Positions 1 through 64,000 of a stretch of DNA of 64,000 bases are shown here, piece after piece (within the stretch, counting starts at the first letter, position 1; every line of letters begins with the position of its first letter). The stretch lies in NCBI GenBank assembly GCA_014695325.1, contig JACJNZ010000014.1, positions 124,001 through 188,000 of the forward strand, given 5' to 3'. A model generated the notes under the pieces. That model was not told where the DNA came from and made no database searches. It saw nothing but the letters and a program-made list of their open reading frames with translations. This stretch comes from Cyanobacteria bacterium FACHB-502 (GTDB lineage Bacteria > Cyanobacteriota > Cyanobacteriia > Elainellales > Elainellaceae). The position numbers and the translations under genes were made by a program.

Positions 1-1016
1 TTTTGCCGCACGGCTGCCAGCCCTTCGGAAAAATCTGAGGCAAGCTCAAACTGGGGCGCGATCGCCATTTGTCCGGCATGGTCTACATAGCCCCACTGGC
101 TGCCCACCAGCACGGCTGCCAGCCCTTCGGAAAAATCTGAGGCAAAGTCATACTGAATGGGGACGATCGGCTTGCCCTGCTGATCGATAAACCCCCACTG
201 ACTGCCCTGCCGCACCCGTCCGCGCCCTTCTGAGAAGCTAAATGCTCCGTCAAACTGGGGTGCGATCGCGATGTTGCCCTGTGGATTGATGTAGCCCCAT
301 TTCTCGCCCGCCTTCACCACCGCGAGAGCTTCAGAAAAGCTCCAGGCATCGGCAAACTGCGGGGGAATAATCCAGGCTCCGTCTGGCGCGAGGTAGCCAT
401 ACAAATTGGTCAGCTTTGCCGCCGCTCTCCCTTCGGAAAAGTCTGTCGCCAGCGTATATTGTGGATCGATCGCCAGCGTCCCGTCTGGATTCAAATAGCC
501 GTAAGCTCTGCCCGTTCGCACCACTGCCCGCCCTTCTGAAAAGGGATTTGCGCTGGCATACTGCGGATCGATCACGATGTTGCCCTCCCGATCGATAAAG
601 CCATACAAATCTGCCGTCCGCACCACCGCTCGTGATTCGACAAACGGCGCGACGCCATCCAGGGTTTCATCGGTCTGAATGACGACCTGCCCGGTGCGAT
701 CGATAAAAGCATAGCGATCTTTGATCCGCACCACTGCCAGCCCTTCTGAAAAATTAGAGGCAGCATCAAACTCTAGAATGTCTGAATTCATCGCGATCGT
801 CTCAGCGTTTCCTTCGCTATTGTCTCCTTCGCTGGTGCGAATTCGAGGCAAATAATCAGACGATAAATGATCACGCCGCGCAGCATCACGCTCAACAATA
901 TAGAGCAACGGGTCTGAAAGGTCTGAGTGGCTGAGCGTTTCGATCTTTTGATAGCCGATCGCCAGCAAACCTGCACCAGCGACAAGCCAAACCCAGGCAG
1001 GAAAAGACAGACGCAT
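1..1016 (-). CDS. WG-repeat protein, membrane-anchored or exported (3' end outside window)
   Basis: The frame stays open from an ATG at 1016 to the window edge, so the C-terminus is missing. The N-terminus (MRLSFPAWVWLVAGAGLLAI) reads as a signal anchor or signal peptide. After about 80 residues comes a run of WG (KWG) repeats, each with a core such as WGYINPQGNIAI followed by PQF and a DFSEGLAAV-type segment. I count seven units plus the start of an eighth. Neighbouring units are very similar at DNA level (for example around 9-66 and 113-170), so recent unit duplication is likely. WG-repeat proteins are presumed beta-rich interaction or envelope proteins; no enzymatic role is visible. The gene is divergent from tsaB with an 84-bp gap. 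Family assignment is firm and function is unknown. Confidence 0.85.
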   Translation of the reverse strand, partial: MRLSFPAWVWLVAGAGLLAIGYQKIETLSHSDLSDPLLYIVERDAARRDHLSSDYLPRIRTSEGDNSEGNAETIAMNSDILEFDAASNFSEGLAVVRIKDRYAFIDRTGQVVIQTDETLDGVAPFVESRAVVRTADLYGFIDREGNIVIDPQYASANPFSEGRAVVRTGRAYGYLNPDGTLAIDPQYTLATDFSEGRAAAKLTNLYGYLAPDGAWIIPPQFADAWSFSEALAVVKAGEKWGYINPQGNIAIAPQFDGAFSFSEGRGRVRQGSQWGFIDQQGKPIVPIQYDFASDFSEGLAAVLVGSQWGYVDHAGQMAIAPQFELASDFSEGLAAVRQ

Positions 1017-1100
1017 TTTAGTGGGGGAGGAGCAGGGAATGTATTCCCATGCTAAAGCTATTCTGAAGAATGAAACTGTCTGTATTCACACGAGTTAATC

Positions 1101-1805
1101 TTGCCAGCTACCTTCACGACCCATTCAAACCCGACCTATGCCCTTGCCCTGCATACTGCCAGCTCCGATTTTGGTTTAGCGATCGATAATTTTCAGGGCG
1201 ATTACCCCAAAGAGGGAACAGCTTCGCATCGGCGCAGCCAAACCTGGGACTTAGGGCGCGATCTCTCCACGCATTTGCACGTTTACTTGCAGGAATTCCT
1301 CTTGCCGCAAACCTGGCGCGATTTGATGTTTCTTGCGGTGGCAAAAGGTCCGGGAGGCTTCACAGGCACTCGCATCGGGGTCGTCACCGCCCGAACCCTG
1401 GCACAACAGCTCAACCTACCGCTTTTCCCCATTTCAACCCTTGCTGCCGCAGCCTGGGCAAATCGACCTTCTTTGACCGATGAATCCTCACAACCGATCG
1501 ATCTGGCGATCGAGATGCCCGCTCAACGGGGGGAAGTGCATACAGCAATCTATACCGTTTCTTCAGCAGCTTCAGGACTTCAACCAACCTTGCAGGATTG
1601 TGTGCAGGCGATCGACTCCTGGCAGAATTTTCTCGATCGCTGGGAACGTCCCTACAAGCTAATCAAACTCGAAGACGGACTTGGCGCAACAGCTCCGGCT
1701 CTGTTAGAACTCGCTTATCAGGAATGGCAGAAAGAAGAACGTCCTCATTGGGTAGAGGCAGTTCCGTTTTATGGTCAAAGTCCGGTGAGAGAATCAGAGC
1801 GATAA
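1101..1805 (+). CDS. tsaB: tRNA threonylcarbamoyladenosine biosynthesis protein TsaB
   Basis: TsaB is the catalytically inactive ASKHA-fold partner of TsaD in making t6A37 of ANN-decoding tRNAs. The sequence shows the family pattern: an N-terminal ALALHTASSDFGLA strand-turn, then AVAKGPGGFTGTRIGVVTARTLAQQL, the segment typical of TsaB/YeaZ, and STLAAAAW. The length of 234 aa matches the family. The only start in the right place is TTG at 1101, because the ATG at 1138 is out of frame. The following Uma2 gene starts 35 nt downstream on the same strand, so co-transcription is possible, but a functional link is unlikely. Confidence 0.9.
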   Translation: MPATFTTHSNPTYALALHTASSDFGLAIDNFQGDYPKEGTASHRRSQTWDLGRDLSTHLHVYLQEFLLPQTWRDLMFLAVAKGPGGFTGTRIGVVTARTLAQQLNLPLFPISTLAAAAWANRPSLTDESSQPIDLAIEMPAQRGEVHTAIYTVSSAASGLQPTLQDCVQAIDSWQNFLDRWERPYKLIKLEDGLGATAPALLELAYQEWQKEERPHWVEAVPFYGQSPVRESER

Positions 1806-1839
1806 AATACAAACGATCGCCCTATCGCTCCTGATAACG

Positions 1840-2544
1840 ATGGTTGATACCCCTTCTCAGCAGAAAGTCACCCCTCCGATGCAGATTCCACCCCTGGAAA
1901 GCGGCGATCGTCTGACTCGTCATGAGTTTGAGCGTCGCTATGAGGCAATGCCCCACCTGAAGAAAGCTGAACTGATCGAAGGAGTTGTGTACGTGCCCGC
2001 TGCTCTAAGATTTCGGAGTCATGGTCAACCGCATGGGAATTTGATGACCTGGCTGGGCGTTTACCAAGCATTCACACCCAAGGTTCTAATCGGCGATAAT
2101 CCAACGGTTCGCCTCGATCGGGATAATGAACCTCAGCCGGATGCAGTTTTATTAATTGAGGAAAGCGCAGGCGGGCAAGCTCGGCTCAGTCCTGATGACT
2201 ATATTGAGGGCGCACCCGAACTGGTCGTTGAGGTGGCAGCAAGCAGCGCATCGATCGACCTGGGAGACAAAAAGCGAGCATATCGCCGGAACGGCGTTCA
2301 AGAATATCTAGTCTGGCAGGTGTTCGATCGCAAGATTGATTGGTTTCAGTTAGAGGACGATGATTATTTATCGCTGGCGATCGATGAGCAGGGCATCATT
2401 CAGAGCAGCGTATTTCCTGGCTTGTGGTTAGCGACCTCTGCCTTACTCAACGGAGAAATGCAGCAGGTTTTAGCCGTCTTGCAGCAGGGCATTAATTCAG
2501 AAGAACACCAGCAATTTGTGCAGCAACTTGCCCAGGCGCGTTAA
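1840..2544 (+). CDS. Uma2-family (DUF820) PD-(D/E)XK nuclease-like protein
   Basis: The protein has the Uma2 layout: FERRYEAMPHLKKAELIEGVVY near residues 30-50, then the conserved core QPDAVLLIEE, IEGAPELVVEVAASS and DKKRAYRRNGVQEYLVW. The PD...EVxxxS...K series is the restriction-fold active-site pattern of the family. These genes are abundant in cyanobacterial genomes, their biological role is unresolved, and they behave as mobile or expanding families. A remnant of a second member lies at 10269. Family confident; activity inferred only from the retained motif. Confidence 0.88.
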   Translation: MVDTPSQQKVTPPMQIPPLESGDRLTRHEFERRYEAMPHLKKAELIEGVVYVPAALRFRSHGQPHGNLMTWLGVYQAFTPKVLIGDNPTVRLDRDNEPQPDAVLLIEESAGGQARLSPDDYIEGAPELVVEVAASSASIDLGDKKRAYRRNGVQEYLVWQVFDRKIDWFQLEDDDYLSLAIDEQGIIQSSVFPGLWLATSALLNGEMQQVLAVLQQGINSEEHQQFVQQLAQAR

Positions 2545-2677
2545 GGCGGGATAGAAGAATTTAGCACTGCTTCATCTTTAGAAACACTTTCATACCAGAC
2601 GGAAGCATCCGAACGGATCAGGTTTGAAGTCAATCTCCTGCTTGGTCACAGCATCCATGCCGTTGATGAAGCGAAAT

Positions 2678-2707
2678 GATGCATTAGTGAAGCGTAACGC
2701 ATCCTAC
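2678..2707. repeat. REP-like palindrome, copy 1
   Basis: Imperfect inverted repeat built on GATGCATTAGTGAAGCG / TAACGCATCCTAC, related to the copies at 3219, 4946, 5733 and 25201. It lies between the Uma2 gene and the small anchored protein. The 2545-2831 gap otherwise shows only a perfect palindrome CTTAAGCTTAAG at 2811-2822, just before the next start. Confidence 0.7.
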
Positions 2708-2831
2708 TAGCTGACTCACCAATCAAGAAGAACTGTTCTTCATCTTGTTCTACTTCAAGTGTTACCCAACGTTTGACTTAGCAGGCATGATCTTTGATAT
2801 ACACCGCTACCTTAAGCTTAAGTAACAAGAA

Positions 2832-3209
2832 ATGTTGCGTTTCTCTACAAAGAAGCTAGGTTGCGGATTTCTTGGATTTGCTGTATTGCTCTTGGTGGGA
2901 AACACTTATGGTAAATGGGAGCTTCTAACTTTATTGCATGGCAAAGAGGTTGATGCCCTGCTTCGAGCAAATTCAGATGAATGGATGCTGCCTCCAGAGT
3001 TCTCTAGAGTAGTCGAGTATGACGACCACCGAATCGTTGCGTTTATGGTCGAAACTGGTGCACAAGATATGCTGGTTGAGTTTAAGAAGGACTCACAGGG
3101 GAATTGGGAACGTTCCCGTTATCGTCGATGTATTGTTTCTAATGGAACACCGGGTTGCTTTTTTCCGTGGTATTCGCTCAGGGGGCTAGAGCAGGTAATC
3201 TTCAGGTGA
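2832..3209 (+). CDS. Small membrane-anchored protein of unknown function
   Basis: A 125-aa protein with an N-terminal hydrophobic segment (about residues 10-25, CGFLGFAVLLLVGNTYG) and a soluble remainder with a paired pattern of acidic and aromatic residues and two cysteines (RRCIVSNGTPGC). I recognise no family. Codon use looks ordinary for the window. Its last 91 bp lie antisense to the C-terminal extension of the converging metallopeptidase-like gene. It could be a lipoprotein-like anchored protein, but no clear lipobox is visible. Confidence 0.55.
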   Translation: MLRFSTKKLGCGFLGFAVLLLVGNTYGKWELLTLLHGKEVDALLRANSDEWMLPPEFSRVVEYDDHRIVAFMVETGAQDMLVEFKKDSQGNWERSRYRRCIVSNGTPGCFFPWYSLRGLEQVIFR

Positions 3210-4918
3210 AGAGATCTCGTAGGATGCGTTGGCGACAGCGTAACGCATGATTTAATCTTCGCAAAACTTACAGAACACGCTCGTTCGTCAGCCGAAGCAG
3301 GACGGGTTTTGGTTTGTCGTGGTGGTGTTGTCAGCGGCAACGGGGTCAAGTTCGCTGCTAGTGAGGATGCCGGGTCGATCGTGACGGAGCCTTCCCTGGT
3401 CCCAAAGCCCAGCAGATCGAAGTAAAGGGTGGCGAGGGTATTGGGTTCAACCCCGGTCAGGTCTACGGTAACGGTGCGGGTGTTGTTGGGGTTTTGCCGC
3501 ACAGTGACACCAGTGCCAGCGAAGGTATCACCGCTCTGTTGCAGGTTGAAGAAGGCATCGGTGTTGCTGAGTCCGCTGATTGAACGGACGATCGGGGTGA
3601 GGGTGCGGGCATCAAGCAGGGCGGCTTCAAAGGCATCGCCGGGAGCGTTGTTGCTGCTGTCAAGGTCGGTGCTGACCAGGGTGAATTGCAGTGCTTTTGC
3701 GCCTTCGGGAATGAGGAAGGCCTGGGAGAAGTTGGTCAGGAGCGGGGAGTCTTCGCGCAGGACGGCTTGACCTGCAAGGACTTGTGCTGCTCCACGGGTA
3801 TCCCAGCCAGTGGGGGAGTCGAAGCTGCCGTTCTGAATGCCGATCAGTGCCGGAGCCGTCAGCGGTGAGGTCAGACTCAATTCCCCTGCTCCCTTGCTCC
3901 CCTGCTCCTCTGCCCAGGCACGAATCGTTTCCAGAATTTTCAAATTGAGGGCAGAAGGAAGTTTACGAACACCGGGGGCGAGGGTGGTGTTCATCAGGTC
4001 GTGGGGGAAGAAGCGGGAGTCGAGGTGGGAGCGATCCGGAGTGAGGGGAGCAGTGAAGCCGTTGCCGACAAAGGTGGGTGTGCCGTTGATCGTTTTGACA
4101 TGGGCATCGAATCCGGCATAGCCGTTGATGAAGCCTGCGAGGTGGGCGGTTTCGTGGAGAATGGTGGTGAGCAAGTCGTAGCGACCGAAGGCAGCGGAGC
4201 CGGGGGTGGCGCGGAAGGCAGTATCGATGAGGGTGGTGGAGAATTCGCTGTTGTCCCAGGGAGTGGAGTCGATAAACCAGCCTAAGCCATTGCCGTCAAT
4301 GTCAAGGGTGAGGGTGCCGGAGGTGGGGCGACCTGTAGAGTCGTAGCTGGTGAGAGAGGCTTCTGCGAGTTGACCAGATGGGAGATCGGTAATTTTGAAA
4401 TTAAGGTTAAATGGAGTCGTCTCTCGAAGGAATTCTGTCCAGGTAGGGACAGTAGTGTTTTGGAGACTGAAGTTGTGACTGCTGAGGAATTGTTGCAACG
4501 CTACGCTGCTGGAGAAAGAGACTTTAGCGGAGTCAACTTGCGAGGAGCCAAGTTGCAGGATGCCGAGTTGAGAGGTATTAACCTGAACGGGGCTGATTTG
4601 AGTGGGGCTGATTTGAGTGGGGCTGATTTGAGTGGATATGGATATGCCCAAAGGATCGAGCCTGCTTACAGTGATCTGTCCGATGCCAACCTGAGAAATG
4701 CTAACTTGAGTTGGGCTAACCTTGAATTCGTCGATTTCAATAGATCTGACTTGAGCGGGGCTGACTTGAGCTTCGCTAACTGTGAAGGCACTTACTTTAA
4801 TGACTCCATTCTGATAGGTGCTGACTTCACCAACGTCAAAGGAGGATATAGTCTGGACGGTGCTGATACTGGGTTCGATATGGAGTCCTAAATGATTAGC
4901 AACTTCAGGTTCAGCCAT
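3119..4918 (-). CDS. Metallopeptidase-like protein with Q-(I/V)-S repeat N-terminus
   Basis: The central part is a zinc-peptidase-like domain: LTTILHETAHLAGFINGY gives HExxHxxGF, followed by SHLDSRFFPHDLMN, which resembles a Met-turn region. The metzincin third-ligand position (H or D at HExxHxxGxxH) is Asn here, so catalysis is uncertain. A C-terminal jelly-roll-like region follows (SFDSPTGWDTRG... TVDLTGVEPNTLATLYFDLLG). The N-terminal 150 residues are low-complexity repeats of the type PTQIS/SQV, exactly antisense to the pentapeptide gene at 4475-4891. I chose ATG 4918; an upstream ATG at 5014 would translate a REP-like repeat. The last 80 or so residues read through another REP-like element and the antisense of the neighbouring gene, so the native C-terminus has probably been lost. 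Domain core real; both ends doubtful. Confidence 0.6.
   Translation of the reverse strand: MAEPEVANHLGLHIEPSISTVQTISSFDVGEVSTYQNGVIKVSAFTVSEAQVSPAQVRSIEIDEFKVSPTQVSISQVGIGQITVSRLDPLGISISTQISPTQISPTQISPVQVNTSQLGILQLGSSQVDSAKVSFSSSVALQQFLSSHNFSLQNTTVPTWTEFLRETTPFNLNFKITDLPSGQLAEASLTSYDSTGRPTSGTLTLDIDGNGLGWFIDSTPWDNSEFSTTLIDTAFRATPGSAAFGRYDLLTTILHETAHLAGFINGYAGFDAHVKTINGTPTFVGNGFTAPLTPDRSHLDSRFFPHDLMNTTLAPGVRKLPSALNLKILETIRAWAEEQGSKGAGELSLTSPLTAPALIGIQNGSFDSPTGWDTRGAAQVLAGQAVLREDSPLLTNFSQAFLIPEGAKALQFTLVSTDLDSSNNAPGDAFEAALLDARTLTPIVRSISGLSNTDAFFNLQQSGDTFAGTGVTVRQNPNNTRTVTVDLTGVEPNTLATLYFDLLGFGTREGSVTIDPASSLAANLTPLPLTTPPRQTKTRPASADERACSVSFAKIKSCVTLSPTHPTRSLHLKITCSSPLSEYHGKKQPGVPLETIHRR
3219..3250. 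repeat. REP-like palindrome, copy 2
   Basis: A 32-bp element starting GTAGGATGCGTT and ending GCGTAACGCATGA, nearly identical to the copy at 4946-4977. It is read as part of the C-terminal extension of the minus-strand metallopeptidase-like gene, suggesting the element inserted at or near the original stop codon. Confidence 0.8.
4475..4891 (+). CDS. Pentapeptide-repeat protein
   Basis: The reading frame from GTG 4475 begins TAEELLQRYAAGERDFSGVN, a typical N-terminus of cyanobacterial pentapeptide-repeat proteins, and continues with A(D/N)LxG repeats in two blocks. The GTG has a GGAG motif 9 nt upstream; the frame is open further upstream to 4370 but without family resemblance. A perfect 15-bp tandem triplication lies at 4590-4634 and encodes ADLSG three times. 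Pentapeptide proteins form right-handed quadrilateral beta-helices and usually act as interaction scaffolds. The whole gene is antisense to the repeat half of the minus-strand metallopeptidase-like gene. The N-terminal signature supports this strand as genuinely coding, but both frames are plausible. Confidence 0.65.
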   Translation: MTAEELLQRYAAGERDFSGVNLRGAKLQDAELRGINLNGADLSGADLSGADLSGYGYAQRIEPAYSDLSDANLRNANLSWANLEFVDFNRSDLSGADLSFANCEGTYFNDSILIGADFTNVKGGYSLDGADTGFDMES

Positions 4919-4945
4919 TAAGTTAGCAGTGCGATCGTAGATCTT

Positions 4946-4977
4946 GTAGGATGCGTTAGCGATAGCGTAACGCATGA
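4946..4977. repeat. REP-like palindrome, copy 3 (downstream of RAYT gene)
   Basis: A 32-bp element, GTAGGATGCGTTAGCGATAG then CGTAACGCATGA, with imperfect dyad symmetry. It sits downstream of the RAYT transposase gene; an inverted copy sits upstream at 5733-5764. Confidence 0.85.
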
Positions 4978-5073
4978 CCCAAACCCCGAAACACCCACCC
5001 CAAAACGATAACAACCCTTAGCGCAACATTCCCCTCATCCATCGCCCCCTTCCAAAAACGGCACCCATTCCCC

Positions 5074-5586
5074 CTACATCCCCCAATCCTTCGAGTACAC
5101 CCCCTGCGCCACAAAGCGGTGAAAACTCGAATACTGCCAATCCACTGCCCGCTCGCATAACCCATGCCGCACCGGGTTGTAATGAATATAATCACAGTGC
5201 CGCGCAAAATCCGCCTCATCCCGAATCGTATGCTCCCAAAAGCGTCGCTGCCAAAGATTGCCCTCCTGCCGCTTCTGCCGCGATTCACTCCGGCTTGCTT
5301 GCACCCCCAGCAAGTCTGACCCCTGCCGCGTCACCTCGCTTTTAATCAATCGCCATCGCGTTGCATAATCGCTATCATTCGGCGGCAATGTCCAAATACA
5401 ATGCAAATGGTCAGGCAACAGAACGATCGCCTCGATCGTAAATGGATATTTGGCACCAACCTTGAGCAAAGCCGAGCGTAGGAGCGATCGGGCAATCTCG
5501 CTACAGAGCCAGGGCTGTCTTTGATGCGTGACCTGGGTAAAGAAATACGTGCCGCCTGCAATTTTGCTTCTGCGGTAGTAGGGCAT
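5074..5586 (-). CDS. REP-associated tyrosine transposase (RAYT, Y1/IS200-like)
   Basis: A 170-aa single-domain Y1 transposase. Visible motifs are the HUH-type metal site LLPDHLHCIW and the catalytic-tyrosine segment DYIHYNPVRHGL, preceded by WQRRFWEHTIRDEADF, all characteristic of RAYT proteins. RAYTs are domesticated IS200-family enzymes that bind and cleave REP palindromes. Here the gene is flanked by inverted REP-like elements at 4946-4977 and 5733-5764, as expected for a RAYT unit. The ATG at 5586 gives the canonical N-terminus MPYYRRSKIAGGTYFFTQVT. It appears intact. An overlapping minus-strand frame at 4956-5288 is a shadow. Confidence 0.92.
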   Translation of the reverse strand: MPYYRRSKIAGGTYFFTQVTHQRQPWLCSEIARSLLRSALLKVGAKYPFTIEAIVLLPDHLHCIWTLPPNDSDYATRWRLIKSEVTRQGSDLLGVQASRSESRQKRQEGNLWQRRFWEHTIRDEADFARHCDYIHYNPVRHGLCERAVDWQYSSFHRFVAQGVYSKDWGM

Positions 5587-5596
5587 AGCGTAGGGC

Positions 5597-5631
5597 GGTT
5601 GCTTCGCAGTTCCCCCTTCGGGGTAATCGGG
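5597..5631. repeat. Interspersed element with core GCTTCGCAGTTCCCC, copy 1
   Basis: GCTTCGCAGTTCCCCCTTCG followed by GGGTAAT, with a CCCC/GGGG dyad. Related copies lie at 7421, 17480 and 53949. It sits just upstream of the RAYT gene. Confidence 0.6.
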
Positions 5632-5732
5632 TTTCGTGGAGGAGTATTCCCTGATTCAGCAAATCACGCTTAATTTAATGGGTGCGGACGGTTGAAGAGG
5701 CTTTGCAGTTGAGGGCACTCCACAATGGGAAA

Positions 5733-5764
5733 TCATGCGTTACGCTGACGCTAACGCACCCTAC
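5733..5764. repeat. REP-like palindrome, copy 4 (inverted, upstream of RAYT gene)
   Basis: In reverse complement this reads GTAGGGTGCGTTAGCGTCAG then CGTAACGCATGA, differing from copy 3 at only a few positions. It is in opposite orientation to copy 3, so the RAYT gene is bracketed by inverted elements. Confidence 0.85.
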
Positions 5765-5786
5765 GGTACTCAGACCCTAATCCCTT

Positions 5787-6923
5787 CTAACGCTGCGTAT
5801 TACGCGGATCAAGCGCATCCCGCAAGCCATCCCCCAGCAAATTAAATGCCAGCACTGTCAGCACAATCAAAATGGCAGGTGACCACACCAGCCACGGCTG
5901 CAGCACCAGAATCGAAGCATTAATTGCCAGCGACAGCATATTGCCCCAGGACGGATCGGGCTGCTGAATCCCTAACCCGATCAGGCTCAAAATTGCCTCC
6001 GCCACAATAAAGCTCGGAATCGCCAGCGTTGCCGAAATAATCACATAGGTCGCGGTTTGCGGCAGCACATGGCGCAGGATGATATAGAGCGGTCTGCCAC
6101 CCATCACCTTTGCCGCCTGCACATATTCGCGCTGCTTCAGCGAAAGCACCTGCCCGCGAATTACCCGCGCCAGACCTGACCAGCTCACAAAAGACGTAAT
6201 CAGCGTAATCAGCAAAAATCGCTGCGAGCTGGTCAATCCCGGAGGCAAAACCGCCGCCAGTGCCACCAGCAGATAAATCGCCGGAATCGTCATCAGCACT
6301 TCCACGATGCGCATCAGCACAGCATCGGTAACGCCGCCAAAATAGCCCGAAATGCCGCCCACCAGCAGTCCTAGCGGAAACGAAATCAAAATCCCTACTA
6401 GTCCAATACTGAGACTCACCCGCCCACCGTAAATCAAACGGCTAAATTGATCGCGAGCGGCTTCGTCGGTTCCCAATAGATTTAGCCTGCCCAGACCTGC
6501 TGTGCCAAACAGGTGCAAATTCCCTGGAATGCCGGGAAACAGCTCGACTTCCTCAATTTGAGGATTCGTGAGGGAGAATCGTGTCGGTAAGGGCAGCTTG
6601 ACTTGCAAAAAGCGGTACTCATCGCCCTGCACAAACGGCCGCACCGGAGAGGGCTGACTTCGATCGACCTTCAGCAAGCGATCGCCCGTTTTAAGCTCGA
6701 CCGGACCCTGCGTAGTGGGGTAGACGTGCGGACCGATAAACTGTCCCTGCTCATTGCGCCAGTAGATTTGCGTTGGCGGCAGCAGCGATCCGTCAGCTTG
6801 CGAAGCATAAGGATCGTAGGGCGCAACAAACTCAGCAAGAATCACTACCAGATAAAACAGCAGCAGCACCAGTGCGCCAAACCGCGCCAAACCGTTATTT
6901 TTTAGCTTGTGCCACCAGCTCAT
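5787..6923 (-). CDS. Peptide/nickel-type ABC transporter permease (DppC/OppC family)
   Basis: Inner-membrane permease subunit of an oligopeptide-type importer. The first TM segment is at about residues 14-34, followed by a long periplasmic insert of roughly 115 residues, then the BPD transport core starting NLLGTDEAARDQFSRLIYGGRVSL. The EAA-type loop is seen as EYVQAAKVMGGRPLYIILRHVLP, and the C-terminal signature is ILSLIGLGIQQPDPSWGNML. At 378 aa it is longer than a typical DppC (about 300) because of the insert, which is common in cyanobacterial members. No partner permease, binding protein or ATPase is adjacent. Its start codon overlaps the stop of the DUF3110 gene (ATGA), so the two are translationally coupled. 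Confidence 0.9.
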   Translation of the reverse strand: MSWWHKLKNNGLARFGALVLLLFYLVVILAEFVAPYDPYASQADGSLLPPTQIYWRNEQGQFIGPHVYPTTQGPVELKTGDRLLKVDRSQPSPVRPFVQGDEYRFLQVKLPLPTRFSLTNPQIEEVELFPGIPGNLHLFGTAGLGRLNLLGTDEAARDQFSRLIYGGRVSLSIGLVGILISFPLGLLVGGISGYFGGVTDAVLMRIVEVLMTIPAIYLLVALAAVLPPGLTSSQRFLLITLITSFVSWSGLARVIRGQVLSLKQREYVQAAKVMGGRPLYIILRHVLPQTATYVIISATLAIPSFIVAEAILSLIGLGIQQPDPSWGNMLSLAINASILVLQPWLVWSPAILIVLTVLAFNLLGDGLRDALDPRNTQR

Positions 6924-7303
6924 AGCAGTCCCTCCAGTCGCCGCCGAATTTGCTCTAGCTCAGACATGGGCATTTCTGATTCTGCTTCAGCCGGCTCACC
7001 CGGAGTTCCATCTTCCTGCCATTCGGGTTGTTCGATACTCGATTCGGGCGGCATCAGCAGCGTTCCTTCAGGAACCAGCCTACAGTCGTAGTCTGCGTCT
7101 TGACAGATTTCCTCAATCTCTTCCGAATCAAGCGCCTCAACGTTGGGATTGGGGTAATCTTGTGCTTCTAGCAGTAGCCCAAATCGCGTTGCGTCGTCTT
7201 CAGACTCAAACATGAGAACGGTGTTTCGATCGCCTATCCTCAGCGTATGAATTCCCTCTTCGTTGGTTTGAGCATTCAGAAACAGTAAAACAAAAACACG
7301 CAT
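6920..7303 (-). CDS. DUF3110 domain protein
   Basis: 127 aa. The N-terminal two-thirds, MRVFVLLFLNAQTNEEGIHT through the VLMFESEDDATRFGLLLEAQ segment, is the DUF3110 fold found in cyanobacteria and plastids. The C-terminus is acidic and ends in a short helix (MSELEQIRRRLEGLL). No molecular function is established for the family. It is the first gene of a two-gene unit, overlapping the permease start by 4 nt. Confidence 0.85.
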   Translation of the reverse strand: MRVFVLLFLNAQTNEEGIHTLRIGDRNTVLMFESEDDATRFGLLLEAQDYPNPNVEALDSEEIEEICQDADYDCRLVPEGTLLMPPESSIEQPEWQEDGTPGEPAEAESEMPMSELEQIRRRLEGLL

Positions 7304-7418
7304 AGCGATAAAAGCGATCGAGTTTGGATAATAGACGTTGGGCTAAGGATAATTCTAAGTTTTTGCCCTTTGTTTTGGCTGAATTCTGACCGAAAAGTTT
7401 TTATCGCTGGCTTGTCTC

Positions 7419-7447
7419 CGTATGCTTCGCAGTTTCCCCAAAGCGTA
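7419..7447. repeat. Interspersed element with core GCTTCGCAGTTCCCC, copy 2
   Basis: TATGCTTCGCAGTTTCCCCA then AAGCG, directly upstream of the pgsA start. It keeps the pgsA frame open upstream but is not part of the conserved protein. Confidence 0.55.
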
Positions 7448-7453
7448 TCGCCC

Positions 7454-7960
7454 ATGAATCTCCCCACCTGGATTACGGTTTCTCGTTTGCTGGGTGTGCC
7501 GCTGCTGCTGGTGCTGCTGGCTCATCCGATCGATCGCACTCGCTGGATCGCCCTGGCAATTTTTCTGCTGGCAGCCGGAACCGACTGGCTCGACGGTTAT
7601 CTGGCGCGGCGGCTCAATCAAGTCACCGACCTGGGAAAATTTCTCGATCCGCTGGTCGATAAACTGCTGGTGCTGGCTCCCCTGCTGTCACTGGTCGAAC
7701 TGGGACAGGTTCCCGCCTGGGGGGTGTTTCTCATCCTGGCACGCGAACTGACGATCGCAGGCTGGCGCGTTAACCAAACCCAAATCTCTGGGGCAAACCT
7801 CTGGGGCAAACTCAAAACCGTCACCCAAATTGCGGCGATCGCCCTCCTAATTGCTCCGCTTCCGGCTGCCTGGACTTCCGTTGCGCTGGCTGCTTTCTGG
7901 CTGGCGGTGATTCTAACGCTGATTTCAGGCGCGATCTATCTGCTGCCGCAGCCCAAGTAG
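7454..7960 (+). CDS. pgsA: CDP-diacylglycerol--glycerol-3-phosphate 3-phosphatidyltransferase
   Basis: Makes phosphatidylglycerol phosphate from CDP-diacylglycerol and glycerol-3-phosphate in the membrane; phosphatidylglycerol is required by photosystems. The CDP-alcohol phosphotransferase motif DGx2ARx8Gx3Dx3D is complete: DGYLARRLNQVTDLGKFLDP followed by LVDK. Several TM helices surround it. I start at ATG 7454 (MNLPTWITVSR), the usual N-terminus; the frame is open to 7370 but that extension is encoded by an interspersed repeat. Length 168 aa is normal. Confidence 0.93.
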   Translation: MNLPTWITVSRLLGVPLLLVLLAHPIDRTRWIALAIFLLAAGTDWLDGYLARRLNQVTDLGKFLDPLVDKLLVLAPLLSLVELGQVPAWGVFLILARELTIAGWRVNQTQISGANLWGKLKTVTQIAAIALLIAPLPAAWTSVALAAFWLAVILTLISGAIYLLPQPK

Positions 7961-8059
7961 AGCTTCGCTGATACGGCAGGGCGATCGGGCGATCGTCATG
8001 CGCCTGTCACAATTAAAGAAACCGAATTAAATACTTTATCCAACTTACTCTATCCGCTA

Positions 8060-8965
8060 ATGACTTCACCGCCGATTCAGTGGTATCCGGGGCACATCGC
8101 TAAAGCCGAGAGAGCCCTGCAAGAACAGCTCAAAAAAGTGGACGTGGTGCTGGAGGTGCGCGATGCCCGGATTCCGTTGGCAACCTGTCATCCGCAGGTC
8201 TCGCAGTGGATCGGCAGCAAAGAGCGCGTGCTGATTCTCAATCGCGTTGATATGATTCCGCAAATCGTGCAGCAGGACTGGACGAAGTGGTTTCGCGCCG
8301 CAGGCGAACAGCCCTATTTCACCGACGCCCATGGGGGACAGGGCATCTCCGGCGTAGCGCAGGCAGCCCGACAGGTGGGCGCAAAAATCAACCAGCGCAG
8401 ACACGATCGTGGAATGCTGCCCCGTCCAGTTCGTGCAGTAGTGATCGGCTTTCCCAATGTGGGTAAGTCTGCCCTGATTAACCGATTGCTCAAGCGGCGT
8501 GTCGTCGAGAGTGCCCGTCGAGCCGGAGTAACTCGCCAGCTTAAGTGGGTGAGAATTTCCGACGAACTGGAATTGCTGGATGCACCGGGCGTATTGCCTT
8601 CCCGCTTAAACGATCAGGACGCTGCCCTGAAGCTTGCCTTTTGCGACGATATCGGCCAGGCTGCCTACGATAATCAGCGGGTTGCGGCGGCTTTGGTCGA
8701 TCGGATTAAGCAAATTCTTCACCAGTCGCCTAACCTATTTGCAGAAGAACCGTTGCGCGATCGCTACACCCTCGCCCTCCAACCGCGCACCGGAGAGAGC
8801 TTTGTTGCTGATCTGGCAGAAGCGCGGTACCAGGGAGACAAAGAGCGGGCAGCCAATCAGATTCTCAACGATTTTCGTAAAGGCATTTTGGGAGCAATTC
8901 CACTGGAACTGCCGCCTGCGATCGACTCAACAGCCTTGAATTCTCTGACTACTGGTTTGGATTGA
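8060..8965 (+). CDS. rbgA: Ribosome biogenesis GTPase RbgA/YlqF
   Basis: Circularly permuted GTPase required for late 50S subunit assembly. The order of motifs shows the permutation: G4 NRVD comes first (about residue 60), then G1 GFPNVGKS (about 130-140), then G3 DAPG (about 175). The N-terminus IQWYPGHIAKAERAL is diagnostic for YlqF/RbgA. Length 301 aa is usual. Its last 17 bp overlap the converging small cysteine-rich gene on the other strand. Confidence 0.93.
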   Translation: MTSPPIQWYPGHIAKAERALQEQLKKVDVVLEVRDARIPLATCHPQVSQWIGSKERVLILNRVDMIPQIVQQDWTKWFRAAGEQPYFTDAHGGQGISGVAQAARQVGAKINQRRHDRGMLPRPVRAVVIGFPNVGKSALINRLLKRRVVESARRAGVTRQLKWVRISDELELLDAPGVLPSRLNDQDAALKLAFCDDIGQAAYDNQRVAAALVDRIKQILHQSPNLFAEEPLRDRYTLALQPRTGESFVADLAEARYQGDKERAANQILNDFRKGILGAIPLELPPAIDSTALNSLTTGLD

Positions 8966-9173
8966 CCCCATCTTCGGGGAAGACCCATTTAGGCTGGGAT
9001 GCGGTCGTGCGGCGACGGAGCGATTCTTCCGCGATCGCCAGCATTTGATCGAGAGACGTTTCTTGAATAAACCTGGAAGCCTTTTCGCGGTGCTCTTTGT
9101 TGGGACATTGAGCATCGCCCAGAACGCAGCCATTCACACAGGCTTCAGCGCAGTTGATTTGAGTCGGATTCAT
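8949..9173 (-). CDS. Small cysteine-containing conserved-looking protein
   Basis: 74 aa with four cysteines near the N-terminus in the pattern NCAEACVNGCVLGDAQCPNK, followed by an amphipathic helix (LDQMLAIAEESLRRR). The spacing suggests metal or Fe-S binding, though I do not recognise a named family. A strong Shine-Dalgarno (AGAGGAGA) precedes the ATG at 9173, supporting it as a real gene. It converges with rbgA, overlapping by 17 bp. Confidence 0.65.
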   Translation of the reverse strand: MNPTQINCAEACVNGCVLGDAQCPNKEHREKASRFIQETSLDQMLAIAEESLRRRTTASQPKWVFPEDGVNPNQ

Positions 9174-9229
9174 TCAGTGTTCTCCTCTTAAATTCACCAA
9201 ACTCCCTTTGGCAGCAGTTCTGGCTCATT

Positions 9230-9967
9230 TCAATTAATTTGACAGATCCTGAACTCCGCCAACCCCAAATAGCGAACCCCCTGCGGGGTAATCTCAAACC
9301 GACAGGGCAACACCTCTACCCCACGATCGATCGCCTGACGCAAAAGCTGCCCATAAACCGGATCAGCCTGATCGCCCGGTGCAAACTGCGTGCAGTCGCC
9401 GCGATTAATGAAGTACAGCATCACCGCCCGTGCCTGCGGAGTCAGAGCCATCAGCTCTTGAAGGTGTTTCTGTCCTCTCGTGGTTACGGTATCAGGAAAC
9501 AAAGCGAGCGTCCCTCGTGCCCAGGTCGTATTTTTCACCTCGATAAAAATCGGTCGAGCGGTATTTTCGCCAGTTAAAAGGAAGTCGATCCGGCTCTTTT
9601 TATCCTGTCCATAGGGAACTTCTCTTTGAATCTGGTCATATTCTCCCACCTCCGGCAAAAGCCGGGCGGTTAGCAGCGACTCAATCACGCGATTTGGCAT
9701 AGCTGTATTCGTACCCGCCCAAACCCTATCCTCAACCTCGATTAGCTCCCAGGTGTAGGGCAGCTTGCGCGTCGGGCTATTGCTTATCGAAACCATCACC
9801 CGATTTCCTGGTAAACAGACCCCGGTCATTGGACCTGTGTTCGGGCAGTGGGCGACGATCGTTTCTCCGGTATCCAGCTCGATATCGGCAAAAAAGCGTT
9901 TGTAGCGTTTGATCAGTGTGCCGGGAAGCAGGGGCGGAAAGGGATAAATCCAGTCAGCAAGAGGCAT
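9230..9967 (-). CDS. sfsA: SfsA-family protein (sugar fermentation stimulation protein homologue)
   Basis: 245 aa with the SfsA pattern: an N-terminal OB-like part containing RRF-like KRYKRFFADIELDTGE and VAHCPNTGPMTG, then a PD-(D/E)XK-type core with SRIDFLLTG, PIFIEVKNTTW and FPDTVTTRGQKHLQEL. The D...EVK residues form a restriction-fold catalytic triad. SfsA binds DNA in E. coli and has been described as a nuclease; its role in cyanobacteria is not established. Confidence 0.92.
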   Translation of the reverse strand: MPLADWIYPFPPLLPGTLIKRYKRFFADIELDTGETIVAHCPNTGPMTGVCLPGNRVMVSISNSPTRKLPYTWELIEVEDRVWAGTNTAMPNRVIESLLTARLLPEVGEYDQIQREVPYGQDKKSRIDFLLTGENTARPIFIEVKNTTWARGTLALFPDTVTTRGQKHLQELMALTPQARAVMLYFINRGDCTQFAPGDQADPVYGQLLRQAIDRGVEVLPCRFEITPQGVRYLGLAEFRICQIN

Positions 9968-10268
9968 AGGAACAGGAATAAACAGAGAAACGGGCTTGAG
10001 CGGCGATCGAAGTCGTGGCAGAAGTGCTTTAGCCCCCTAAAATTTTTATAAACGGGGACTTTAGAGACAGCAAATTTACTTCAAACTCAGGAGCAAGAAG
10101 CGATTTGGGAATTTACTGTACATCTAAACCTTTCCTTCTGGGTCGAATCGGATTGTCGAATCTGATTATCCACGCTTTAAGCCTCCTTTCCCTGCCAGAA
10201 AACCTCAAACCATTAAGATAAAGGAGAGCCAGGCAGTCTGATTGGCGTTTGTGGAGCGATCGATCACG
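9968..10268. other. Gap with a degenerate CCCCCT/GGGG element
   Basis: No gene seen. At about 10031-10062 there is AGCCCCCTAAAATTTTTATA followed by an ACGGGGACTTTA arm, resembling the dispersed C-rich/G-rich inverted elements often found between cyanobacterial genes. Similar arms occur near 37085 and 53770. Confidence 0.4.
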
Positions 10269-10355
10269 ATGCAAGCACCGTCCCAGAGGTTCAGGCTAGA
10301 AGAGTTTTTGCAGCTTCCAGAAACTAAACCTGCCAGCGAATATATTGACGAGTAA
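10269..10355 (+). pseudogene. Truncated Uma2-family gene fragment
   Basis: ATG at 10269 opens 28 codons reading MQAPSQRFRLEEFLQLPETK then PASEYIDE and a stop. LEEFLxLPETKPASEYIDG is the standard N-terminus of Uma2/DUF820 proteins, here cut at the point where the conserved Gly would follow and the remaining 150 or so residues would be expected. The next gene starts 2 nt after the stop. It is a remnant left by deletion or by recombination that joined the PPOX gene here. Confidence 0.7.
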
Positions 10356-10357
10356 AC

Positions 10358-10996
10358 GTGACTGAAACCCATTCCCTCATTTTGGCTCCCTGGCGGGCTG
10401 CTCTCACAGGCGCACTGCACCGCAATCGATCGCTAATCTACTCTCGCTATGCCCAGCTTGCCACTGTCCGATCTTCACCAATGCGATCGTCCCCTTCCGA
10501 AAATGGTTCAGGTGTGAGTTATCGTCCTGCTAATCGCACCGTCGTGTTTCGCGGCTTTCTGGACGACATGAATCAGCTTAAGTTTATTACCGACGATCGC
10601 AGCGATAAGGCTGCCCAAATCGAGCAGAATCCGTGGGGCGAGCTGTGTTGGTATTTTCCCAAAACCCGAGAGCAGTTTCGTCTGCTGGGAACGTTGACGA
10701 TCGTTCGGGCAGATTTTGGCGATCGTACTTTGGTGCAGGCACGGCAGACCCAGTGGCAGGATTTGTCGGATGCAGCTCGATTACAGTTTGCCTGGGCAGC
10801 TTCGGGACAGTTACGAACTGCCGAAAGTGATTTTACTCCGCCGCCACCTGATGCGATCGAGCCTCCGCCTAACTTCTGTTTGCTGCTGCTCGATCCGGTT
10901 CAGGTCGATCATTTGCTGCTGCGCGGCGATCCTCAAAATCGGTATGTCTATCAGAAAACGAACGACGAATGGACCAAGGAAGAAGTGAATCCCTGA
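10358..10996 (+). CDS. Npun_F5749-type FMN-dependent PPOX flavoprotein
   Basis: 212 aa of the pyridoxamine-5'-phosphate oxidase fold (Alr4036-like). Visible features are the strand pairs NRTVVFRGF, LKFITDDRSDKAAQIEQNPW and GELCWYFPKTREQFRLLGTL, which form the FMN-binding split barrel, and the C-terminal NRYVYQ segment. The family is cyanobacterial and its substrate is unknown; it is not the vitamin B6 PdxH. The start is GTG 10358, two nucleotides after the Uma2 remnant, which probably supplies its upstream context. Confidence 0.85.
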   Translation: MTETHSLILAPWRAALTGALHRNRSLIYSRYAQLATVRSSPMRSSPSENGSGVSYRPANRTVVFRGFLDDMNQLKFITDDRSDKAAQIEQNPWGELCWYFPKTREQFRLLGTLTIVRADFGDRTLVQARQTQWQDLSDAARLQFAWAASGQLRTAESDFTPPPPDAIEPPPNFCLLLLDPVQVDHLLLRGDPQNRYVYQKTNDEWTKEEVNP

Positions 10997-11068
10997 TGTA
11001 GGCTCCAGGAACCTATCGGGAAAGTGTTCAATCGCCTGTCGTGGGATTGCCTAGAGCTTGAAATTCTC

Positions 11069-11830
11069 CTAAATCCCCGAACCGTCGAGAAATTGCTCGA
11101 TGATCTTGTCGTTGAGGCGACAGCTTGTTGTTACGGGAACGCGAGTGGAATCTTCAACCTTCACTTCAACTTTAGGCTGTGGGGCAGGAGGCTGTAATGC
11201 CTGTACCTGCTGTTCAAGTGCCTCAATCCGATCGAGTAATGCCCGGATCACCTGCGCTTCGGAGTCGGGTAGCTGACCGTGATCCAGCGGATCAACTCGT
11301 TCGCCTGCGCGATACACAATGCGTCCTGGAATGCCGACAACAGTGCAATCAGAAGGCACATTTCGCAGCACGACTGAGCCTGCGCCGATGCGGACATTAT
11401 TGCCAATCTCGATATTGCCCAGCACCTTTGCCCCGGCTCCAACGACCACATTTTCGCCCAGAGTGGGGTGGCGTTTGCCACTCTCTTTGCCCGTGCCACC
11501 CAAGGTGACACCCTGATAAATCAGCGCATAGTTGCCGACGATCGCCGTTTCGCCAATCACCACGCCCATCCCGTGATCGATAAAGACGCCCTGACCGATT
11601 TGTGCACCAGGGTGAATCTCAATCCCAGTCAGGAAGCGGGCAATGTGGGAAATCAGACGGGGAATAAACGGGATGTTCAGCTTATACAGCCGATGGGCAA
11701 ACCGATGCAGCAGCAACGCCTGAAGACCGGGATAACAAAACATCACCTCCAGCCAGTTTCGTGCCGCAGGGTCACGATCGAAAATGATGCGGAAATCAGC
11801 CGTGAGCGAAGCAATCGCAGGATTTAGCAC
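11069..11830 (-). CDS. cysE: Serine O-acetyltransferase
   Basis: Acetylates L-serine with acetyl-CoA, the first step of cysteine synthesis. The N-terminal helical part [20 protein letters not shown] is followed by the left-handed beta-helix of hexapeptide repeats, with [20 protein letters not shown] and [19 protein letters not shown], the CysE active-site region (Asp-His pair, Gly-Thr-Gly loop). The start is GTG 11830. A Pro-rich tail ([18 protein letters not shown]) extends the C-terminus beyond the catalytic domain, as in other cyanobacterial CysE. Confidence 0.93.
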
Positions 11831-11959
11831 AAGCAGCTACCCCGGTTCCAAAAAATCTTTCAAGTTTAAAGGCTAATACATTTTGAGAACGGTTGGATGA
11901 GATGCAGGTTATGGAGAGATGAAATTTGCCGATAAAGGATATCCAATCGCGAATGAATC

Positions 11960-12325
11960 CTACGCTCGATCCTTCAACGCCGATCGCAGACTTTGAAGCT
12001 CGGTTAAAATTGCCCGCAGCAGATCGTGGGTGACGTTTTCGCTGGGCTGCTGCACCTCGATCGTCACTTGCTTGATGCCCAGCACATCCTGAGCAAAACG
12101 AGCGACTTCGTTGGGGTGAAACAAAAGCGGATCGTCTTTATTCACCCGCAGTTCCGGGTTAAGCTTCCGCGCATCGTAAGACGGATTGAGGTCAGAAGGA
12201 TTAGTGTTGGCGTAGCGATAGACCGATGCTCGCGATCGATTCAGCGCCTTTTGGACTGCTTCCACCGTCATTAGTCCCTGAGCCGTCGCCTGAGCGTTTA
12301 ATTGAGCATTCAACAAGTCGTCCAT
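11960..12325 (-). CDS. Cyanobacterial small protein with a helix-turn-helix-like segment
   Basis: 121 aa, probably DNA-related: MTVEAVQKALNRSRASVYRY reads as a helix-turn-helix (ribbon of A-x-x-x-S/G turn), followed by RKLNPELRVNKDDPLLFHPN and a C-terminal helix. A Shine-Dalgarno-like AAGGGTG precedes the ATG. I do not know a named family or target. Convergent or operon partners are not obvious. Confidence 0.6.
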   Translation of the reverse strand: MDDLLNAQLNAQATAQGLMTVEAVQKALNRSRASVYRYANTNPSDLNPSYDARKLNPELRVNKDDPLLFHPNEVARFAQDVLGIKQVTIEVQQPSENVTHDLLRAILTELQSLRSALKDRA

Positions 12326-12495
12326 GAATTCACCCTTACCGAGGCAGTTCTTATGCTGCGATTAGCCTGTCCTAGTCTAAGACAAAAATCGCGGCTGTGT
12401 CAGGCAGTTGGATAAGTTGCTGATTTCTAAACTGTTCTGTTTTTGAGTGAGCAGGAATATATTGGGTGAGCGGAAATAAGGCGAACAGAGCCAGC

Positions 12496-12853
12496 CTATT
12501 CCTGGTTTAGCCCCAAAAAATCGATCGCCGCTTCCAATCGAGAAGAATATTTTTCAGCTAGCTTTTCAAAAAACAGAGCATTGCCGTTGTGAGGGTGAAG
12601 GCAGTTAAGCCACGCTTGCGCTTGTTGTGCGATCGCTTCTTGCCGCTGTTTTTCGGGCTGACGAGTTTCAGAATTTGTCGTGTGGGACGGTTTGAACTGG
12701 GGTGCTGGTAGTTGCTTCGAATTCAGCCAGGAGATAATCGATTGACTTAACCGCAGAAGATTCAATCGGCGACAGCGAGTTCGCAGGTGAGGACGATCGT
12801 GCAGTTTCGCCTTGCTGAACCTGTTTCAGGAGGTTATCGATCGGGTCTGCCAT
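12496..12853 (-). pseudogene. Conserved cyanobacterial protein, split by a +1 frameshift
   Basis: Two overlapping frames make one protein. From ATG 12853, MADPIDNLLKQVQQGETA through AVKSIDYLLAEFEAT ends at a stop at 12668. The second frame supplies QFKPSHTTNSETRQPEKQ and AWLNCLHPHNGNALFFEKLAEKYSSRLEAAIDFLG to 12496. Together they match a small cyanobacterial protein with an N-terminal DPIDxLL motif, a linker and a C-terminal FAEKYxSRLEAAIDYL domain. Removing one C from the CCCC run near 12698-12703 joins the frames. It could be a real null allele, a sequencing error in the homopolymer, or programmed frameshifting. Confidence 0.7.
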
Positions 12854-12949
12854 ATTCCAGATCACATTCTTCAGGTGAATGAATCTATCATTGCTCAGGT
12901 TTGAGCGATCGACAATTTCTGTGGATGGTTCTAATTGCCTTCTAGTATC

Positions 12950-14137
12950 TCATTGCCGCTGTTGCTGTTTAATCGCCTCGATAATCTGCACGTTTGCCTG
13001 CGGAAAGGGAAATTGCTCTAGGTCAGCCACTTCTACCCAGCGCACCTCATCGCACTCGATCGCTTGCGGTTCTCCGCTCACATACTGGCAGTGATGCACG
13101 TTGAGCGTGACACGGAAGTGAGTGTAGGTGTGATCAATGGTAATGAGTCGATCGCCTACTGTAATTTCAATCCCGATCTCTTCCTGAATCTCGCGCACAA
13201 TACAGGCTTCGACGGTTTCACCTGGCTCGATCTTGCCGCCCGGAAATTCCCAGAGTCCGCCCAAGAGACCTTCCTGTTTGCGGCGATCGATCAAGATTTG
13301 TCCGCGATCGTTCCAGATGACGGCAACGCCAATTTGCTTATGAGGAGTCGGGGCACGCTTTTCAGAGACGGGCAGTTCGTTTTGCATATTGGTTTGATAC
13401 GCCAGACAGTAAGGGTTCCAGGGACAGAGCAAACAGGCAGGATTTTTGGGGGTGCAGATGGTCGCGCCCAGATCCATAAATGCCTGATTAAAGTCGCAGG
13501 GCTGCTGGGGGTCGAGCAGGGAGGCTGAAACCTGCCAGAGGGCTTTGATTGCCTGACTCGGCGGAACGTTAATTCCCCTCAGCCGTGCCAGCACTCGCTT
13601 TACATTACCATCTAATATCGGTACAGCCTGGTTAAATGCGGCACTGAGAATTCCGCCTGCGGTGGTTTGTCCGATTCCGGGCAGGGACATCACAGATGGA
13701 AGATCCTGGGGAAATTTGCCGCCATGCTGAGCCAGGATGATTTGGGCGGCTCGGTGCAGATTGCGGGCGCGGGCATAATAGCCTAACCCCTGCCATGCCT
13801 TCAAAACCTGCTGCTGGTCTGCCTGGGCAAGGTGGGCGATCGTTGGAAACTGCTGCATCCAGTGTTCATAATACGGCATCACCGTTTTTACCTGGGTTTG
13901 CTGAAGCATAATCTCCGAAACCCAGATGGCGTAAGGATCACGGGTGCGTCGCCAGGGCAGATCTCGCCCCGATTCGCCATACCATCGCAGCAAGTTCTGC
14001 CGCAGGTCATGAATTTCGTGATTCGATAAATCCTTCCCAGGCTGATCAGCAGACAAACGAAAACCCGGCAGATCGATCGTTTGACCTACCGGATTGGGAT
14101 TGTCGTTATAAGTCGGATGAAAAGAAGAGATGGGCAT
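12950..14137 (-). CDS. mutY: A/G-specific adenine DNA glycosylase MutY
   Basis: Removes adenine mispaired with 8-oxoguanine. Seen in order: RDLPWRRTRDPYAIWVSEIM with the catalytic-Glu region and LQQTQV (about residues 60-85), helix-hairpin-helix LPGIGQTTAGGI, the catalytic Asp in VPILDGNVKRVLARL, the [4Fe-4S] ligands C-x6-C-x2-C-x5-C (CTPKNPACLLCPWNPYC), and a C-terminal Nudix-like 8-oxoG recognition domain with the box GGKIEPGETVEACIVREIQE EIG. The N-terminus is about 45 residues longer than E. coli MutY; a shorter start is possible. Confidence 0.94.
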   Translation of the reverse strand: MPISSFHPTYNDNPNPVGQTIDLPGFRLSADQPGKDLSNHEIHDLRQNLLRWYGESGRDLPWRRTRDPYAIWVSEIMLQQTQVKTVMPYYEHWMQQFPTIAHLAQADQQQVLKAWQGLGYYARARNLHRAAQIILAQHGGKFPQDLPSVMSLPGIGQTTAGGILSAAFNQAVPILDGNVKRVLARLRGINVPPSQAIKALWQVSASLLDPQQPCDFNQAFMDLGATICTPKNPACLLCPWNPYCLAYQTNMQNELPVSEKRAPTPHKQIGVAVIWNDRGQILIDRRKQEGLLGGLWEFPGGKIEPGETVEACIVREIQEEIGIEITVGDRLITIDHTYTHFRVTLNVHHCQYVSGEPQAIECDEVRWVEVADLEQFPFPQANVQIIEAIKQQQRQ

Positions 14138-14196
14138 AGCTCCATTTTACGGATGAGCAATTATATTGCTCGGTTGCCTTGCCCGTTCCAGAAAAC

Positions 14197-14556
14197 TTAC
14201 GCTGCCTCGTCCTCGGTCAGGATCGCGCCTTGCAAGGATCTCTCAAAGTTCATGCGCTGCTCAGCACTGTGAATAAAATAGCCGCTCATCATTGCGGAAG
14301 CCAGCAGCCGACCCAGATCCTCACGGCTGGTCGTAATTGTCACGTCGAACTGCTCAGGGGGCAAACCGCCCAGAAGACCAATAATGTTGCGCTCCATCAC
14401 TTGCAGCACTTCCCGCGATTGAGGTCGAGAAAGTTGAGCAACGGTTTCGGGGCTGAGGGACTGGACATATTGCCACAGTTCATTCGTTGTATTGCTGCCC
14501 TCAAAAAATTCTGATAGCCGTTTTGTTGCGTCGTTCACGTTGGGAACCTCATCCAT
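14197..14556 (-). CDS. DUF760 domain protein
   Basis: 119 aa matching the DUF760 family of cyanobacteria and plastids: LWQYVQSLSPETVAQLSRP, VMERNIIGLLGGLPPEQFDV and the C-terminal LGRLLASAMMSGYFIHSAEQ RM. It is a soluble helical protein. In plants, DUF760 proteins have been linked to Clp protease substrates and chloroplast regulation; no function is established in cyanobacteria. It sits 60 bp upstream of mutY on the same strand. Confidence 0.85.
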   Translation of the reverse strand: MDEVPNVNDATKRLSEFFEGSNTTNELWQYVQSLSPETVAQLSRPQSREVLQVMERNIIGLLGGLPPEQFDVTITTSREDLGRLLASAMMSGYFIHSAEQRMNFERSLQGAILTEDEAA

Positions 14557-15168
14557 GGTGGACAGTGGCTTGATGTATCAGGGATGCTCTCTGCTTGTTT
14601 CACCGATGACATCGCTCTGATGTCAATTAATGTAACAAGTTTTGAGGATCGATCGCAGTGGGCAGAACCGAACCGGAGCAGGGGAAGTTACACGACTTGA
14701 GGAAGTGAGAGGAAGTGAGGTCAACGCCATGATGAGTTGAGGGATTCTTCAACCGCATCAGGCAAAACTTGCGGAAGGATTTCATCGACCCTACAGGGAC
14801 ACTGATTCGGGAAAGCAGTGAGAGAAAGCCCGGTTTTTGCGACCACTAGTTCGATCGCTGTTTAGAATCACTCAGAAAAGTCGAGCAAGCCATATCCAGT
14901 TCAGCCATCGCCCTTCAGAGTATACAGGCTGCTCATACCCGAATTGCACAAGTTATCTCTGTTTAGAAATGCTGGATTGTGAGCACTAATGGGGAACATT
15001 AGCGATCGAAAATTTTAGTTCAACTCAATATAATCGGTTGGAGGTAGGATCATTTACAAAAGTTGAGTATTCAGCAGAATGATCTGGAGCACAGAACGCA
15101 ATGCTTGTGTAATATCAGCTTTCTGTGACACGATCGAACCGAATCCTGCGAACGATTACCAAAACTTT
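14557..15168. other. Long intergenic region upstream of pncB, no gene seen
   Basis: About 600 bp without a credible frame on either strand. It has a short direct repeat (GAGGAAGTGA at 14699 and 14709) and a promoter-like block at 15013-15034 (TTTTAGTTCAACTCAATATA AT) that resembles the block at 15166-15187. No tRNA-like fold or CRISPR pattern was recognised. Confidence 0.4.
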
Positions 15169-15183
15169 TAGTAAATTTAACTA
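15169..15183. promoter_or_regulatory. Palindromic candidate operator overlapping a -10 box upstream of pncB
   Basis: TAGTAAATTTAACTA is a dyad (TAGT...ACTA arms) that overlaps TATAAT at 15182-15187, a good -10 hexamer. It lies about 110 bp upstream of pncB in a cluster that encodes an NrtR-type NAD regulator. The binding of NrtR is inference; I did not derive a consensus. Confidence 0.45.
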
Positions 15184-15296
15184 TAATTAATAGGCTGATA
15201 CTTACTAGGCTGATAGATTTTCCCGATCGGGACGATCGCTACACCCGTGCATCGAGTGTGAGCCATTCATTCTGAGCCATTTACCTTCCATTCCCT

Positions 15297-16658
15297 ATGC
15301 CAGATACGGCACTGCTCCTGAACTCCCAGGATTACAGCCTACTCACCGATCTGTATCAGCTCACAATGGCTGCCTGCTATGTGGGAGAAGGCATCGCTGG
15401 GAAATGGGCAAGCTTTGAGCTGTTCACCCGTCGTTTGCCCGAAGACTTTGGCTACATCGTGGCAATGGGGCTGGCGCAGGCGATCGACTATCTGGAGCAG
15501 CTCAGTTTTAGCGCAGAACAAATTGCTGCCCTGCAAGCCACCGGAATCTTTGCCCATGTGCCCGATCGTTTTTGGGAGGTGCTGGCAAGCGGACGCTTCA
15601 CAGGCGATGTCTGGGCAGTTCCTGAAGGCACAGTGCTGTTTGCCAATGAGCCGATGTTGCGGATTGAAGCTCCCCTGTGGCAGGCGCAAATCGTTGAAAC
15701 TTGCTTGCTAAATCTCCTCAACTACCAAAGCTTGATTGCCACCAAAGCAGCGCGAATGCGAGACGTTGCCGGGTCTGCAAGCTTGCTCGAATTTGGCACA
15801 AGGCGGGCATTTGGTCCTCAAGCATCTCTCTTTGCAGCACGAGCGGCACTGGCAGCCGGATTTGATGCCACCTCAAACGTTCTTGCCGCCTTTCAGGTCG
15901 GGCAAAAGCCAAGCGGCACAATGGCACACGCTCTAGTCATGGCACTGGCTGCGCTTGAAGGAACCGAAGACGAGGCGTTTCAGGCATTTCACCGCTACTT
16001 CCCCGGCGCAACGCTGCTGATCGACACCTACGATTCGATCGCCGCAGCCCAGCGACTCGCTGTGGGCATCCAGCAAGAAAACCTCACCCTCAAAGCAGTC
16101 CGGCTCGACTCTGGCGATCTGGTTTCCCAGTCCCAGCAGATTCGTCAGCTTTTGCCCGATACGCGCATTGTGGCAAGCGGTGACCTTGATGAATTTGAAA
16201 TCGATCGCCTTCAGATCGCAGGCGCACAAATCGACAGCTACGGCATTGGCACCAAGCTTGTCTCCGGCAACCCGATCAACGGCGTGTATAAACTGGTCGA
16301 GATCGACGGCATCCCGGTTATGAAAGCTTCCGAAGGCAAGGCCACCTACCCCGGACGCAAGCAGATTTTTCGCCGCATTGAGAAAGGACAGACTGAGCAG
16401 GGACAATTTAAGGGCGATCGACTGGGACTGATCAGCGAACCCCCCGAACCAAACGAACAGCCCGTCCTTCAGCCCGTTCTTAAGCAGGGTCAGCGCATCA
16501 TCCCTCCTGAATCCCTGCAAACGATCGCCGATCGCACCCTCACCAATATCAACAGCCTACCTGAACCAATTCGCCGCATTCACCACCCGGAAACGATCGC
16601 CCCCCCAATCTCTGCTGCCCTGCAAGCCCTGATTGAGGAAACCAGGCGGAGAGTTTGA
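15297..16658 (+). CDS. pncB: Nicotinate phosphoribosyltransferase
   Basis: Converts nicotinate, PRPP and ATP to nicotinate mononucleotide (Preiss-Handler salvage). Family segments: LLTDLYQLTMAACYVGEG at the N-terminus, ASFELFTRRLPEDFGYIVAM, EFGTRRAFGPQAS containing the catalytic-His/Arg-type loop region, VRLDSGDLVSQSQQIRQLL for phosphoribose binding, and the C-terminal GIGTKLVSG. 453 aa is the usual length of the cyanobacterial type. First gene of the NAD cluster pncB-nadD-nrtR-(TA remnant)-nadE, all on the plus strand. Confidence 0.93.
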   Translation: MPDTALLLNSQDYSLLTDLYQLTMAACYVGEGIAGKWASFELFTRRLPEDFGYIVAMGLAQAIDYLEQLSFSAEQIAALQATGIFAHVPDRFWEVLASGRFTGDVWAVPEGTVLFANEPMLRIEAPLWQAQIVETCLLNLLNYQSLIATKAARMRDVAGSASLLEFGTRRAFGPQASLFAARAALAAGFDATSNVLAAFQVGQKPSGTMAHALVMALAALEGTEDEAFQAFHRYFPGATLLIDTYDSIAAAQRLAVGIQQENLTLKAVRLDSGDLVSQSQQIRQLLPDTRIVASGDLDEFEIDRLQIAGAQIDSYGIGTKLVSGNPINGVYKLVEIDGIPVMKASEGKATYPGRKQIFRRIEKGQTEQGQFKGDRLGLISEPPEPNEQPVLQPVLKQGQRIIPPESLQTIADRTLTNINSLPEPIRRIHHPETIAPPISAALQALIEETRRRV

Positions 16659-16882
16659 GGCAGAAATGGAATGAGGAGATAAGGAGGCGGAGAGTGAATT
16701 GGGTCTTGGGGTTTTCACAGTGGCGAAACAATGGCGAAATATTAGCGAAATAGTGGTGAATGTTGATATTGCAGGATTGAACCTATGAACACCTCCGATC
16801 GCTTTTAACGAATCGTTTGATCCATCGACAAATTCCTCCACCCCCATCCCGTCTAGCCCCTTACTCATCCACTCACTTACTC

Positions 16883-17506
16883 ATGACCTCGATCGCCCTT
16901 TTCGGAACCAGCGCAGACCCACCAACCGCCGGACATCAGGCAGTTTTGGCTTGGCTGGCAGGTCAGTTTGATCAGGTAGCAGTCTGGGCATCCGACAATC
17001 CCTTTAAGTCTCACCAGACGCCGCTTGTTCATCGGGCAGCGATGCTGCAACTTTTGATCGAAGATATTGATCCGCCGCGCCACAATTTGTGCCTGGAGGC
17101 GGAATTGAGCCATCCCAGAGCATTGATTACGGTGCAGCGCGCCAGAGAACGCTGGCAGGACGCAGACTTTACGCTGGTCATTGGCTCTGATCTGGTGGCG
17201 CAGCTTCCCCGATGGTATTGCATTGAGGAACTGTTGCAGCAAGTTCGATTACTCGTGATTCCACGACCGGGCTATCCTTTAAGCGAGGTAGACTTAGAAC
17301 CCTTGAGACAAATGGGAGCCAGCGTAACGATCGCCTCTATCCCCGTACCAGACGTTTCATCTACCGATTATCGGAAAACTAGAGACGCTGAAGCCGTCAT
17401 TCCGCCGATCGAGGCATACATTCATCGAGAACAGCTCTACACATGGCAGGACGCAGCACCAAAAAATCTACCGACCCGTTGCGAAGCAGTTCCCCCAAAG
17501 AGGTAA
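16883..17506 (+). CDS. nadD: Nicotinate-nucleotide adenylyltransferase
   Basis: Adenylates NaMN to deamido-NAD. The nucleotidyltransferase signature is SIALFGTSADPPTAGHQAVL (GxxxDPxxxGH) at the N-terminus, the late motif is VPDVSSTDYRK (SSTxxR), and FTLVIGSDLVAQLPRWY is the middle motif. I start at ATG 16883; the frame is open to 16817 but without conservation. The final residues LPTRCEAVPPKR derive from an interspersed repeat and overlap the next gene by 64 bp, so the native C-terminus probably ended around LYTWQ. Confidence 0.92.
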   Translation: MTSIALFGTSADPPTAGHQAVLAWLAGQFDQVAVWASDNPFKSHQTPLVHRAAMLQLLIEDIDPPRHNLCLEAELSHPRALITVQRARERWQDADFTLVIGSDLVAQLPRWYCIEELLQQVRLLVIPRPGYPLSEVDLEPLRQMGASVTIASIPVPDVSSTDYRKTRDAEAVIPPIEAYIHREQLYTWQDAAPKNLPTRCEAVPPKR

Positions 17507-18213
17507 TCGCGGGAATTCTAGCCGACTTTAAAGTGGGTGTGGACAACGTGATTTTTTCAGTCGATACCGCGCAAAATCGGTTGCTGGTGCTGTTGGTGAT
17601 GCGTCGGGAAGAGCCGTTTTTGGGACAGTGGAGCCTGCCTGGAACCCTTGTTCGAAAGGGTGAATCGCTCGAAGATGCGGCATATCGGGTGCTATCTGAA
17701 AAGATTCGGGTTGAAAATTTGTATCTGGAGCAGCTTTATACTTTTGGCGGACCCGATCGCGATCCGCGTGAAAGCCAGCATCAGTATGGCGTGCGCTATC
17801 TCTCGGTCAGTTATTTCGCGCTGGTACGCTTTGCCGAAGCCAAACTGATTGCAGACGGGGTGAGTGGCATTGCCTGGTATCCGCTTCAGCAGGTTCCGCC
17901 TTTAGCATTCGATCACAACCAGGTTTTACAGTATGGTTATCGTCGGCTTCGCAATAAGTTAGAGTACAGTCCTGTTGCCTTTGAAGTGCTGCCCGAACTG
18001 TTTACTCTCAGCGACTTATATCAGCTTTACACGACTGTTTTAGGCGAAAATTTCTCAGATTATTCTAATTTTCGATCGCGCCTGTTAAAACTCGGCTTTC
18101 TACAGGATACCGGAGTCAAAATCTCACGCGGAGCCGGACGGCCTGCCAGCCTTTATCGGTTTGATGCCGATGCGTTTGCTCCTTTTAAGGACAAGCCGTT
18201 AGTCTTTATTTAG
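17443..18213 (+). CDS. nrtR: NrtR-family Nudix/winged-helix transcriptional regulator of NAD metabolism
   Basis: 256 aa with an N-terminal Nudix-like domain, LADFKVGVDNVIFSVDT then GQWSLPGTLVRKGESLEDAA, and a C-terminal winged-helix half (LFTLSDLYQLYTTVLGENFS, FRSRLLKLGFLQ, GRPASLYRF). The Nudix box lacks the usual REXXEE catalytic glutamates (AAYRVLSEKI), as expected for NrtR, where the domain senses ADP-ribose rather than hydrolysing it. NrtR represses NAD genes in many bacteria. Its place between nadD and nadE supports this assignment. The N-terminal 20 or so residues overlap nadD and include repeat-derived sequence, so translation from the ATG at 17443 is tentative. Confidence 0.88.
   Translation: MAGRSTKKSTDPLRSSSPKEVIAGILADFKVGVDNVIFSVDTAQNRLLVLLVMRREEPFLGQWSLPGTLVRKGESLEDAAYRVLSEKIRVENLYLEQLYTFGGPDRDPRESQHQYGVRYLSVSYFALVRFAEAKLIADGVSGIAWYPLQQVPPLAFDHNQVLQYGYRRLRNKLEYSPVAFEVLPELFTLSDLYQLYTTVLGENFSDYSNFRSRLLKLGFLQDTGVKISRGAGRPASLYRFDADAFAPFKDKPLVFI
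17478..17508. repeat. Interspersed element with core GC[GA]AGCAGTTCCCC, copy 3
   Basis: GTTGCGAAGCAGTTCCCCCA then AAGAGGTAAT, related to copies at 5597, 7419 and 53943. It lies in the nadD/nrtR overlap and is read in two different frames: as the tail of NadD and the head of NrtR. Confidence 0.6.
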
Positions 18214-18254
18214 CAAAGGTCTTTTTTAGCAAAGATAGAGTAGGAAAAGTTAGG

Positions 18255-18645
18255 ATGAAAATTGAGGAATTCATCAGAGAAAAACGCGAAGAGATTTTAG
18301 CAATTGCTGCCCAGCATAAAGCTTTAAATGTTCGTATCTTTGGCTCTGTTGCAAGAGACGAGGCAACAAATCATAGCGACATTGACTGCACTAGCAAGCG
18401 ACAAAATGTGGCAGGACGCGATCGAGCGAAATTTAGAAGTCATTAGCAAAGCGACTAAAAGAACCTCTCAGACATTAAAAACAGCTCACCCTCAAATTCC
18501 CCAGAAACAAATTGCTGGAATGCGAAATCTTTTAATTCATGACTCTGGAAGGGTTGATTTTCAAAAAGTTTGGCAAGTGATTGAACAAGATTTAGCTGAA
18601 TTTAAAGTGAATCCTCTAGCTATTCTTTATCAGCTAAGCGAGTAA
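18255..18645 (+). pseudogene. Collapsed MNT/HepT (HEPN) toxin-antitoxin remnant
   Basis: The first frame (18255-18446) starts like MntA: MKIEEFIREKREEILAIAAQ then IFGSVARDEATNHSDID, the nucleotidyltransferase motif GSxxRxxxxxxSDxD. Immediately after SDID at about 18386 the sequence switches frame to a HepT C-terminal half: KMWQDAIERNLEVISKATKR, then AGMRNLLIHDSGRVDFQKVW, ending 18645. The HEPN RNase motif Rx4-6H (RNLLIH) is still there. The rest of MntA and the first part of HepT, which would lie between, are gone. So an internal deletion fused antitoxin and toxin out of frame. It sits between nrtR and nadE and is presumed inactive. Confidence 0.75.
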
Positions 18646-18682
18646 TTCTTTTTCCTACATTCTTGTAACTCTTGTAATTCCT

Positions 18683-20392
18683 ATGAAAATTGCCATTGCT
18701 CAGCTCAATCCTACGATCGGCGATCTTTCCGGCAACGCCCGCCAAATTCTCGAAGCAGCTCAACAGGCAGCGAGTCAAGGTGTTTCTCTCCTACTGACGC
18801 CAGAGCTTTCCCTTTGCGGCTATCCGCCTCGCGATTTGCTGCTTCAGCCTGCGTTTGCACGATCGATGGCAGACACGCTAAACCAATTAGCAAAAGATTT
18901 GCCCCCTCAAATCGCCGTTCTGGTTGGAACCGTGGTTCCCAACGATCGCGCTGTTCAAACCGGAGGCAAACCGCTGTTTAACAGCATTGCGCTGCTGCAA
19001 GATGGCGATGTTCAGCAGTATTTCCACAAGCGGCTGTTGCCCACCTACGATGTGTTCGACGAAGATCGCTACTTCGAGCCGGGGCAGGCAAGCATGGCAT
19101 TTGCGATCGACTCGCTCAAAATTGGCGTCACCATCTGCGAAGACCTGTGGAACGACGAAGAATTTTGGGGCAAGCGCAGCTATGAAGCCAGCCCGATCGA
19201 GGATCTGGTGGCTCAGCAGGTGAATCTAATCGTCAATTTATCTGCCTCTCCCTTTCATATGGGCAAGCAAAGAATTCGCCAAGCCATGCTGCACCATGCG
19301 GCGATTCGCTACCAGACTCCGATTATTTATGCTAATCAGGTAGGCGGCAACGATGATCTGATTTTTGACGGCAACAGCAGCGGCTTCGATCGCCGGGGTG
19401 AAATGACCTGCCGAGCAAATGCCTTCGAGCCGGATCTGGTCCTGGTTGAATATGATCACACGCAGCAGGATTTGTGCCTCAATCCCAACCAGATCGCGCC
19501 GCAGCCTGAAAATGACGACGCCGAAATGTGGTCTGCGCTGGTGCTGGGCTTGCGGGACTACGTGCGAAAGTGCGGCTTCTCGAAGGTTGTGCTGGGCTTA
19601 AGCGGCGGGATTGACTCTTCGCTGGTGGCAGCCGTGGCAATGATGGCGATCGGTGCAGAAAATGTGCTGGGAGTTTTGATGCCGTCGCCCTACAGTTCCA
19701 AGCACTCGATCATCGATGCCGTGCAGCTCGCGCAGAATCTGGCGATTAAAACCGAGATATTGCCGATCGGCGACCTGATGCAAAGCTACGATCGCACGCT
19801 GGCAGAGCTGTTTGCAGATACAGAGTTTGGGCTGGCGGAAGAAAATTTGCAGTCGCGGATTCGTGGCAATCTGCTGATGGCACTCTCGAATAAATTTGGG
19901 CATCTGCTGCTGTCTACGGGCAATAAATCCGAAATGGCGGTTGGCTACTGCACCCTCTACGGCGACATGAACGGCGGACTGGCGGTAATTGCAGATGTGC
20001 CTAAAACGAAGGTTTATTCCATTTGCCAATGGCTCAACTCCACTGGGCAAAAGCTGATTCCGGCTCATGTTATCGTCAAGCCGCCCAGCGCAGAACTCAA
20101 GCCCGGGCAGGTCGATCAAGACTCGCTGCCGTCCTACGACATCCTCGATGATATTCTGCATCAGTTTATCCACGACAATCGATCGCCCGACGAGATTGTT
20201 GCAAGTGGGCACGATGCTGCCACGGTCGAGCGTGTGATCAAACTCGTGATTCGCGCCGAATTTAAGCGCAAACAGGCTCCTCCTGGCTTAAAAGTCACCG
20301 ATCGCGCCTTTGGCACAGGCTGGAGAATGCCAATCGCCAATCGATGGCTACCCGCGGCTGCTCATCCGGCTGCGATCGCCATCAAACCCTAG
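18683..20392 (+). CDS. nadE: Glutamine-dependent NAD+ synthetase
   Basis: Last step of NAD synthesis: amidation of deamido-NAD. The N-terminal nitrilase-type glutaminase domain has the Glu (LLTPELSLCGYPPRDLL), Lys (YFHKRLLPTYDVFDE) and Cys (GVTICEDLWN) triad. The C-terminal synthetase domain has the P-loop-like VVLGLSGGIDSSLVAAVA and STGNKSEMAVGYCTLYGDMN. 569 aa is the expected size for the fused enzyme. The GlnB/ammonia channel parts look intact. It follows the TA remnant by 37 bp. Confidence 0.95.
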   Translation: MKIAIAQLNPTIGDLSGNARQILEAAQQAASQGVSLLLTPELSLCGYPPRDLLLQPAFARSMADTLNQLAKDLPPQIAVLVGTVVPNDRAVQTGGKPLFNSIALLQDGDVQQYFHKRLLPTYDVFDEDRYFEPGQASMAFAIDSLKIGVTICEDLWNDEEFWGKRSYEASPIEDLVAQQVNLIVNLSASPFHMGKQRIRQAMLHHAAIRYQTPIIYANQVGGNDDLIFDGNSSGFDRRGEMTCRANAFEPDLVLVEYDHTQQDLCLNPNQIAPQPENDDAEMWSALVLGLRDYVRKCGFSKVVLGLSGGIDSSLVAAVAMMAIGAENVLGVLMPSPYSSKHSIIDAVQLAQNLAIKTEILPIGDLMQSYDRTLAELFADTEFGLAEENLQSRIRGNLLMALSNKFGHLLLSTGNKSEMAVGYCTLYGDMNGGLAVIADVPKTKVYSICQWLNSTGQKLIPAHVIVKPPSAELKPGQVDQDSLPSYDILDDILHQFIHDNRSPDEIVASGHDAATVERVIKLVIRAEFKRKQAPPGLKVTDRAFGTGWRMPIANRWLPAAAHPAAIAIKP

Positions 20393-20737
20393 CCAAAGAG
20401 AGCCTGCGAAGAATTTAGGGAAATCGAAAAAGCGGTACTCCCGGCAATCAAATGGGTCAAATCTCCTTTCCCACTGTGGCGGCTGGGGATAGCTCGAGCT
20501 GCGATCGCCGTTTTTCGTTGTCTTTCCAGAATTCAATCCGAACTTTAATCTAGAATTCAATCCGAACTTAAACAAGATATCTTGTCAACAAACTTTCGAT
20601 GCCATATGGCACTCTTTCTAAAGAGTTGCGAATTTTGCTGCGCGGTTTTGGCTCAAGCAATTGCTGTATTAGGATTCTGCTCCAGAAGCAGCGCTCGCCG
20701 TTTCAGTAATTTTTCTAAAAAGCAGAGCCAGTTTAGT
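20393..20737. other. Gap with 24-bp direct repeat and perfect palindrome
   Basis: AGAATTCAATCCGAACTT occurs at about 20528 and again at 20552 (period 24 bp). Immediately after lies ACAAGATATCTTGT, a perfect 14-bp palindrome at 20572-20585. No gene is seen. The palindrome could be a regulator site for futA downstream or an inert repeat. Confidence 0.45.
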
Positions 20738-20756
20738 GAGAATGAGTTGCAATAAG
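20738..20756. promoter_or_regulatory. Candidate Fur box ahead of futA
   Basis: GAGAATGAGTTGCAATAAG matches the 19-bp Fur consensus GATAATGATAATCATTATC at 11 positions by eye. It lies about 100 bp upstream of futA, an iron-uptake gene normally under Fur control. Prediction only. Confidence 0.35.
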
Positions 20757-20857
20757 TGTACAATGAGTCTCCAGCAGCGAAACCGACCACCCGTCAGGCA
20801 ATCTGCTGCAAATATCACAACTGTGCATACTCTTTTACCTCGACTCTTCAACGGGAT

Positions 20858-21931
20858 ATGAACAAAATTACGCGACGCGCTTTTTTGTGTGGGGGTGCTG
20901 CAACGGCAGCCGTGGCGATTGGTCAAGCAGGGAAAGCAAAGGCTCAATCTCCGGTGGTTCGCACTGCTCAGGCTCAGAATGTGCTGAATCTTTATTCTGG
21001 GCGGCACTATGACACCGACACCGCCCTCTACGAAAGTTTCACTGCTAAAACAGGCATTCGCGTCAACCTGATCGAAGCTGAAGCCGACGCGCTGATCGAG
21101 CGGATCAAAAGCGAAGGAGCAAACAGTCCAGCCGATGTGCTGATTACCGTCGATGCCGGACGGCTCTGGCGCGCAGCAGAGCAAGAAAGACTGTTACAGC
21201 CGATCGACTCTGCAGTGATTCGGCAGGCAGTCCCCGAAAATCTGCGCCATCCTGATGGACTGTGGGTGGGTTTGTCGAAGCGGGCGCGAGTGATCATGTA
21301 CGACAAAACCAAGGTCAACCCGGCAGAGCTTTCGACTTACGAAGCGTTGGCAGACGAGCGATGGAAAGGACAAATTCTGGTGCGCTCCTCCAGCCATGTT
21401 TATAACCAGTCGCTGGTTGGTTCGATGCTGCAAGCCAATGATGCCGCCAGAACAGAAGCCTGGGCAAGAAGCGTGGTGGCAAACTTTGCTCGTGAACCCG
21501 AAGGCAATGATACTGCCCAAATCCAAGCTTGTGCTGCGGGAGTAGGGTCGATCGCCATTGTCAACACTTACTATTTGCCTCGCCTTGCCAAGTCTGAAGA
21601 TCCGGCAGAAAAGGCGATCGCAGAAAAAATTGGCGTATTCTTCCCCAACCAGCGCGATCGGGGAGCGCACGTTAACATCAGCGGCGGCGGCGTGTTAAAG
21701 ACGGCTCCCAACCCGGAAGCAGCCGTGCAATTCCTGGAGCATCTGGTCAGCCGCGAGTCGCAGGAAATTTTTGCCAAGAGCAACAACGAATATCCGGTCG
21801 TGGAAGGCGTATCCCTTGACCCAGTTCTGGCAAGCTACGGCAGATTCCGCGATGATGCGATCAATGCAAGCGTCTTTGGACGAAACAACCCAGCAGCTCT
21901 CCAGATTATGGATCGGGCAGGCTGGAAGTAG
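20858..21931 (+). CDS. futA: Iron(III) ABC transporter substrate-binding protein
   Basis: Periplasmic ferric-iron binder of the FutABC importer (IdiA/FutA group). ATG 20858 gives a twin-arginine signal peptide, [20 protein letters not shown], cleaved near KAQS. The mature part has [14 protein letters not shown] at its N-terminus with the His/Tyr iron ligands, and the later Tyr pair in [10 protein letters not shown]. Length 357 aa is typical. An upstream frame to 20756 lacks conservation. A terminator follows at 22131. No permease or ATPase is adjacent, as is usual in cyanobacteria. Confidence 0.93.
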
Positions 21932-22130
21932 TTCTGTGGGTCTTGAAGCCATATCCCCTCGTTCCTACTTCAGACCCATCCCCTCCTGCAAGGGCAAGGG
22001 TGGGTCGATGATGCTCAATCACTCTTCAGGAGTGGTAACGGCAAAGCGATCGGTTGCTTTGCAGTAACGCGCAGGAATTATGGCGGAACCTAGAGCGCTC
22101 GGTTCTCAGGCACATTCCCCCTTCACAATT

Positions 22131-22159
22131 CCCCTTCACACCAGCGGAGGGGCTTTTTT
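22131..22159 (+). terminator. Rho-independent terminator after futA
   Basis: CCCCT at 22131-22135 pairs with AGGGG at 22148-22152 across a 12-nt loop and is followed by C and six T. It lies 200 bp after the futA stop, with no gene between. Confidence 0.7.
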
Positions 22160-22193
22160 GTGCCTTTGCTGCCCGCAGACCTGCCTGAATTTT

Positions 22194-22946
22194 CTATGGC
22201 ATCCATTCCAGCCCGATTCCGACCCGGCTATCTTTACGCCGTGGGGCGTTTTGCTGCTGCACATCGGCAGAGACACGCAGGTGCGGTGTGACCGCGTAGC
22301 CTACAGAAAGCGTTGTGAGTCCAACTTCTGATTCTGAACCGGGCGCGACCCAGCTTTGGCTCAGCACAACATCAGCGGCTCCGGTTCTGGATAGGGCAAG
22401 GATGAGTCGGACTCCCACATTCACGCCGTCGGTTGTGCCGTCAACAGTTTCGATATGGCGATAACCTACGATCGGCGCAAGATTAACATTGCTGCCCAGG
22501 GGCAAAACGTAATAGTGCAAATCGGCTCCATAGGATTCGATTGGGCGATCGAAGGCAGTTTGATACTGTGCGCTAAGGGTCAGGGGCGATCGACCGAGAA
22601 ACACATCTTCCACGCCCACCAGAACCCCGGCTGCCTGTTCGCTGGCAGGATACTGGGAATACAAGAGTCTCAGGCGCGTCCGAAAACTAGGATCGCTGCG
22701 AATTTGCGATCGCACATCCGGCACTTCATTTAGCCATCGCTGCAAAACTGGACTATTTTCGATGATGCTGGGATCCAGATCGATGGACTGCTCAGTCCTA
22801 GAAGCAGGACTTTCTTCAGGAGACGCAGTAGGCTGAGCCTCGGCTGAAACGACTCCTGCTAGGATGAACCCTATGCTCAACAGCGCAGATTTTAGAAGGG
22901 CAGATTTTAGAAGGGCAGACTGAATGCCCACCGTCAGATTCGTCAT
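22194..22946 (-). CDS. Exported beta-rich protein of unknown function
   Basis: About 250 aa with a signal peptide (start ATG 22946, MTNLTVGIQSALLKSALLKS then ALLSIGFILAGVVSAEA), a linker with SPEESPASRTEQS, a helical region (VLQRWLNEVPDVRSQIRSDP), and a beta-rich C-terminus of alternating hydrophobic strands (LTLSAQYQTAF, GADLHYYVLPLG, NVGVRLILALSR, LRVSADVQQQ) ending in a hydrophobic residue after Trp. This looks like an outer-membrane or periplasmic beta-barrel family conserved in cyanobacteria. The signal peptide contains a tandem SALLK repeat. It is divergent from the epimerase, with only 10 bp between the chosen starts; an internal later start is unlikely because the signal peptide would be lost. 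Confidence 0.65.
   Translation of the reverse strand: MTNLTVGIQSALLKSALLKSALLSIGFILAGVVSAEAQPTASPEESPASRTEQSIDLDPSIIENSPVLQRWLNEVPDVRSQIRSDPSFRTRLRLLYSQYPASEQAAGVLVGVEDVFLGRSPLTLSAQYQTAFDRPIESYGADLHYYVLPLGSNVNLAPIVGYRHIETVDGTTDGVNVGVRLILALSRTGAADVVLSQSWVAPGSESEVGLTTLSVGYAVTPHLRVSADVQQQNAPRRKDSRVGIGLEWMP
22885..22919. repeat. 15-bp tandem repeat inside a signal peptide
   Basis: GCAGATTTTAGAAGG occurs twice in perfect tandem (22885-22914) with a partial third copy. On the minus strand it encodes SALLK units in the signal peptide's hydrophobic core. Confidence 0.75.
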
Positions 22947-22956
22947 CGAAACCATC

Positions 22957-23958
22957 ATGCAAGTATTAGTCACTGGAGTTGCCGGATTCATAGGCTATCA
23001 TCTCGCCGAGCGGCTATTAGCAAACGGCTTTGCGGTTTATGGCATCGATAACCTGAACGAATACTACGATGTCAACCTGAAGAAAGCGAGACTGGCAAGA
23101 CTGACGGATAAACCAGGATTTACGTTTCAGTATCTTGACCTGAGCAATCGATCGGAAATAGCCAACCTGTTTCAGCAGCAGCAGTTTGATTATGTGATAA
23201 ATCTGGCAGCGCAGGCGGGCGTCCGCTATTCGCTCAGCAACCCCTGGGCGTATGTAGACAGCAACGTCACAGGGTTCGTAAATTTGCTGGAGGGCTGTCG
23301 TCAGAGCCAGATCCAGCATCTTGTTTTTGCCTCTTCTAGTTCGGTCTATGGCATTAATCCCAAAGTGCCTTTCTCCACCAGCGATAACGTCGATCACCCC
23401 ATTTCCCTCTACGCTGCCACCAAAAAAGCCAACGAACTGATGGCTCACACCTACAGCCATTTGTATGGGCTGCCTACGACCGGACTCCGCTTTTTCACCG
23501 TTTATGGAGCCTGGGGACGACCGGATATGGCATATTTCAAATTTGTGCAGGCGGTAGAGTCGGGTCAGGCGATCGATGTTTACAATCACGGCGAAATGCA
23601 GCGCGACTTTACTTATATTGATGACGTAATTGAAGGGGTGGTGCGCGTTATGCAAAACCCGCCTCATTCCGGTAACTCTAATGTAGCCAGCCAGGCTCCC
23701 TACAAGCTCTACAACATCGGCAATCATCAGCCCGTGTCACTGCTGCGCTTTATCGAAGTGATCGAGCAAACCCTCGGCAAAACCGCCCAAAAGAACTTCC
23801 TGCCGATGCAGCCCGGAGACGTGCCCACGACTTACGCTGATGTCGCTGACCTGATGCGCGATGTTGGCTTCCAGCCCAGCACCCCGATCGAAACCGGAAT
23901 TGCTCGCTTTGTGGAATGGTATCGATCGTATTACGGCAGTTCAGAACGACAGCGTTAA
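22957..23958 (+). CDS. NAD-dependent epimerase, UDP-glucuronate 4-epimerase type
   Basis: Extended SDR. The N-terminal GVAGFIGYHLAERLL matches GxxGxxG, followed by YYDVNLKKARLARL, typical of UDP-glucuronate epimerases (versus GalE). Catalytic residues are the Ser region (FASSSSVYG), Tyr-Lys in YAATKKANELMAH, and RFFTVYGAWGRPDMA in the substrate loop. It presumably makes UDP-galacturonate for envelope or exopolysaccharide. ATG 22957 puts the Rossmann strand at the usual position. After the stop, the plus strand has a short tandem repeat of ACCAGAAGTAAA/ACCAGAGACAAA type to about 24005. Confidence 0.88.
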   Translation: MQVLVTGVAGFIGYHLAERLLANGFAVYGIDNLNEYYDVNLKKARLARLTDKPGFTFQYLDLSNRSEIANLFQQQQFDYVINLAAQAGVRYSLSNPWAYVDSNVTGFVNLLEGCRQSQIQHLVFASSSSVYGINPKVPFSTSDNVDHPISLYAATKKANELMAHTYSHLYGLPTTGLRFFTVYGAWGRPDMAYFKFVQAVESGQAIDVYNHGEMQRDFTYIDDVIEGVVRVMQNPPHSGNSNVASQAPYKLYNIGNHQPVSLLRFIEVIEQTLGKTAQKNFLPMQPGDVPTTYADVADLMRDVGFQPSTPIETGIARFVEWYRSYYGSSERQR

Positions 23959-24091
23959 ACCAGAAGTAAAACCAGAGACAAAACCAGAAGTAAAACCAGG
24001 GATAAGGGAAGGGTCAATTCAAGGGGCTGCCTAACGGGGTCAAACTCAACCCTTTATCCTTGGATTCAGCGGATTCAGCAACGTCGCAAAT

Positions 24092-25144
24092 TTATCCTTG
24101 TGTCTTTTCGTCGAGCGTGTCTTCGCTATCTCCTGCACCAATCAGAGTGGCGAGAATTTGGCTGTCCGGGAACGTTTCGAGCGCGAGTTTTTTGATCAGC
24201 ACGGTCAGCGGCAACGCCAGAAATGCACCGATCGGACCCAGAATCCACGTCCATAAAATGACTGCCAGAAAAGTGGTCAGCGTTGATAAATCCAAGCCGC
24301 GACCCAGATAGCGTGGACCCACCACCACATCAAAAAAGTTATTAATCAGGGCATAGCCAATAAACACGATCGCCGCCTTCACAAACCCAAACTCCAGCAA
24401 CGCCAGCACCAGCGGCGGAACCAGCGCAATCACATAGCCAATGTTAGGAATAAAGTTAAACAAAAACGACAGCACGCCCCACAGCACGGCAAAATCCACG
24501 CCCAGAAACAGCAGCAGAATCGTTTGTCCGATCGCCGACATTCCCCCCAGCCAGCTTTTGATCAGCAGATAAACGCTAATGCTGCGGCTAAAGGCAGTCA
24601 AGCGAGCCAGCATCGGATTTCTAGCTCCTAAACCACGCTTCAGCTTGTTGGAAAAGCTCGATGCCCCGATCAGCATATAAATAAAGATGAACAGGGTTAA
24701 GCCTGCGTTGCTGAGCGTGCCGATCAGTCCGCGAATAAAGGCGATCGTAAGCTGAATAATGCGTCCCGGATTGATCAAATCAAGCTGAAAAATGTCTTCC
24801 TGCTGGATACCAAAGCGAGCAAGCTGCTGCTGCATGAGCGCAAACTGAGTTTCCAGCAACGGGCGATACTGCGGCAGTGCCTCTGAGAGCTGAGCGACCG
24901 AAATCCCGAGAAACACAACCAGCACCAGCCCGATCGCAATGACGCCCAGAATCACAATCATGTAAGCTAGCCAACCTGGAACTCGCTTATGCCGCAGCCA
25001 AGCCAAAAGCGGCGAACACACCAGCACAATAAACAGCGACAGCAAAATCGGGCTGAGCAAACCAGATGCTGCCTTTAAGCCCGCGATCACAATGACCAGA
25101 CTGGCTAGGCTGACGAGTAGGCGAGTGAGAGAGCGATCGGCCAT
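24092..25144 (-). CDS. AI-2E family transporter (PerM/YhhT-like)
   Basis: 350 aa with about seven to eight TM helices. The core pattern includes LLPILLSLFIVLVCSPLLAW in the first helices, a central soluble part (FALMQQQLARFGIQQEDIFQ), and the C-terminal half FNFIPNIGYVIALVPPLVLA, YALINNFFDVVVGPRYLGRGL and LILWTWILGPIGAFLALPLT, which is diagnostic for the family. These proteins export or import small molecules, with members handling AI-2, Na+/H+ or others; the substrate is unknown. A REP-like copy lies at 25201. Confidence 0.9.
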   Translation of the reverse strand: MADRSLTRLLVSLASLVIVIAGLKAASGLLSPILLSLFIVLVCSPLLAWLRHKRVPGWLAYMIVILGVIAIGLVLVVFLGISVAQLSEALPQYRPLLETQFALMQQQLARFGIQQEDIFQLDLINPGRIIQLTIAFIRGLIGTLSNAGLTLFIFIYMLIGASSFSNKLKRGLGARNPMLARLTAFSRSISVYLLIKSWLGGMSAIGQTILLLFLGVDFAVLWGVLSFLFNFIPNIGYVIALVPPLVLALLEFGFVKAAIVFIGYALINNFFDVVVGPRYLGRGLDLSTLTTFLAVILWTWILGPIGAFLALPLTVLIKKLALETFPDSQILATLIGAGDSEDTLDEKTQG

Positions 25145-25200
25145 AGGGAGTGGATGGGGGGATGGGAAGCGAAGTGGATGACGGGATGGAGAGTAGAGCC

Positions 25201-25227
25201 TAGGATGGGTTAGCGCAGCGTAATGCA
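25201..25227. repeat. REP-like palindrome, copy 5
   Basis: TAGGATGGGTTAGCGCAGCG then TAATGCA, a degenerate copy of the REP-like element near 3-6 kb. The surrounding gap 25145-25556 also has G-rich repeats GGGTGAGGA at about 25280 and 25296, and no gene. Confidence 0.65.
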
Positions 25228-25556
25228 GCAGCTTCGGGCGTTGGGCAGCGGTGAAGACCGTGAGGTGAGGACGATAGGGTGAGGAGTGTAGGGTGAGGAC
25301 TCTATTACGAGCATACGGGCGGAGTGGAGGAAAGCAGAAAGAGAATTGCTATTAGGAATCTTGCCCCGATCGCGTAGTGACCAAAACACTCCTGAAAAAG
25401 CCTGTTTCGCAGCATTATACGGGAAGGAATGGAAGATACAGGAAGGAATAGAGGCGATCGCAGAATTGTCGCCAGAATTCAAGCACTTCGCGCAAAGCAG
25501 AATTAGACGTGAGATAAACTGAAGAATCGAACTTCTGCACGAAAAGGGAACCGATT

Positions 25557-27365
25557 ATGCGACTGTCTCAAATGCTGTTTGTCACCCTGCGGGAAGATCC
25601 GGCAGAGGCAGAAATCCCCAGCCACAAGCTTTTGGTGCGGGCGGGCTATATTCGGCGGATTGGCAGCGGCATTTATGCGTATTTGCCGATGATGTGGCGC
25701 GTGCTGCAAAAGGTTTCCCAGATTGTGCGCGAAGAGATGAACGCTGCCGGGGCACAGGAAACATTGCTGCCGCAGCTTCAGCCGTCGGAACTGTGGAAAG
25801 AGTCGGGACGGTGGGACACTTATACCCAGGCAGAAGGCATTATGTTTGCCTTTCCCGATCGCCAGAAGCGAGAAGTGGCTTTGGGACCGACGCATGAAGA
25901 AGTGATTACGGCGGTCGCCCGCGATATGATTCGCTCGTATCGTCAGTTGCCGGTTAATCTGTATCAGATTCAGACCAAGTTCCGGGATGAGATTCGTCCC
26001 CGCTTTGGCTTGATGCGTGGCAGAGAATTCATCATGAAAGATGCCTACTCCTTTGATCTGGATGAAGTGGGCATGAAGGAGTCTTATCGCAAGATGCACG
26101 ATGCCTATCATCGAATTTTGACGCGCTGCGGACTGGAGTTTCGCGCCGTCGATGCGGATTCGGGGGCGATCGGCGGTTCCGGCTCTCAAGAATTCATGGT
26201 GCTGGCAGCAGCAGGCGAAGACGAAGTGCTGTACACCGAAGACGGTCAGTACGCCGCAAACGTAGAAAAAGCGGTTTCCCTGCCGCCCGACGCGGAGCCT
26301 TCGCCCTTTGAGAAATTTGAAAAGCGCGATACGCCTAACACGCCCACGATCGAAAGTCTGGCAAAATTCCTGAATTGCTCTCCAACGGCGATCGTCAAGA
26401 ACGTACTGTATCAGGTGGTTTACGATAACGGCAAAACGGTGCTGGTAATCGTCAGCATTCGAGGCGATCAGGATGTGAACGAGGTGAAGCTGCAAAACGA
26501 ACTGACCAAACTGGCAGGACAGTACGGCGGCAAAACGATCATTGCCCTATCCGTTCCCTCGGCCGAAGAGCAGCAAAAATGGGCAGCGAAAGCACTGCCG
26601 CTGGGATACATGGCTCCCGACCTCAACGATGACTACATTAAGCCTCTTAAAGACCTGGAGCCGAAGTTCTTGCGATTGGTTGATAAGACAGCTGTAGATT
26701 TGCAGCTTTTTGTTACGGGATCTAATGAAACCGATCGCCACGTTGTCGGCGCGAACTGGGGCACTCAATTCAAACTGCCGCCGCTGCAAGTCGATGTGCG
26801 AAAGGCAAGCGCAGGCGATCGAGCCATGCACGATCCCAATCAGACGCTCCAGACAGCGCGAGGCATTGAAATCGGGCATATCTTCCAGCTTGGAACCAAA
26901 TACTCGAAGGCAATGGGCGCGACCTTTACCAGCGAACAGGGTGAAGAACTGCCCTTTGTAATGGGCTGCTACGGCATCGGCGTATCTCGATTGGCGCAGT
27001 CTGCGGTAGAGCAGTCCTATGACAAAGACGGCATCGTGTGGCCCGTTGCCATTGCACCCTATCAGGCGATCGTCGTCATTCCCAATGTCAACGATACAGA
27101 TCAAGTGTCGGCGGCAAACGTGATTTATACCGAGCTAAGCCGGGCTGGCGTTGAGGTAATGCTCGACGATCGCGATGAGCGGGCTGGCGTGAAGTTTAAA
27201 GATGCGGATCTGATTGGCATTCCTTACCGGATTGTGACAGGTCGATCCCTCCAGCAGGGCAAAGTCGAAGTCGTTCGTCGGGCAACTCGGGAATCTCAGG
27301 AAATCTCCATTCATGAAGTTGTTCCAACGATCAAACGCTGGCTGGAAGAAGCGGTCAAGGGTTAA
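25557..27365 (+). CDS. proS: Prolyl-tRNA synthetase (bacterial type)
   Basis: Class II synthetase with editing domain. Motif 1 region [20 protein letters not shown], motif 2 [20 protein letters not shown], then the INS editing domain (roughly residues 230-400, [20 protein letters not shown]), motif 3 [17 protein letters not shown], and the anticodon-binding domain at the C-terminus ([20 protein letters not shown]). 602 aa is the usual length of the bacterial form. The gene is monocistronic-looking. Confidence 0.96.
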
Positions 27366-27620
27366 GGTCTGGGGTTAATCCACCTTCTGAGCTGAAATCG
27401 TTCCGAATCGTTGTTTCCTTTTTTATATCTTTGGGAATGCGCTAAGTTTCTATACCAAGTTGAGCCAGCAAAACATCAGGAGAGTAAAATTCACGCTTTT
27501 TTCATCTGCCTAAAGTGTGTAATGTGAACTTTTTTGAGATTCTGTTAGCAATTCTTCTCTAAGCCTCATCTTAGAAATAGAACTTTATTGCTGAACTCAG
27601 CAGGTAGGGAAACACCGATC

Positions 27621-30542
27621 ATGTCAGAAACCGCTTTCGACCAAGAGCATTTGCTTCATTGCATTACAAGTCGGATTCGCCAATCGCTTGAGCTGCAGGA
27701 GATTTTAACCACAGCAGCCCAAGAGATTCGAGGTTTTCTTGACATCGATCGTGTTAAAGTGTACCGCTTTGAGCCAGATGGAAGTGGGATCGTTATTGCA
27801 GAGTCGATTCAGGATGCACGCTTGCCTTCTTTGCTGGGCTTGCGCTTTCCTGCTGGAGATATTCCGTCTCAGGCACGAGAACTTTTTCTCCGAACCCGGC
27901 AGCGCGTGATTGTTGATGTTTCCGCACAGCGCAAAACACTCAATGCCCTCGACTGCCAGGAAACCGGGCAACCCCTTTTGATCGAGGATCTGCGGTACGC
28001 GCCTGTTGATCCGTGCCATGTGCAGTATTTGCTGGCAATGGGGGTGATGGCATCGTTAGTTTTGCCGATCGTGCATAAGCAGCAGCTCTGGGGTCTGGTG
28101 GCAATTCATCATGCTTCGCCTCGCCACTTTTCTAAGCAGGAGTTGCAGATGGTGCAGCTTTTGATTGATCAGGTATCGATCGCCATTGCTCAATCCACGC
28201 TGCTTAAGCAGGTTCAACAGCAGGCGTATCACGAAGCGACGATTAATCGCATCAGCAGTTTGCTGCATTGCCCCTTGAGCCAGGCTGAAATTCGTCAGGT
28301 GGTTTTAGAGGAAACGGTCAAAGCTCTGGACGGCTCAGGAGGACGGCTTTATCTGGTGGCAGAACCGGGGGGAGAACCAGCACAGCTTTACACCTTTGGC
28401 GAACAGCCGAGCGAAGCCTTTATTGAAGAGGGCTGCGGATGGCAGCAGGTAATGGGTGGGCAGTACCCTTTACCCGATCAACCTGTCACAGATTATGCAG
28501 TGGCGACGATCTGGAAACCCTCTGGACATGCCCTCATGCCGCTCAGCTTTCTCGGGCAAACGATCGCAGCTCGGGGGATTACAGAACGAAACATGACAAG
28601 GCAAACCCTGAGCCAGCAAAATGATCGTGGGCAAGGTTCCAGGGAAAGTGTTTATTCAGAAAATGGAGGGCTGTTGCCTCCCGCAATGTTCACCAATCTG
28701 TTTCAAGATCCTCAGTTTCGGCCCCTTGCCGCTGCTTTTCAATCGACTCCGATTCGCTCGGTGCTGGTGATTCCGCTTCAGTATCATCATCAGCGTGTGG
28801 GTTGGCTGAGCGTGTTCCGCAACGGCTATGACACCGAAATCCTGTGGGCGGGTCGTCAAAATCCTGATGAGCGCAATCAGTTTCCTCGTCGGTCTTTTGA
28901 GGCATGGCGCGAGCTGAAAACCGATCAAAGTCCCGAATGGAGCCAGGAAGTCGTCAAGCTGGCACAAACGATCGGGATTCACCTGTACATGGCAACCATG
29001 CAAAAACGGGTGGAGGAACTGCTGCGCCACGAAGCCTCCCACGATCGCCTGACCAAGCTGCCCAATCGGCTATTGTTCGACGAACAGCTTTCTCTGGCAC
29101 TGGTGTCGGCGCAACAGCGAGGAGAAACGCTTGCCGTGGCTTTTCTGGATCTCGATCGCTTTAAGACTGTAAACGACACGCTGGGACACGCTGTAGGAGA
29201 TCAGTTGCTTCAGCAGGTGACCAAGCGGCTTCAGGGCTGTTTACGCCAGTGCGATACCATCTCACGCTGGGGAGGAGACGAATTTACGCTGCTGTTTCCC
29301 CACATCGGCTATGTGGATGATGTGAATAAGCTGACCCAGCGCGTCCTGGATGTGTTGAGTGCACCCTTTTATCTGGAAAGCCAGGAACTCTATGTGTCTG
29401 CCAGTTTGGGCATTGCCCTCTTTCCCTACGACGGTGAAGATGTCGAAACCCTGCTAAAACACGCTGATACTGCGATGTACCGCGCTAAGCAGCAAGGTCG
29501 CAACAATTATCAGATTTATTCTCCAGAAATGAATCTGCAGGCACGAGAACGCCTGGAACTTGAAACCGACCTGCGAAAGGCAATGATCAAAAACGAGTTT
29601 CTGCTGCACTATCAGCCCCAGGTGGATATTTACACAAGCGAGATTTCCAGCATGGAAGCCCTGATTCGCTGGCAGCATCCTCAGCTTGGACTGGTTCCCC
29701 CCAATCAATTTATTCCCCTCGCTGAAGAAACGGGATTAATTGGGGCGATCGGAGCCTGGGTGATTGAGACGGCGTGTGCACAACATCAGGCGTGGCGGGC
29801 TGCGGGTCTGCCGCCGATCCGGGTTGCGGTGAACCTTTCTGCCGATCAGTTTCAGCAGCGCAATTTGGTGAAAACGATCGTGCAAATCCTCCAGAAAACA
29901 AAGGTCGAGCCGCAGTATTTAGAGCTAGAAATCACCGAAAGCATGGCAATGCAGGACGTTAACTTCACCATTTCCGTCTTGCAGGAACTTCAGCGCATGG
30001 GCATCCAGATTGCAATGGATGACTTCGGCACGGGCTACTCGTCGCTCAACTCGATCAAGCATCTTCCCCTGAACACGCTCAAAATTGACAAGTCTTTTGT
30101 GCGCGATTTGATTACCGATCCAAGCGATACAGCGATCGCCAAAGCAGTTGTGGCATTGGGGCAGGGGCTAAATCTGAAGACGCTTGCAGAGGGTGTGGAA
30201 ACGGTGGAGCAGCTTGAATTTTTGCGCCTCCTGGGGTGTGATGTAGCACAGGGCTATTTGTTCAGTAAACCCCTCCCTGCCGAAGCAGTCGTTGACTTTG
30301 TGCTAAATCATTCCAACGCGGTCACCTCACGGATTCAGCTAGAAGCGGCTGAGCTGCCAAAACGGAACAATTCAACCCCACCCAAAGCCAATCCTGCATC
30401 CCCCGCCGGATATCCAGAATGCAAACACTGTCCCCATGTAAAATCGCTTCAGGTTTCCGTGAAGGACTTAAAACAGCAGCTCAAGCAGCACAAGAAAATT
30501 GAGGGGACGCTTCGTCAGCAGTGGAGGCACCGATCGCGATGA
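27621..30542 (+). CDS. GAF-GAF-GGDEF-EAL protein with phytochrome-like bilin-binding site
   Basis: 973 aa from ATG 27621 (a TTG at 27588 is possible). GAF 1 spans about 10-200 and has FPAGDIPSQARELF and then PVDPCHVQYLLAMGVMASLV; D80-I-P and C132-H133 are the residues that hold and attach the bilin in phytochromes. GAF 2 is at about 215-460. GGDEF domain about 470-640 has GGDEF intact, and EAL domain about 650-890 has EAL, ELEITES, DDFGTGYSSL and AEGVET, so all expected catalytic residues are visible. The C-terminus adds a short Cys-pair segment (PECKHCPHV) and a coiled helix. It probably couples light to c-di-GMP synthesis and breakdown. Bilin binding is inferred. Confidence 0.85.
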   Translation: MSETAFDQEHLLHCITSRIRQSLELQEILTTAAQEIRGFLDIDRVKVYRFEPDGSGIVIAESIQDARLPSLLGLRFPAGDIPSQARELFLRTRQRVIVDVSAQRKTLNALDCQETGQPLLIEDLRYAPVDPCHVQYLLAMGVMASLVLPIVHKQQLWGLVAIHHASPRHFSKQELQMVQLLIDQVSIAIAQSTLLKQVQQQAYHEATINRISSLLHCPLSQAEIRQVVLEETVKALDGSGGRLYLVAEPGGEPAQLYTFGEQPSEAFIEEGCGWQQVMGGQYPLPDQPVTDYAVATIWKPSGHALMPLSFLGQTIAARGITERNMTRQTLSQQNDRGQGSRESVYSENGGLLPPAMFTNLFQDPQFRPLAAAFQSTPIRSVLVIPLQYHHQRVGWLSVFRNGYDTEILWAGRQNPDERNQFPRRSFEAWRELKTDQSPEWSQEVVKLAQTIGIHLYMATMQKRVEELLRHEASHDRLTKLPNRLLFDEQLSLALVSAQQRGETLAVAFLDLDRFKTVNDTLGHAVGDQLLQQVTKRLQGCLRQCDTISRWGGDEFTLLFPHIGYVDDVNKLTQRVLDVLSAPFYLESQELYVSASLGIALFPYDGEDVETLLKHADTAMYRAKQQGRNNYQIYSPEMNLQARERLELETDLRKAMIKNEFLLHYQPQVDIYTSEISSMEALIRWQHPQLGLVPPNQFIPLAEETGLIGAIGAWVIETACAQHQAWRAAGLPPIRVAVNLSADQFQQRNLVKTIVQILQKTKVEPQYLELEITESMAMQDVNFTISVLQELQRMGIQIAMDDFGTGYSSLNSIKHLPLNTLKIDKSFVRDLITDPSDTAIAKAVVALGQGLNLKTLAEGVETVEQLEFLRLLGCDVAQGYLFSKPLPAEAVVDFVLNHSNAVTSRIQLEAAELPKRNNSTPPKANPASPAGYPECKHCPHVKSLQVSVKDLKQQLKQHKKIEGTLRQQWRHRSR

Positions 30543-30710
30543 GACTGGGTGCTGTCTTGCTGATCATCGTCCTTTGCGGTGTAACCCCATCCCTGCCCAC
30601 TGACTCACTTCTCCACCTTTCTAGCAGGGGTCAATTTCTGGTAGCTTAAAGCATGAGTTATTCAGGTGCAGTTCTCGCTGTTGACCTGTCGCTGTACTGG
30701 GAGGAAAATC

Positions 30711-30899
30711 ATGTCTATTCTGTTTCAACTTGCCCTCGCTGCCCTCGTGGTGATGTCGTTTGTGATGGTAATTGGCGTTCCGGTCGCCTATGCCTCGCCC
30801 CGCAACTGGGAGCAATCTAAGCGGCTGATTCTGCTGGGTTCTGGAGTGTGGCTGCTGCTAGTGCTTTTAGTGGGCGGCTTAAACTACTTTGTGGTTTAG
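30711..30899 (+). CDS. psbZ: Photosystem II reaction centre protein Z
   Basis: 62 aa, two TM helices (residues 3-25 and 38-60) joined by the conserved [20 protein letters not shown] loop, which is the PsbZ (Ycf9) signature; ends LNYFVV. It stabilises PSII-antenna interaction in the thylakoid. ATG 30711 has a strong GGGAGGAAA Shine-Dalgarno; an upstream frame to 30666 is not conserved. ribH follows 118 bp downstream, a common cyanobacterial neighbourhood. Confidence 0.96.
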
Positions 30900-31017
30900 T
30901 GGTTTAGCCTAGAAGAAGGCGTTTTGTGCAGGGCGATCGGATTGGAACCGCTCTGATGCAAAGAACCTGTTCACCCCAATTGTTTATACCAGTTGGGTAA
31001 AGCTCACGGAAGTTGTT

Positions 31018-31581
31018 ATGGCTGTTTTTGAGGGCACGTTTACCGATACTGCCGCTCTGCGTTTCGCGATCGTCATTGGTCGATTTAATGACCTAGTGAC
31101 CGGGAAATTGCTGGAGGGCTGCCAGGATTGTCTTAAGCGTCATGGGATCGATGCCGATCCTCATGGGACTCAGGTTGACTACTTTTGGGTTCCGGGCTGC
31201 TTTGAGATTCCGCTTATGGCACGTCAACTTGCAATTTCCCATCAATACGATGCCATTATCTGCATTGGCGCAGTGATTCGCGGCTCTACGCCCCACTTTG
31301 ACTATGTGGCTGCCGAAGTGTCCAAAGGAATTGCTGCTGCCGGATTCCAGACTGGCGTTCCGGTAATTTTCGGCGTATTGACGACCGACACCATGCAGCA
31401 GGCACTCGAACGGGCAGGCATCAAGAGCAACAAAGGCTGGGATTATGCAATGGGGGCGATCGAGATGGCAACCCTGATGCGTCAGGTTCGCAGCCTCAAC
31501 GCTGACCCCAGCGGCAGTCTTCCAGGCAGCAGCGCAGCCCTTCCCGCGACGCTCAAGAACATTACCGCTTCGGCTGAATAG
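31018..31581 (+). CDS. ribH: 6,7-dimethyl-8-ribityllumazine synthase
   Basis: Penultimate riboflavin step, joining 5-amino-6-ribitylaminouracil and dihydroxybutanone phosphate in an icosahedral or decameric assembly. Core motifs: [35 protein letters not shown], the loop [20 protein letters not shown] with the catalytic His, and [17 protein letters not shown]. The 187-aa length has a C-terminal extension of about 30 residues with low complexity ([13 protein letters not shown]). No FMN riboswitch is recognisable upstream. Confidence 0.95.
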
Positions 31582-31599
31582 CAGATTGATGTCGCTCCG

Positions 31600-31650
31600 G
31601 TCTCAAAAAACTGTTCAGAAAACCTTGACAAAACCTCAGTTTTTTGAGAC
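31600..31650. repeat. Perfect 14-bp inverted repeat between ribH and tRNA-Gly
   Basis: GTCTCAAAAAACTG at 31600-31613 pairs perfectly with CAGTTTTTTGAGAC at 31637-31650 over a 23-nt loop, 20 bp before the tRNA. It could terminate ribH transcription, but the stem is A/T-rich with the U-run inside the stem, so it is not a standard terminator. Confidence 0.6.
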
Positions 31651-31669
31651 ATTAGTAAATGTGCTTGAT

Positions 31670-31741
31670 GCGGGTATAGCTCAGTGGTAGAGCGCAACCT
31701 TGCCAAGGTTGATGTCGCGCGTTCGAATCGCGTTACCCGCT
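31670..31741 (+). tRNA. tRNA-Gly(GCC)
   Basis: Complete cloverleaf: acceptor GCGGGTA pairs with TACCCGC (31734-31740), D-stem/loop AGCTCAGTGGTAGAGC, anticodon stem CAACC/GGTTG with loop containing GCC, variable loop, and T-arm CGCGTTCGAATCGCG. Discriminator is T. CCA is not encoded. Confidence 0.95.
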
Positions 31742-31801
31742 TACTCAATCCTCAATCAATATTGCTTAATCAATCGCTCTTGATTGATGTTAATGAATAT
31801 C

Positions 31802-32347
31802 TTAATTAATAAGAGTTTTTGGGATGAAAGCATTTTTGTGGCTTGCTCCCTGCTGCTCTCTCCACTCCCCTGCCCATTGGAACTGCACTCTGGCGCGACG
31901 AGCGGCAATTTCATCTTCTGGACGATCGCCCACATAATAGGTTTTTTCAGGCGTTTGCTTGTGCCGCGCCATTGCCAAATTCAGCATTCCTGCGCCCGGT
32001 TTGCGGTACTGCCCTGACCACTGACTTCTGCTGTGGTTATAAACATTGTGGCGAGTCACTCGAAAACACTTTTTGCCGCCGAAGTCTGGACAGAAGTAAA
32101 TCTCTTTTAGCCGTGGAAAGAGTTCTAGCGTGTATTGCTGTTCTGCGATGCATTGCTGTATTGATTTGTGTCCTGCCGCAACCCCGCCTTGATTGGTAAT
32201 CCCAACCATAATCCATTCATCGGAATAAGAACGAAGCGCATCTTCAACCCCTGCGATCGCCTGCTGATCTTGGGAATGCTGGAAGTACTGCTCTCCACTG
32301 AGCGATTGCCGGATTGTGCCGTCAAGGTCTAGCAGGAGTAGGGACAT
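31802..32347 (-). CDS. HAD-IIIA family phosphatase
   Basis: 181 aa with the HAD motifs: LLLLDLDGTIRQSLSG (motif I, DxDGT), IMVGITNQGG (motif II), KPGAGM (motif III Lys) and YYVGDRPEDEIAARRA (motif IV). The KPGAGM and GITNQGG versions are those of histidinol-phosphate / D,D-heptose-1,7-bisphosphate phosphatases and of the PNKP 3'-phosphatase; there is no heptose operon near. A CxC pair-like FCPDFGGKKC could hold Zn as in GmhB. The substrate is unknown. Confidence 0.85.
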   Translation of the reverse strand: MSLLLLDLDGTIRQSLSGEQYFQHSQDQQAIAGVEDALRSYSDEWIMVGITNQGGVAAGHKSIQQCIAEQQYTLELFPRLKEIYFCPDFGGKKCFRVTRHNVYNHSRSQWSGQYRKPGAGMLNLAMARHKQTPEKTYYVGDRPEDEIAARRARVQFQWAGEWREQQGASHKNAFIPKTLIN

Positions 32348-32589
32348 CGTTCTGCATCAGGGAAGGATAATATCTGCATCTTAGGCTGGGGTTAGCTCAC
32401 TTCCCTCCTGCTAATGGCATGACGGCTGAAACGATCGCTGCCCCTTTAGAAGGAATGATTGATCTAATCGTGACAGCACTTAAAGAACAATAGGCAAAAA
32501 ACAATATGAATTAGGAAGAGTGTCCATGAGTGATTGAATAGAGAAGTTGACAACAGAAGTACACTCTGGTAACGGACTATTTACAGGAT

Positions 32590-34293
32590 GTGGCTTCTGC
32601 TTCGCCACAGGAGAGGTTAGAGCCGGAGCTGGCGTTGGACACGCGCTACACCGTGTCAAGAAACACCGTGTCAACAAACCAAGTGCTAACCAAAATTTCA
32701 AAAGATGAAATTCGCTCTAGTCTCCGCGCTTCAACGCTGGACGGCATTTTTGCAACGCTTTTTTCTAGCGTGACTGGCGGAGTGCTGATTAGTAATTTTC
32801 TCGTCGAGCTGAAGGCAACGCCGCTTCAGATTGGGATGCTGGCTTCGATGCCAATGGTGGCAAATCTCTTGCAGCCCCTTGGGGCTTATTTATCAGATTG
32901 CACCACGAGCCGTCGTCGCTATAGTCTCTGGGTTTACGGCTTTTCCCGCTTGCTGTGGCTGCCGCTGGCGATCGTCATCCTGATTTCTAGCCGACATCCT
33001 AACCAGTTGCAGCCGATGATTTTCGCGACGTTGGTGGTGATGCTGATTACGCATTTGATAAATGCAATCGGCAGTGCTTCCTGGCTGTCTTGGTTGGCGA
33101 CACTGGTTCCCCGACAGTTGCGCGGACGGTATTTCGGCTTGCGGAATAGTGCCTTTAGCCTGACCGGTTTGATTGCCCTGCCGCTGCTGGGTGTGGTTGT
33201 CTCGCGCTGGACGGGGGGCAGCATTCAGGGATTTGGCGTGATGATGATTGTGGCAGTTGTTGCAGGAGTCATTAGCCTGGGCTTTCAGTCGCGCATGGTC
33301 GATGTAAATCCACAGGCGAATATTGGCTCTCAGGCAAATATTGGTTCTCAGGAAAACATTAGTTTTCAGGGAAATATCAATCCGCAGGCAAATGGTTCTG
33401 GCCCGGCAGTCTCTCAACCCGAAAATGCGGTGATTTGCGATCGCGCTCAAGAGGAAACTGTGGAGCTTTGTCCTGGAATGCAGGAGATCGAGGAGAGCCA
33501 GACGAGCCACCCGGTCGCCAGTTTGCCTCAGACAGCTGACCCCAGCCTTTTCTACAAACTATTCCACAACTCTCATTACGGGCTATTCCTGCTCTACTTC
33601 GGCTTGTGGGCATTTGGGATTAACCTCAGTAATCCCTTTTTTAATCTGTATTTACTGAATGATCTGGCTCTGGATTTGAGCTGGGTCACGCTCTACAACG
33701 GGATAGGAGCAGGCGCGAATCTGCTGATGCTTCTTCAGTGGGGTAGGCTGGCAGACCGGATTGGCAATCGATCGATTCTGCTGCTGAATGGGCTGCTGGT
33801 TGCGGTGACGCCGCTGTTCTGGCTGGGGACGGGTGCAAATTCACACTCGCTCTGGCTCTGGTTTCCGCTTCTGCATCTTTTAGGCGGTGGGACGGGGGCG
33901 GCGATCGACCTGTGCATCAACAATCTGCAATTTGCGATCGTTCCGGTGCAGCACCAAACCAAGTATTTTGCAACCACGGCGGCGATCGGGGGTGTGGCGG
34001 GGGCAATGGGGGCGTTAGCAGGGGGCTGGCTGGCGCAATCTAGCAATGCAGGTAACATCACAGAACTATTTGCGCTTTCCAGCATTTTCCGGCTCGTTGC
34101 GCTGCTGCCGCTGGCCTGGCTCCAGGAACCTCAGCGGCAATCGCTCAGAAACACCCTGCAACGCTGGTCTACCCCGTTCAGGCTGAAACGCGCTCTTTCA
34201 GATATCGCCCGATCGCCTGCTCCAGGTCCGGCAGCAACACCCCTCGTTCACTTGTCAGCGCACTGTAAACCGGACGAGGCGCAACCCAGTTGA
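32590..34293 (+). CDS. MFS transporter with a repetitive central loop
   Basis: 12-TM major facilitator. The first half has GVLISNFLVELKATPLQIGM and the RRRYSLW loop; the second half starts around residue 320 (SLFYKLFHNSHYGLFLLYFG). Between them is an extended central cytoplasmic loop of about 80 residues with low-complexity repeats NPQANIGSQANIGSQENISF encoded by near-identical 18-bp units at 33310-33402. The likely start is GTG 32590 because no ATG is in frame before TM1. Its last 116 bp overlap the converging glycosidase-fusion gene, so the last 35 or so residues (after RWSTPFRLKR) may not be native. Substrate unknown. Confidence 0.8.
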   Translation: MASASPQERLEPELALDTRYTVSRNTVSTNQVLTKISKDEIRSSLRASTLDGIFATLFSSVTGGVLISNFLVELKATPLQIGMLASMPMVANLLQPLGAYLSDCTTSRRRYSLWVYGFSRLLWLPLAIVILISSRHPNQLQPMIFATLVVMLITHLINAIGSASWLSWLATLVPRQLRGRYFGLRNSAFSLTGLIALPLLGVVVSRWTGGSIQGFGVMMIVAVVAGVISLGFQSRMVDVNPQANIGSQANIGSQENISFQGNINPQANGSGPAVSQPENAVICDRAQEETVELCPGMQEIEESQTSHPVASLPQTADPSLFYKLFHNSHYGLFLLYFGLWAFGINLSNPFFNLYLLNDLALDLSWVTLYNGIGAGANLLMLLQWGRLADRIGNRSILLLNGLLVAVTPLFWLGTGANSHSLWLWFPLLHLLGGGTGAAIDLCINNLQFAIVPVQHQTKYFATTAAIGGVAGAMGALAGGWLAQSSNAGNITELFALSSIFRLVALLPLAWLQEPQRQSLRNTLQRWSTPFRLKRALSDIARSPAPGPAATPLVHLSAHCKPDEAQPS

Positions 34294-36421
34294 GTTCTTT
34301 AGCAGGACGGGCATCAATGCGAGTGTGATCAAGTCCTGCAAGCCTGGCAGCTTCCCGTGCGAGGTCTGCCCAAGCGATCGCCCCCTCGTTTGCCAGATGC
34401 CACAGCCCAGATTCGCCATCAATCAGCAAGTCCAGCGTCACGTTGACCAGATCGGGCACATAGGTAGGCGAAACGATCGCATCCGATGCGGCAATAAACG
34501 GTTGTCCGGCTGACAGGGTGCGAAGGGCGATCGTCAAGAAGTTATAGGCATCCCAGGGGCTAAAGAAGGCACTGGTGCGAATCACTAGAGAATTGGGATG
34601 AGCGGCTAGAACCTGCTGTTCCGCGATCGCCTTACTCCGTCCGTAAACGTTAAGCGGCGCGACTTGCTGACTTTCCGTATAGGGTTCAGCGCGGTTGCCG
34701 TCAAATACCAAATCCGAGGAAAATTTCACCATTGCAATGCCGCGATCGGCACAGGCTTCCGCTAGAATCGTTGCCCCTTCGGCGTTGACGCGATGGCACA
34801 GGTGCGGTTCCCGCTCGGCATCATCGACTCGCACGTATCCTGCTGCATTCACGATCGCCCACGGCTGCAATTCCTTCAACGCTTGCGCTACCGAAGTAGA
34901 GTCTGTAATATCCATCTCCTGACGAGACAGCAGGTGATAGGGAATGCCGCGAATTTCACAAAGGCGAGCAAAGGCTTGTCCCAGGGTACCCGTCGCGCCC
35001 GTAATGAGCAGTGGCGGCGTGGAAGCGGCAGCAGAATCTTTTCCAATCCGCCTCATCTCGACGGAGCGACAAACCGCCCCTGATTCTGTATCAATCCATC
35101 CGCCTGATTTTTGTGAATAGTTAACAGGTGGGTAGAGCAACCGCTGCGATCGCTGCCACCACCCGGGGAGATCCAGTAACGGGTGGGTATATTCCTGCCC
35201 TGTGGCGATCGATTGCACCATTTTAGCGATCGCCGTCGGACGGGGCACCGCCGATCGGACATCAAATACACCCGGCTCGTAAAATCCATCGTCGCGAGTC
35301 ACCAGGCTATTCCAGTCGTAAGTCCCCAGCAGCGACCAGACTGTGACGGCTCGAAAGTCTACCCCTTCATTTCGTACTGCCTGAGCCACCTGCCAGATTT
35401 CTTTCAGCCAGCGCAACTGCTCCTCGCGAGTACAGCCTAAATGGGCTTCAGTAATAGCAATCGGCTGCCCATAGCGTTGCCAGACTTCCTTTAGCAGAGC
35501 CGCGTGATCGTAAATGCCATCGGCACAGACCCACACCGCTTCCACATCGGCGTATTGATGCTTGCCATTGCCGCCCCGCGTATGTTCGGGATAGCGTTCC
35601 ATTCGTTCATCAATAAACCGATCGCCGCACACATAGCGATTAATGCCGATAATATCGGGCGGACAGGAATTGCCTTCAAACCACAGCAGCTCGTCTGCCT
35701 CAACGCCTGCCCCCAGCAGATAGCTCCACAGGGGATGGTCAGGATTGACGCGCCCGCACAGCAAATCGAGCGACAGCCAGCGGCGATCGTTCTCAAGCTG
35801 TGCCTGGTATGTCAGCAGAGGCGTGCTAAAGGTTTTGCCCAGATCTTCGGTTTGTACGAGCTGTGCCCGCGGATTAATTTCTCGAATTGCCTGCATGGAA
35901 AGCACCGTGGCACGGCACTCGTGAATCAATGCTTTGGCAAACATCAGGTCATCGCGCTCATGCGGATACCAGTGACCATACAGCCCGCTAAATCTGGCAG
36001 TCGTTAACGGCTCATTCACAGGCGTGTAATGGCTCAGCCAGGGATATCGCTCGGCAACCGCCCGCGCATATTCTGCCAGCTTTTCTGGAAATGCCGGATC
36101 GATCAGGCTGGTATCGCGAGGACCGCTGCCGTGATGCACTAATCCGGCGATCGGACAAATGCCCAACTCATCCAGCATTTTCAGCCGCTCATCTGCCCAT
36201 GACCAATCTGCCTGTTCTACCCCATTCGGCGCAATGCGTTCCCACAGGATCGGATAGCGGATCATTTCCACACCCAGCGCGGCGAATCGTTTCAGATCCT
36301 CAATTCGATTGGCGTGTCCATTCCATTCCATTTGGTCAAAATATCGATCGCCAATTCGATTCACCGTACATTCCAGTCCAGCCCACACGGCTGGCGGGGA
36401 CATCTTTTGCGTTGAATTCAT
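34178..36421 (-). CDS. Fusion of a GH1-like glycosidase and a RmlD-like sugar-nucleotide reductase
   Basis: The N-terminal 410 or so residues have a family-1 glycoside-hydrolase (TIM-barrel) pattern: WAGLECTVNRIGDRYFDQME, YTPVNEPLTTARFSGLYGHW with the acid/base Glu, and PIAITEAHLGCTREEQ where the nucleophile Glu is expected (ITExx; canonical ITENG is changed). The C-terminal 280 residues are an SDR like dTDP-4-dehydrorhamnose reductase: PLLITGATGTLGQAFARLCE, VNAAGYVRVDDAE, SSDLVFDGN and YGRSKAIAEQQVL (YxxxK). ATG 36421 has an AGTGAGGAAG Shine-Dalgarno; a GTG at 36433 is possible. It overlaps the converging MFS gene by 116 bp. Confidence 0.9.
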   Translation of the reverse strand: MNSTQKMSPPAVWAGLECTVNRIGDRYFDQMEWNGHANRIEDLKRFAALGVEMIRYPILWERIAPNGVEQADWSWADERLKMLDELGICPIAGLVHHGSGPRDTSLIDPAFPEKLAEYARAVAERYPWLSHYTPVNEPLTTARFSGLYGHWYPHERDDLMFAKALIHECRATVLSMQAIREINPRAQLVQTEDLGKTFSTPLLTYQAQLENDRRWLSLDLLCGRVNPDHPLWSYLLGAGVEADELLWFEGNSCPPDIIGINRYVCGDRFIDERMERYPEHTRGGNGKHQYADVEAVWVCADGIYDHAALLKEVWQRYGQPIAITEAHLGCTREEQLRWLKEIWQVAQAVRNEGVDFRAVTVWSLLGTYDWNSLVTRDDGFYEPGVFDVRSAVPRPTAIAKMVQSIATGQEYTHPLLDLPGWWQRSQRLLYPPVNYSQKSGGWIDTESGAVCRSVEMRRIGKDSAAASTPPLLITGATGTLGQAFARLCEIRGIPYHLLSRQEMDITDSTSVAQALKELQPWAIVNAAGYVRVDDAEREPHLCHRVNAEGATILAEACADRGIAMVKFSSDLVFDGNRAEPYTESQQVAPLNVYGRSKAIAEQQVLAAHPNSLVIRTSAFFSPWDAYNFLTIALRTLSAGQPFIAASDAIVSPTYVPDLVNVTLDLLIDGESGLWHLANEGAIAWADLAREAARLAGLDHTRIDARPAKELNWVAPRPVYSALTSERGVLLPDLEQAIGRYLKERVSA

Positions 36422-36434
36422 CGACTTCCTCACT

Positions 36435-36488
36435 TTGTTCTACTGCGTCAGCTTGTTCTATTGCGTCAACTTGTTCTACTGCATCAAT
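36435..36488. repeat. 18-bp tandem repeat, three copies
   Basis: Units TTGTTCTACTGCGTCAGC, TTGTTCTATTGCGTCAAC and TTGTTCTACTGCATCAAT, upstream of the glycosidase-reductase fusion start. On the minus strand in another frame they would encode DAVEQ-like repeats, but no gene is supported there. Confidence 0.8.
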
Positions 36489-36565
36489 ACTTTGTTCAAT
36501 GCTGCGTAAGCTACTGTGTTCGATCACGTCGTGATGCACTGCCGCGCTGAATGTTCAACCCATCT

Positions 36566-37027
36566 CTAACGCACTTCCTGAATCAATAAAACTGTCCAAG
36601 TGGAGATGAAAAGCAGGGGTAAGACGATCGCAGGCATTTGGGCTAAACGACGAGTCAGCGTTGTACCTTGGATTGGCGGATAATGCTCGGTTGTATCATC
36701 CTGCGGATAGGTTTGAAACAGGTTCCGTAATTCAGCCATATAAACCAGGGAAACCAGAATTCCGACATAAATCAGAATGCTTGTGATTAAAGAAATGCCA
36801 GGAACGATCCAGAGCAAGAGTTGATGTAACTCTGCATAGCCGCCATTCTCTGGGTCAGGCGGTGAAGTTAAAAGTGTCGCAAACCCGCTAAAGAAGAATG
36901 ACTGTGAAAGAATGAGCCAGTTTACCCGCTGACTCATCGAGTCATCTTCATTGCTGATTTGCTCATGGATCAATTGGTAAAAATCAGCCGTAGGCAGCGG
37001 TTTAGATAAGTCGATCGATTTGGACAT
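36566..37027 (-). CDS. Small integral membrane protein
   Basis: 153 aa. An N-terminal acidic and polar region (QLIHEQISNEDDSMSQRVN) is followed by TM segments at about 38-54, 72-95 and 130-147, with YMAELRNLFQTYPQ between. The layout (NED-start, RVNWLILSQSFFFSGFATLL) resembles small membrane proteins often annotated as hypothetical in cyanobacteria and next to regulators. It follows the hemerythrin gene on the same strand at 198 bp, so operon membership is possible but weaker than for the three genes before it. Confidence 0.65.
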   Translation of the reverse strand: MSKSIDLSKPLPTADFYQLIHEQISNEDDSMSQRVNWLILSQSFFFSGFATLLTSPPDPENGGYAELHQLLLWIVPGISLITSILIYVGILVSLVYMAELRNLFQTYPQDDTTEHYPPIQGTTLTRRLAQMPAIVLPLLFISTWTVLLIQEVR

Positions 37028-37225
37028 TTATTGATTTACAACTAATTGATTTAGAGGTTAAAGATCGATGATCGAAATCCGAACAGCCCCCAATTCCAGG
37101 GAAACTGAGCCAGCCTTCCCTAAGTTTCAAAGTTCGCCAAAGTTGGGGAATTTAGAGGGAAATGCAGCCCCTCGAACACTCCTCAAACTCACTTCCGCCA
37201 TCGATCGCCTGCTATGTGATTCTGA

Positions 37226-38740
37226 CTACTCTAAAACTCCATTCGTTGGAACATCTTGTTTCGCCTGGGAATCGAAGTAGAGGAACAGAACAAATAAGAT
37301 TGCAAAGGTCAAATCAAACACACCGGACAGCAGATAAAACGGATGAAGACTGCCGATCAAAGTATGATAAGCAAGCAATCCAAAAACGCTAAATTGGGCG
37401 AAAATCCCGAGTTTGACAATGCCGCGATTTTGCGTAACGTCCTGGCTCACCCACCAATAACCAATGCCGATGATGAAAACGAAGCCATAGAAGAGCTGCG
37501 AGTATTCGAGATTGACGAGTGGTTCTGTATTCAAAAATTCTCGTACCCATCGATCGCCTATCAGAAACAAAACGGCTTCAACCCAGTTGATCACAGCCTT
37601 CGTTTGAAACACAAGCTTCCACGGAATTCTATGATTCATATAAACAAACCAGGGTTTTGTGTTGCCACCACCTCTGCTCTGACTCATCTGCGGCTCTAAT
37701 ACAGGGATAGCTCTATGGTGTTCCTGCTCCTGTTCCTGTAACTGACTTTTAGCGGCTTTGAAATCCGTCGCCAATTGTTTCTGCTGATCGTTACTGAGAT
37801 ACTGTTTAATGCGGGGAAAGATATCATTCTCCTCTTGATCGACATGACCTCGAACCGCAAGCCTCACCTGTTCAATTCGTGTTTTAAAGCTGGGGTCGGC
37901 AGGATCGATTTGCTTGACCTCATCCAGCAGCTTGATCGCATCATCGGTTTGATCAACAATTTCCTGCATCTGCTCGTAGTAGGGGCTGAGAGCCGGATAG
38001 AAAACCTGTTCTTCAGCTAAGCCGTGAACCTTGACATCCCGATAAAGCTGCCCAAAATACTCCTGAATTTTTTGTGGATCATCACTTCCTAAAATTTCGG
38101 CAAACAGAATATCTGCCTTGCTGTGATCCATCAAAAGCAGATCGCGGAGGCTCATCTCATCATCCGATCGCGTCACCACACTGCCCACGATGCCTGTGAA
38201 AGCTGCAACCGCATCCTCGCTTCTTGCCAACAGTCCCTGAGCCGGATCTTGTCCAGTCAGTTCACGCACCCCCAGCACTTCTAAGATTCCTTTGAGCCGT
38301 TCTTGATGAGCGCGGTTTTCAAAGTTGATGGCATGTAAGGGCGCGATCGCTGCTTCAATATCAGCCCCAACTACCTGTGCTGCTTTGTGAATGATCAGTC
38401 CTGCCATCGTCTGCTGATGCTTCAGCAATTCATGCTGCAAAACTTTCTCAGACAGGGTTAATTCAGTATCTTCTATCAAGTGTTGGGTGTTCTCAAGACT
38501 TTGCTCAACCGTTTCCTTTAACTCACCCGGAACCCCATACTGAACGATGACCGTTTCCAGAATGCCCAGGTTCTTTTCATCCTGTTTTAGCATTTCCTGC
38601 AACTCATGATGAATCTCATCATCTTCGATCGCATTCAGGAGTAGCTGATCGTTGTGAATTAGCAGATTTTGCAATGCTTTCATCTCTGCTAACTGCATGG
38701 CGATTGCTATTCGTTTTGTATCGTCGATCGCTGCCGTCAT
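37226..38740 (-). CDS. Hemerythrin/ferritin-like protein with C-terminal membrane domain
   Basis: 504 aa. Residues 1-170 are a four-helix region with many His/Glu (DEIHHE, HELLKHQQTMAGLIIHKAA), ferritin-like. About 198-315 is a hemerythrin HHE domain: LLLMDHSKADILF, HGLAEEQVFYPAL and HVDQEENDIFPRI, carrying H-x(32)-H-x3-E and H-x3-E ligands. Residues 375-495 hold four TM helices (e.g. GFVFIIGIGYWWV, LGIFAQFSVFGLLAYHTLIG). The HHE domain usually binds O2 or NO at a di-iron centre. It lies 39 bp downstream of the ATP-grasp gene, same strand, with a GGAAGG Shine-Dalgarno. Probably a membrane-bound iron/oxygen-handling protein; fusion to 4-TM is notable. Confidence 0.85.
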   Translation of the reverse strand: MTAAIDDTKRIAIAMQLAEMKALQNLLIHNDQLLLNAIEDDEIHHELQEMLKQDEKNLGILETVIVQYGVPGELKETVEQSLENTQHLIEDTELTLSEKVLQHELLKHQQTMAGLIIHKAAQVVGADIEAAIAPLHAINFENRAHQERLKGILEVLGVRELTGQDPAQGLLARSEDAVAAFTGIVGSVVTRSDDEMSLRDLLLMDHSKADILFAEILGSDDPQKIQEYFGQLYRDVKVHGLAEEQVFYPALSPYYEQMQEIVDQTDDAIKLLDEVKQIDPADPSFKTRIEQVRLAVRGHVDQEENDIFPRIKQYLSNDQQKQLATDFKAAKSQLQEQEQEHHRAIPVLEPQMSQSRGGGNTKPWFVYMNHRIPWKLVFQTKAVINWVEAVLFLIGDRWVREFLNTEPLVNLEYSQLFYGFVFIIGIGYWWVSQDVTQNRGIVKLGIFAQFSVFGLLAYHTLIGSLHPFYLLSGVFDLTFAILFVLFLYFDSQAKQDVPTNGVLE

Positions 38741-38779
38741 TTTGGGTTGCCTTCCAATTGTTTATCAGCGGTTTATTAT

Positions 38780-40078
38780 TTAGCCTGTTAAATGCAATCC
38801 TTTTTGGTGCAAACTCTGCTCAACCTGCTGCATCTCCTCTACGGTTTCTCCAGTGACAATGCCGTAAATTTCGGTGTAGATTTTTCCATATTTCACTTTT
38901 TCCAGAGCCGAGAGAATCAAGAAATCTCTGCGATCGAGATGCAACTTGAGCGTTGTCAGAATGGAGTCAAGCGTTCCTTCCATGCGATAATCGCTGGAGT
39001 ATTTTGCGATTGTTTTATTCAGCTTCAATAGCTGATGCCGCTGGAGACAAAGAGGTGTAGAACCATTGATGCGGAAGTTAGCATCGATCGCGTAAAGTTC
39101 GCCGTTCCGATTCTCTAATACATCAAAACCAATGACTCCAAAGTATCCTTGCTGATGGGCATATTTTCCAACTGCCGCAATCATCGAGGAAAACTTGCTC
39201 AAATCATTGGTGTAGTCAATCACGCCTCCCAAGTATGTCCCTTCAGAGCTGACAAGCTGCTGAGTTACGCCAATTAACGTGATTTCTCCAGCTTTATTAA
39301 CGTAAAACTGTACACAGTAATTATTTACTTCATGCTTAACAAAATCGGAAACAATAATTGTTTCGAGCAGTTTAATTTTGAGATACTTCTCTAATTCTTC
39401 CAGGCAGTAGTTCAGGTCACTCTGAGTACGGATGATATAAGTTCCCTCACCGGAAAGACCATGCGACGTCTTGATTAAGTAGGGGAATTGGGAAGGGAGC
39501 GGAATTTGATCAAGACGAACTTCACTTAACTGATAAGTTTGATAAGTAGGGCAGGGCACTCCTAATTGGGAAAGCGTTGCTTTACTGAGCAAGCGGTAAT
39601 GAATTTCTGGATCAACAGCGTGTCTTTCGGGCAGCAGGTGATCAAAGGGAAAGAGGGTAATGACGCGATCGATTTGGTTACTTTGCAGTTGCCCAGAGGA
39701 GTCATTACCCTGACTGAGATCATCCAGATATGTTGAGCAATCCAGCTTCTCTGCTTGTAAATCGCGAAAGCCAAAATGCTCGCGCCAATAGTGGATCAGT
39801 GTGTTACTAGGTGGACTGATGACCACACCGCGCAGCCCGTGCCCCAACACTGCTAAATTCTTCCAGGGTTCTTTCTGGCAAATCTTATCGAAGGATGTTT
39901 TGGTTGATTCGCCGCTGCCATCTTGCAGAAAGTATTTTTGCGTGTTTGGATAAGCTGCCCAGCTTGCTGTCGCTGGGTAGTTCAAAATCAGCGCGTAGTT
40001 TCCGTTGCTAATGTCTTGAGCAAACAAATCAGAAAGTGAATTGCCCTGAAAAAACTGGAAGGAGGTTTGAGAAGCCAT
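38780..40078 (-). CDS. ATP-grasp ligase-like protein (PGM1-like), unknown substrate
   Basis: 432 aa. The ATP-grasp fold is visible from about residue 165: FPYLIKTSHGLSGEGTYIIR (K203, Gly-rich ATP loop 207-212), the metal strand GVIGFDVLENRNGELYAIDA then NFRINGSTP (D332, N334, N338), which resembles peptide ligases such as the PGM1 type. Residues 1-160 form a pre-ATP-grasp Rossmann-like part (NYALILNYPATASWAAYPNT, VVISPPSNTLIHYWREHFG). It sits between the isoaspartyl peptidase (26 bp upstream) and the hemerythrin protein (39 bp downstream). A role in making an aspartyl/isopeptide or amino-acid amide is inferred from context only. Confidence 0.75.
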   Translation of the reverse strand: MASQTSFQFFQGNSLSDLFAQDISNGNYALILNYPATASWAAYPNTQKYFLQDGSGESTKTSFDKICQKEPWKNLAVLGHGLRGVVISPPSNTLIHYWREHFGFRDLQAEKLDCSTYLDDLSQGNDSSGQLQSNQIDRVITLFPFDHLLPERHAVDPEIHYRLLSKATLSQLGVPCPTYQTYQLSEVRLDQIPLPSQFPYLIKTSHGLSGEGTYIIRTQSDLNYCLEELEKYLKIKLLETIIVSDFVKHEVNNYCVQFYVNKAGEITLIGVTQQLVSSEGTYLGGVIDYTNDLSKFSSMIAAVGKYAHQQGYFGVIGFDVLENRNGELYAIDANFRINGSTPLCLQRHQLLKLNKTIAKYSSDYRMEGTLDSILTTLKLHLDRRDFLILSALEKVKYGKIYTEIYGIVTGETVEEMQQVEQSLHQKGLHLTG

Positions 40079-40104
40079 AGCGGGGAGGGGGTTAAACAGA
40101 GGAG

Positions 40105-41001
40105 TTAAACAACTGTGAACTTTTGATCCTGACGGGTAAAAAAGGCAGGCTGCTTTAGCTCATCGGACATATAGGCAACTGCCATTTCAGATGAGTTATG
40201 TGCCCAGCCAACTTGTCCCTCTCGATCGATCAAAATACAGCCTGCTTCTCCCGCCACTCGATCGATTAGGGTGTCGATCGCATGTTGCGCTGCATCATCG
40301 GGATGCTTTCCGGCAACCAAGGCATCGATCGCGGTTTTTGCCAGTACGACTGGAATAATCGACTCACCATCTCCTGTCGTCGAACAAGCTCCAGAGCGGT
40401 TATCGGCATACAAGCCGCAGCCGACTAATGCAGTATCGCCGACTCGCCCCTGAGGTTGCCCAGTGGTTCCGCCTGTGGAAGTTCCGGCGACCAGATTCCC
40501 ATTGACATCTAACGCGACACAGCCCACCGTATTGGGGCGGTCTAAAACCTCAAGTTCCTCTTTCCACTCCTGATACTGTTCTTCACTGACCAAATCTTCT
40601 TTAGCACACACTTCTAGCCCGTGTTCTAGCGCAAACCGTTCCCCGCTTCGTGCCACGAGAAATCGGGATTTTTCCTTCATAATCTTGTGAGCAACAGAAA
40701 TCGGATGGCGAACGCCCTGGACAGCTGCGACGGCTCCCCAGTCTAGTGTTGCCCCGTCCATGATTGCGGCATCGACTTCAACTTCGCCTTCACTGTTCAT
40801 CGTCGAACCGAAGCCCGCATTAAACGTCTGATCCGTTTCAAGGACACGAATCGCTGCCTCAACCGCTGCGGCTGCACTGCCTCCGGTACGTAACACCTCC
40901 CAGCCCGCCTCAACTGCCGCTAAGCATCCCGCTTGATTTGCTGCCACCTTATCTTCTGTAATTGTTTTTGCTCCACCATGAACGATGATGACTGGTTTCA
41001 T
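40105..41001 (-). CDS. iaaA: Isoaspartyl peptidase / plant-type L-asparaginase
   Basis: 298 aa Ntn-hydrolase. Family features: PVIIVHGGAKTITEDK at the start, NAGFGSTMNSEGEVEVDAAI, and the autoprocessing site RPNTVGCVALDVNGNLVAGT, with Thr158 as the N-terminal nucleophile of the beta subunit. Other residues: STGGTTGQPQGRVGDTALVG in the substrate pocket. It hydrolyses beta-aspartyl dipeptides and asparagine, and in cyanobacteria commonly finishes cyanophycin breakdown. The start is ATG 41001 with an AGGAAAAG motif; longer frames to 41151 are not conserved. First gene of a same-strand cluster with the ATP-grasp and hemerythrin genes. Confidence 0.92.
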   Translation of the reverse strand: MKPVIIVHGGAKTITEDKVAANQAGCLAAVEAGWEVLRTGGSAAAAVEAAIRVLETDQTFNAGFGSTMNSEGEVEVDAAIMDGATLDWGAVAAVQGVRHPISVAHKIMKEKSRFLVARSGERFALEHGLEVCAKEDLVSEEQYQEWKEELEVLDRPNTVGCVALDVNGNLVAGTSTGGTTGQPQGRVGDTALVGCGLYADNRSGACSTTGDGESIIPVVLAKTAIDALVAGKHPDDAAQHAIDTLIDRVAGEAGCILIDREGQVGWAHNSSEMAVAYMSDELKQPAFFTRQDQKFTVV

Positions 41002-41470
41002 ACTTTTTCTTTTCCTCACACAGTATTTTTTAGAGGATTTTTTTAGAGGATATTTGCGGCAAAAAATTACGCCGCTTTGAGCCTTGAAAGCACGTCCAGC
41101 TTTCCAATTTTGGAGACTTAAGACAGAGCAGTAATAATCATCCCGAAGCATACCAGCTTGATTTTCTAAGGCATCTCTATCCCAAGAGTCACCTAAGACA
41201 ATTAGAGGAATGAGATCCGATAACGCAAGTTTGTAATCGGCTGTTTTAGCTTCTGAGCAGCCTGGCTTTGGAGCGAGCCTGTATCCTCTTAGCGTTGAAT
41301 CCGATCGATCTAAAGCGATACAGCGACAGCAACTTTTCCGCTATATCCTTCCGCCTCTTTACTGGTTTTGATAGAAATTTCTGTTGAAAATTGGTTTTGA
41401 TAGTTTTCTCTTTCAAAAGATTCGTTAGAATAATCTGTAGAAACAGTTGAGAGAATAATAAGGATTCACT
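41002..41470. other. Divergent gap between iaaA and sodA
   Basis: Holds the promoter regions of two divergent genes. The repeat TGGTTTTGATAG occurs at 41361 and 41392, ahead of sodA, and could bind a regulator. No third gene is supported. Confidence 0.4.
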
Positions 41471-42088
41471 ATGGCATTTGAAGTCCCCGCACTGCCCTAT
41501 AACTTCGACGCGCTCGAACCCTACATCGACGCTCAGACCATGCAGATCCACCACGACCTGCATCACGGCGCATACGTTAAGAACCTGAATACGGCGACCG
41601 AATCCCACTCTGACCTGCAAAGCAAGAGCATTGAAGAACTAATTCGCGATCTCAATACTGTTCCAGAAGCCGTTCGGACTGCCGTTCGCAACAATGGCGG
41701 CGGACACCTCAACCACACGATTTTTTGGACGCTGATGGCTCCTAATGCAGGCGGTGAACCGACTGGGGCGATCGCAGAAGCAATCAATGACACCTTTGGC
41801 AGCTTTGAAACCTTTAAAGAGCGGTTCAACGATTCTGGCGTGAAGCGGTTTGGTAGCGGCTTTGTTTGGCTGGTGCGCTCTAGCGACGGCAAACTCGAAA
41901 TCGTCAGCACCCCCAACCAGGACAACCCGATCACCGATGGTCACTACCCGATCATGGGCAACGATGTTTGGGAACACGCCTATTACCTCAAGTACCAGAA
42001 CCGCCGCCCCGAATATCTGAAGCAGTGGTGGAACACGGTGAACTGGGAAGAAGTTAATCGCCGTTTCGCACAGTGTTCTGCTGGTTAA
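41471..42088 (+). CDS. sodA: Superoxide dismutase, Mn-type
   Basis: 205 aa of the Fe/Mn SOD family. Metal ligands appear in order: [27 protein letters not shown], and [20 protein letters not shown]. The GGHLNH form (Gly instead of Gln before Asn-His) and STPNQDNPI (a second-sphere Gln at the Mn-type position) point to a Mn enzyme rather than FeSOD (which has AAQxxNH). There is no N-terminal membrane anchor, unlike many cyanobacterial SodA, so it is probably soluble. The Shine-Dalgarno is AAGGA before ATG 41471. Confidence 0.9.
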
Positions 42089-42407
42089 TGATTCGCAAAT
42101 GGCATGACGATCAGGGAGACGATCGCTGGATTGCCTTAAGAAACAGGTGCGATCGTTCATCCTCAGCTTTGTGCAGCGTTAGGCGGCAGAGTTAGGCTGC
42201 TCACTTGCCTATTCATTACACCCCTTTCACACCCCTTTAATTAAGTCGTTTAATTAAATCGTTTAGGGCGAAGCAGGTGCGATCGAGTTTTCCATTGAAT
42301 TGGGGAGGCTCTTTCGCATTGCTTCGTCTTTTCAGGTTGTTTGGTCAAAAGCGGGGAGACGATCGCTAAAGTAAAGAAATCGTTTTGCCATTATTTCTAC
42401 AGTGACT
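42089..42407. other. Gap with short direct repeats, no gene
   Basis: Repeats ACACCCCTTTC (about 42218, 42228) and TAATTAARTCGTTTA (about 42239, 42253) follow sodA, along with two GAGACGATCGCT segments. They may be slippage tracts; no gene or terminator is obvious. Confidence 0.35.
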
Positions 42408-45203
42408 ATGGATATCATCCTCTGTCATACCACGGCTGACTTTGACACCCTGGGCGCGGCGATCGGCTTAACGCGGCTGCATCCGGGAGCGCGAGTTGTG
42501 TTGACGGGGGGAAGTCATCCCACAGTGCATGATTTTTTGGCGTTGCATCGGGATGAATATGCGCTGATTGAGCGACGATCGGTAAATGCTGATCAGATTC
42601 GATCGCTGATTGTAGTGGATACGCAGTGGCGCGATCGGTTGGGCAAGGCGGCGGAATGGCTGGATTTGCCGGGAATTAAAGTTACGGTGTACGACCATCA
42701 TCCCGATGGAGATATTGCGGCAGACGAAATGTGTGTGGAGGCGATCGGGTCAGCCACCACGCTGATCGTGGAGCAGCTTCAGGCGGCACAAATCACGCTG
42801 ACTCCGGCAGAAGCAACCGTGATGGCGTTGGGCATTCATGTGGATACGGGGTCGCTCACGTTTGATCATTCGACTGTGCGAGATGCAGCAGCGTTGACCT
42901 GGCTGATGGCTCAGGGCGCAAACCTGCGATCGATCGGGGAATATGTAGAGCCAGGATTATCTCCAGAGCTGCAAGAGCTGTTGACGATCGCCCTGGAGCA
43001 AATGCAGACGGAAACCATTCGCGGCAATTCGATCGCCTGGGTGCTGCTGCCCGTGGGAGGTCATGTGGTGGGGCTGTCGAATCTAGCATCGCGGCTGCTG
43101 ACCCTGACCGAGGCGGATGTGCTGCTGCTGGCGACGCGCTTTAGTTTAGGAGACGGTACGGAAGAACGGTTGACGGTCATCGGACGCTCGCGAGGTGGAC
43201 TGGGATTAGACGAATTGAATCTGGGTGAGCTGTTCCAGCCCTGGGGGGGCGGTGGACATTCGCGGGCAGCATCGTTATCCCTGAGGGCGGCTGATCCGGA
43301 AAGCGAGTTTCAGCAGATTGTTGATCGCTTGACGCAGCAGATTCCCCAGCCGCCAACGGCACGAGAAATGATGTCTTCTCCGGTTCGCACGATTCGCCCA
43401 GAAACGACGATCGAGGAAGCACAGCGAATTTTGTTGCGGTACGGTCATGCGGGGCTATCAGTGGTGGATGCGGAAGGGCAGTTGGTTGGCATTATTTCTC
43501 GACGGGATATTGACATTGCACTGCATCACGGCTTCAGCCATGCTCCGGTGAAAGGCTACATGACGACGAATCTAAAGACGATCGCCCCCGATGCCTCGCT
43601 GCCGGAAATCGAATCGCTGATGACCACCTTTGATATCGGTCGATTGCCTGTGCTGGAGGACGGACAGCTTGTTGGCATGGTGACACGAACCGATGTGCTG
43701 CGCCAGCTTCATCAGGATAGGCAGTATCAGGGCAGGCAAAACCAGGCAAGGCAAACGGTACGCGATGCGAAAAAACCCTCACTGCGTCAAGCTTGCCTCC
43801 TTCCAGAAGTTGTGCAGGGAATGTTCCGAAGTCGCCTGATTCCAGCTTTGTGGAATGTGCTGATGCAGGCAGCAACACTGGCAGAGCAGCGCGGTTGGCA
43901 GCTCTATGTGGTGGGCGGTGCAGTGCGCGATATGCTGCTGTCCCAGAGCGGTGAACCCCATTTGTATGACATTGATTTAGTGGTAGATGGCTTTCATCGA
44001 TCGGCAGACCAGGCAGCAGGAGTCGAGCTAGCACGAGCATTGCAGGAAAGCTACCCGCAAACGAAGCTGCAAATCCACGGACGATTTCAGACTGCAGCCC
44101 TCCTCTGGCACAACGATCCCGAACTTGGCTCGCTCTGGGTGGACATCGCTACGGCTCGCACCGAGTTTTATCCCTATCCGGCGGCAAACCCTGAAGTCGA
44201 GGCAAGCTCAATCCGGCAGGATTTATATCGGCGCGATTTCACGATTAACGCGATGGCAATCCGGTTGACTACCCCCCGACGCGGCGAACTGCTCGACTTT
44301 TTTGGCGGTGTGATTGACCTGGAAGCAAAGCAAATCCGTGTCCTCCATGCCAATAGCTTTATCGAAGACCCAACGCGCATCTATCGCGCAGTGCGTTTTG
44401 CCACGCGACTTGGATTTCAGATCGAACCGCAAACTGAAGGTTACATTCGCCATGCGATCGCCAGCGGGGTTTATGACCGAATCCAGCTCGAAATGGAGAA
44501 AACCCCCGCACTGCAAACCCGCCTGAAGCAAGAGTTGAAATACATTCTGGAAGCTTCCTATTGGAAACGGGCGATCGCGCTTTTAGATCATCTGGGCGCA
44601 ATTTGCTGTATCCATCCTGAGCTGAAACTCACCGATTCCCTCTGGTACCAGCTCCGTTTTGCCGATCGCTGGCTGAAACAATTTGCCCCTTCCAAAACCT
44701 TTTCTCACTGGCAAATTTTGCTCGAAGTCATGCTGCTGCACCTGCTACCCGCAGCCCGAGTCAAAGTCGCAACGCATTTTCAGCTTCCTGCCGGCAGCCT
44801 CGATCGACTAGGACAGTTTGACGATCGACAAAAATGGGTAAATGAGCAATTGCCTGAATGCGATGCGAAGCACTTCCCTTCTGGGACAACCCGTCTTAGT
44901 AAGGTTTATCGGCTGCTGCAACCCTTGGATTTTGAGACGCTGACGCTGCTAGCAATCACCAGTTCTCGCGCAATTCGACGACGTATTTGGCAATACCTCA
45001 CTAAGGATTCGGCGATCGAACCTTTGCTCAACGGCAACGATCTCAAACAGCTTGGCTTCAAACCCGGACGGCAGTATAAGGAGATTTTAGAAACGGTTTT
45101 TGATGCAACGTTGGATGGAGTGGTGCGCGATCGAGCCGAGGCAGTGCGGTTTGTTGAGGAACAGTTTGAAAAGGGAGAGCGGTACAGCAAAGAGACGCAT
45201 TGA
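42408..45203 (+). CDS. DHH-CBS-CBS-tRNA nucleotidyltransferase fusion
   Basis: 931 aa from ATG 42408. Residues 1-315 are a DHH/DHHA1 phosphoesterase: LCHTTADFDTLGAA, VTVYDHHPDGDIAADE, then QPWGGGGHSRAASLSL. About 325-450 is a CBS pair (EMMSSPVRTIRPETTIEEAQ; KGYMTTNLKTIAPDASLPEI). The C-terminal half is a class II tRNA nucleotidyltransferase: LYVVGGAVRDMLLS (GG/GxVRD), DIDLVVDG (DxD), RRDFTINAMAIRL and EDPTRIYRAVRFATRLGFQI. In some lineages this fused form is the A-adding partner of a CC-adding enzyme. The N-terminal phosphoesterase may degrade nano-RNA or cyclic nucleotides. Well-known cyanobacterial architecture. Confidence 0.9.
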   Translation: MDIILCHTTADFDTLGAAIGLTRLHPGARVVLTGGSHPTVHDFLALHRDEYALIERRSVNADQIRSLIVVDTQWRDRLGKAAEWLDLPGIKVTVYDHHPDGDIAADEMCVEAIGSATTLIVEQLQAAQITLTPAEATVMALGIHVDTGSLTFDHSTVRDAAALTWLMAQGANLRSIGEYVEPGLSPELQELLTIALEQMQTETIRGNSIAWVLLPVGGHVVGLSNLASRLLTLTEADVLLLATRFSLGDGTEERLTVIGRSRGGLGLDELNLGELFQPWGGGGHSRAASLSLRAADPESEFQQIVDRLTQQIPQPPTAREMMSSPVRTIRPETTIEEAQRILLRYGHAGLSVVDAEGQLVGIISRRDIDIALHHGFSHAPVKGYMTTNLKTIAPDASLPEIESLMTTFDIGRLPVLEDGQLVGMVTRTDVLRQLHQDRQYQGRQNQARQTVRDAKKPSLRQACLLPEVVQGMFRSRLIPALWNVLMQAATLAEQRGWQLYVVGGAVRDMLLSQSGEPHLYDIDLVVDGFHRSADQAAGVELARALQESYPQTKLQIHGRFQTAALLWHNDPELGSLWVDIATARTEFYPYPAANPEVEASSIRQDLYRRDFTINAMAIRLTTPRRGELLDFFGGVIDLEAKQIRVLHANSFIEDPTRIYRAVRFATRLGFQIEPQTEGYIRHAIASGVYDRIQLEMEKTPALQTRLKQELKYILEASYWKRAIALLDHLGAICCIHPELKLTDSLWYQLRFADRWLKQFAPSKTFSHWQILLEVMLLHLLPAARVKVATHFQLPAGSLDRLGQFDDRQKWVNEQLPECDAKHFPSGTTRLSKVYRLLQPLDFETLTLLAITSSRAIRRRIWQYLTKDSAIEPLLNGNDLKQLGFKPGRQYKEILETVFDATLDGVVRDRAEAVRFVEEQFEKGERYSKETH

Positions 45204-45299
45204 GCACGATCGCTCACTCCAGGCTTTGCAATTGCCAATTCCGAATTCCAAATTATTTACACGGCAGAATGGAAAGGTTGACTCGGACGCTGAGAACCT

Positions 45300-46193
45300 G
45301 TGAATTGGATTGAGACTTATAAGGGTGAAATCGCCGGATTGGGGGCTGCGCTGATCTGGGCGATCGCTTCCTCGATTTATGTGGGGTTGGGGAAACAGAT
45401 GCCGCCCCTAATTTTGAACTTTACGAAGAGTGGGATTGCGATCGGCTTTATTTTGCTGACGCTGCTGCTGCGGGGCGATGTGCCTGACTTGAGCGGGATG
45501 AGTGTCTTGCTGCTGGGGTTGAGCGGGGCGATCGGAATTGGGTTGGGCGATACCGCGTTTTTTGCCAGTTTGAATGCGCTGGGGGCAAGACGATCGCTCT
45601 TATTTGAGGCGTTGTCGCCTTCGATGGCAGCAATTTTGGCAGGGTTATTCCTTAGCGAACAGCTAGGGCTGCAAACCTGGATCGGAATTGCCTTAACCCT
45701 GGGAGGGGTTGCCTGGGTCGTGGTGGAACGCACACCCAATGAGCCGCGAGATCGATCGCACCGCTGGTTGGGGATTGGCTTCGGATTACTGGCGGCACTG
45801 GGTCAGGCAGGCGGAGCCGTTTTGTCCAGAGCAGCGTTAGCCGGAACCACAGTCAGCCCACTCTGGAGTACGCTGATTCGTCTTGCAGCAGGTGTGCTAA
45901 TTTTGCTAGTCTGGATGGTGGCAAAGCGTCAGCCCCTCCGAGTTTTCCAGCCGCTTCGATCGCCCCGCTTCCTGGCTATCCTGGCACTCACCGCGTTTAG
46001 CGGCACGTATCTGGCAATCTGGCTCCAGCAAACTGCCCTCAAATTCACTGCCACGGGCATTGCTCAGGCTCTCACCTCGACCAGTCCGCTGTTTGTGATT
46101 CCGATCGCTTTCTGGGCAGGAGAACGAGTGAGTTTAAGGGCAATTTTAGGAGCGACGATCGCCTTAGCAGGAATTTGGTTGCTGTTCGATTAA
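45300..46193 (+). CDS. EamA/DMT-family transporter
   Basis: 297 aa with ten TM segments in two internally repeated EamA halves: WIETYKGEIAGLGAALIWAI, SGAIGIGLGDTAFFASLNAL, GARRSLLFEALSPSMAAILA (end of half 1), then SHRWLGIGFGLLAALGQAGG and LTSTSPLFVIPIAFWAGERV (half 2). It exports or imports small metabolites; the substrate is unknown. Start GTG 45300. Same strand as the preceding fusion gene at 96 bp. Confidence 0.9.
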   Translation: MNWIETYKGEIAGLGAALIWAIASSIYVGLGKQMPPLILNFTKSGIAIGFILLTLLLRGDVPDLSGMSVLLLGLSGAIGIGLGDTAFFASLNALGARRSLLFEALSPSMAAILAGLFLSEQLGLQTWIGIALTLGGVAWVVVERTPNEPRDRSHRWLGIGFGLLAALGQAGGAVLSRAALAGTTVSPLWSTLIRLAAGVLILLVWMVAKRQPLRVFQPLRSPRFLAILALTAFSGTYLAIWLQQTALKFTATGIAQALTSTSPLFVIPIAFWAGERVSLRAILGATIALAGIWLLFD

Positions 46194-46223
46194 AAGAGAG
46201 CCAATCAAAATTAAGTCGGATTT

Positions 46224-46490
46224 TCATCTGCGATAGCGTTCTTCGAGCCAGATCCGAACTTCGTTTGCGCTCCCGAAGGTGAGTGATTGATGGGTCGTCG
46301 GGTCGTAGACGCTCCAGTAATGTTCACCCGATCGATCGCGCTTCAGCGTAATTTGCGGTTCAGAATAACCGAGACAATATTGCACAAATCGATCCCAGAT
46401 CCGCTTGAGGCGTCCATTTTGCCAGGTTTGCGGCGATCGTGGATTAACGAGGGGGGAGGATTGCTGAATCGGATTGAAATCAGTTCTCAT
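46224..46490 (-). CDS. Small cyanobacterial protein of unknown function
   Basis: 88 aa with a compact C-terminal part DRSGEHYWSVYDPTTHQSLT FGSANEVRIWLEERY that looks like a small beta-alpha domain found in other cyanobacterial hypotheticals. I recognise no named family. Convergent with the EamA gene (31-bp gap). Confidence 0.6.
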   Translation of the reverse strand: MRTDFNPIQQSSPLVNPRSPQTWQNGRLKRIWDRFVQYCLGYSEPQITLKRDRSGEHYWSVYDPTTHQSLTFGSANEVRIWLEERYRR

Positions 46491-46765
46491 ACCATGACTC
46501 CCGGATGCGAAGGGTGAATCAGACGGTTTGCAGGCAGATTACTTCTTTGGTCATGCTCGTGCTGGAGCACGATGAGTAAATTGAATGGCGGAATAAACTC
46601 CATCGCCGTAACAAAATTTCATCTGATAGCCCCACTTTAAGTAGCTGCAACGATGAAATCAAAAAGCGCACTGCATCGTTTCCATGAAAAAAATTCATGT
46701 TTACCTCTGGAGTCTCCTGAGAATTTAAGCGACAATCTGGGAAGTGCAGGGAAGAGGTGGACGCG

Positions 46766-47692
46766 ATGAATCTTGAAGGCATTAAGCTATCGCAACTGCG
46801 GGCACTGGCTACGATCGCCAAGTATGGCAACTTCAGTGAGGCGGCTTTTCAGCTTGGTGTGTCTCAATCCGCCATCAGTCATGCAATCGCGGCGTTAGAA
46901 GCTGAATTAGGCGTGGTGCTGCTGTCGCGGGGGCGACATGGGGCTTCGCTAACTCCCGTAGGCGAACGCATTTTGACGCATACTCATACCATGCTGGATA
47001 ATCTGGAGGCGATCGGCAAAGAAGCAAACCTCGCGAAGGGGCTTCAGGGCGGTCATCTACGAATTGCATCATTTCGGAGTGCGGCGACTCACGTGCTGCC
47101 CGGCGTGATTGCAGAGTTTCAGAAGCGGTTTCCGGGCGTGAGTATTACGATTCGCGAATGTCGTTTCGGCGTTTCCGTTGCTCAAGCCCTGCGGCAGGGT
47201 CAGGCAGACCTGGGCATTACCATTTTGCCGACGACCGATGAATTTGAATCCTGGGAACTGCTGCGCGATGAGTATCTGGTTCTGTTTCCCCCCAGCTGCA
47301 AGCTCAAAGACTCCCTCACCTGGCAGGATCTGTACAGGCTGCCCTTAATTTTGCCTTCGTCGCAGGACGAGTGCCGCATCCTGATTGATGCTCACTTCGA
47401 TCGCTTTCAGCAGCCCTTAAAACCCACCTACGAAGTAACGGAAGATTCGACCGCTGTGGGCATGGTCAGCCAAGGCTTGGGCATTACGATTATGGGACGA
47501 TTAGCCGCCGAGCCACTGCCACCCCATGTTCAGGTGAGAAGTCTGCCCGTGAAACTAGAGCGAATTATCGGCGCAGCAATCTTGGCAGAAGGGTTACATT
47601 CTCCGGCGGTTTATGCGTTTCTTGACAGTTTGAAAGCATCAGGGTCAGTTCAGCCCGGCTCTGCCTTGTCTGATTTAAGCGCCGTTGTTTAG
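46766..47692 (+). CDS. LysR-family transcriptional regulator
   Basis: 308 aa. N-terminal winged helix: LSQLRALATIAKYGNFSEAA, FQLGVSQSAISHAIAALEAE, then the linker helix LDNLEAIGKEANLAKG, and a C-terminal periplasmic-binding-like effector domain (GGHLRIASFRSAATHVLPGV, GQADLGITILP, SQGLGITIMGRLAAEPLP). I choose ATG 46766 with AGAGG 8 nt upstream over the GTG at 46757. The target is unknown; the CysB/CbbR-type subgroup cannot be assigned. No divergent target gene is obvious. Confidence 0.92.
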   Translation: MNLEGIKLSQLRALATIAKYGNFSEAAFQLGVSQSAISHAIAALEAELGVVLLSRGRHGASLTPVGERILTHTHTMLDNLEAIGKEANLAKGLQGGHLRIASFRSAATHVLPGVIAEFQKRFPGVSITIRECRFGVSVAQALRQGQADLGITILPTTDEFESWELLRDEYLVLFPPSCKLKDSLTWQDLYRLPLILPSSQDECRILIDAHFDRFQQPLKPTYEVTEDSTAVGMVSQGLGITIMGRLAAEPLPPHVQVRSLPVKLERIIGAAILAEGLHSPAVYAFLDSLKASGSVQPGSALSDLSAVV

Positions 47693-47833
47693 CGTTCAGC
47701 GATCGCCTAATCACAATCTCGTCAGACTAACCTCACTTCACAAAACCCAAAACAAACCCATTAATCCCATCTCCTCCAGGGAGGGAAGTCCGCAGGGCAG
47801 GGTGGGGCAAACCTTCGCGATCGAGCCAAGCTC

Positions 47834-47861
47834 CACCTTTCTGGAATCACCTTTCTGGAAT
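47834..47861. repeat. 14-bp perfect tandem repeat upstream of glmS
   Basis: CACCTTTCTGGAAT repeated twice in the glmS leader, about 95 bp before the start codon. No glmS ribozyme structure was recognised in the 47693-47956 gap. Confidence 0.55.
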
Positions 47862-47956
47862 CACCAGATCGACTGCTGTATATCCAGGTGCGTGAACAAT
47901 AATTGCCCCCATTAAAATAAATCCATCCACTTTAGCCTGAAGAGGAGCGTCAGCCC

Positions 47957-49840
47957 ATGTGTGGAATTGTTGGCTACATCGGAACTCAAGCAGCAAGCGG
48001 TATTTTGCTCGAAGGGTTACGCAAGCTGGAGTATCGCGGCTATGACTCCGCGGGAATTGCCACCATCTGGGAAGGCGAAATTCACTGTGTCCGGGCGAAG
48101 GGCAAACTGCAAAATCTGCAAGACAAGTTAGAAGGCTTACATATTCCCGCACAGGTCGGCATTGGACACACGCGCTGGGCAACCCACGGCAAGCCGGAGG
48201 AATACAACGCCCATCCCCACATGGATACGGTAAAGCGATTGGCAGTCGTGCAAAATGGCATTATTGAAAACTATCGCGAACTGCGCGAACACCTGAAGGC
48301 AAAGGGACACGAGTTTCGATCGGATACCGACACCGAAGTGATTCCCCACCTGATTGCCGATTATCTGGCAGAACTCTCTACCAGCCCCAATCCCTTACTC
48401 GAAGCGGCACGCCTGGCAGTGAATGACCTTCAGGGCGCGTTTGCGCTGGCGATCGTTTCAGCCGACTATCCCGATGAACTCCTTGCAGTGCGGCAGCAGG
48501 CTCCTTTGGCGATCGGGTTTGGGCAGGGCGAATTCTTTTGTGCGTCGGATACTCCGGCTCTGGTGACGCATACTCGCGCTGTGCTGACGCTGGAAAATGG
48601 CGAACTGGCAAGGCTGACCCCGCTGGGCGTAGAAGTGTATGACTTTGCCGGGCATCGACTCAAGAAAACGCCGCGAATGCTGGACATGAACCCGATTCAG
48701 GTGGAAAAGCAGGGCTTCCGGCATTTCATGGTGAAGGAAATCTATGAACAGCCGGGTGTGGTGAGAACTTCGTTGGAAGCCTATCTGGATAGTGGGTGGA
48801 CAGCCGCTAGTTCTACTTCCCCAATTCGCTTGAATCTGCCGGATGAGTTTTATGCGGATATTGAGCAAATCCAGATCGTTGCCTGCGGTACAAGCTGGCA
48901 CGCCGGACTGGTGGGTAAGTATTTGCTAGAACAGCTTGCCGAAATCCCCACACAGGTGCAGTATGCCTCTGAGTTTCGCTACGCACCGCCCCCACTCACG
49001 CCCCATACGCTAACGATCGGTGTGACCCAATCCGGCGAAACCGCAGACACCCTTTCTGCCCTGGAAATGGACAAGCGACGCAGAACCGATCTCGATCGCA
49101 AATTTCAGTCCCGCATCCTGGGTATCACGAACCGCACCGACAGCACTTTGGGACATTTAGCAAATCATCTGATCGACACTCGCGCCGGAATCGAAATTGG
49201 TGTGGCAGCAACCAAAACTTTTACTGCGCAACTCGTCGCCTTCTACTGTCTGGCGTTAGAGTTTGCCTATCGGCGCAAAACCGTTCCGCTCGATCGCCTG
49301 GAGCAAATCATTACCGGGCTGCGCCAGCTTCCCTCAGAAATGGAGCTAATTCTTGAAAGCCAGGAACGCTACATCGAAGAACTCGCCCACGATTTCGCCG
49401 AAACCCAGGACTTTATCTTTTTAGGACGGGGCATCAACTTCCCGATCGCCCTCGAAGGCGCACTCAAACTCAAAGAAATCAGCTACATCCACGCCGAAGG
49501 CTACCCCGCAGGCGAAATGAAACACGGTCCGATCGCGTTACTGGATGCAAAAGTGCCTGTGGTGGCGATTGCCATGCCGGGAGCGGTGTATGAGAAAGTG
49601 ATTTCTAACGCTCAAGAAGCGAAAGCTCGTGATGCGCGTTTAATTGGTGTGACACCGATGAATGATGCTCATGCGGCGGAAGTGTTTGATGATATTCTGC
49701 CCGTGCCTTCGGTCGAGGAACTGCTTTCTCCAATTCTGACGGTCATTCCACTACAATTCCTGGCGTATCATATTGCGTCGCGCCGAGGCTTAGATGTGGA
49801 TCAGCCGCGTAATTTGGCGAAGTCAGTGACAGTTGAATAG
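47957..49840 (+). CDS. glmS: Glucosamine--fructose-6-phosphate aminotransferase (isomerising)
   Basis: Makes glucosamine-6-phosphate from fructose-6-phosphate and glutamine, the entry to peptidoglycan and LPS amino sugars. The N-terminal Cys (MCGIVGYIG) is the glutaminase nucleophile, followed by YRGYDSAGIA and GHTRWATHGKP. Two SIS sugar-isomerase domains follow (IVACGTSWHAGLVGKYLLEQ; ETQDFIFLGRGINFPIALEG), ending PRNLAKSVTVE. 627 aa is slightly longer than E. coli GlmS (609). The Shine-Dalgarno is AGAGGAG. Confidence 0.95.
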   Translation: MCGIVGYIGTQAASGILLEGLRKLEYRGYDSAGIATIWEGEIHCVRAKGKLQNLQDKLEGLHIPAQVGIGHTRWATHGKPEEYNAHPHMDTVKRLAVVQNGIIENYRELREHLKAKGHEFRSDTDTEVIPHLIADYLAELSTSPNPLLEAARLAVNDLQGAFALAIVSADYPDELLAVRQQAPLAIGFGQGEFFCASDTPALVTHTRAVLTLENGELARLTPLGVEVYDFAGHRLKKTPRMLDMNPIQVEKQGFRHFMVKEIYEQPGVVRTSLEAYLDSGWTAASSTSPIRLNLPDEFYADIEQIQIVACGTSWHAGLVGKYLLEQLAEIPTQVQYASEFRYAPPPLTPHTLTIGVTQSGETADTLSALEMDKRRRTDLDRKFQSRILGITNRTDSTLGHLANHLIDTRAGIEIGVAATKTFTAQLVAFYCLALEFAYRRKTVPLDRLEQIITGLRQLPSEMELILESQERYIEELAHDFAETQDFIFLGRGINFPIALEGALKLKEISYIHAEGYPAGEMKHGPIALLDAKVPVVAIAMPGAVYEKVISNAQEAKARDARLIGVTPMNDAHAAEVFDDILPVPSVEELLSPILTVIPLQFLAYHIASRRGLDVDQPRNLAKSVTVE

Positions 49841-50260
49841 TTTAACGAAGCTGTTCTAACGAAGCTGTTCTCGATGTTTGTATGCAAACAATAAAGTCTT
49901 GAACTCGCGCGTAAAGTTCTAAACTCGTGCGTAAAGTCTTAAACTAACTGTCACACTGAAGGAAGGTTGTGGCAGTTAGCTTGTCTATATGGAGAATGTT
50001 CTAACCTAGAAGATGAGAAAAACGGTGGCTTGTCCCTTGTGTACGCAATCAGCCCATCAAGTTCGTTTGCCATTCAGATATTTTTTGCGACGCAACACTG
50101 TGGCTACATTAGCCTAATTGAGACAGTCCCAATTAAGACAGTGAAGCTGTTCCTATAGTAGATATTACAAACATTATAAATATCACAAACATTGCTAAGC
50201 CCGACTACCGTTGTCAGTCGAGAGTTTTTTGTTGGCAGTCTTGCGCCTTGTCATTCCTGT
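49841..50260. other. Intergenic region with several tandem repeats
   Basis: Perfect 14-bp tandem AACGAAGCTGTTCT at 49844-49871, then a 20-bp near-repeat around 49901-49940 (ACTCGYGCGTAAAGT core), and the stem TGTTTG/CAAACA at 49875-49890. A 63-codon frame at 49967-50158 has no visible start signal or family. The region is a possible glmS terminator plus slippage-prone sequence. Confidence 0.5.
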
Positions 50261-51388
50261 TTAACTCGGTGCAGTTCTTTCCAGTTGGCTATTTAGCGGC
50301 TGGAACAGCTTAACAACAAAGGTTGTTCCTTCGCCCACTTCACTCTCTACATCAATTTGCCCGCCATGCAAGTCTAAGCAATGTTTTACGATGGTTAGCC
50401 CTAGCCCAGTTCCAGGAATTTTGCCCACATTGTTTGCTCGTTGAAAAGGTTCAAACAAATGCTTTTGAGCATCAGAAGGAATTCCAATTCCCATATCTCG
50501 AACTTGTAAGGTGACTTGTTCTTCATGACAGGAAAGGTCAAAATAGACGGGGCGATCTTGGGGAGAGTATTTAATTGCGTTTGAAATTAAATTCGTGAGA
50601 ATGTGCCTGAGGAGTTTTTGATCCAGACAAGCATTCTCGCAGTGCCCCTGACTGTTGAAAAGGATGCGGTGCTTTGAACCTGTGCTAAATTGGATTTCCT
50701 CGACTAGTCTTCGACAGAAGCGATCTAAATTTAAAGAGGCTGGCTTAAACTTCAAGCTTCCACCTGCGGCTTGACCAACAGATAATAAATCATCCAACAA
50801 TTGATTCATCGATCGAACCGATTGTTGAATTATGTATAAAAACTCGCGTCGTCTTTCTTCGGTTAAATTATGATTTTCCTGCTCCAGCAATTGGGCACAG
50901 CCCAGAATTGAGGTCATCGGACCTCGAAGTTCATGAGCTGCCATTGACCAAAACCGAGATTTTAGCTCACTCAACTCTTTCTCTTTTTCTAGAGCGACGC
51001 GAATCGCAGTTTCTGACAATTTCCGGCGGAGGGCAACTTCGACTGCAACATGCAAGTCCCGCTCATCAAACGGCTTCACGATATATCCAAAGGGGTCTGT
51101 CACTTTGGCTCGTTGCAATGTGGCTTCATCAGCATAAGCCGTTAAATAAATGACAGGCGTATCAAAATCGGCTCGAATTTGCTCTGCCGCTTCGATGCCA
51201 TCCATTTGACCTTTAAGTCGGACATCCATTAAAACTAACTCTGGTCGTAATTCCGCGACCTTTTCAACTGCTTCTTCTCCAGAGGCGACTGATGCAGGTA
51301 CACTGTACCCCAACTTTTTCAATCGCTTCTCGATATCACGGGCAACAACTCTTTCATCCTCAACGACTAAAATCCTTTCATTAGCCAT
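50261..51388 (-). CDS. Response regulator-histidine kinase hybrid (REC-HisKA-HATPase)
   Basis: 375 aa. The N-terminal receiver domain has ERILVVEDERVVARDIEKRL, phospho-acceptor D55 (LVLMDVRLKG) and K105 (GYIVKPFDE). A coiled link (EKEKELSELKSRF) leads to the HisKA domain with the H-box SMAAHELRGPMTSILG (H152) and the HATPase domain (NLISNAIKYSPQDRPVYF, QVRDMGIGIPSDAQKH, GTGLGLTIVKHCLD). It begins immediately after the stop of the CBS-CBCR kinase gene (TAAATG), so the two are translationally coupled and act in one phosphorelay: the upstream kinase probably phosphorylates D55. Confidence 0.93.
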   Translation of the reverse strand: MANERILVVEDERVVARDIEKRLKKLGYSVPASVASGEEAVEKVAELRPELVLMDVRLKGQMDGIEAAEQIRADFDTPVIYLTAYADEATLQRAKVTDPFGYIVKPFDERDLHVAVEVALRRKLSETAIRVALEKEKELSELKSRFWSMAAHELRGPMTSILGCAQLLEQENHNLTEERRREFLYIIQQSVRSMNQLLDDLLSVGQAAGGSLKFKPASLNLDRFCRRLVEEIQFSTGSKHRILFNSQGHCENACLDQKLLRHILTNLISNAIKYSPQDRPVYFDLSCHEEQVTLQVRDMGIGIPSDAQKHLFEPFQRANNVGKIPGTGLGLTIVKHCLDLHGGQIDVESEVGEGTTFVVKLFQPLNSQLERTAPS

Positions 51389-53599
51389 TTATTGTTCCCT
51401 TCCTATACTTTCTAATTCTGAAAATGTAATTCTAAAGGTCGTTCCTGTTCCTTCTGTTCGATCGAGTTCTATAGTGCCTTCGAGTTGTTCAGTAAAGACG
51501 CAGACAAGTTCCAAGCCGAGTGATTCTGTGTTACGGAAGTCTAGCTCTAACGGAAAGCCAATTCCATTATCCTGAACAGTTAATATGAATCGATTGTCAG
51601 AAGTGGGGGAAATTTCAATAAGGATTTCATTTTCTGAGGTTGGCGTAGGAAAAGCATGTTTTAAGGTATTGGAAACTAATTCATTGATGATTAATCCACA
51701 GGGAATGGCTGTATCAATATTGAGCCAAACGCCTGCTGCCTCAGCTCGTAGCGTTGCTGCTTGCGAATTTGCCGTATAGGACCGAAGCAGATTATTCGCC
51801 AAGTCACGAATATATTCATCAAAGTTGATTTTGAGTAAATCACTCGATTGATGCAGTTTTTCATGAATCAGCGCCATTGAACGAATTCGATTTTGGCTGT
51901 CCTTGAACAGTGCAAGTACCCTTTCGTCCCTGATGTAGTCCGATTGAAGTCTCAAGACACTTGAAATCACCTGTAGATTATTTTTGACCCGATGGTGGAT
52001 TTCTTTCAATAGGGCTTCTTTTTCCTTCAATGACAGTTTTAGCTGCTCCTCGGTTCGCTTGCGTTCTTTCAGTTCGTTCTGGACTTGCTGATACAGCTCA
52101 GATTGTTGAATCGCGATCGCCATATGAATTGCGAGTTGCTTCAATAAATCAACTTCAAACGATCGCCATTGTCTGGGGCCAGAGCAGTGATAGGCACATA
52201 ATAATCCCCACAAGTGTTCTCCTTGCAGGATCGGGACAACCAGGCTTGCTCGTATATCGTATAGGACCAGAATGTCAATATGACACTGAGTTAAACCAGC
52301 TGTATAAATATCCTCACAAACCTGAGTCCGTCCATTCTTATAAGCTTGGGCATAGTTTTGCCCAAAGCACTTATCCTGGATGCTGCTATTGAGTGCAGGC
52401 CTCCAACCGTCTTCGACTGACTCGACCACGACGGTGCCACTCCAGTCTGGATGGAACTGGTAGATAATCACTCGATCTGCTTTGAGAAATTGCCGGACTT
52501 CCTCGACACTCCGCTGCAGGATGTCATTAAGATTCAGGGACTCTCGGATGTGGAGTGCCATCGCGGCTAGAATCTGGCTGCATTGCAGCTGTTCCAGCAA
52601 GCCTACCGGATTTTCTAGCAGATGAAGAGCCAATTCTGAACCCTGTTCTTGAGCCAATTCACCGCTTGATGCCTCAAACTGCTCGATCGATCGCTGCAGT
52701 TGTTCCGCAGCGTCATACATCTCATTAAGAGCCAGAACCTCTAGAAAACTTGTGGGTGAGACAACGCCTAAAAGTTCTCCCTGGGGTCCGTATACCCCAA
52801 ACCGCTGCACTTTTGCTTGCTGCATCTTCCAGTAAGCAACTAATATCGACTCTGAGGATGGGAAGTGCAGGAATGGGCTGCTCATCACTGTCTGAGCTTG
52901 TATCTGCGATAAATCTAGCCCTAATGTCCAAAGCTGAAGCACATGCCGCTCTAAAAGTAATCCCACAGGGTGGGAATTATCCTGCGTATCATCTGCTGCT
53001 GTCAGCACGACACAATCCGCTTCACGATCAAGCATTAATTGAGCTAACTGGAGAACTGATGTAGCTGCAGGTGCTTGAACGATCGGCAGAGAAACAATTT
53101 CTGCTAACTGCTTTAATTTCAGTAGTTCATCTAGTTGTAAGACACAGCGGAGACTCGCCGGGGTGATGATACCGAGCCACTGCTCCTGCTCATCCACAAC
53201 AGGAAGATGATAAATCTGATGCTGACGGAGCTGAGCGAGGGCAGTAAAAACGTTTTGATCTTCAGTTTGGGTCAAGGCGATGACTGGTTGACGCACAACG
53301 TCAGCAACTTTCACTGCCGTTAAATCTCGCCCTGAAACAATCGCCTGTAGGGCGTCTCTCTCTCCGAATACCCCCAGGAGCCGTACCCCTTCTACAATCA
53401 GAATGCCACTTGCTCGCGCTTCGCTCATCAGTACGGTATTGAGCGAGAGTTCTAAACCCGGAAGAACACAGCTGCTCTGCGCTTTGCTCATCATCCTAAT
53501 CGCGCTGCCCAGGGACGCATCAGGAGCTATGGTCAACGGGCGTCGATCAATTGCAGAATCTAAAGATAAGGAAGGGGCTGATGAATTTTGCGGATGCAT
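51389..53599 (-). CDS. CBS-CBS-cyanobacteriochrome histidine kinase
   Basis: 736 aa. Four CBS motifs form two pairs at about 10-155 and 165-290 (PLTIAPDASLGSAIRMMSKA; HQIYHLPVVDEQEQWLGIIT; PVGLLLERHV; QRFGVYGPQGELLGVVSPTS). GAF domain at about 350-500 has D409-K-C411-F, the DXCF motif, and C439-H440 in YTAGLTQCHIDILVLYDIRA, 28 residues later, which is the known spacing of the two bilin-binding cysteines in DXCF cyanobacteriochromes. A HisKA_2 kinase follows (LLKEIHHRVKNNLQVISSVL) with HATPase (NELVSNTLKHAF, DNGIGFPLEL). So CBS (adenylate sensing) and light input may converge on one kinase. Bilin attachment is inferred, not shown. Confidence 0.93.
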   Translation of the reverse strand: MHPQNSSAPSLSLDSAIDRRPLTIAPDASLGSAIRMMSKAQSSCVLPGLELSLNTVLMSEARASGILIVEGVRLLGVFGERDALQAIVSGRDLTAVKVADVVRQPVIALTQTEDQNVFTALAQLRQHQIYHLPVVDEQEQWLGIITPASLRCVLQLDELLKLKQLAEIVSLPIVQAPAATSVLQLAQLMLDREADCVVLTAADDTQDNSHPVGLLLERHVLQLWTLGLDLSQIQAQTVMSSPFLHFPSSESILVAYWKMQQAKVQRFGVYGPQGELLGVVSPTSFLEVLALNEMYDAAEQLQRSIEQFEASSGELAQEQGSELALHLLENPVGLLEQLQCSQILAAMALHIRESLNLNDILQRSVEEVRQFLKADRVIIYQFHPDWSGTVVVESVEDGWRPALNSSIQDKCFGQNYAQAYKNGRTQVCEDIYTAGLTQCHIDILVLYDIRASLVVPILQGEHLWGLLCAYHCSGPRQWRSFEVDLLKQLAIHMAIAIQQSELYQQVQNELKERKRTEEQLKLSLKEKEALLKEIHHRVKNNLQVISSVLRLQSDYIRDERVLALFKDSQNRIRSMALIHEKLHQSSDLLKINFDEYIRDLANNLLRSYTANSQAATLRAEAAGVWLNIDTAIPCGLIINELVSNTLKHAFPTPTSENEILIEISPTSDNRFILTVQDNGIGFPLELDFRNTESLGLELVCVFTEQLEGTIELDRTEGTGTTFRITFSELESIGREQ

Positions 53600-53942
53600 G
53601 AATCAGTGTTTTTAGCAGCAGGGCTTTAACAAGAGGTTTTATTCGGCAGTAGTTAAGTTAACGTAACTTAACTCAAAATGATGAATTGAGCTAATTCCTA
53701 TACAAACTATAAGTCATGAATCATAAACTTCTTCTTGGCATGTGGCATTGCTGAACCGGAGTAGGATTAGCCCCCCTAGCCTTCCAAAGTTGGAGGGAAC
53801 TGGTGCTCAAAGCCCCCCTCGCTCTGGGTGTCGTGCTCCGAGGACTCCGTAGCCCTTTACCCTCTTACCCTTGTGCCCTCTGCCCTTTTTTCTCTTCCCT
53901 CTGGCGCGAAGTGCCTCAAAATTTTTTCTAAACATCAGCCAC

Positions 53943-53976
53943 CCGTATGCTTCGCAGTTCCCCAAAGGGGTAATTG
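53943..53976. repeat. Interspersed element with core GCTTCGCAGTTCCCC, copy 4
   Basis: CGTATGCTTCGCAGTTCCCC then AAAGGGGTAATTG; the best-preserved copy, with a CCCC/GGGG dyad. Confidence 0.6.
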
Positions 53977-54139
53977 CCCCTTCCCCACGCTCCTCTCCCT
54001 CCTTCCCTTCTCTCGCTTCACCACAGGCGGTTGTGAAATGCCACCTCTCAAGGACTCTTGGACTGGAAAAATATCAGGTCAGGCGTAAATCCTTTTTCTC
54101 CCAACCGCATGACACCATCCCGAACAAATGATCGCTCTC

Positions 54140-54345
54140 CTATCCACAGCGCCTCGATTCATATTTCAATAGGAGCAAAATTTCAATGGGAGCAAACGTG
54201 ATCGCCGCAATCGCTAGCCAACCCTGAAGAATCTGTCGCAGCAGTAGTTGGCTACCCACGATTGTACTACCGACAATCAGGTGATCTTCGATCAGTTCGA
54301 GCTTGCCCTCCGGTCGGTGGTGCAAGAACGATTCAAAAATTCTTT
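54140..54345 (-). pseudogene. Decayed coding fragment (LIVGS.LLLRQILQGW type)
   Basis: A minus-strand frame reads ESFLHHRPEGKLELIEDHLI then VGSTIVGSQLLLRQILQGW and stops at 54140. The order resembles the N-terminal part of a cyanobacterial hypothetical family (short hydrophilic head, LIVGS, LLLRQILQGW), but it has an in-frame stop just upstream and the remainder is missing. A gene remnant is more likely than a live gene. Confidence 0.35.
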
Positions 54346-54595
54346 AGTAGTAGGATACAAGGTACGATCGCCTCCTCATTGTGGGTCGGCTGCCATGTGG
54401 AATGTAGTACCTGAAAGCCTTAGTTTACAAAGGCATCAAAAATTGGCAGTTTATTTTATCACAGAGTAGGATCAAGAAATTGCAACAAATGGAGTAAATT
54501 GGCAAACCATTTTTTCGTACCGTCTAAAAACTGTACCTAAAGATGAGGGTTCTAGACGACGAGATTGGCAATTCGTTTTATTGCTGTACACATAG

Positions 54596-55339
54596 TTAGT
54601 TCCAGCGATCGATCACTTCCAGCATCTTTTCCTTAGACAGTGTTCCTTTTTCCAGGACACCCAGCACGTCGTTGAACTGCTTAAACTGAGCGTTTGGATG
54701 ACGCTTGCGATGTTCCTGGAGTTTTTCAATAATCTTAAGTGCCTTTTTCTGGCTTAAAAACTCCAGCTTTTTAAGTACTTGCTGCTGTACTGCCGGTTCC
54801 GAGATTCTATTGAATGCCTCCAGCGGCGGTAAAGGCTGCGGCAACTTGCTGTCGATCGTTTCTGTTAAATCTAGCTTTAACCGTTCGATCGAACTGCTGA
54901 GATGCTTAAAGCTTTGCTCAAGCCTAGATTCTAAATTCTTCAGCTTAAGCGATAAAGTCCCTTCATCAGAGAGGGCTGGATTTGAAGGGGATGGAGGGCC
55001 TGGCAGTGGAGGTTGACGAACGGCTTCAGTTACCTCTAATTGTTTAAGCATTGCGCCCTCAATTTTGGGCTTCAAAATGAATACCGTAATGCGATCGGGT
55101 AATTCGGGATCGATTTCTCTTGCTTTGAGGAAAGCATAGTACTCTAAATGTCCTGACACCAGTTCGTATTCATCAATTCTTAGCGCTCGGACGAGAGGAA
55201 TATCAATCAGCCCTCTTAGCTCAACGATGGTATGAGCTAAGGCTTCAATCTCTGTTGCTTTGTCGTCCAGATTAAACGGTAAAGATGCAGAATTAACCTG
55301 AATACTATCCAGATCAACAATTGATGTGAGTAGACTCAT
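54596..55339 (-). CDS. ParB-like nuclease-domain protein
   Basis: About 247 aa from ATG 55339 (an upstream TTG at 55411 would overlap the ParA stop). The N-terminal part LDSIQVNSASLPFNLDD and DEYELVSGHLEYYAFLKARE fits the ParB/Srx fold with the box-like SGHLEY segment, followed by a Pro-rich linker and a C-terminal helical part (VQQQVLKKLEFLSQKKALKI; VLGVLEKGTLSKEKMLEVI). There is no recognisable central helix-turn-helix of a chromosomal ParB, so it is a divergent, plasmid-type partner. It follows the ParA-like gene at 61 bp on the same strand. Confidence 0.7.
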   Translation of the reverse strand: MSLLTSIVDLDSIQVNSASLPFNLDDKATEIEALAHTIVELRGLIDIPLVRALRIDEYELVSGHLEYYAFLKAREIDPELPDRITVFILKPKIEGAMLKQLEVTEAVRQPPLPGPPSPSNPALSDEGTLSLKLKNLESRLEQSFKHLSSSIERLKLDLTETIDSKLPQPLPPLEAFNRISEPAVQQQVLKKLEFLSQKKALKIIEKLQEHRKRHPNAQFKQFNDVLGVLEKGTLSKEKMLEVIDRWN

Positions 55340-55400
55340 TGGAGCTTGCTGCCAAAATTTTCTCAATTTATTATGTCTGGAATCTGCGGAGCAGTGACAA

Positions 55401-56771
55401 TCAAGCGTCAATCAACGCGAGAACTTCTTGCGCCAATTGGCTAAATTCTTCAGCAGATTGGGAATCTGGTTTGTGATCCAGAATTGAACGCGGATCAGGA
55501 ATATCAAGCTGACCCATTTCAATGGTTCGCTCAATTGCTGATGAGACATCTCGACGTTCAAAAATGCGCGATTTCAGCAGCGGAAAGCCGTATTGGTTCT
55601 GCACGATCGCTTCCATTTTGGGCAGCGTGTAGTCTACAAATCGGGCATAGGTCGCTAGCTTGGTTGGCAAAACCCCCAGCACTTTAATTGTATCTCTGCC
55701 CATTTCTTCCTTAAAATCGTTGATTTCTGCAACAAATTTCTGCACGTTCCTTAAGCCTTCGTTTGCAAAGGGCTTTAGATCCGACGGGATAAGCAAATAG
55801 TCTGCTGCAATTAAAGCAATCCGCGCATAAATATTGAGTGAGGGAGGTGTATCAATCAAGACAATATCATAGCGGTCTTTCACATCCTGAAGCTTTTTCA
55901 CCAGTCTTGTGCGAGCGTGTTCAGTTTGAACAAATTCCTGTTCACACTCCATCAGCCGAATGTGGCTGGGAATGACATCAAATTCAGGCGATGAAAAACT
56001 AGACTGCCGTGCAACTTCAGAAATAGAGAATTTGTTTTTCTCAATAATCACGTGATACACGTATGAATTCTTGATTGTGTCTGTCAGTTCATCCTGAAAC
56101 TTAACTAATCCTGTAGCAAATGTCGTATTTGCCTAACTATCCAAATCGATCACGAGGACTCGCTTGTTCTGCTTGCTGAGAGCGGCAACCAGGTTAATCA
56201 CAGTCGTTGTTTTGCCTACTCCACCTTTATTGTGATAAACCGCGATAACTTTCATGTTTGGCTCCTGCTTTGATGAAGTTTGATTTATTTGCTGCTCTGG
56301 ATCTGCTGGGTGCAGTTGCGGCGATATCTCTTGAATCAATGCTTCCTGCTGTAGTGTTTCTCGACCAATAATTTGTTTGATGGTTCCAATCTTCTGAGGA
56401 ACCTCGTGCCCTGGAACTTGCAGCAGTAGGTTTAGCTCTCCATTGCTCTGCTCATAGATTCTGACCAGATGACCGTTCGTTAACAGTCCATAGCGAACAT
56501 CTAAACTTGTTAGATAGCGGCGAAACTTTCTGACATGGCGATCGAGGTTTTGGCGAGGATGCTTCGCCTCTAAAATTAATTGGAGCTGATTTTGATAGCC
56601 TAATAAGTTTGCTGCAACCGCTAAAAAATCAAGGCGAATTCTGCCAAAAGTGACCTCCTGCTGCCAACATTGTGGTGAATAGCCCAACATCGGCAGTAGA
56701 TAGAGAACAATAAACTTACTCTCTACCTCCGATTCATTACGACATTGCCCTGGATCAAAGAACGTGGACAC
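55401..56771 (-). pseudogene. Nuclease-domain/ParA fusion interrupted by one in-frame amber codon
   Basis: Start GTG 56771. Residues 1-115 resemble type I restriction HsdR N-terminal domains: [20 protein letters not shown] then QLILEAK (D48, E68-x-K70) and [14 protein letters not shown]. From residue 173 a ParA ATPase starts: [20 protein letters not shown]. At 56135-56133 TAG replaces the Gln codon of the conserved DLDPQ(G/A)N motif (here DLDS-stop-ANTTFATGLV). Downstream the same frame continues as a normal ParA C-terminal half: YDIVLIDTPPSLNIYARIAL and FERRDVSSAIERTIEMG, to a stop at 55401. A C-to-T change alone explains it. The protein is either truncated, read through, or a sequencing error; without it the length would be 456 codons. 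Confidence 0.85.
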
Positions 56772-57202
56772 GCGATTTATGGCATGAGGGTGACAATACG
56801 AATCTCTTCTAAAATACCCATCCCAGTCTGGCTACTGCCGGAAAGAGCTAGATCTTTGACAAAGCATTACCCCCATAGCAAGGTTGCGTGAAATGAAATG
56901 CGTCAAGCCTGGTTTAGAGCCGCAGCGATGTCCTGATGCCGAAGCACATCTGCGAATTTTGCAGCACCTTAGCCCCACTGCCACCTATCGCATTCTGTTT
57001 GATGTGCCGAAACATCATCTACAGGATGTCAGGCAAGAGAGCGATCGAACAATTTGTAAAGCGATCGAATAATTTACCTCAGTCAAACTATAATCGCTGA
57101 AGGGGAGTCGATCGGTGAGTTTCCTCAATCTGAAGATATTGTTGAGCAGACGAAAGCGATCGAGTGGTGTTGATCGAAAACAAATTTCCCAACAGAACAA
57201 TC

Positions 57203-58000
57203 ATGCATCTTTTCTGGGAGAACTGTAAGCGACCGATTCGTAATCGGCTGAAACAAGGTAAAGCGTTTTTACGAGGCTATCCCTTTTATTACACTCGAAC
57301 GCAAGACCCCGAATTTGCTAACCGCTACGGTTATTTATGGAGTGAATTTAGAACGCCGATTCCCGATCGCGGTACTCCCGAAATTCGTGCCAATCGTCTG
57401 TGGAATTTGCAGCTTGCAGCCGAACGGATTCACTGCTTGCGCTTAGCACCGGGAGCAATTTTCAGTTTTTGCGATCGGATCGGTGAACCTACTTTAAAGA
57501 ATGGCTTTCGAGCCGCTCCAGTCTTTATTCGGGGTAAAGTTTTGACCGATGTGGGTGGTGGTTTATGTTTGATTGCAACCAATTTGTTTAACACATTTTT
57601 ACAGGCAGGCTGCGAGATTTTAGAACGTCATTGTCACAGCATTGATGCCTACGGCGACGAACGCTTTTATCCGCTGGGGCAAGATGCTGCGGTTGCCTAT
57701 GGCTACAAAGATTTAGTCGTGAAAAACTCCAGTCAAATTGCTTTGCAGTTGCGCTTTCAAGTTATGGGCGATCGGGGTGAAGTGCATTCCAGCGTATGGG
57801 GTGAACAGCCTTACTCGATTCAAATCAAGATTGAATCTAAAGTGTTAGAAGAGATTCCTCCTGCCAAAGCAGACGATTGCTCCGGCTGGATTGTGGAAAC
57901 AACGCGCTCCGTTCAAAAGACTTCCGATCTGTCCCTGTCCCCTCAATGGCAGTTAGACTATCGCACCGTTAGCCATTATGCCCCCTGTGAACGATCGTAA
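57203..58000 (+). CDS. VanW-family protein
   Basis: 265 aa from ATG 57203 (GTG starts at 57164 and 57167 are possible). The VanW core is visible: LWNLQLAAERIHCLRLAPGA IFSFCDRIGEP, then GFRAAPVFIRGK and GGGLCLIATNLFNTFLQAGC, where GGGLCxxxTxLFN is the family signature, followed by ERHCHSIDAYGDERFYPLGQ. VanW is an accessory protein of some vancomycin-resistance operons, but the family is widespread with no proven activity; there is no resistance operon here. Confidence 0.88.
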   Translation: MHLFWENCKRPIRNRLKQGKAFLRGYPFYYTRTQDPEFANRYGYLWSEFRTPIPDRGTPEIRANRLWNLQLAAERIHCLRLAPGAIFSFCDRIGEPTLKNGFRAAPVFIRGKVLTDVGGGLCLIATNLFNTFLQAGCEILERHCHSIDAYGDERFYPLGQDAAVAYGYKDLVVKNSSQIALQLRFQVMGDRGEVHSSVWGEQPYSIQIKIESKVLEEIPPAKADDCSGWIVETTRSVQKTSDLSLSPQWQLDYRTVSHYAPCERS

Positions 58001-58774
58001 ATAATGAGCGCTCGTTAAAAAAACACTGCTTTCCTGACTGCTCCCATTGCCTCGAACTGTGGCTTAGATATCAAGATTGACGGTGAGGGGAATCGTTTCG
58101 GTGTGAATCAGGAGGGTTGTTCTGATGAATCAGCAATCAATGGTAGAAAACGATGGTAGAAAACGATCGACTGCCTTTGTGATACTGGCTACTTGCGATC
58201 GTCCCCGCTTGCTGATGCGTTAATGTGCGATCGATGCTGCCTTGGGGTAACAAGCCCTGGAACTAAATTTAGTTATCTAAGAACCTTTTGCGTTTCGCGA
58301 TCGTCTATCTTATGAGAGGCGCAGTGGAGATCGGGCAGTGCAATTTAAGATTCGTTCGTGGATTATTGAAATTGGGTTTGGTATTGGCCTTTTGCTGCTA
58401 GCAAGTCTGGCTCTGCTGCTGGCGATGGAGCATCATCCTCAAATTCCTCAGCCCCATAGCTCGACAAGACAGATCATGCCAGGCAGTTCTCTAGCGAGAA
58501 CAATTATCCCTTTGGGAAACAGCGAAGCGATCGGCTGAGAGACGTAGAAACTTAGCGACAATTTAGACACAGGGGAGTCCGCAAAATCTGGTATCCTGCT
58601 GTCATTTGTGTTGCTCCCTCTCCCAAAGACTCGGCTATAGTGCTTAAGGACAATTTGAGAAAACGATTCTGAAGAAACGGGTAAAATCTTTCGGCAGTTC
58701 TGTCCGTCGTGAGGCGGGTTGCGCTGGTGCACAGCCGAAGGACAGCGGTGGGAAAGGCGAGTGGGGTGAGACGG
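58001..58774. other. Intergenic region upstream of tamB
   Basis: Near 58130-58165 there is a duplicated GGTAGAAAACGATSG. A 66-codon frame at 58338-58538 (start GTG) could encode a small protein with one TM helix (EIGFGIGLLLLASLALLLAM), but it lacks a clear ribosome-binding site and any family match. No RNA gene recognised. Confidence 0.4.
58338..58538 (+). CDS. Possible small single-pass membrane peptide
   Basis: 66 aa from GTG 58338: a basic start (MQFKIRSW), one strong TM segment (residues 10-30), then a polar tail. No family or strong start signal. May be a chance frame. Confidence 0.25.
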   Translation: MQFKIRSWIIEIGFGIGLLLLASLALLLAMEHHPQIPQPHSSTRQIMPGSSLARTIIPLGNSEAIG

Positions 58775-61700
58775 ATGACGAATTCTCCCAATAATAATAA
58801 AGAGAATCAGCCTGAGCAGCAAACGTCTACAGCGAGGCAAAACCGTACGGGGGGCAGGCGGCGCACGGTAATTCGGGCGGGTTTCGTCGCGGGGGGTCTG
58901 CTGCTCGTGGGGCTGGCAGGTGGCGTGTGGTGGGCATGGCGATTTGTGAACGAGGGTTTGTCTCCCCTGATTGCTCGTCAGGTCAGTACGCAGCTCAATC
59001 GTCCGGTGCAGGCAGGCGAGGTCGAGCAGATTTCTTTGACGCGGATTGTCTTTGGTCCTTCTGCAATTCCGGCAACGCCAACCGATCGCGATCGGCTAGA
59101 AATGCAGCGGGTTGAGGTCACGTTTAACCCGTTTGAAGTGTTGTGGGATCAAACGCTCAGCGTAGATGTGACGCTGGTAAACGCCCAAGCATTTGCCGAC
59201 CAGAATGCAGAAGGACAGTGGATCACCACAAGGGCAAGAAACAACGAAAATGCACCTGACCCTTTTATTGCCGTTGAAGTCGATGCGCTGCGCGTGCGGG
59301 ATGGCACATTAACGCTGCTGCCCTATGGAAACGTAGAGGAATCAGAAGTGGTTGACCCGGATGAGCCGAATCCGCAAAACCCGACGCCCGAACCGCGTGA
59401 CGATGATTCGCCGGAAACCCTTTCCCGCAATGCCGTTGCCCGTCCGCAAATTGTGATCCGAGATGTGGATGCCGCTACGCTGTTTCGGAATCAAAACAGG
59501 CTGATTTCCTACGAAGTCACGGGCAGACCCGATACTGGGGGCGAACTGCGAATCGAAGGCGAGTCTAACCTTGATCGCGAACAAACCACGCTCCGCGCCA
59601 GAGGTGAAAATCTGCTGGGTCCTGATGTGAATCTGCTGGTTCCGCTGCCTGTGGAAATTAGAGCCGGACGCTTATCGAGCGATCTGGAGGTGGTGTTTCC
59701 CCCCGAAGACGAGTCGCTTCAGCTCAACGGAGTCGTGCAGTTTCAAAACGCGACGGGCAAAATTAAGCAGGTTCCACAGCTCTTGACGCAAGTCAACGGC
59801 AGGCTGCGGTTTCGCGGTCAGGATGTGTTCTTTGAAAACGTGCGCGGTAGGTATGGCTTAATCCCGACTCGGGTGGGCGGCAGCCTCAACACCCAGCGCA
59901 ACTACAACCTGAGGGCGCAGGTCGATCGCACCACGATTCGAGATCTCTTCAATACGTTTGACGTGGATTCTCCGGTTCCCGTATCGGGTGAAGTGCGCTC
60001 TCAGCTTCAAGTTACTGGGGCGATCGATAAGCCAGTGGTTTCGGGCGTGGCGGAGAATTTAACGCCTATCGTTGCCGATCGCGTGACGTTTCAGTCGGCG
60101 CAAACTCGTTATCGGGTCGGGGATAGCGTTCTGGCGTTTGATGGGATTCGGGCAGTGCCGCGTGGGGGCGGCTTGGTTACGGGCAGTGGACGCATTGGCT
60201 TTGGCGAAAACAGCAGCGTTGCCTTTAATCTGCAGGGACAAAACCTGCCCGGTGACACGATTGCCCGTCAATATGGCGCGAATCTGAATAATTTTGCGAT
60301 CGGCTTAGTCGATGCCCAGGCGCGGCTTTCGGGTTCTCCCGATAATCTGGTGACGACGGTAGATTTTCAGGCTCCCCAGGCAACCTATGCAGCACGGGGA
60401 AGAGTGCGAATTGCGGGCGATCGAATCCAGTTGCAGGATGGGGCAGCTCTGGTGGCAGGCGGCATTGTTCGGGCAGATGCAGAATCCGTCAACGGACGAT
60501 TCACCGCAGATGTTCAGACTTCGGGGGTTGCGCTGCGGCAGTTTTCGCCGGATTTGCGGGGCTTGCTGAGCGGTGATTTCCAGCTTGCAGGCAGTTTGAA
60601 TAACCTGAGTCCAAGGGCGATCGCGGCATCGGGACAGGTGCGGCTATCGGAGGGGCTAGCAATTATTAACTCGCCTTTAACGGCAGATGTGCGCTGGCTG
60701 GGCGATCGGCTTCAGGTTCGCAATGCGACGGCGACGGGCTTTCAGGCAGACGGATTGGTGTTTGCGCGGCTGGAAGGCACGCCTGCGATCACCAATCTGG
60801 ATTTGAATGTGAATTTGCAGGATTATGCGCTCTCTGAACTGCCGATTAATACTCCAGAGCAAATCCGGCTGGCAGGACGCACCAACTTTAGCGGACGAGT
60901 CACGGGAACACCCGATGCGCCACGAGTCGCCGGACGGCTGGGCTTAAACGATTTCCGCGTGAATCAGGTTGCCTTTGAACCGCGCCTGACCGGAGACTTT
61001 CGCTACACGAATCGTGGTATCAGCCTGGATGTGGCAGGACAGCAGGATCGAGTTGCCCTGACGCTGGACGATCGCAACCGTCCGGTGAGTTTCCTGGTGC
61101 AGCAAGGAGAGTCGATCGCGCAAGGACGCACCGCAGGCGACATTCTCACGGCAACGCTGGAAAACTTTCCGCTTCAGGTGTTGGGTCTTGCCCCCGCTGC
61201 AGATTACGGCATTGGCATTGTCGCGGGTGAGGCAAGCGGTCAGATCGAGGCGAATATTGCCAATTTGAATAATCCCAGCGTCATCGGGCAGTTGACGATC
61301 GATCGTCCGGCGTTAGGCTATATTGCAGCCGAGCGGTTTGCGGGACAGTTCCGCTATGTAGACGGGGTGGCGGTGCTGCAACAGGGCGAACTGCAACAGG
61401 GCGGTAGCCGCTATTTGCTATCGGGAACGTTTAATTCGCGATCGGACAATCCGCTGCAAGCTCGCATTGTGGCAGATCAGGGGCGGATCGAAGACATTCT
61501 CACGGCACTTCAGTTCTTTAATTTTTCTGACTTTGGGCGTGGGCTACGTTCCCCGGTTTTTGCGACTGCTGCCGAGGTTCAGCCCTTTTCGGTGGGTCAG
61601 CCGGATGCCGCTCTCATCAATCAGCTTCGCCGTTACTCAGAAATCAATTTGTTGCTGAGTCAGCAGGCTGCTGCGCGGGAACAGTCTTCGTTTTTTCCCG

Positions 61701-63775
61701 ATCTCTCGAAGCTGCAAGGCGTGTTTACCGGGGCGATCGACATTGCCTCTTCTGCCCAAACTGGCGTGGATGTTCGATTTGACCTCGCTGGGCGAGATTG
61801 GCGATGGGAAGATTATCAAGTCGATCAGGTAATCGCACAGGGACAGTTTCAGAATGGCGTGCTGACGCTGCTGCCGCTCCGGTTTCAGTCGGATGAGTCG
61901 TTTCTCACGTTTTCGGGGCAGGTGGGCGGTGAACAGCAGTCTGGACAGTTGCTTGCCGAAGGAATTCCGGTAGAGGCACTGCGCGATGTGTTCCGGCTGC
62001 CGATCGACATTGAGGGCGATCTAACCGCAAACGCCACCCTGGCAGGCTCGATCGGAGATCCGCAGGTGATCGGGGAAATTCAGCTCAATAATACGATCGT
62101 CAACAATACGGAACTGCCGCCGCTTCGCAATTTGTTTGGCTACAACGATGCGCGGCTGACCTTTGATACAGACTTTGTGCGTGAGCAGCCGCAGACCACT
62201 GCAAACAGTGCGACAAACAATAATGGGACAAACAATCCAGATGGCTCCAGAAACATCACGCCCGAACCCGCCGAACCCACCTCAACCGACGAGTTTTCAC
62301 TCACGGGCAGCATTCCCTACAAGTTTCCCTTTATGACAGTGGAGCCAGCGTCGAGTGCCTTTAATGTCAATCTGAATGTGCGAAACGATGGGCTGACTCT
62401 GATTAACGCCTTTACCGATCAGGTGGCATGGCGCGAGGGACAGGCAGATGTGCAGGTTCAGGCAAGCGGCATTTTGACCGACACTCAGCAAGATCTGACG
62501 ATCGGCGGCACGGCTGAATTTGCTAATGCTCGCGTTTCGGCGCAGGCTCTGCCCGAAGATATCACCAATCTCAACGGCACGATCGTCTTCAGAAACGATC
62601 AGGTTCAGGTGCAAAACCTGCAAGGTGAGTTTAGCGACGGGCAAATCGTAGCGCAGGGAACGCTGCCGATCCTCCTGCCGCTGACCGTGAATAACCCCGA
62701 CAACCAGCCGCCGCTCACACTCAATCTGGACAATATCGCGCTCGATCTGCAAGACCGCTACGAAGGTGATGTCGCCGGACGGGTCATTCTCACCGGAACA
62801 GCTCTGGCTCCAGAAATCAGCGGCGAAGTTTTGCTAAGCGATGGGCAAGTGCAGTTACCCGAAGACAATGGCTCAACGATCGCCGCCGCCCCAACTTCCC
62901 AGTTTGGCAATACAGAGTCCTCGCTTTTCACACCCCCTCTCTTGCAGAGTCTGCGGCTCACGCTAGGTGATGATTTGCGCGTCACCCGCGATCCGCTGCT
63001 GAGCTTTGTGGTGACAGGAGATTTAATTGTGGATGGCACGATCGACGATCTGCGCCCGGAGGGAACTGTGCAGTTGCGGAGTGGTCAGGTCAACCTGTTT
63101 ACAACGCGCTTTAATCTCGATCGCGATTACACCAACACGGTCGTGTTTCAGCCCAGTCGCGGACTCGATCCATTACTGGATGTGCAGTTAGTTGCCTCTG
63201 TCCCTGAAATCACCCGATATCCGGTTCCCAATACTTCTCCGTTTGCCGCTGCTGAAGTTGCCGATCTACCCTTAGCTGCCGATTTTGGTCGCCTGGAAAC
63301 TGTGCGAGTGCAGGCAAGCGTCGCCGGACCTGCCAGCCAGGTGTTCAACAATCTAGAGTTAACCAGTAGCCCCAACCGCAGCGAAACCGAAATTCTCGCG
63401 CTGATCGGCGGTGGCTATGTCAGCACCCTGGCTCAACAGGGCGGCGTGACAACCGCGATCGCCTCCCTTGCCGGATCAGCCGTATTAAGCCAGCTCCAAA
63501 ACCTGATCAGCAACGCCCTCGGCTTAACCGACTTCAGCCTCTTCCCCACTACCCTCGTTTCCGATGATGCCCGCACTTCCACCCTGGCGATCGCCGCCGA
63601 GCTGGGCTTTGACATCACTGACAACCTCTCTGTTTCCGCTCTGCAAATCCTCACCGCCCCCGAACCTACCCAATTAAACCTGCGCTACCGCCTCACCGAT
63701 GAGCTCTCTGTCCGAGGCTCCTCCAACTTCCAGGGAGAAAGCCGCGCCATCCTGGAATTCGAAACTCGCTTCTAA
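58775..63775 (+). CDS. tamB: TamB-family translocation/assembly protein (DUF490)
   Basis: 1666 aa from ATG 58775. The N-terminus is low-complexity and basic (NSPNNNKENQPEQQTSTARQ), followed by a TM anchor (VAGGLLLVGLAGGVWWAW), then a long AsmA-type beta-helical body of repeated strand motifs (for example RIEGESNLDREQTTLRARGE, FRYTNRGISLDVAGQQDRVA). The C-terminal TamB domain is conserved: LRPEGTVQLRSGQVNLFTTR then FNLDRDYTNTVVFQPSRGLD and SSPNRSETEILALIGGGYVS. TamB bridges the inner and outer membranes and is implicated in outer-membrane protein and lipid transport; in cyanobacteria the Omp85 partner is not next to it here. It ends 94 bp before ccdA. Confidence 0.92.
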   Translation: MTNSPNNNKENQPEQQTSTARQNRTGGRRRTVIRAGFVAGGLLLVGLAGGVWWAWRFVNEGLSPLIARQVSTQLNRPVQAGEVEQISLTRIVFGPSAIPATPTDRDRLEMQRVEVTFNPFEVLWDQTLSVDVTLVNAQAFADQNAEGQWITTRARNNENAPDPFIAVEVDALRVRDGTLTLLPYGNVEESEVVDPDEPNPQNPTPEPRDDDSPETLSRNAVARPQIVIRDVDAATLFRNQNRLISYEVTGRPDTGGELRIEGESNLDREQTTLRARGENLLGPDVNLLVPLPVEIRAGRLSSDLEVVFPPEDESLQLNGVVQFQNATGKIKQVPQLLTQVNGRLRFRGQDVFFENVRGRYGLIPTRVGGSLNTQRNYNLRAQVDRTTIRDLFNTFDVDSPVPVSGEVRSQLQVTGAIDKPVVSGVAENLTPIVADRVTFQSAQTRYRVGDSVLAFDGIRAVPRGGGLVTGSGRIGFGENSSVAFNLQGQNLPGDTIARQYGANLNNFAIGLVDAQARLSGSPDNLVTTVDFQAPQATYAARGRVRIAGDRIQLQDGAALVAGGIVRADAESVNGRFTADVQTSGVALRQFSPDLRGLLSGDFQLAGSLNNLSPRAIAASGQVRLSEGLAIINSPLTADVRWLGDRLQVRNATATGFQADGLVFARLEGTPAITNLDLNVNLQDYALSELPINTPEQIRLAGRTNFSGRVTGTPDAPRVAGRLGLNDFRVNQVAFEPRLTGDFRYTNRGISLDVAGQQDRVALTLDDRNRPVSFLVQQGESIAQGRTAGDILTATLENFPLQVLGLAPAADYGIGIVAGEASGQIEANIANLNNPSVIGQLTIDRPALGYIAAERFAGQFRYVDGVAVLQQGELQQGGSRYLLSGTFNSRSDNPLQARIVADQGRIEDILTALQFFNFSDFGRGLRSPVFATAAEVQPFSVGQPDAALINQLRRYSEINLLLSQQAAAREQSSFFPDLSKLQGVFTGAIDIASSAQTGVDVRFDLAGRDWRWEDYQVDQVIAQGQFQNGVLTLLPLRFQSDESFLTFSGQVGGEQQSGQLLAEGIPVEALRDVFRLPIDIEGDLTANATLAGSIGDPQVIGEIQLNNTIVNNTELPPLRNLFGYNDARLTFDTDFVREQPQTTANSATNNNGTNNPDGSRNITPEPAEPTSTDEFSLTGSIPYKFPFMTVEPASSAFNVNLNVRNDGLTLINAFTDQVAWREGQADVQVQASGILTDTQQDLTIGGTAEFANARVSAQALPEDITNLNGTIVFRNDQVQVQNLQGEFSDGQIVAQGTLPILLPLTVNNPDNQPPLTLNLDNIALDLQDRYEGDVAGRVILTGTALAPEISGEVLLSDGQVQLPEDNGSTIAAAPTSQFGNTESSLFTPPLLQSLRLTLGDDLRVTRDPLLSFVVTGDLIVDGTIDDLRPEGTVQLRSGQVNLFTTRFNLDRDYTNTVVFQPSRGLDPLLDVQLVASVPEITRYPVPNTSPFAAAEVADLPLAADFGRLETVRVQASVAGPASQVFNNLELTSSPNRSETEILALIGGGYVSTLAQQGGVTTAIASLAGSAVLSQLQNLISNALGLTDFSLFPTTLVSDDARTSTLAIAAELGFDITDNLSVSALQILTAPEPTQLNLRYRLTDELSVRGSSNFQGESRAILEFETRF

Positions 63776-63869
63776 CCTCGCCCCTCCATCCCTCTACCCC
63801 TCCACCCCCTCCGCATCCCCCACTCGGTAGAATAGAAAAGGAGAACCTCACCGATATCGATCGCCCCCA

Positions 63870-64000
63870 ATGCTGGATTCGCTGCAAACTTTCCTTTATC
63901 ATCTTGCCCATTCCGCCGATACGTTGGTATCCGATCAGCTCGTTCACCTGAGTCCAGTCAGCGTTGGGGTGATTTTTCTGGCGGGACTGCTTACCAGTCT
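63870..64000 (+). CDS. ccdA: Cytochrome c biogenesis protein CcdA (5' end only)
   Basis: ATG 63870 opens a frame to the window edge. The visible 43 residues read MLDSLQTFLYHLAHSADTLV then VSVGVIFLAGLLTSL, the typical start of cyanobacterial CcdA with its first TM and the (truncated) LTSLTPC segment expected next. CcdA carries electrons from thioredoxin across the membrane for c-type haem attachment. Cut by the window end. Confidence 0.75.
   Translation, partial: MLDSLQTFLYHLAHSADTLVSDQLVHLSPVSVGVIFLAGLLTS

Follow-up and report, generated by a model that had tools for sequence, protein, structure and literature searches.

A gene on the minus strand of the 64,000-nucleotide stretch of DNA analysed here (the window) encodes a histidine kinase in which four CBS units, a GAF domain with the two cysteines of a DXCF cyanobacteriochrome, a HisKA_2 domain and a HATPase_c domain follow one another in a single polypeptide. 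The reading that we favour, and consider rather probable, is that of a light-gated kinase of the blue/green type that drives a second, Rec-gated kinase encoded by the adjoining gene, with the CBS module acting mainly as a scaffold or as a weak modulator. The same combination of a four-CBS module and a D-x-C GAF domain is common in cyanobacteria, and the small branch to which this kinase belongs is set apart from the wider family by the erosion of its CBS sites next to a conserved light-sensing domain.

Domain organization and fold of the kinase

The open reading frame extends from position 53599 to 51389 (feature 51389..53599, minus strand, like all other features of this gene), starts with ATG and encodes 736 aa. 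Pfam places the GAF domain at residues 356-497, HisKA_2 at 533-608 (E 9e-30; 51776..52003) and HATPase_c at 636-727 (E 8.6e-13; 51419..51694). The catalytic motifs of a HisKA_2 kinase are all present, with HHRVKNN at residue 535 in HisKA_2 and the N-box-like NELVSN at 639, DNGIGF at 677 and SLGLELV at 693 in HATPase_c. CBS stretches are fainter at the sequence level: Pfam detects two at E ≤0.1 in the whole protein and three at E ≤1 when residues 14-209 are searched alone. An AlphaFold2 model of the kinase, computed from a 57-row alignment (mean pLDDT 82.6, pTM 0.45), contains four CBS units at about residues 13-290 (52730..53563), and it is this structural evidence, more than Pfam by itself, that supports two CBS pairs. 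How the domains are placed relative to one another in this whole-kinase model is unreliable, given its pTM.

In VIA-align comparisons, residues 9-301 of the model match proteins with four CBS units in one AMPK-gamma-like fold, including 3ddj, solved with AMP (Z 24.6, 260 residues, rmsd 2.9), MJ1225 (3kh5, Z 23.4) and AMPK gamma (5ezv_E, Z 21.9). Over this part of the kinase the four-CBS fold is thus shared with AMPK gamma, MJ1225 and SSO3205, although sequence identity to them is only 12-16% and the Asp expected to contact ribose is present in one of the four units. About residues 330-506 match cyanobacteriochromes, the best being 3w2z (Z 26.2), followed by PPHK (6oap, Z 25.8) and TePixJ (4glq, Z 24.7). 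Foldseek returned the same kinds of structure. Pfam, the PDB matches and the structural alignment delimit the cyanobacteriochrome GAF domain with its flanking helices to residues 331-505 (52085..52609), and in the model a continuous helix, residues 480-553 (51941..52162), leads from the GAF domain into the kinase helix. CBS is among the sensor domains described as preceding signalling helices (PMC1592074). The initial annotation had read two CBS pairs, a GAF domain and a HisKA_2 kinase in this one frame, and Pfam, the model and the four-CBS fold matches all bear this out. Another protein of the window, in an open frame of 942 aa, also contains two CBS stretches (43359-43709, plus strand).

Four close relatives of the kinase, with 78-81% identity in their best segment and one of them truncated at a contig end, came from a scan of named genomes, and 98 genomes searched for orthologues contained 10 of full length in addition to this kinase. 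Across 388 genomes of the class, the complete compact layout occurs in at least 18 (this one included), spread over six family codes; this is a hand count with three candidates scored per genome, and is to be read as a lower bound. One further member (L006) is truncated where its contig ends. In a careful tree of GAF domains, the 18 rows of this branch (17 complete ones plus the cut L006) stand alone on one side with a support of 100/100, in a tree of 107 rows that leaves out the motif columns and whose bootstrap had not settled. The input for the trees, which excluded rows missing the canonical cysteine (38 of 228) and other sets, comprised 137 rows, or 132 after a similarity cut, and a further 25, either long or repeated, were removed before the careful tree was built.

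Bilin site and photoreceptor class

The GAF domain carries the DXCF motif D409-K410-C411-F412 (52364..52375) and, with a spacing of 28 residues between C411 and C439, the canonical bilin cysteine C439 followed by H440 (52280..52285), at exactly the residue numbers given in the initial annotation. D409, C411, F412, C439 and H440 are identical in 18 of 18 branch members (this kinase and 17 others). Position 427 is a Val, and the neighbouring C428 is kept in just 8 of the 18. Structural alignment of model residues 353-501 with residues 436-584 of the TePixJ chain 4glq (149/149 residues aligned, rmsd 2.0, 40% identity) superimposes C411 on position 494 and C439 on position 522, which we take to be the bilin cysteines of TePixJ, and a sequence alignment with TePixJ 3vv4 pairs the same two cysteines. 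The DXCF arrangement recognized at first sight in the sequence therefore holds in the structural comparison, and the two cysteines do not lie away from the bilin pocket. Both hallmarks of a DXCF cyanobacteriochrome, the canonical cysteine and a second one within Asp-Xaa-Cys-Phe, are present. The likeness to TePixJ (4glq, 4fof, 3vv4) covers the fold and the matching positions of both cysteines, whereas its output, according to its database name, is that of a methyl-accepting chemotaxis protein and its GAF domain shares 40% identity with that of this kinase. As for the supply of chromophore, the genome encodes one heme oxygenase and one Fe_bilin_red protein, a phycocyanobilin:ferredoxin oxidoreductase (342 bits, cut-off 206). 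The photoreceptor reading of this kinase is well supported by the position and conservation of its cysteines, and bilin binding is predicted. In DXCF domains generally, the default is a dark state that absorbs blue light and a product that absorbs green light (PMC11284453), and the blue/green type is adopted as such here, the exact colours of this GAF domain not being readable from its sequence.

We consider it improbable that the GAF domain belongs to another colour class, a red/green one like that of NpR3784, whose photocycle would make no use of C411. Such an assignment would agree with the sequence comparison to solved structures, where the nearest GAF domain is that of PPHK (6oap, E 5.7e-54; TePixJ 3vv4 follows with E 1.9e-36) and where the best matches, PPHK and miRFP670nano, have a Tyr in place of the DXCF cysteine. 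A tree in which the kinase clade is joined to the Tyr-motif (NpR3784-type) rows is not rejected (p-AU 0.211), and in a quick tree two Tyr-motif rows (L169 and L173) fall with the kinase clade in one weakly supported set of 51 rows. Against it stand the invariance of D-x-C-F in 18/18 branch members and the position, in the same quick tree, of two NpR3784-type reference chains in a separate set of 8 rows with a support of 84. The NpR3784 lineage is moreover described as being without the second cysteine of DXCF domains (PMC11284453), which this kinase possesses as C411. An XRG (red/green) GAF domain that had regained a cysteine was also considered and rejected: the WXDXXL motif by which XRG cyanobacteriochromes are defined (PMC11284453) is missing from the corresponding segment (I407-Q-D409-K-C-F412), and in the tree the XRG rows, of which there are two, group together and apart from the kinase clade. 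PPHK itself is a dual-sensor histidine kinase, described as combining a cyanobacteriochrome GAF domain with a second sensor. This second input is presumably a REC domain, and PPHK differs from our kinase by the Tyr at the position of the DXCF cysteine.

The CBS module in the branch and in the wider family

The domain order was initially thought unusual among photoreceptors, a view that we had to abandon, since four CBS units followed by a D-x-C GAF domain are common in cyanobacteria. A near-full match to a CBS4-GAF profile (from position ≤12 to position ≥500 of 518) occurs in at least 89 of 388 genomes, by a hand count in which the cysteines were checked in part of these genomes. We assembled 82 distinct CBS4-GAF proteins from 102 frames passing the profile, in the loci returned and 52 hand-picked regions. 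D-x-C together with the canonical cysteine is found in 65 of these 82, a proportion biased upward by a profile whose source proteins were mostly of the D-x-C kind; the next residue is Phe in 55 and another one in 10. The outputs of CBS4-GAF proteins include HisKA, HisKA_2 and GGDEF motifs. Five of them (L061, L110, L120, L122 and L127) have D-x-C-I instead of D-x-C-F and form their own group (98) in a quick tree. Open-access papers, to which our literature search extended while most subscription journals lay outside it, yielded no description of a CBS4-DXCF family. A multi-sensor kinase of Arthrospira with CBS is reported to be phosphorylated in its CBS domain, and the accessible part of that report mentions no bilin role (PMC7291507).

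A protein resembling Tlr0924 (SesA), the blue/green cyanobacteriochrome of Thermosynechococcus, was found at three loci (L087, L090 and L092). The protein of L092 contains four CBS stretches (E ≤1), a PAS domain, a DXCF GAF domain and GGDEF, so that, as in our kinase, the DXCF GAF domain stands behind four CBS stretches; it differs by the PAS domain inserted between CBS and GAF and by its GGDEF output. Its first 60 codons include a single Met; with numbering from there, its DXCF cysteine is residue 499, and the next cysteine lies 28 residues further on. For Tlr0924, a blue/green photocycle and a DXCF cysteine, Cys-499, have been described (PMC4067208). This agreement in residue numbering, from which we infer the kinship of the two proteins, makes it very probable that Tlr0924, a well-studied receptor, already pairs CBS with a DXCF GAF domain. 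L064 and L065 were rejected as candidates for Tlr0924, both cysteines being missing. These two CBS4-GAF proteins (L064 in genome G046, L065 in G065), devoid of bilin cysteines, keep the Asp residues of CBS1 and CBS3 discussed below, as would suit a CBS role without bilin; L065 carries GGDEF, and L064 is interrupted by a TAG codon.

In CBS domains an Asp is expected to hold the ribose of the nucleotide, a rule for which we found no source in the open-access literature. In this kinase the alignment shows it in one CBS unit of four, as D82 of CBS1 (53354..53356), and the corresponding position of CBS3 (52943..52945), occupied by Asp in 45 of the 46 other CBS4-DXC proteins, is His219 here. The two groups differ markedly in this respect: both the CBS1 and the CBS3 Asp are kept in 3/18 branch members versus 43/46 of the other CBS4-DXC proteins, among which the CBS1 Asp is present in 44. 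Within the branch, the CBS1 Asp is retained in 12 of the 18 members (this kinase included), the CBS3 position is His in 12 of 18 (again including this kinase), and four have neither Asp. Among CBS4-GAF proteins lacking one or both cysteines, the CBS1 Asp is conserved in 16/17 and the CBS3 Asp in 17/17; in the wider family, the CBS sites thus persist where bilin sites have gone.

The pattern of conservation is likewise inverted. The GAF domain is more conserved than the CBS part in all 153 pairs of branch members (mean identity 0.80 versus 0.57), whereas CBS identity exceeds GAF identity in 812 of the 1035 pairs formed by the other 46 CBS4-DXC proteins. The contrast persists at matched overall identity, with CBS exceeding GAF in 0/68 branch pairs versus 25/38 other pairs between 0.60 and 0.75 and in 0/30 versus 10/16 between 0.75 and 0.95, the pairs in all these counts being not independent of one another. 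Along the protein, mean identity in the branch is highest in the HisKA_2 region (0.81) and the GAF domain (0.80) and lowest in the linker (0.36) and CBS3 (0.49); CBS is the least conserved of the folded parts (0.57 versus 0.70-0.81), and 5 of 60 CBS3 columns are invariant. Most of the ligand role of the CBS module is probably lost in this kinase, one expected nucleotide site (CBS1, with D82) may still work, and energy sensing seems more plausible for the wider CBS4-DXCF family than for this kinase.

These observations weaken the initial proposal that the CBS pairs bring adenine-nucleotide sensing to the kinase: the AMPK-gamma-like fold and D82 speak for it, against the loss of the expected Asp from three units of four and the His219 of CBS3. 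A full two-input integrator, in which CBS would bind ATP, ADP or AMP and light would act on the same kinase to combine energy and colour, appears unlikely, if still a serious contender. It draws on the resemblance of the module to the AMP-binding SSO3205 and to AMPK gamma, on the persistence of D82 in two thirds of the branch, on the presence of both Asp residues in nearly all of the other CBS4-DXC proteins and on the same CBS and DXCF pairing in the Tlr0924-like protein; the change from Asp to His in CBS3, the rarity of members with both Asp residues and the low conservation of CBS relative to every other folded part of the branch all weigh against it. CBS domains in general bind varied ligands, and the changed residues might mark a new specificity, for c-di-AMP, S-adenosyl compounds or another metabolite, rather than a loss. 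That His219 is itself common in the branch speaks for this explanation, the small number of invariant CBS3 columns against it, and we regard it as very unlikely. We thus retain as the preferred reading a CBS module that would serve mainly as a dimer scaffold or as a weak, one-site modulator, because the expected binding residues are eroded in the branch.

The adjoining Rec kinase and the proposed cascade

The gene that follows (50261..51388, minus strand) starts on the base directly after the stop codon of the light-sensor kinase. Pfam and motif searches identify its product, of 375 aa, as a kinase with REC, HisKA and HATPase_c domains in this order, with Asp55 in REC and His152 in HisKA, that is, with the domain order, phospho-Asp and His of a Rec-controlled kinase. 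It lies directly downstream and on the same strand in 17/17 orthologous regions fetched (8 to 9.5 kb; 58-85% identity), a set that excludes the cut contig L006. Antisense frames of both genes aside, no other neighbour family is common to at least four of these 17 regions, and none of eight other nearby genes of the window recurs in them. Orthologues of the Rec kinase (≥68% identity) occur in 11 of 98 genomes, the same 11 that carry the light-sensor kinase. Among the first 20 weaker matches to the Rec kinase, 15 have a match to the kinase part no more than about 500 bases away (hand count), the other five not being judgeable from the matches listed; the pairing of a HisKA_2 kinase with such a Rec kinase recurs with other sensors.

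Elsewhere in the window, a frame at 55401-56831 (minus strand) encodes a ParA-type ATPase preceded by a weak HSDR_N-like part; a TAG codon in phase (56133-56135) cuts it shortly past Walker A and reflects either a broken gene or a sequencing error. This frame is adjoined by an open reading frame of 271 aa (54596-55411, minus strand) with no Pfam match at E ≤0.1.

The closest worked-out parallel that we found for the kinase pair is the LvrA to LvrB cascade of Leptospira. LvrB is described as a Rec-controlled kinase of solved structure that is activated by an upstream kinase, and its REC-DHp-CA order is that of the downstream gene here (PMC13269768). The present pair differs in that the upstream kinase is of the HisKA_2 type with a light sensor, and its phosphotransfer is predicted.

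By the mechanism that we favour, the GAF domain would bind phycocyanobilin through C439, the chromophore being partly or fully isomerised to phycoviolobilin. In one state C411 would form an adduct at C10 of this chromophore, which would yield a dark state absorbing in the blue and a photoproduct of the green type, possibly teal or orange. The light-driven change would then reach the HisKA_2 kinase through the continuous helix 480-553, and this kinase would phosphorylate Asp55 in the REC domain of its neighbour, the product of the adjoining gene. The phosphorylated REC domain would gate this second kinase. The four-CBS module would be an AMPK-gamma-like fold inherited from the wider family, where it is probably a nucleotide sensor.

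On a broader scale, we tentatively suggest, as a possibility that falls somewhat short of probable, that CBS4-DXCF proteins form a large and little-described family of sensors for light plus energy, within which this branch would have dropped nucleotide sensing to become a colour-gated kinase with a fixed kinase-to-Rec-kinase cascade, so that one scaffold would exist in two-input and one-input forms. If the family binds adenine nucleotides, it would provide cyanobacteria with a direct molecular link between the colour of light and the energy state of the cell, and Tlr0924/SesA, whose photocycle has already been studied, would be a ready test case for this link. The individual parts of the kinase are known, but within a large CBS4-DXCF family they present a contrast that is clear and open to test. 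The branch provides a natural comparison, with the layout unchanged, the CBS sites eroded, the light sensor conserved and the downstream partner fixed.
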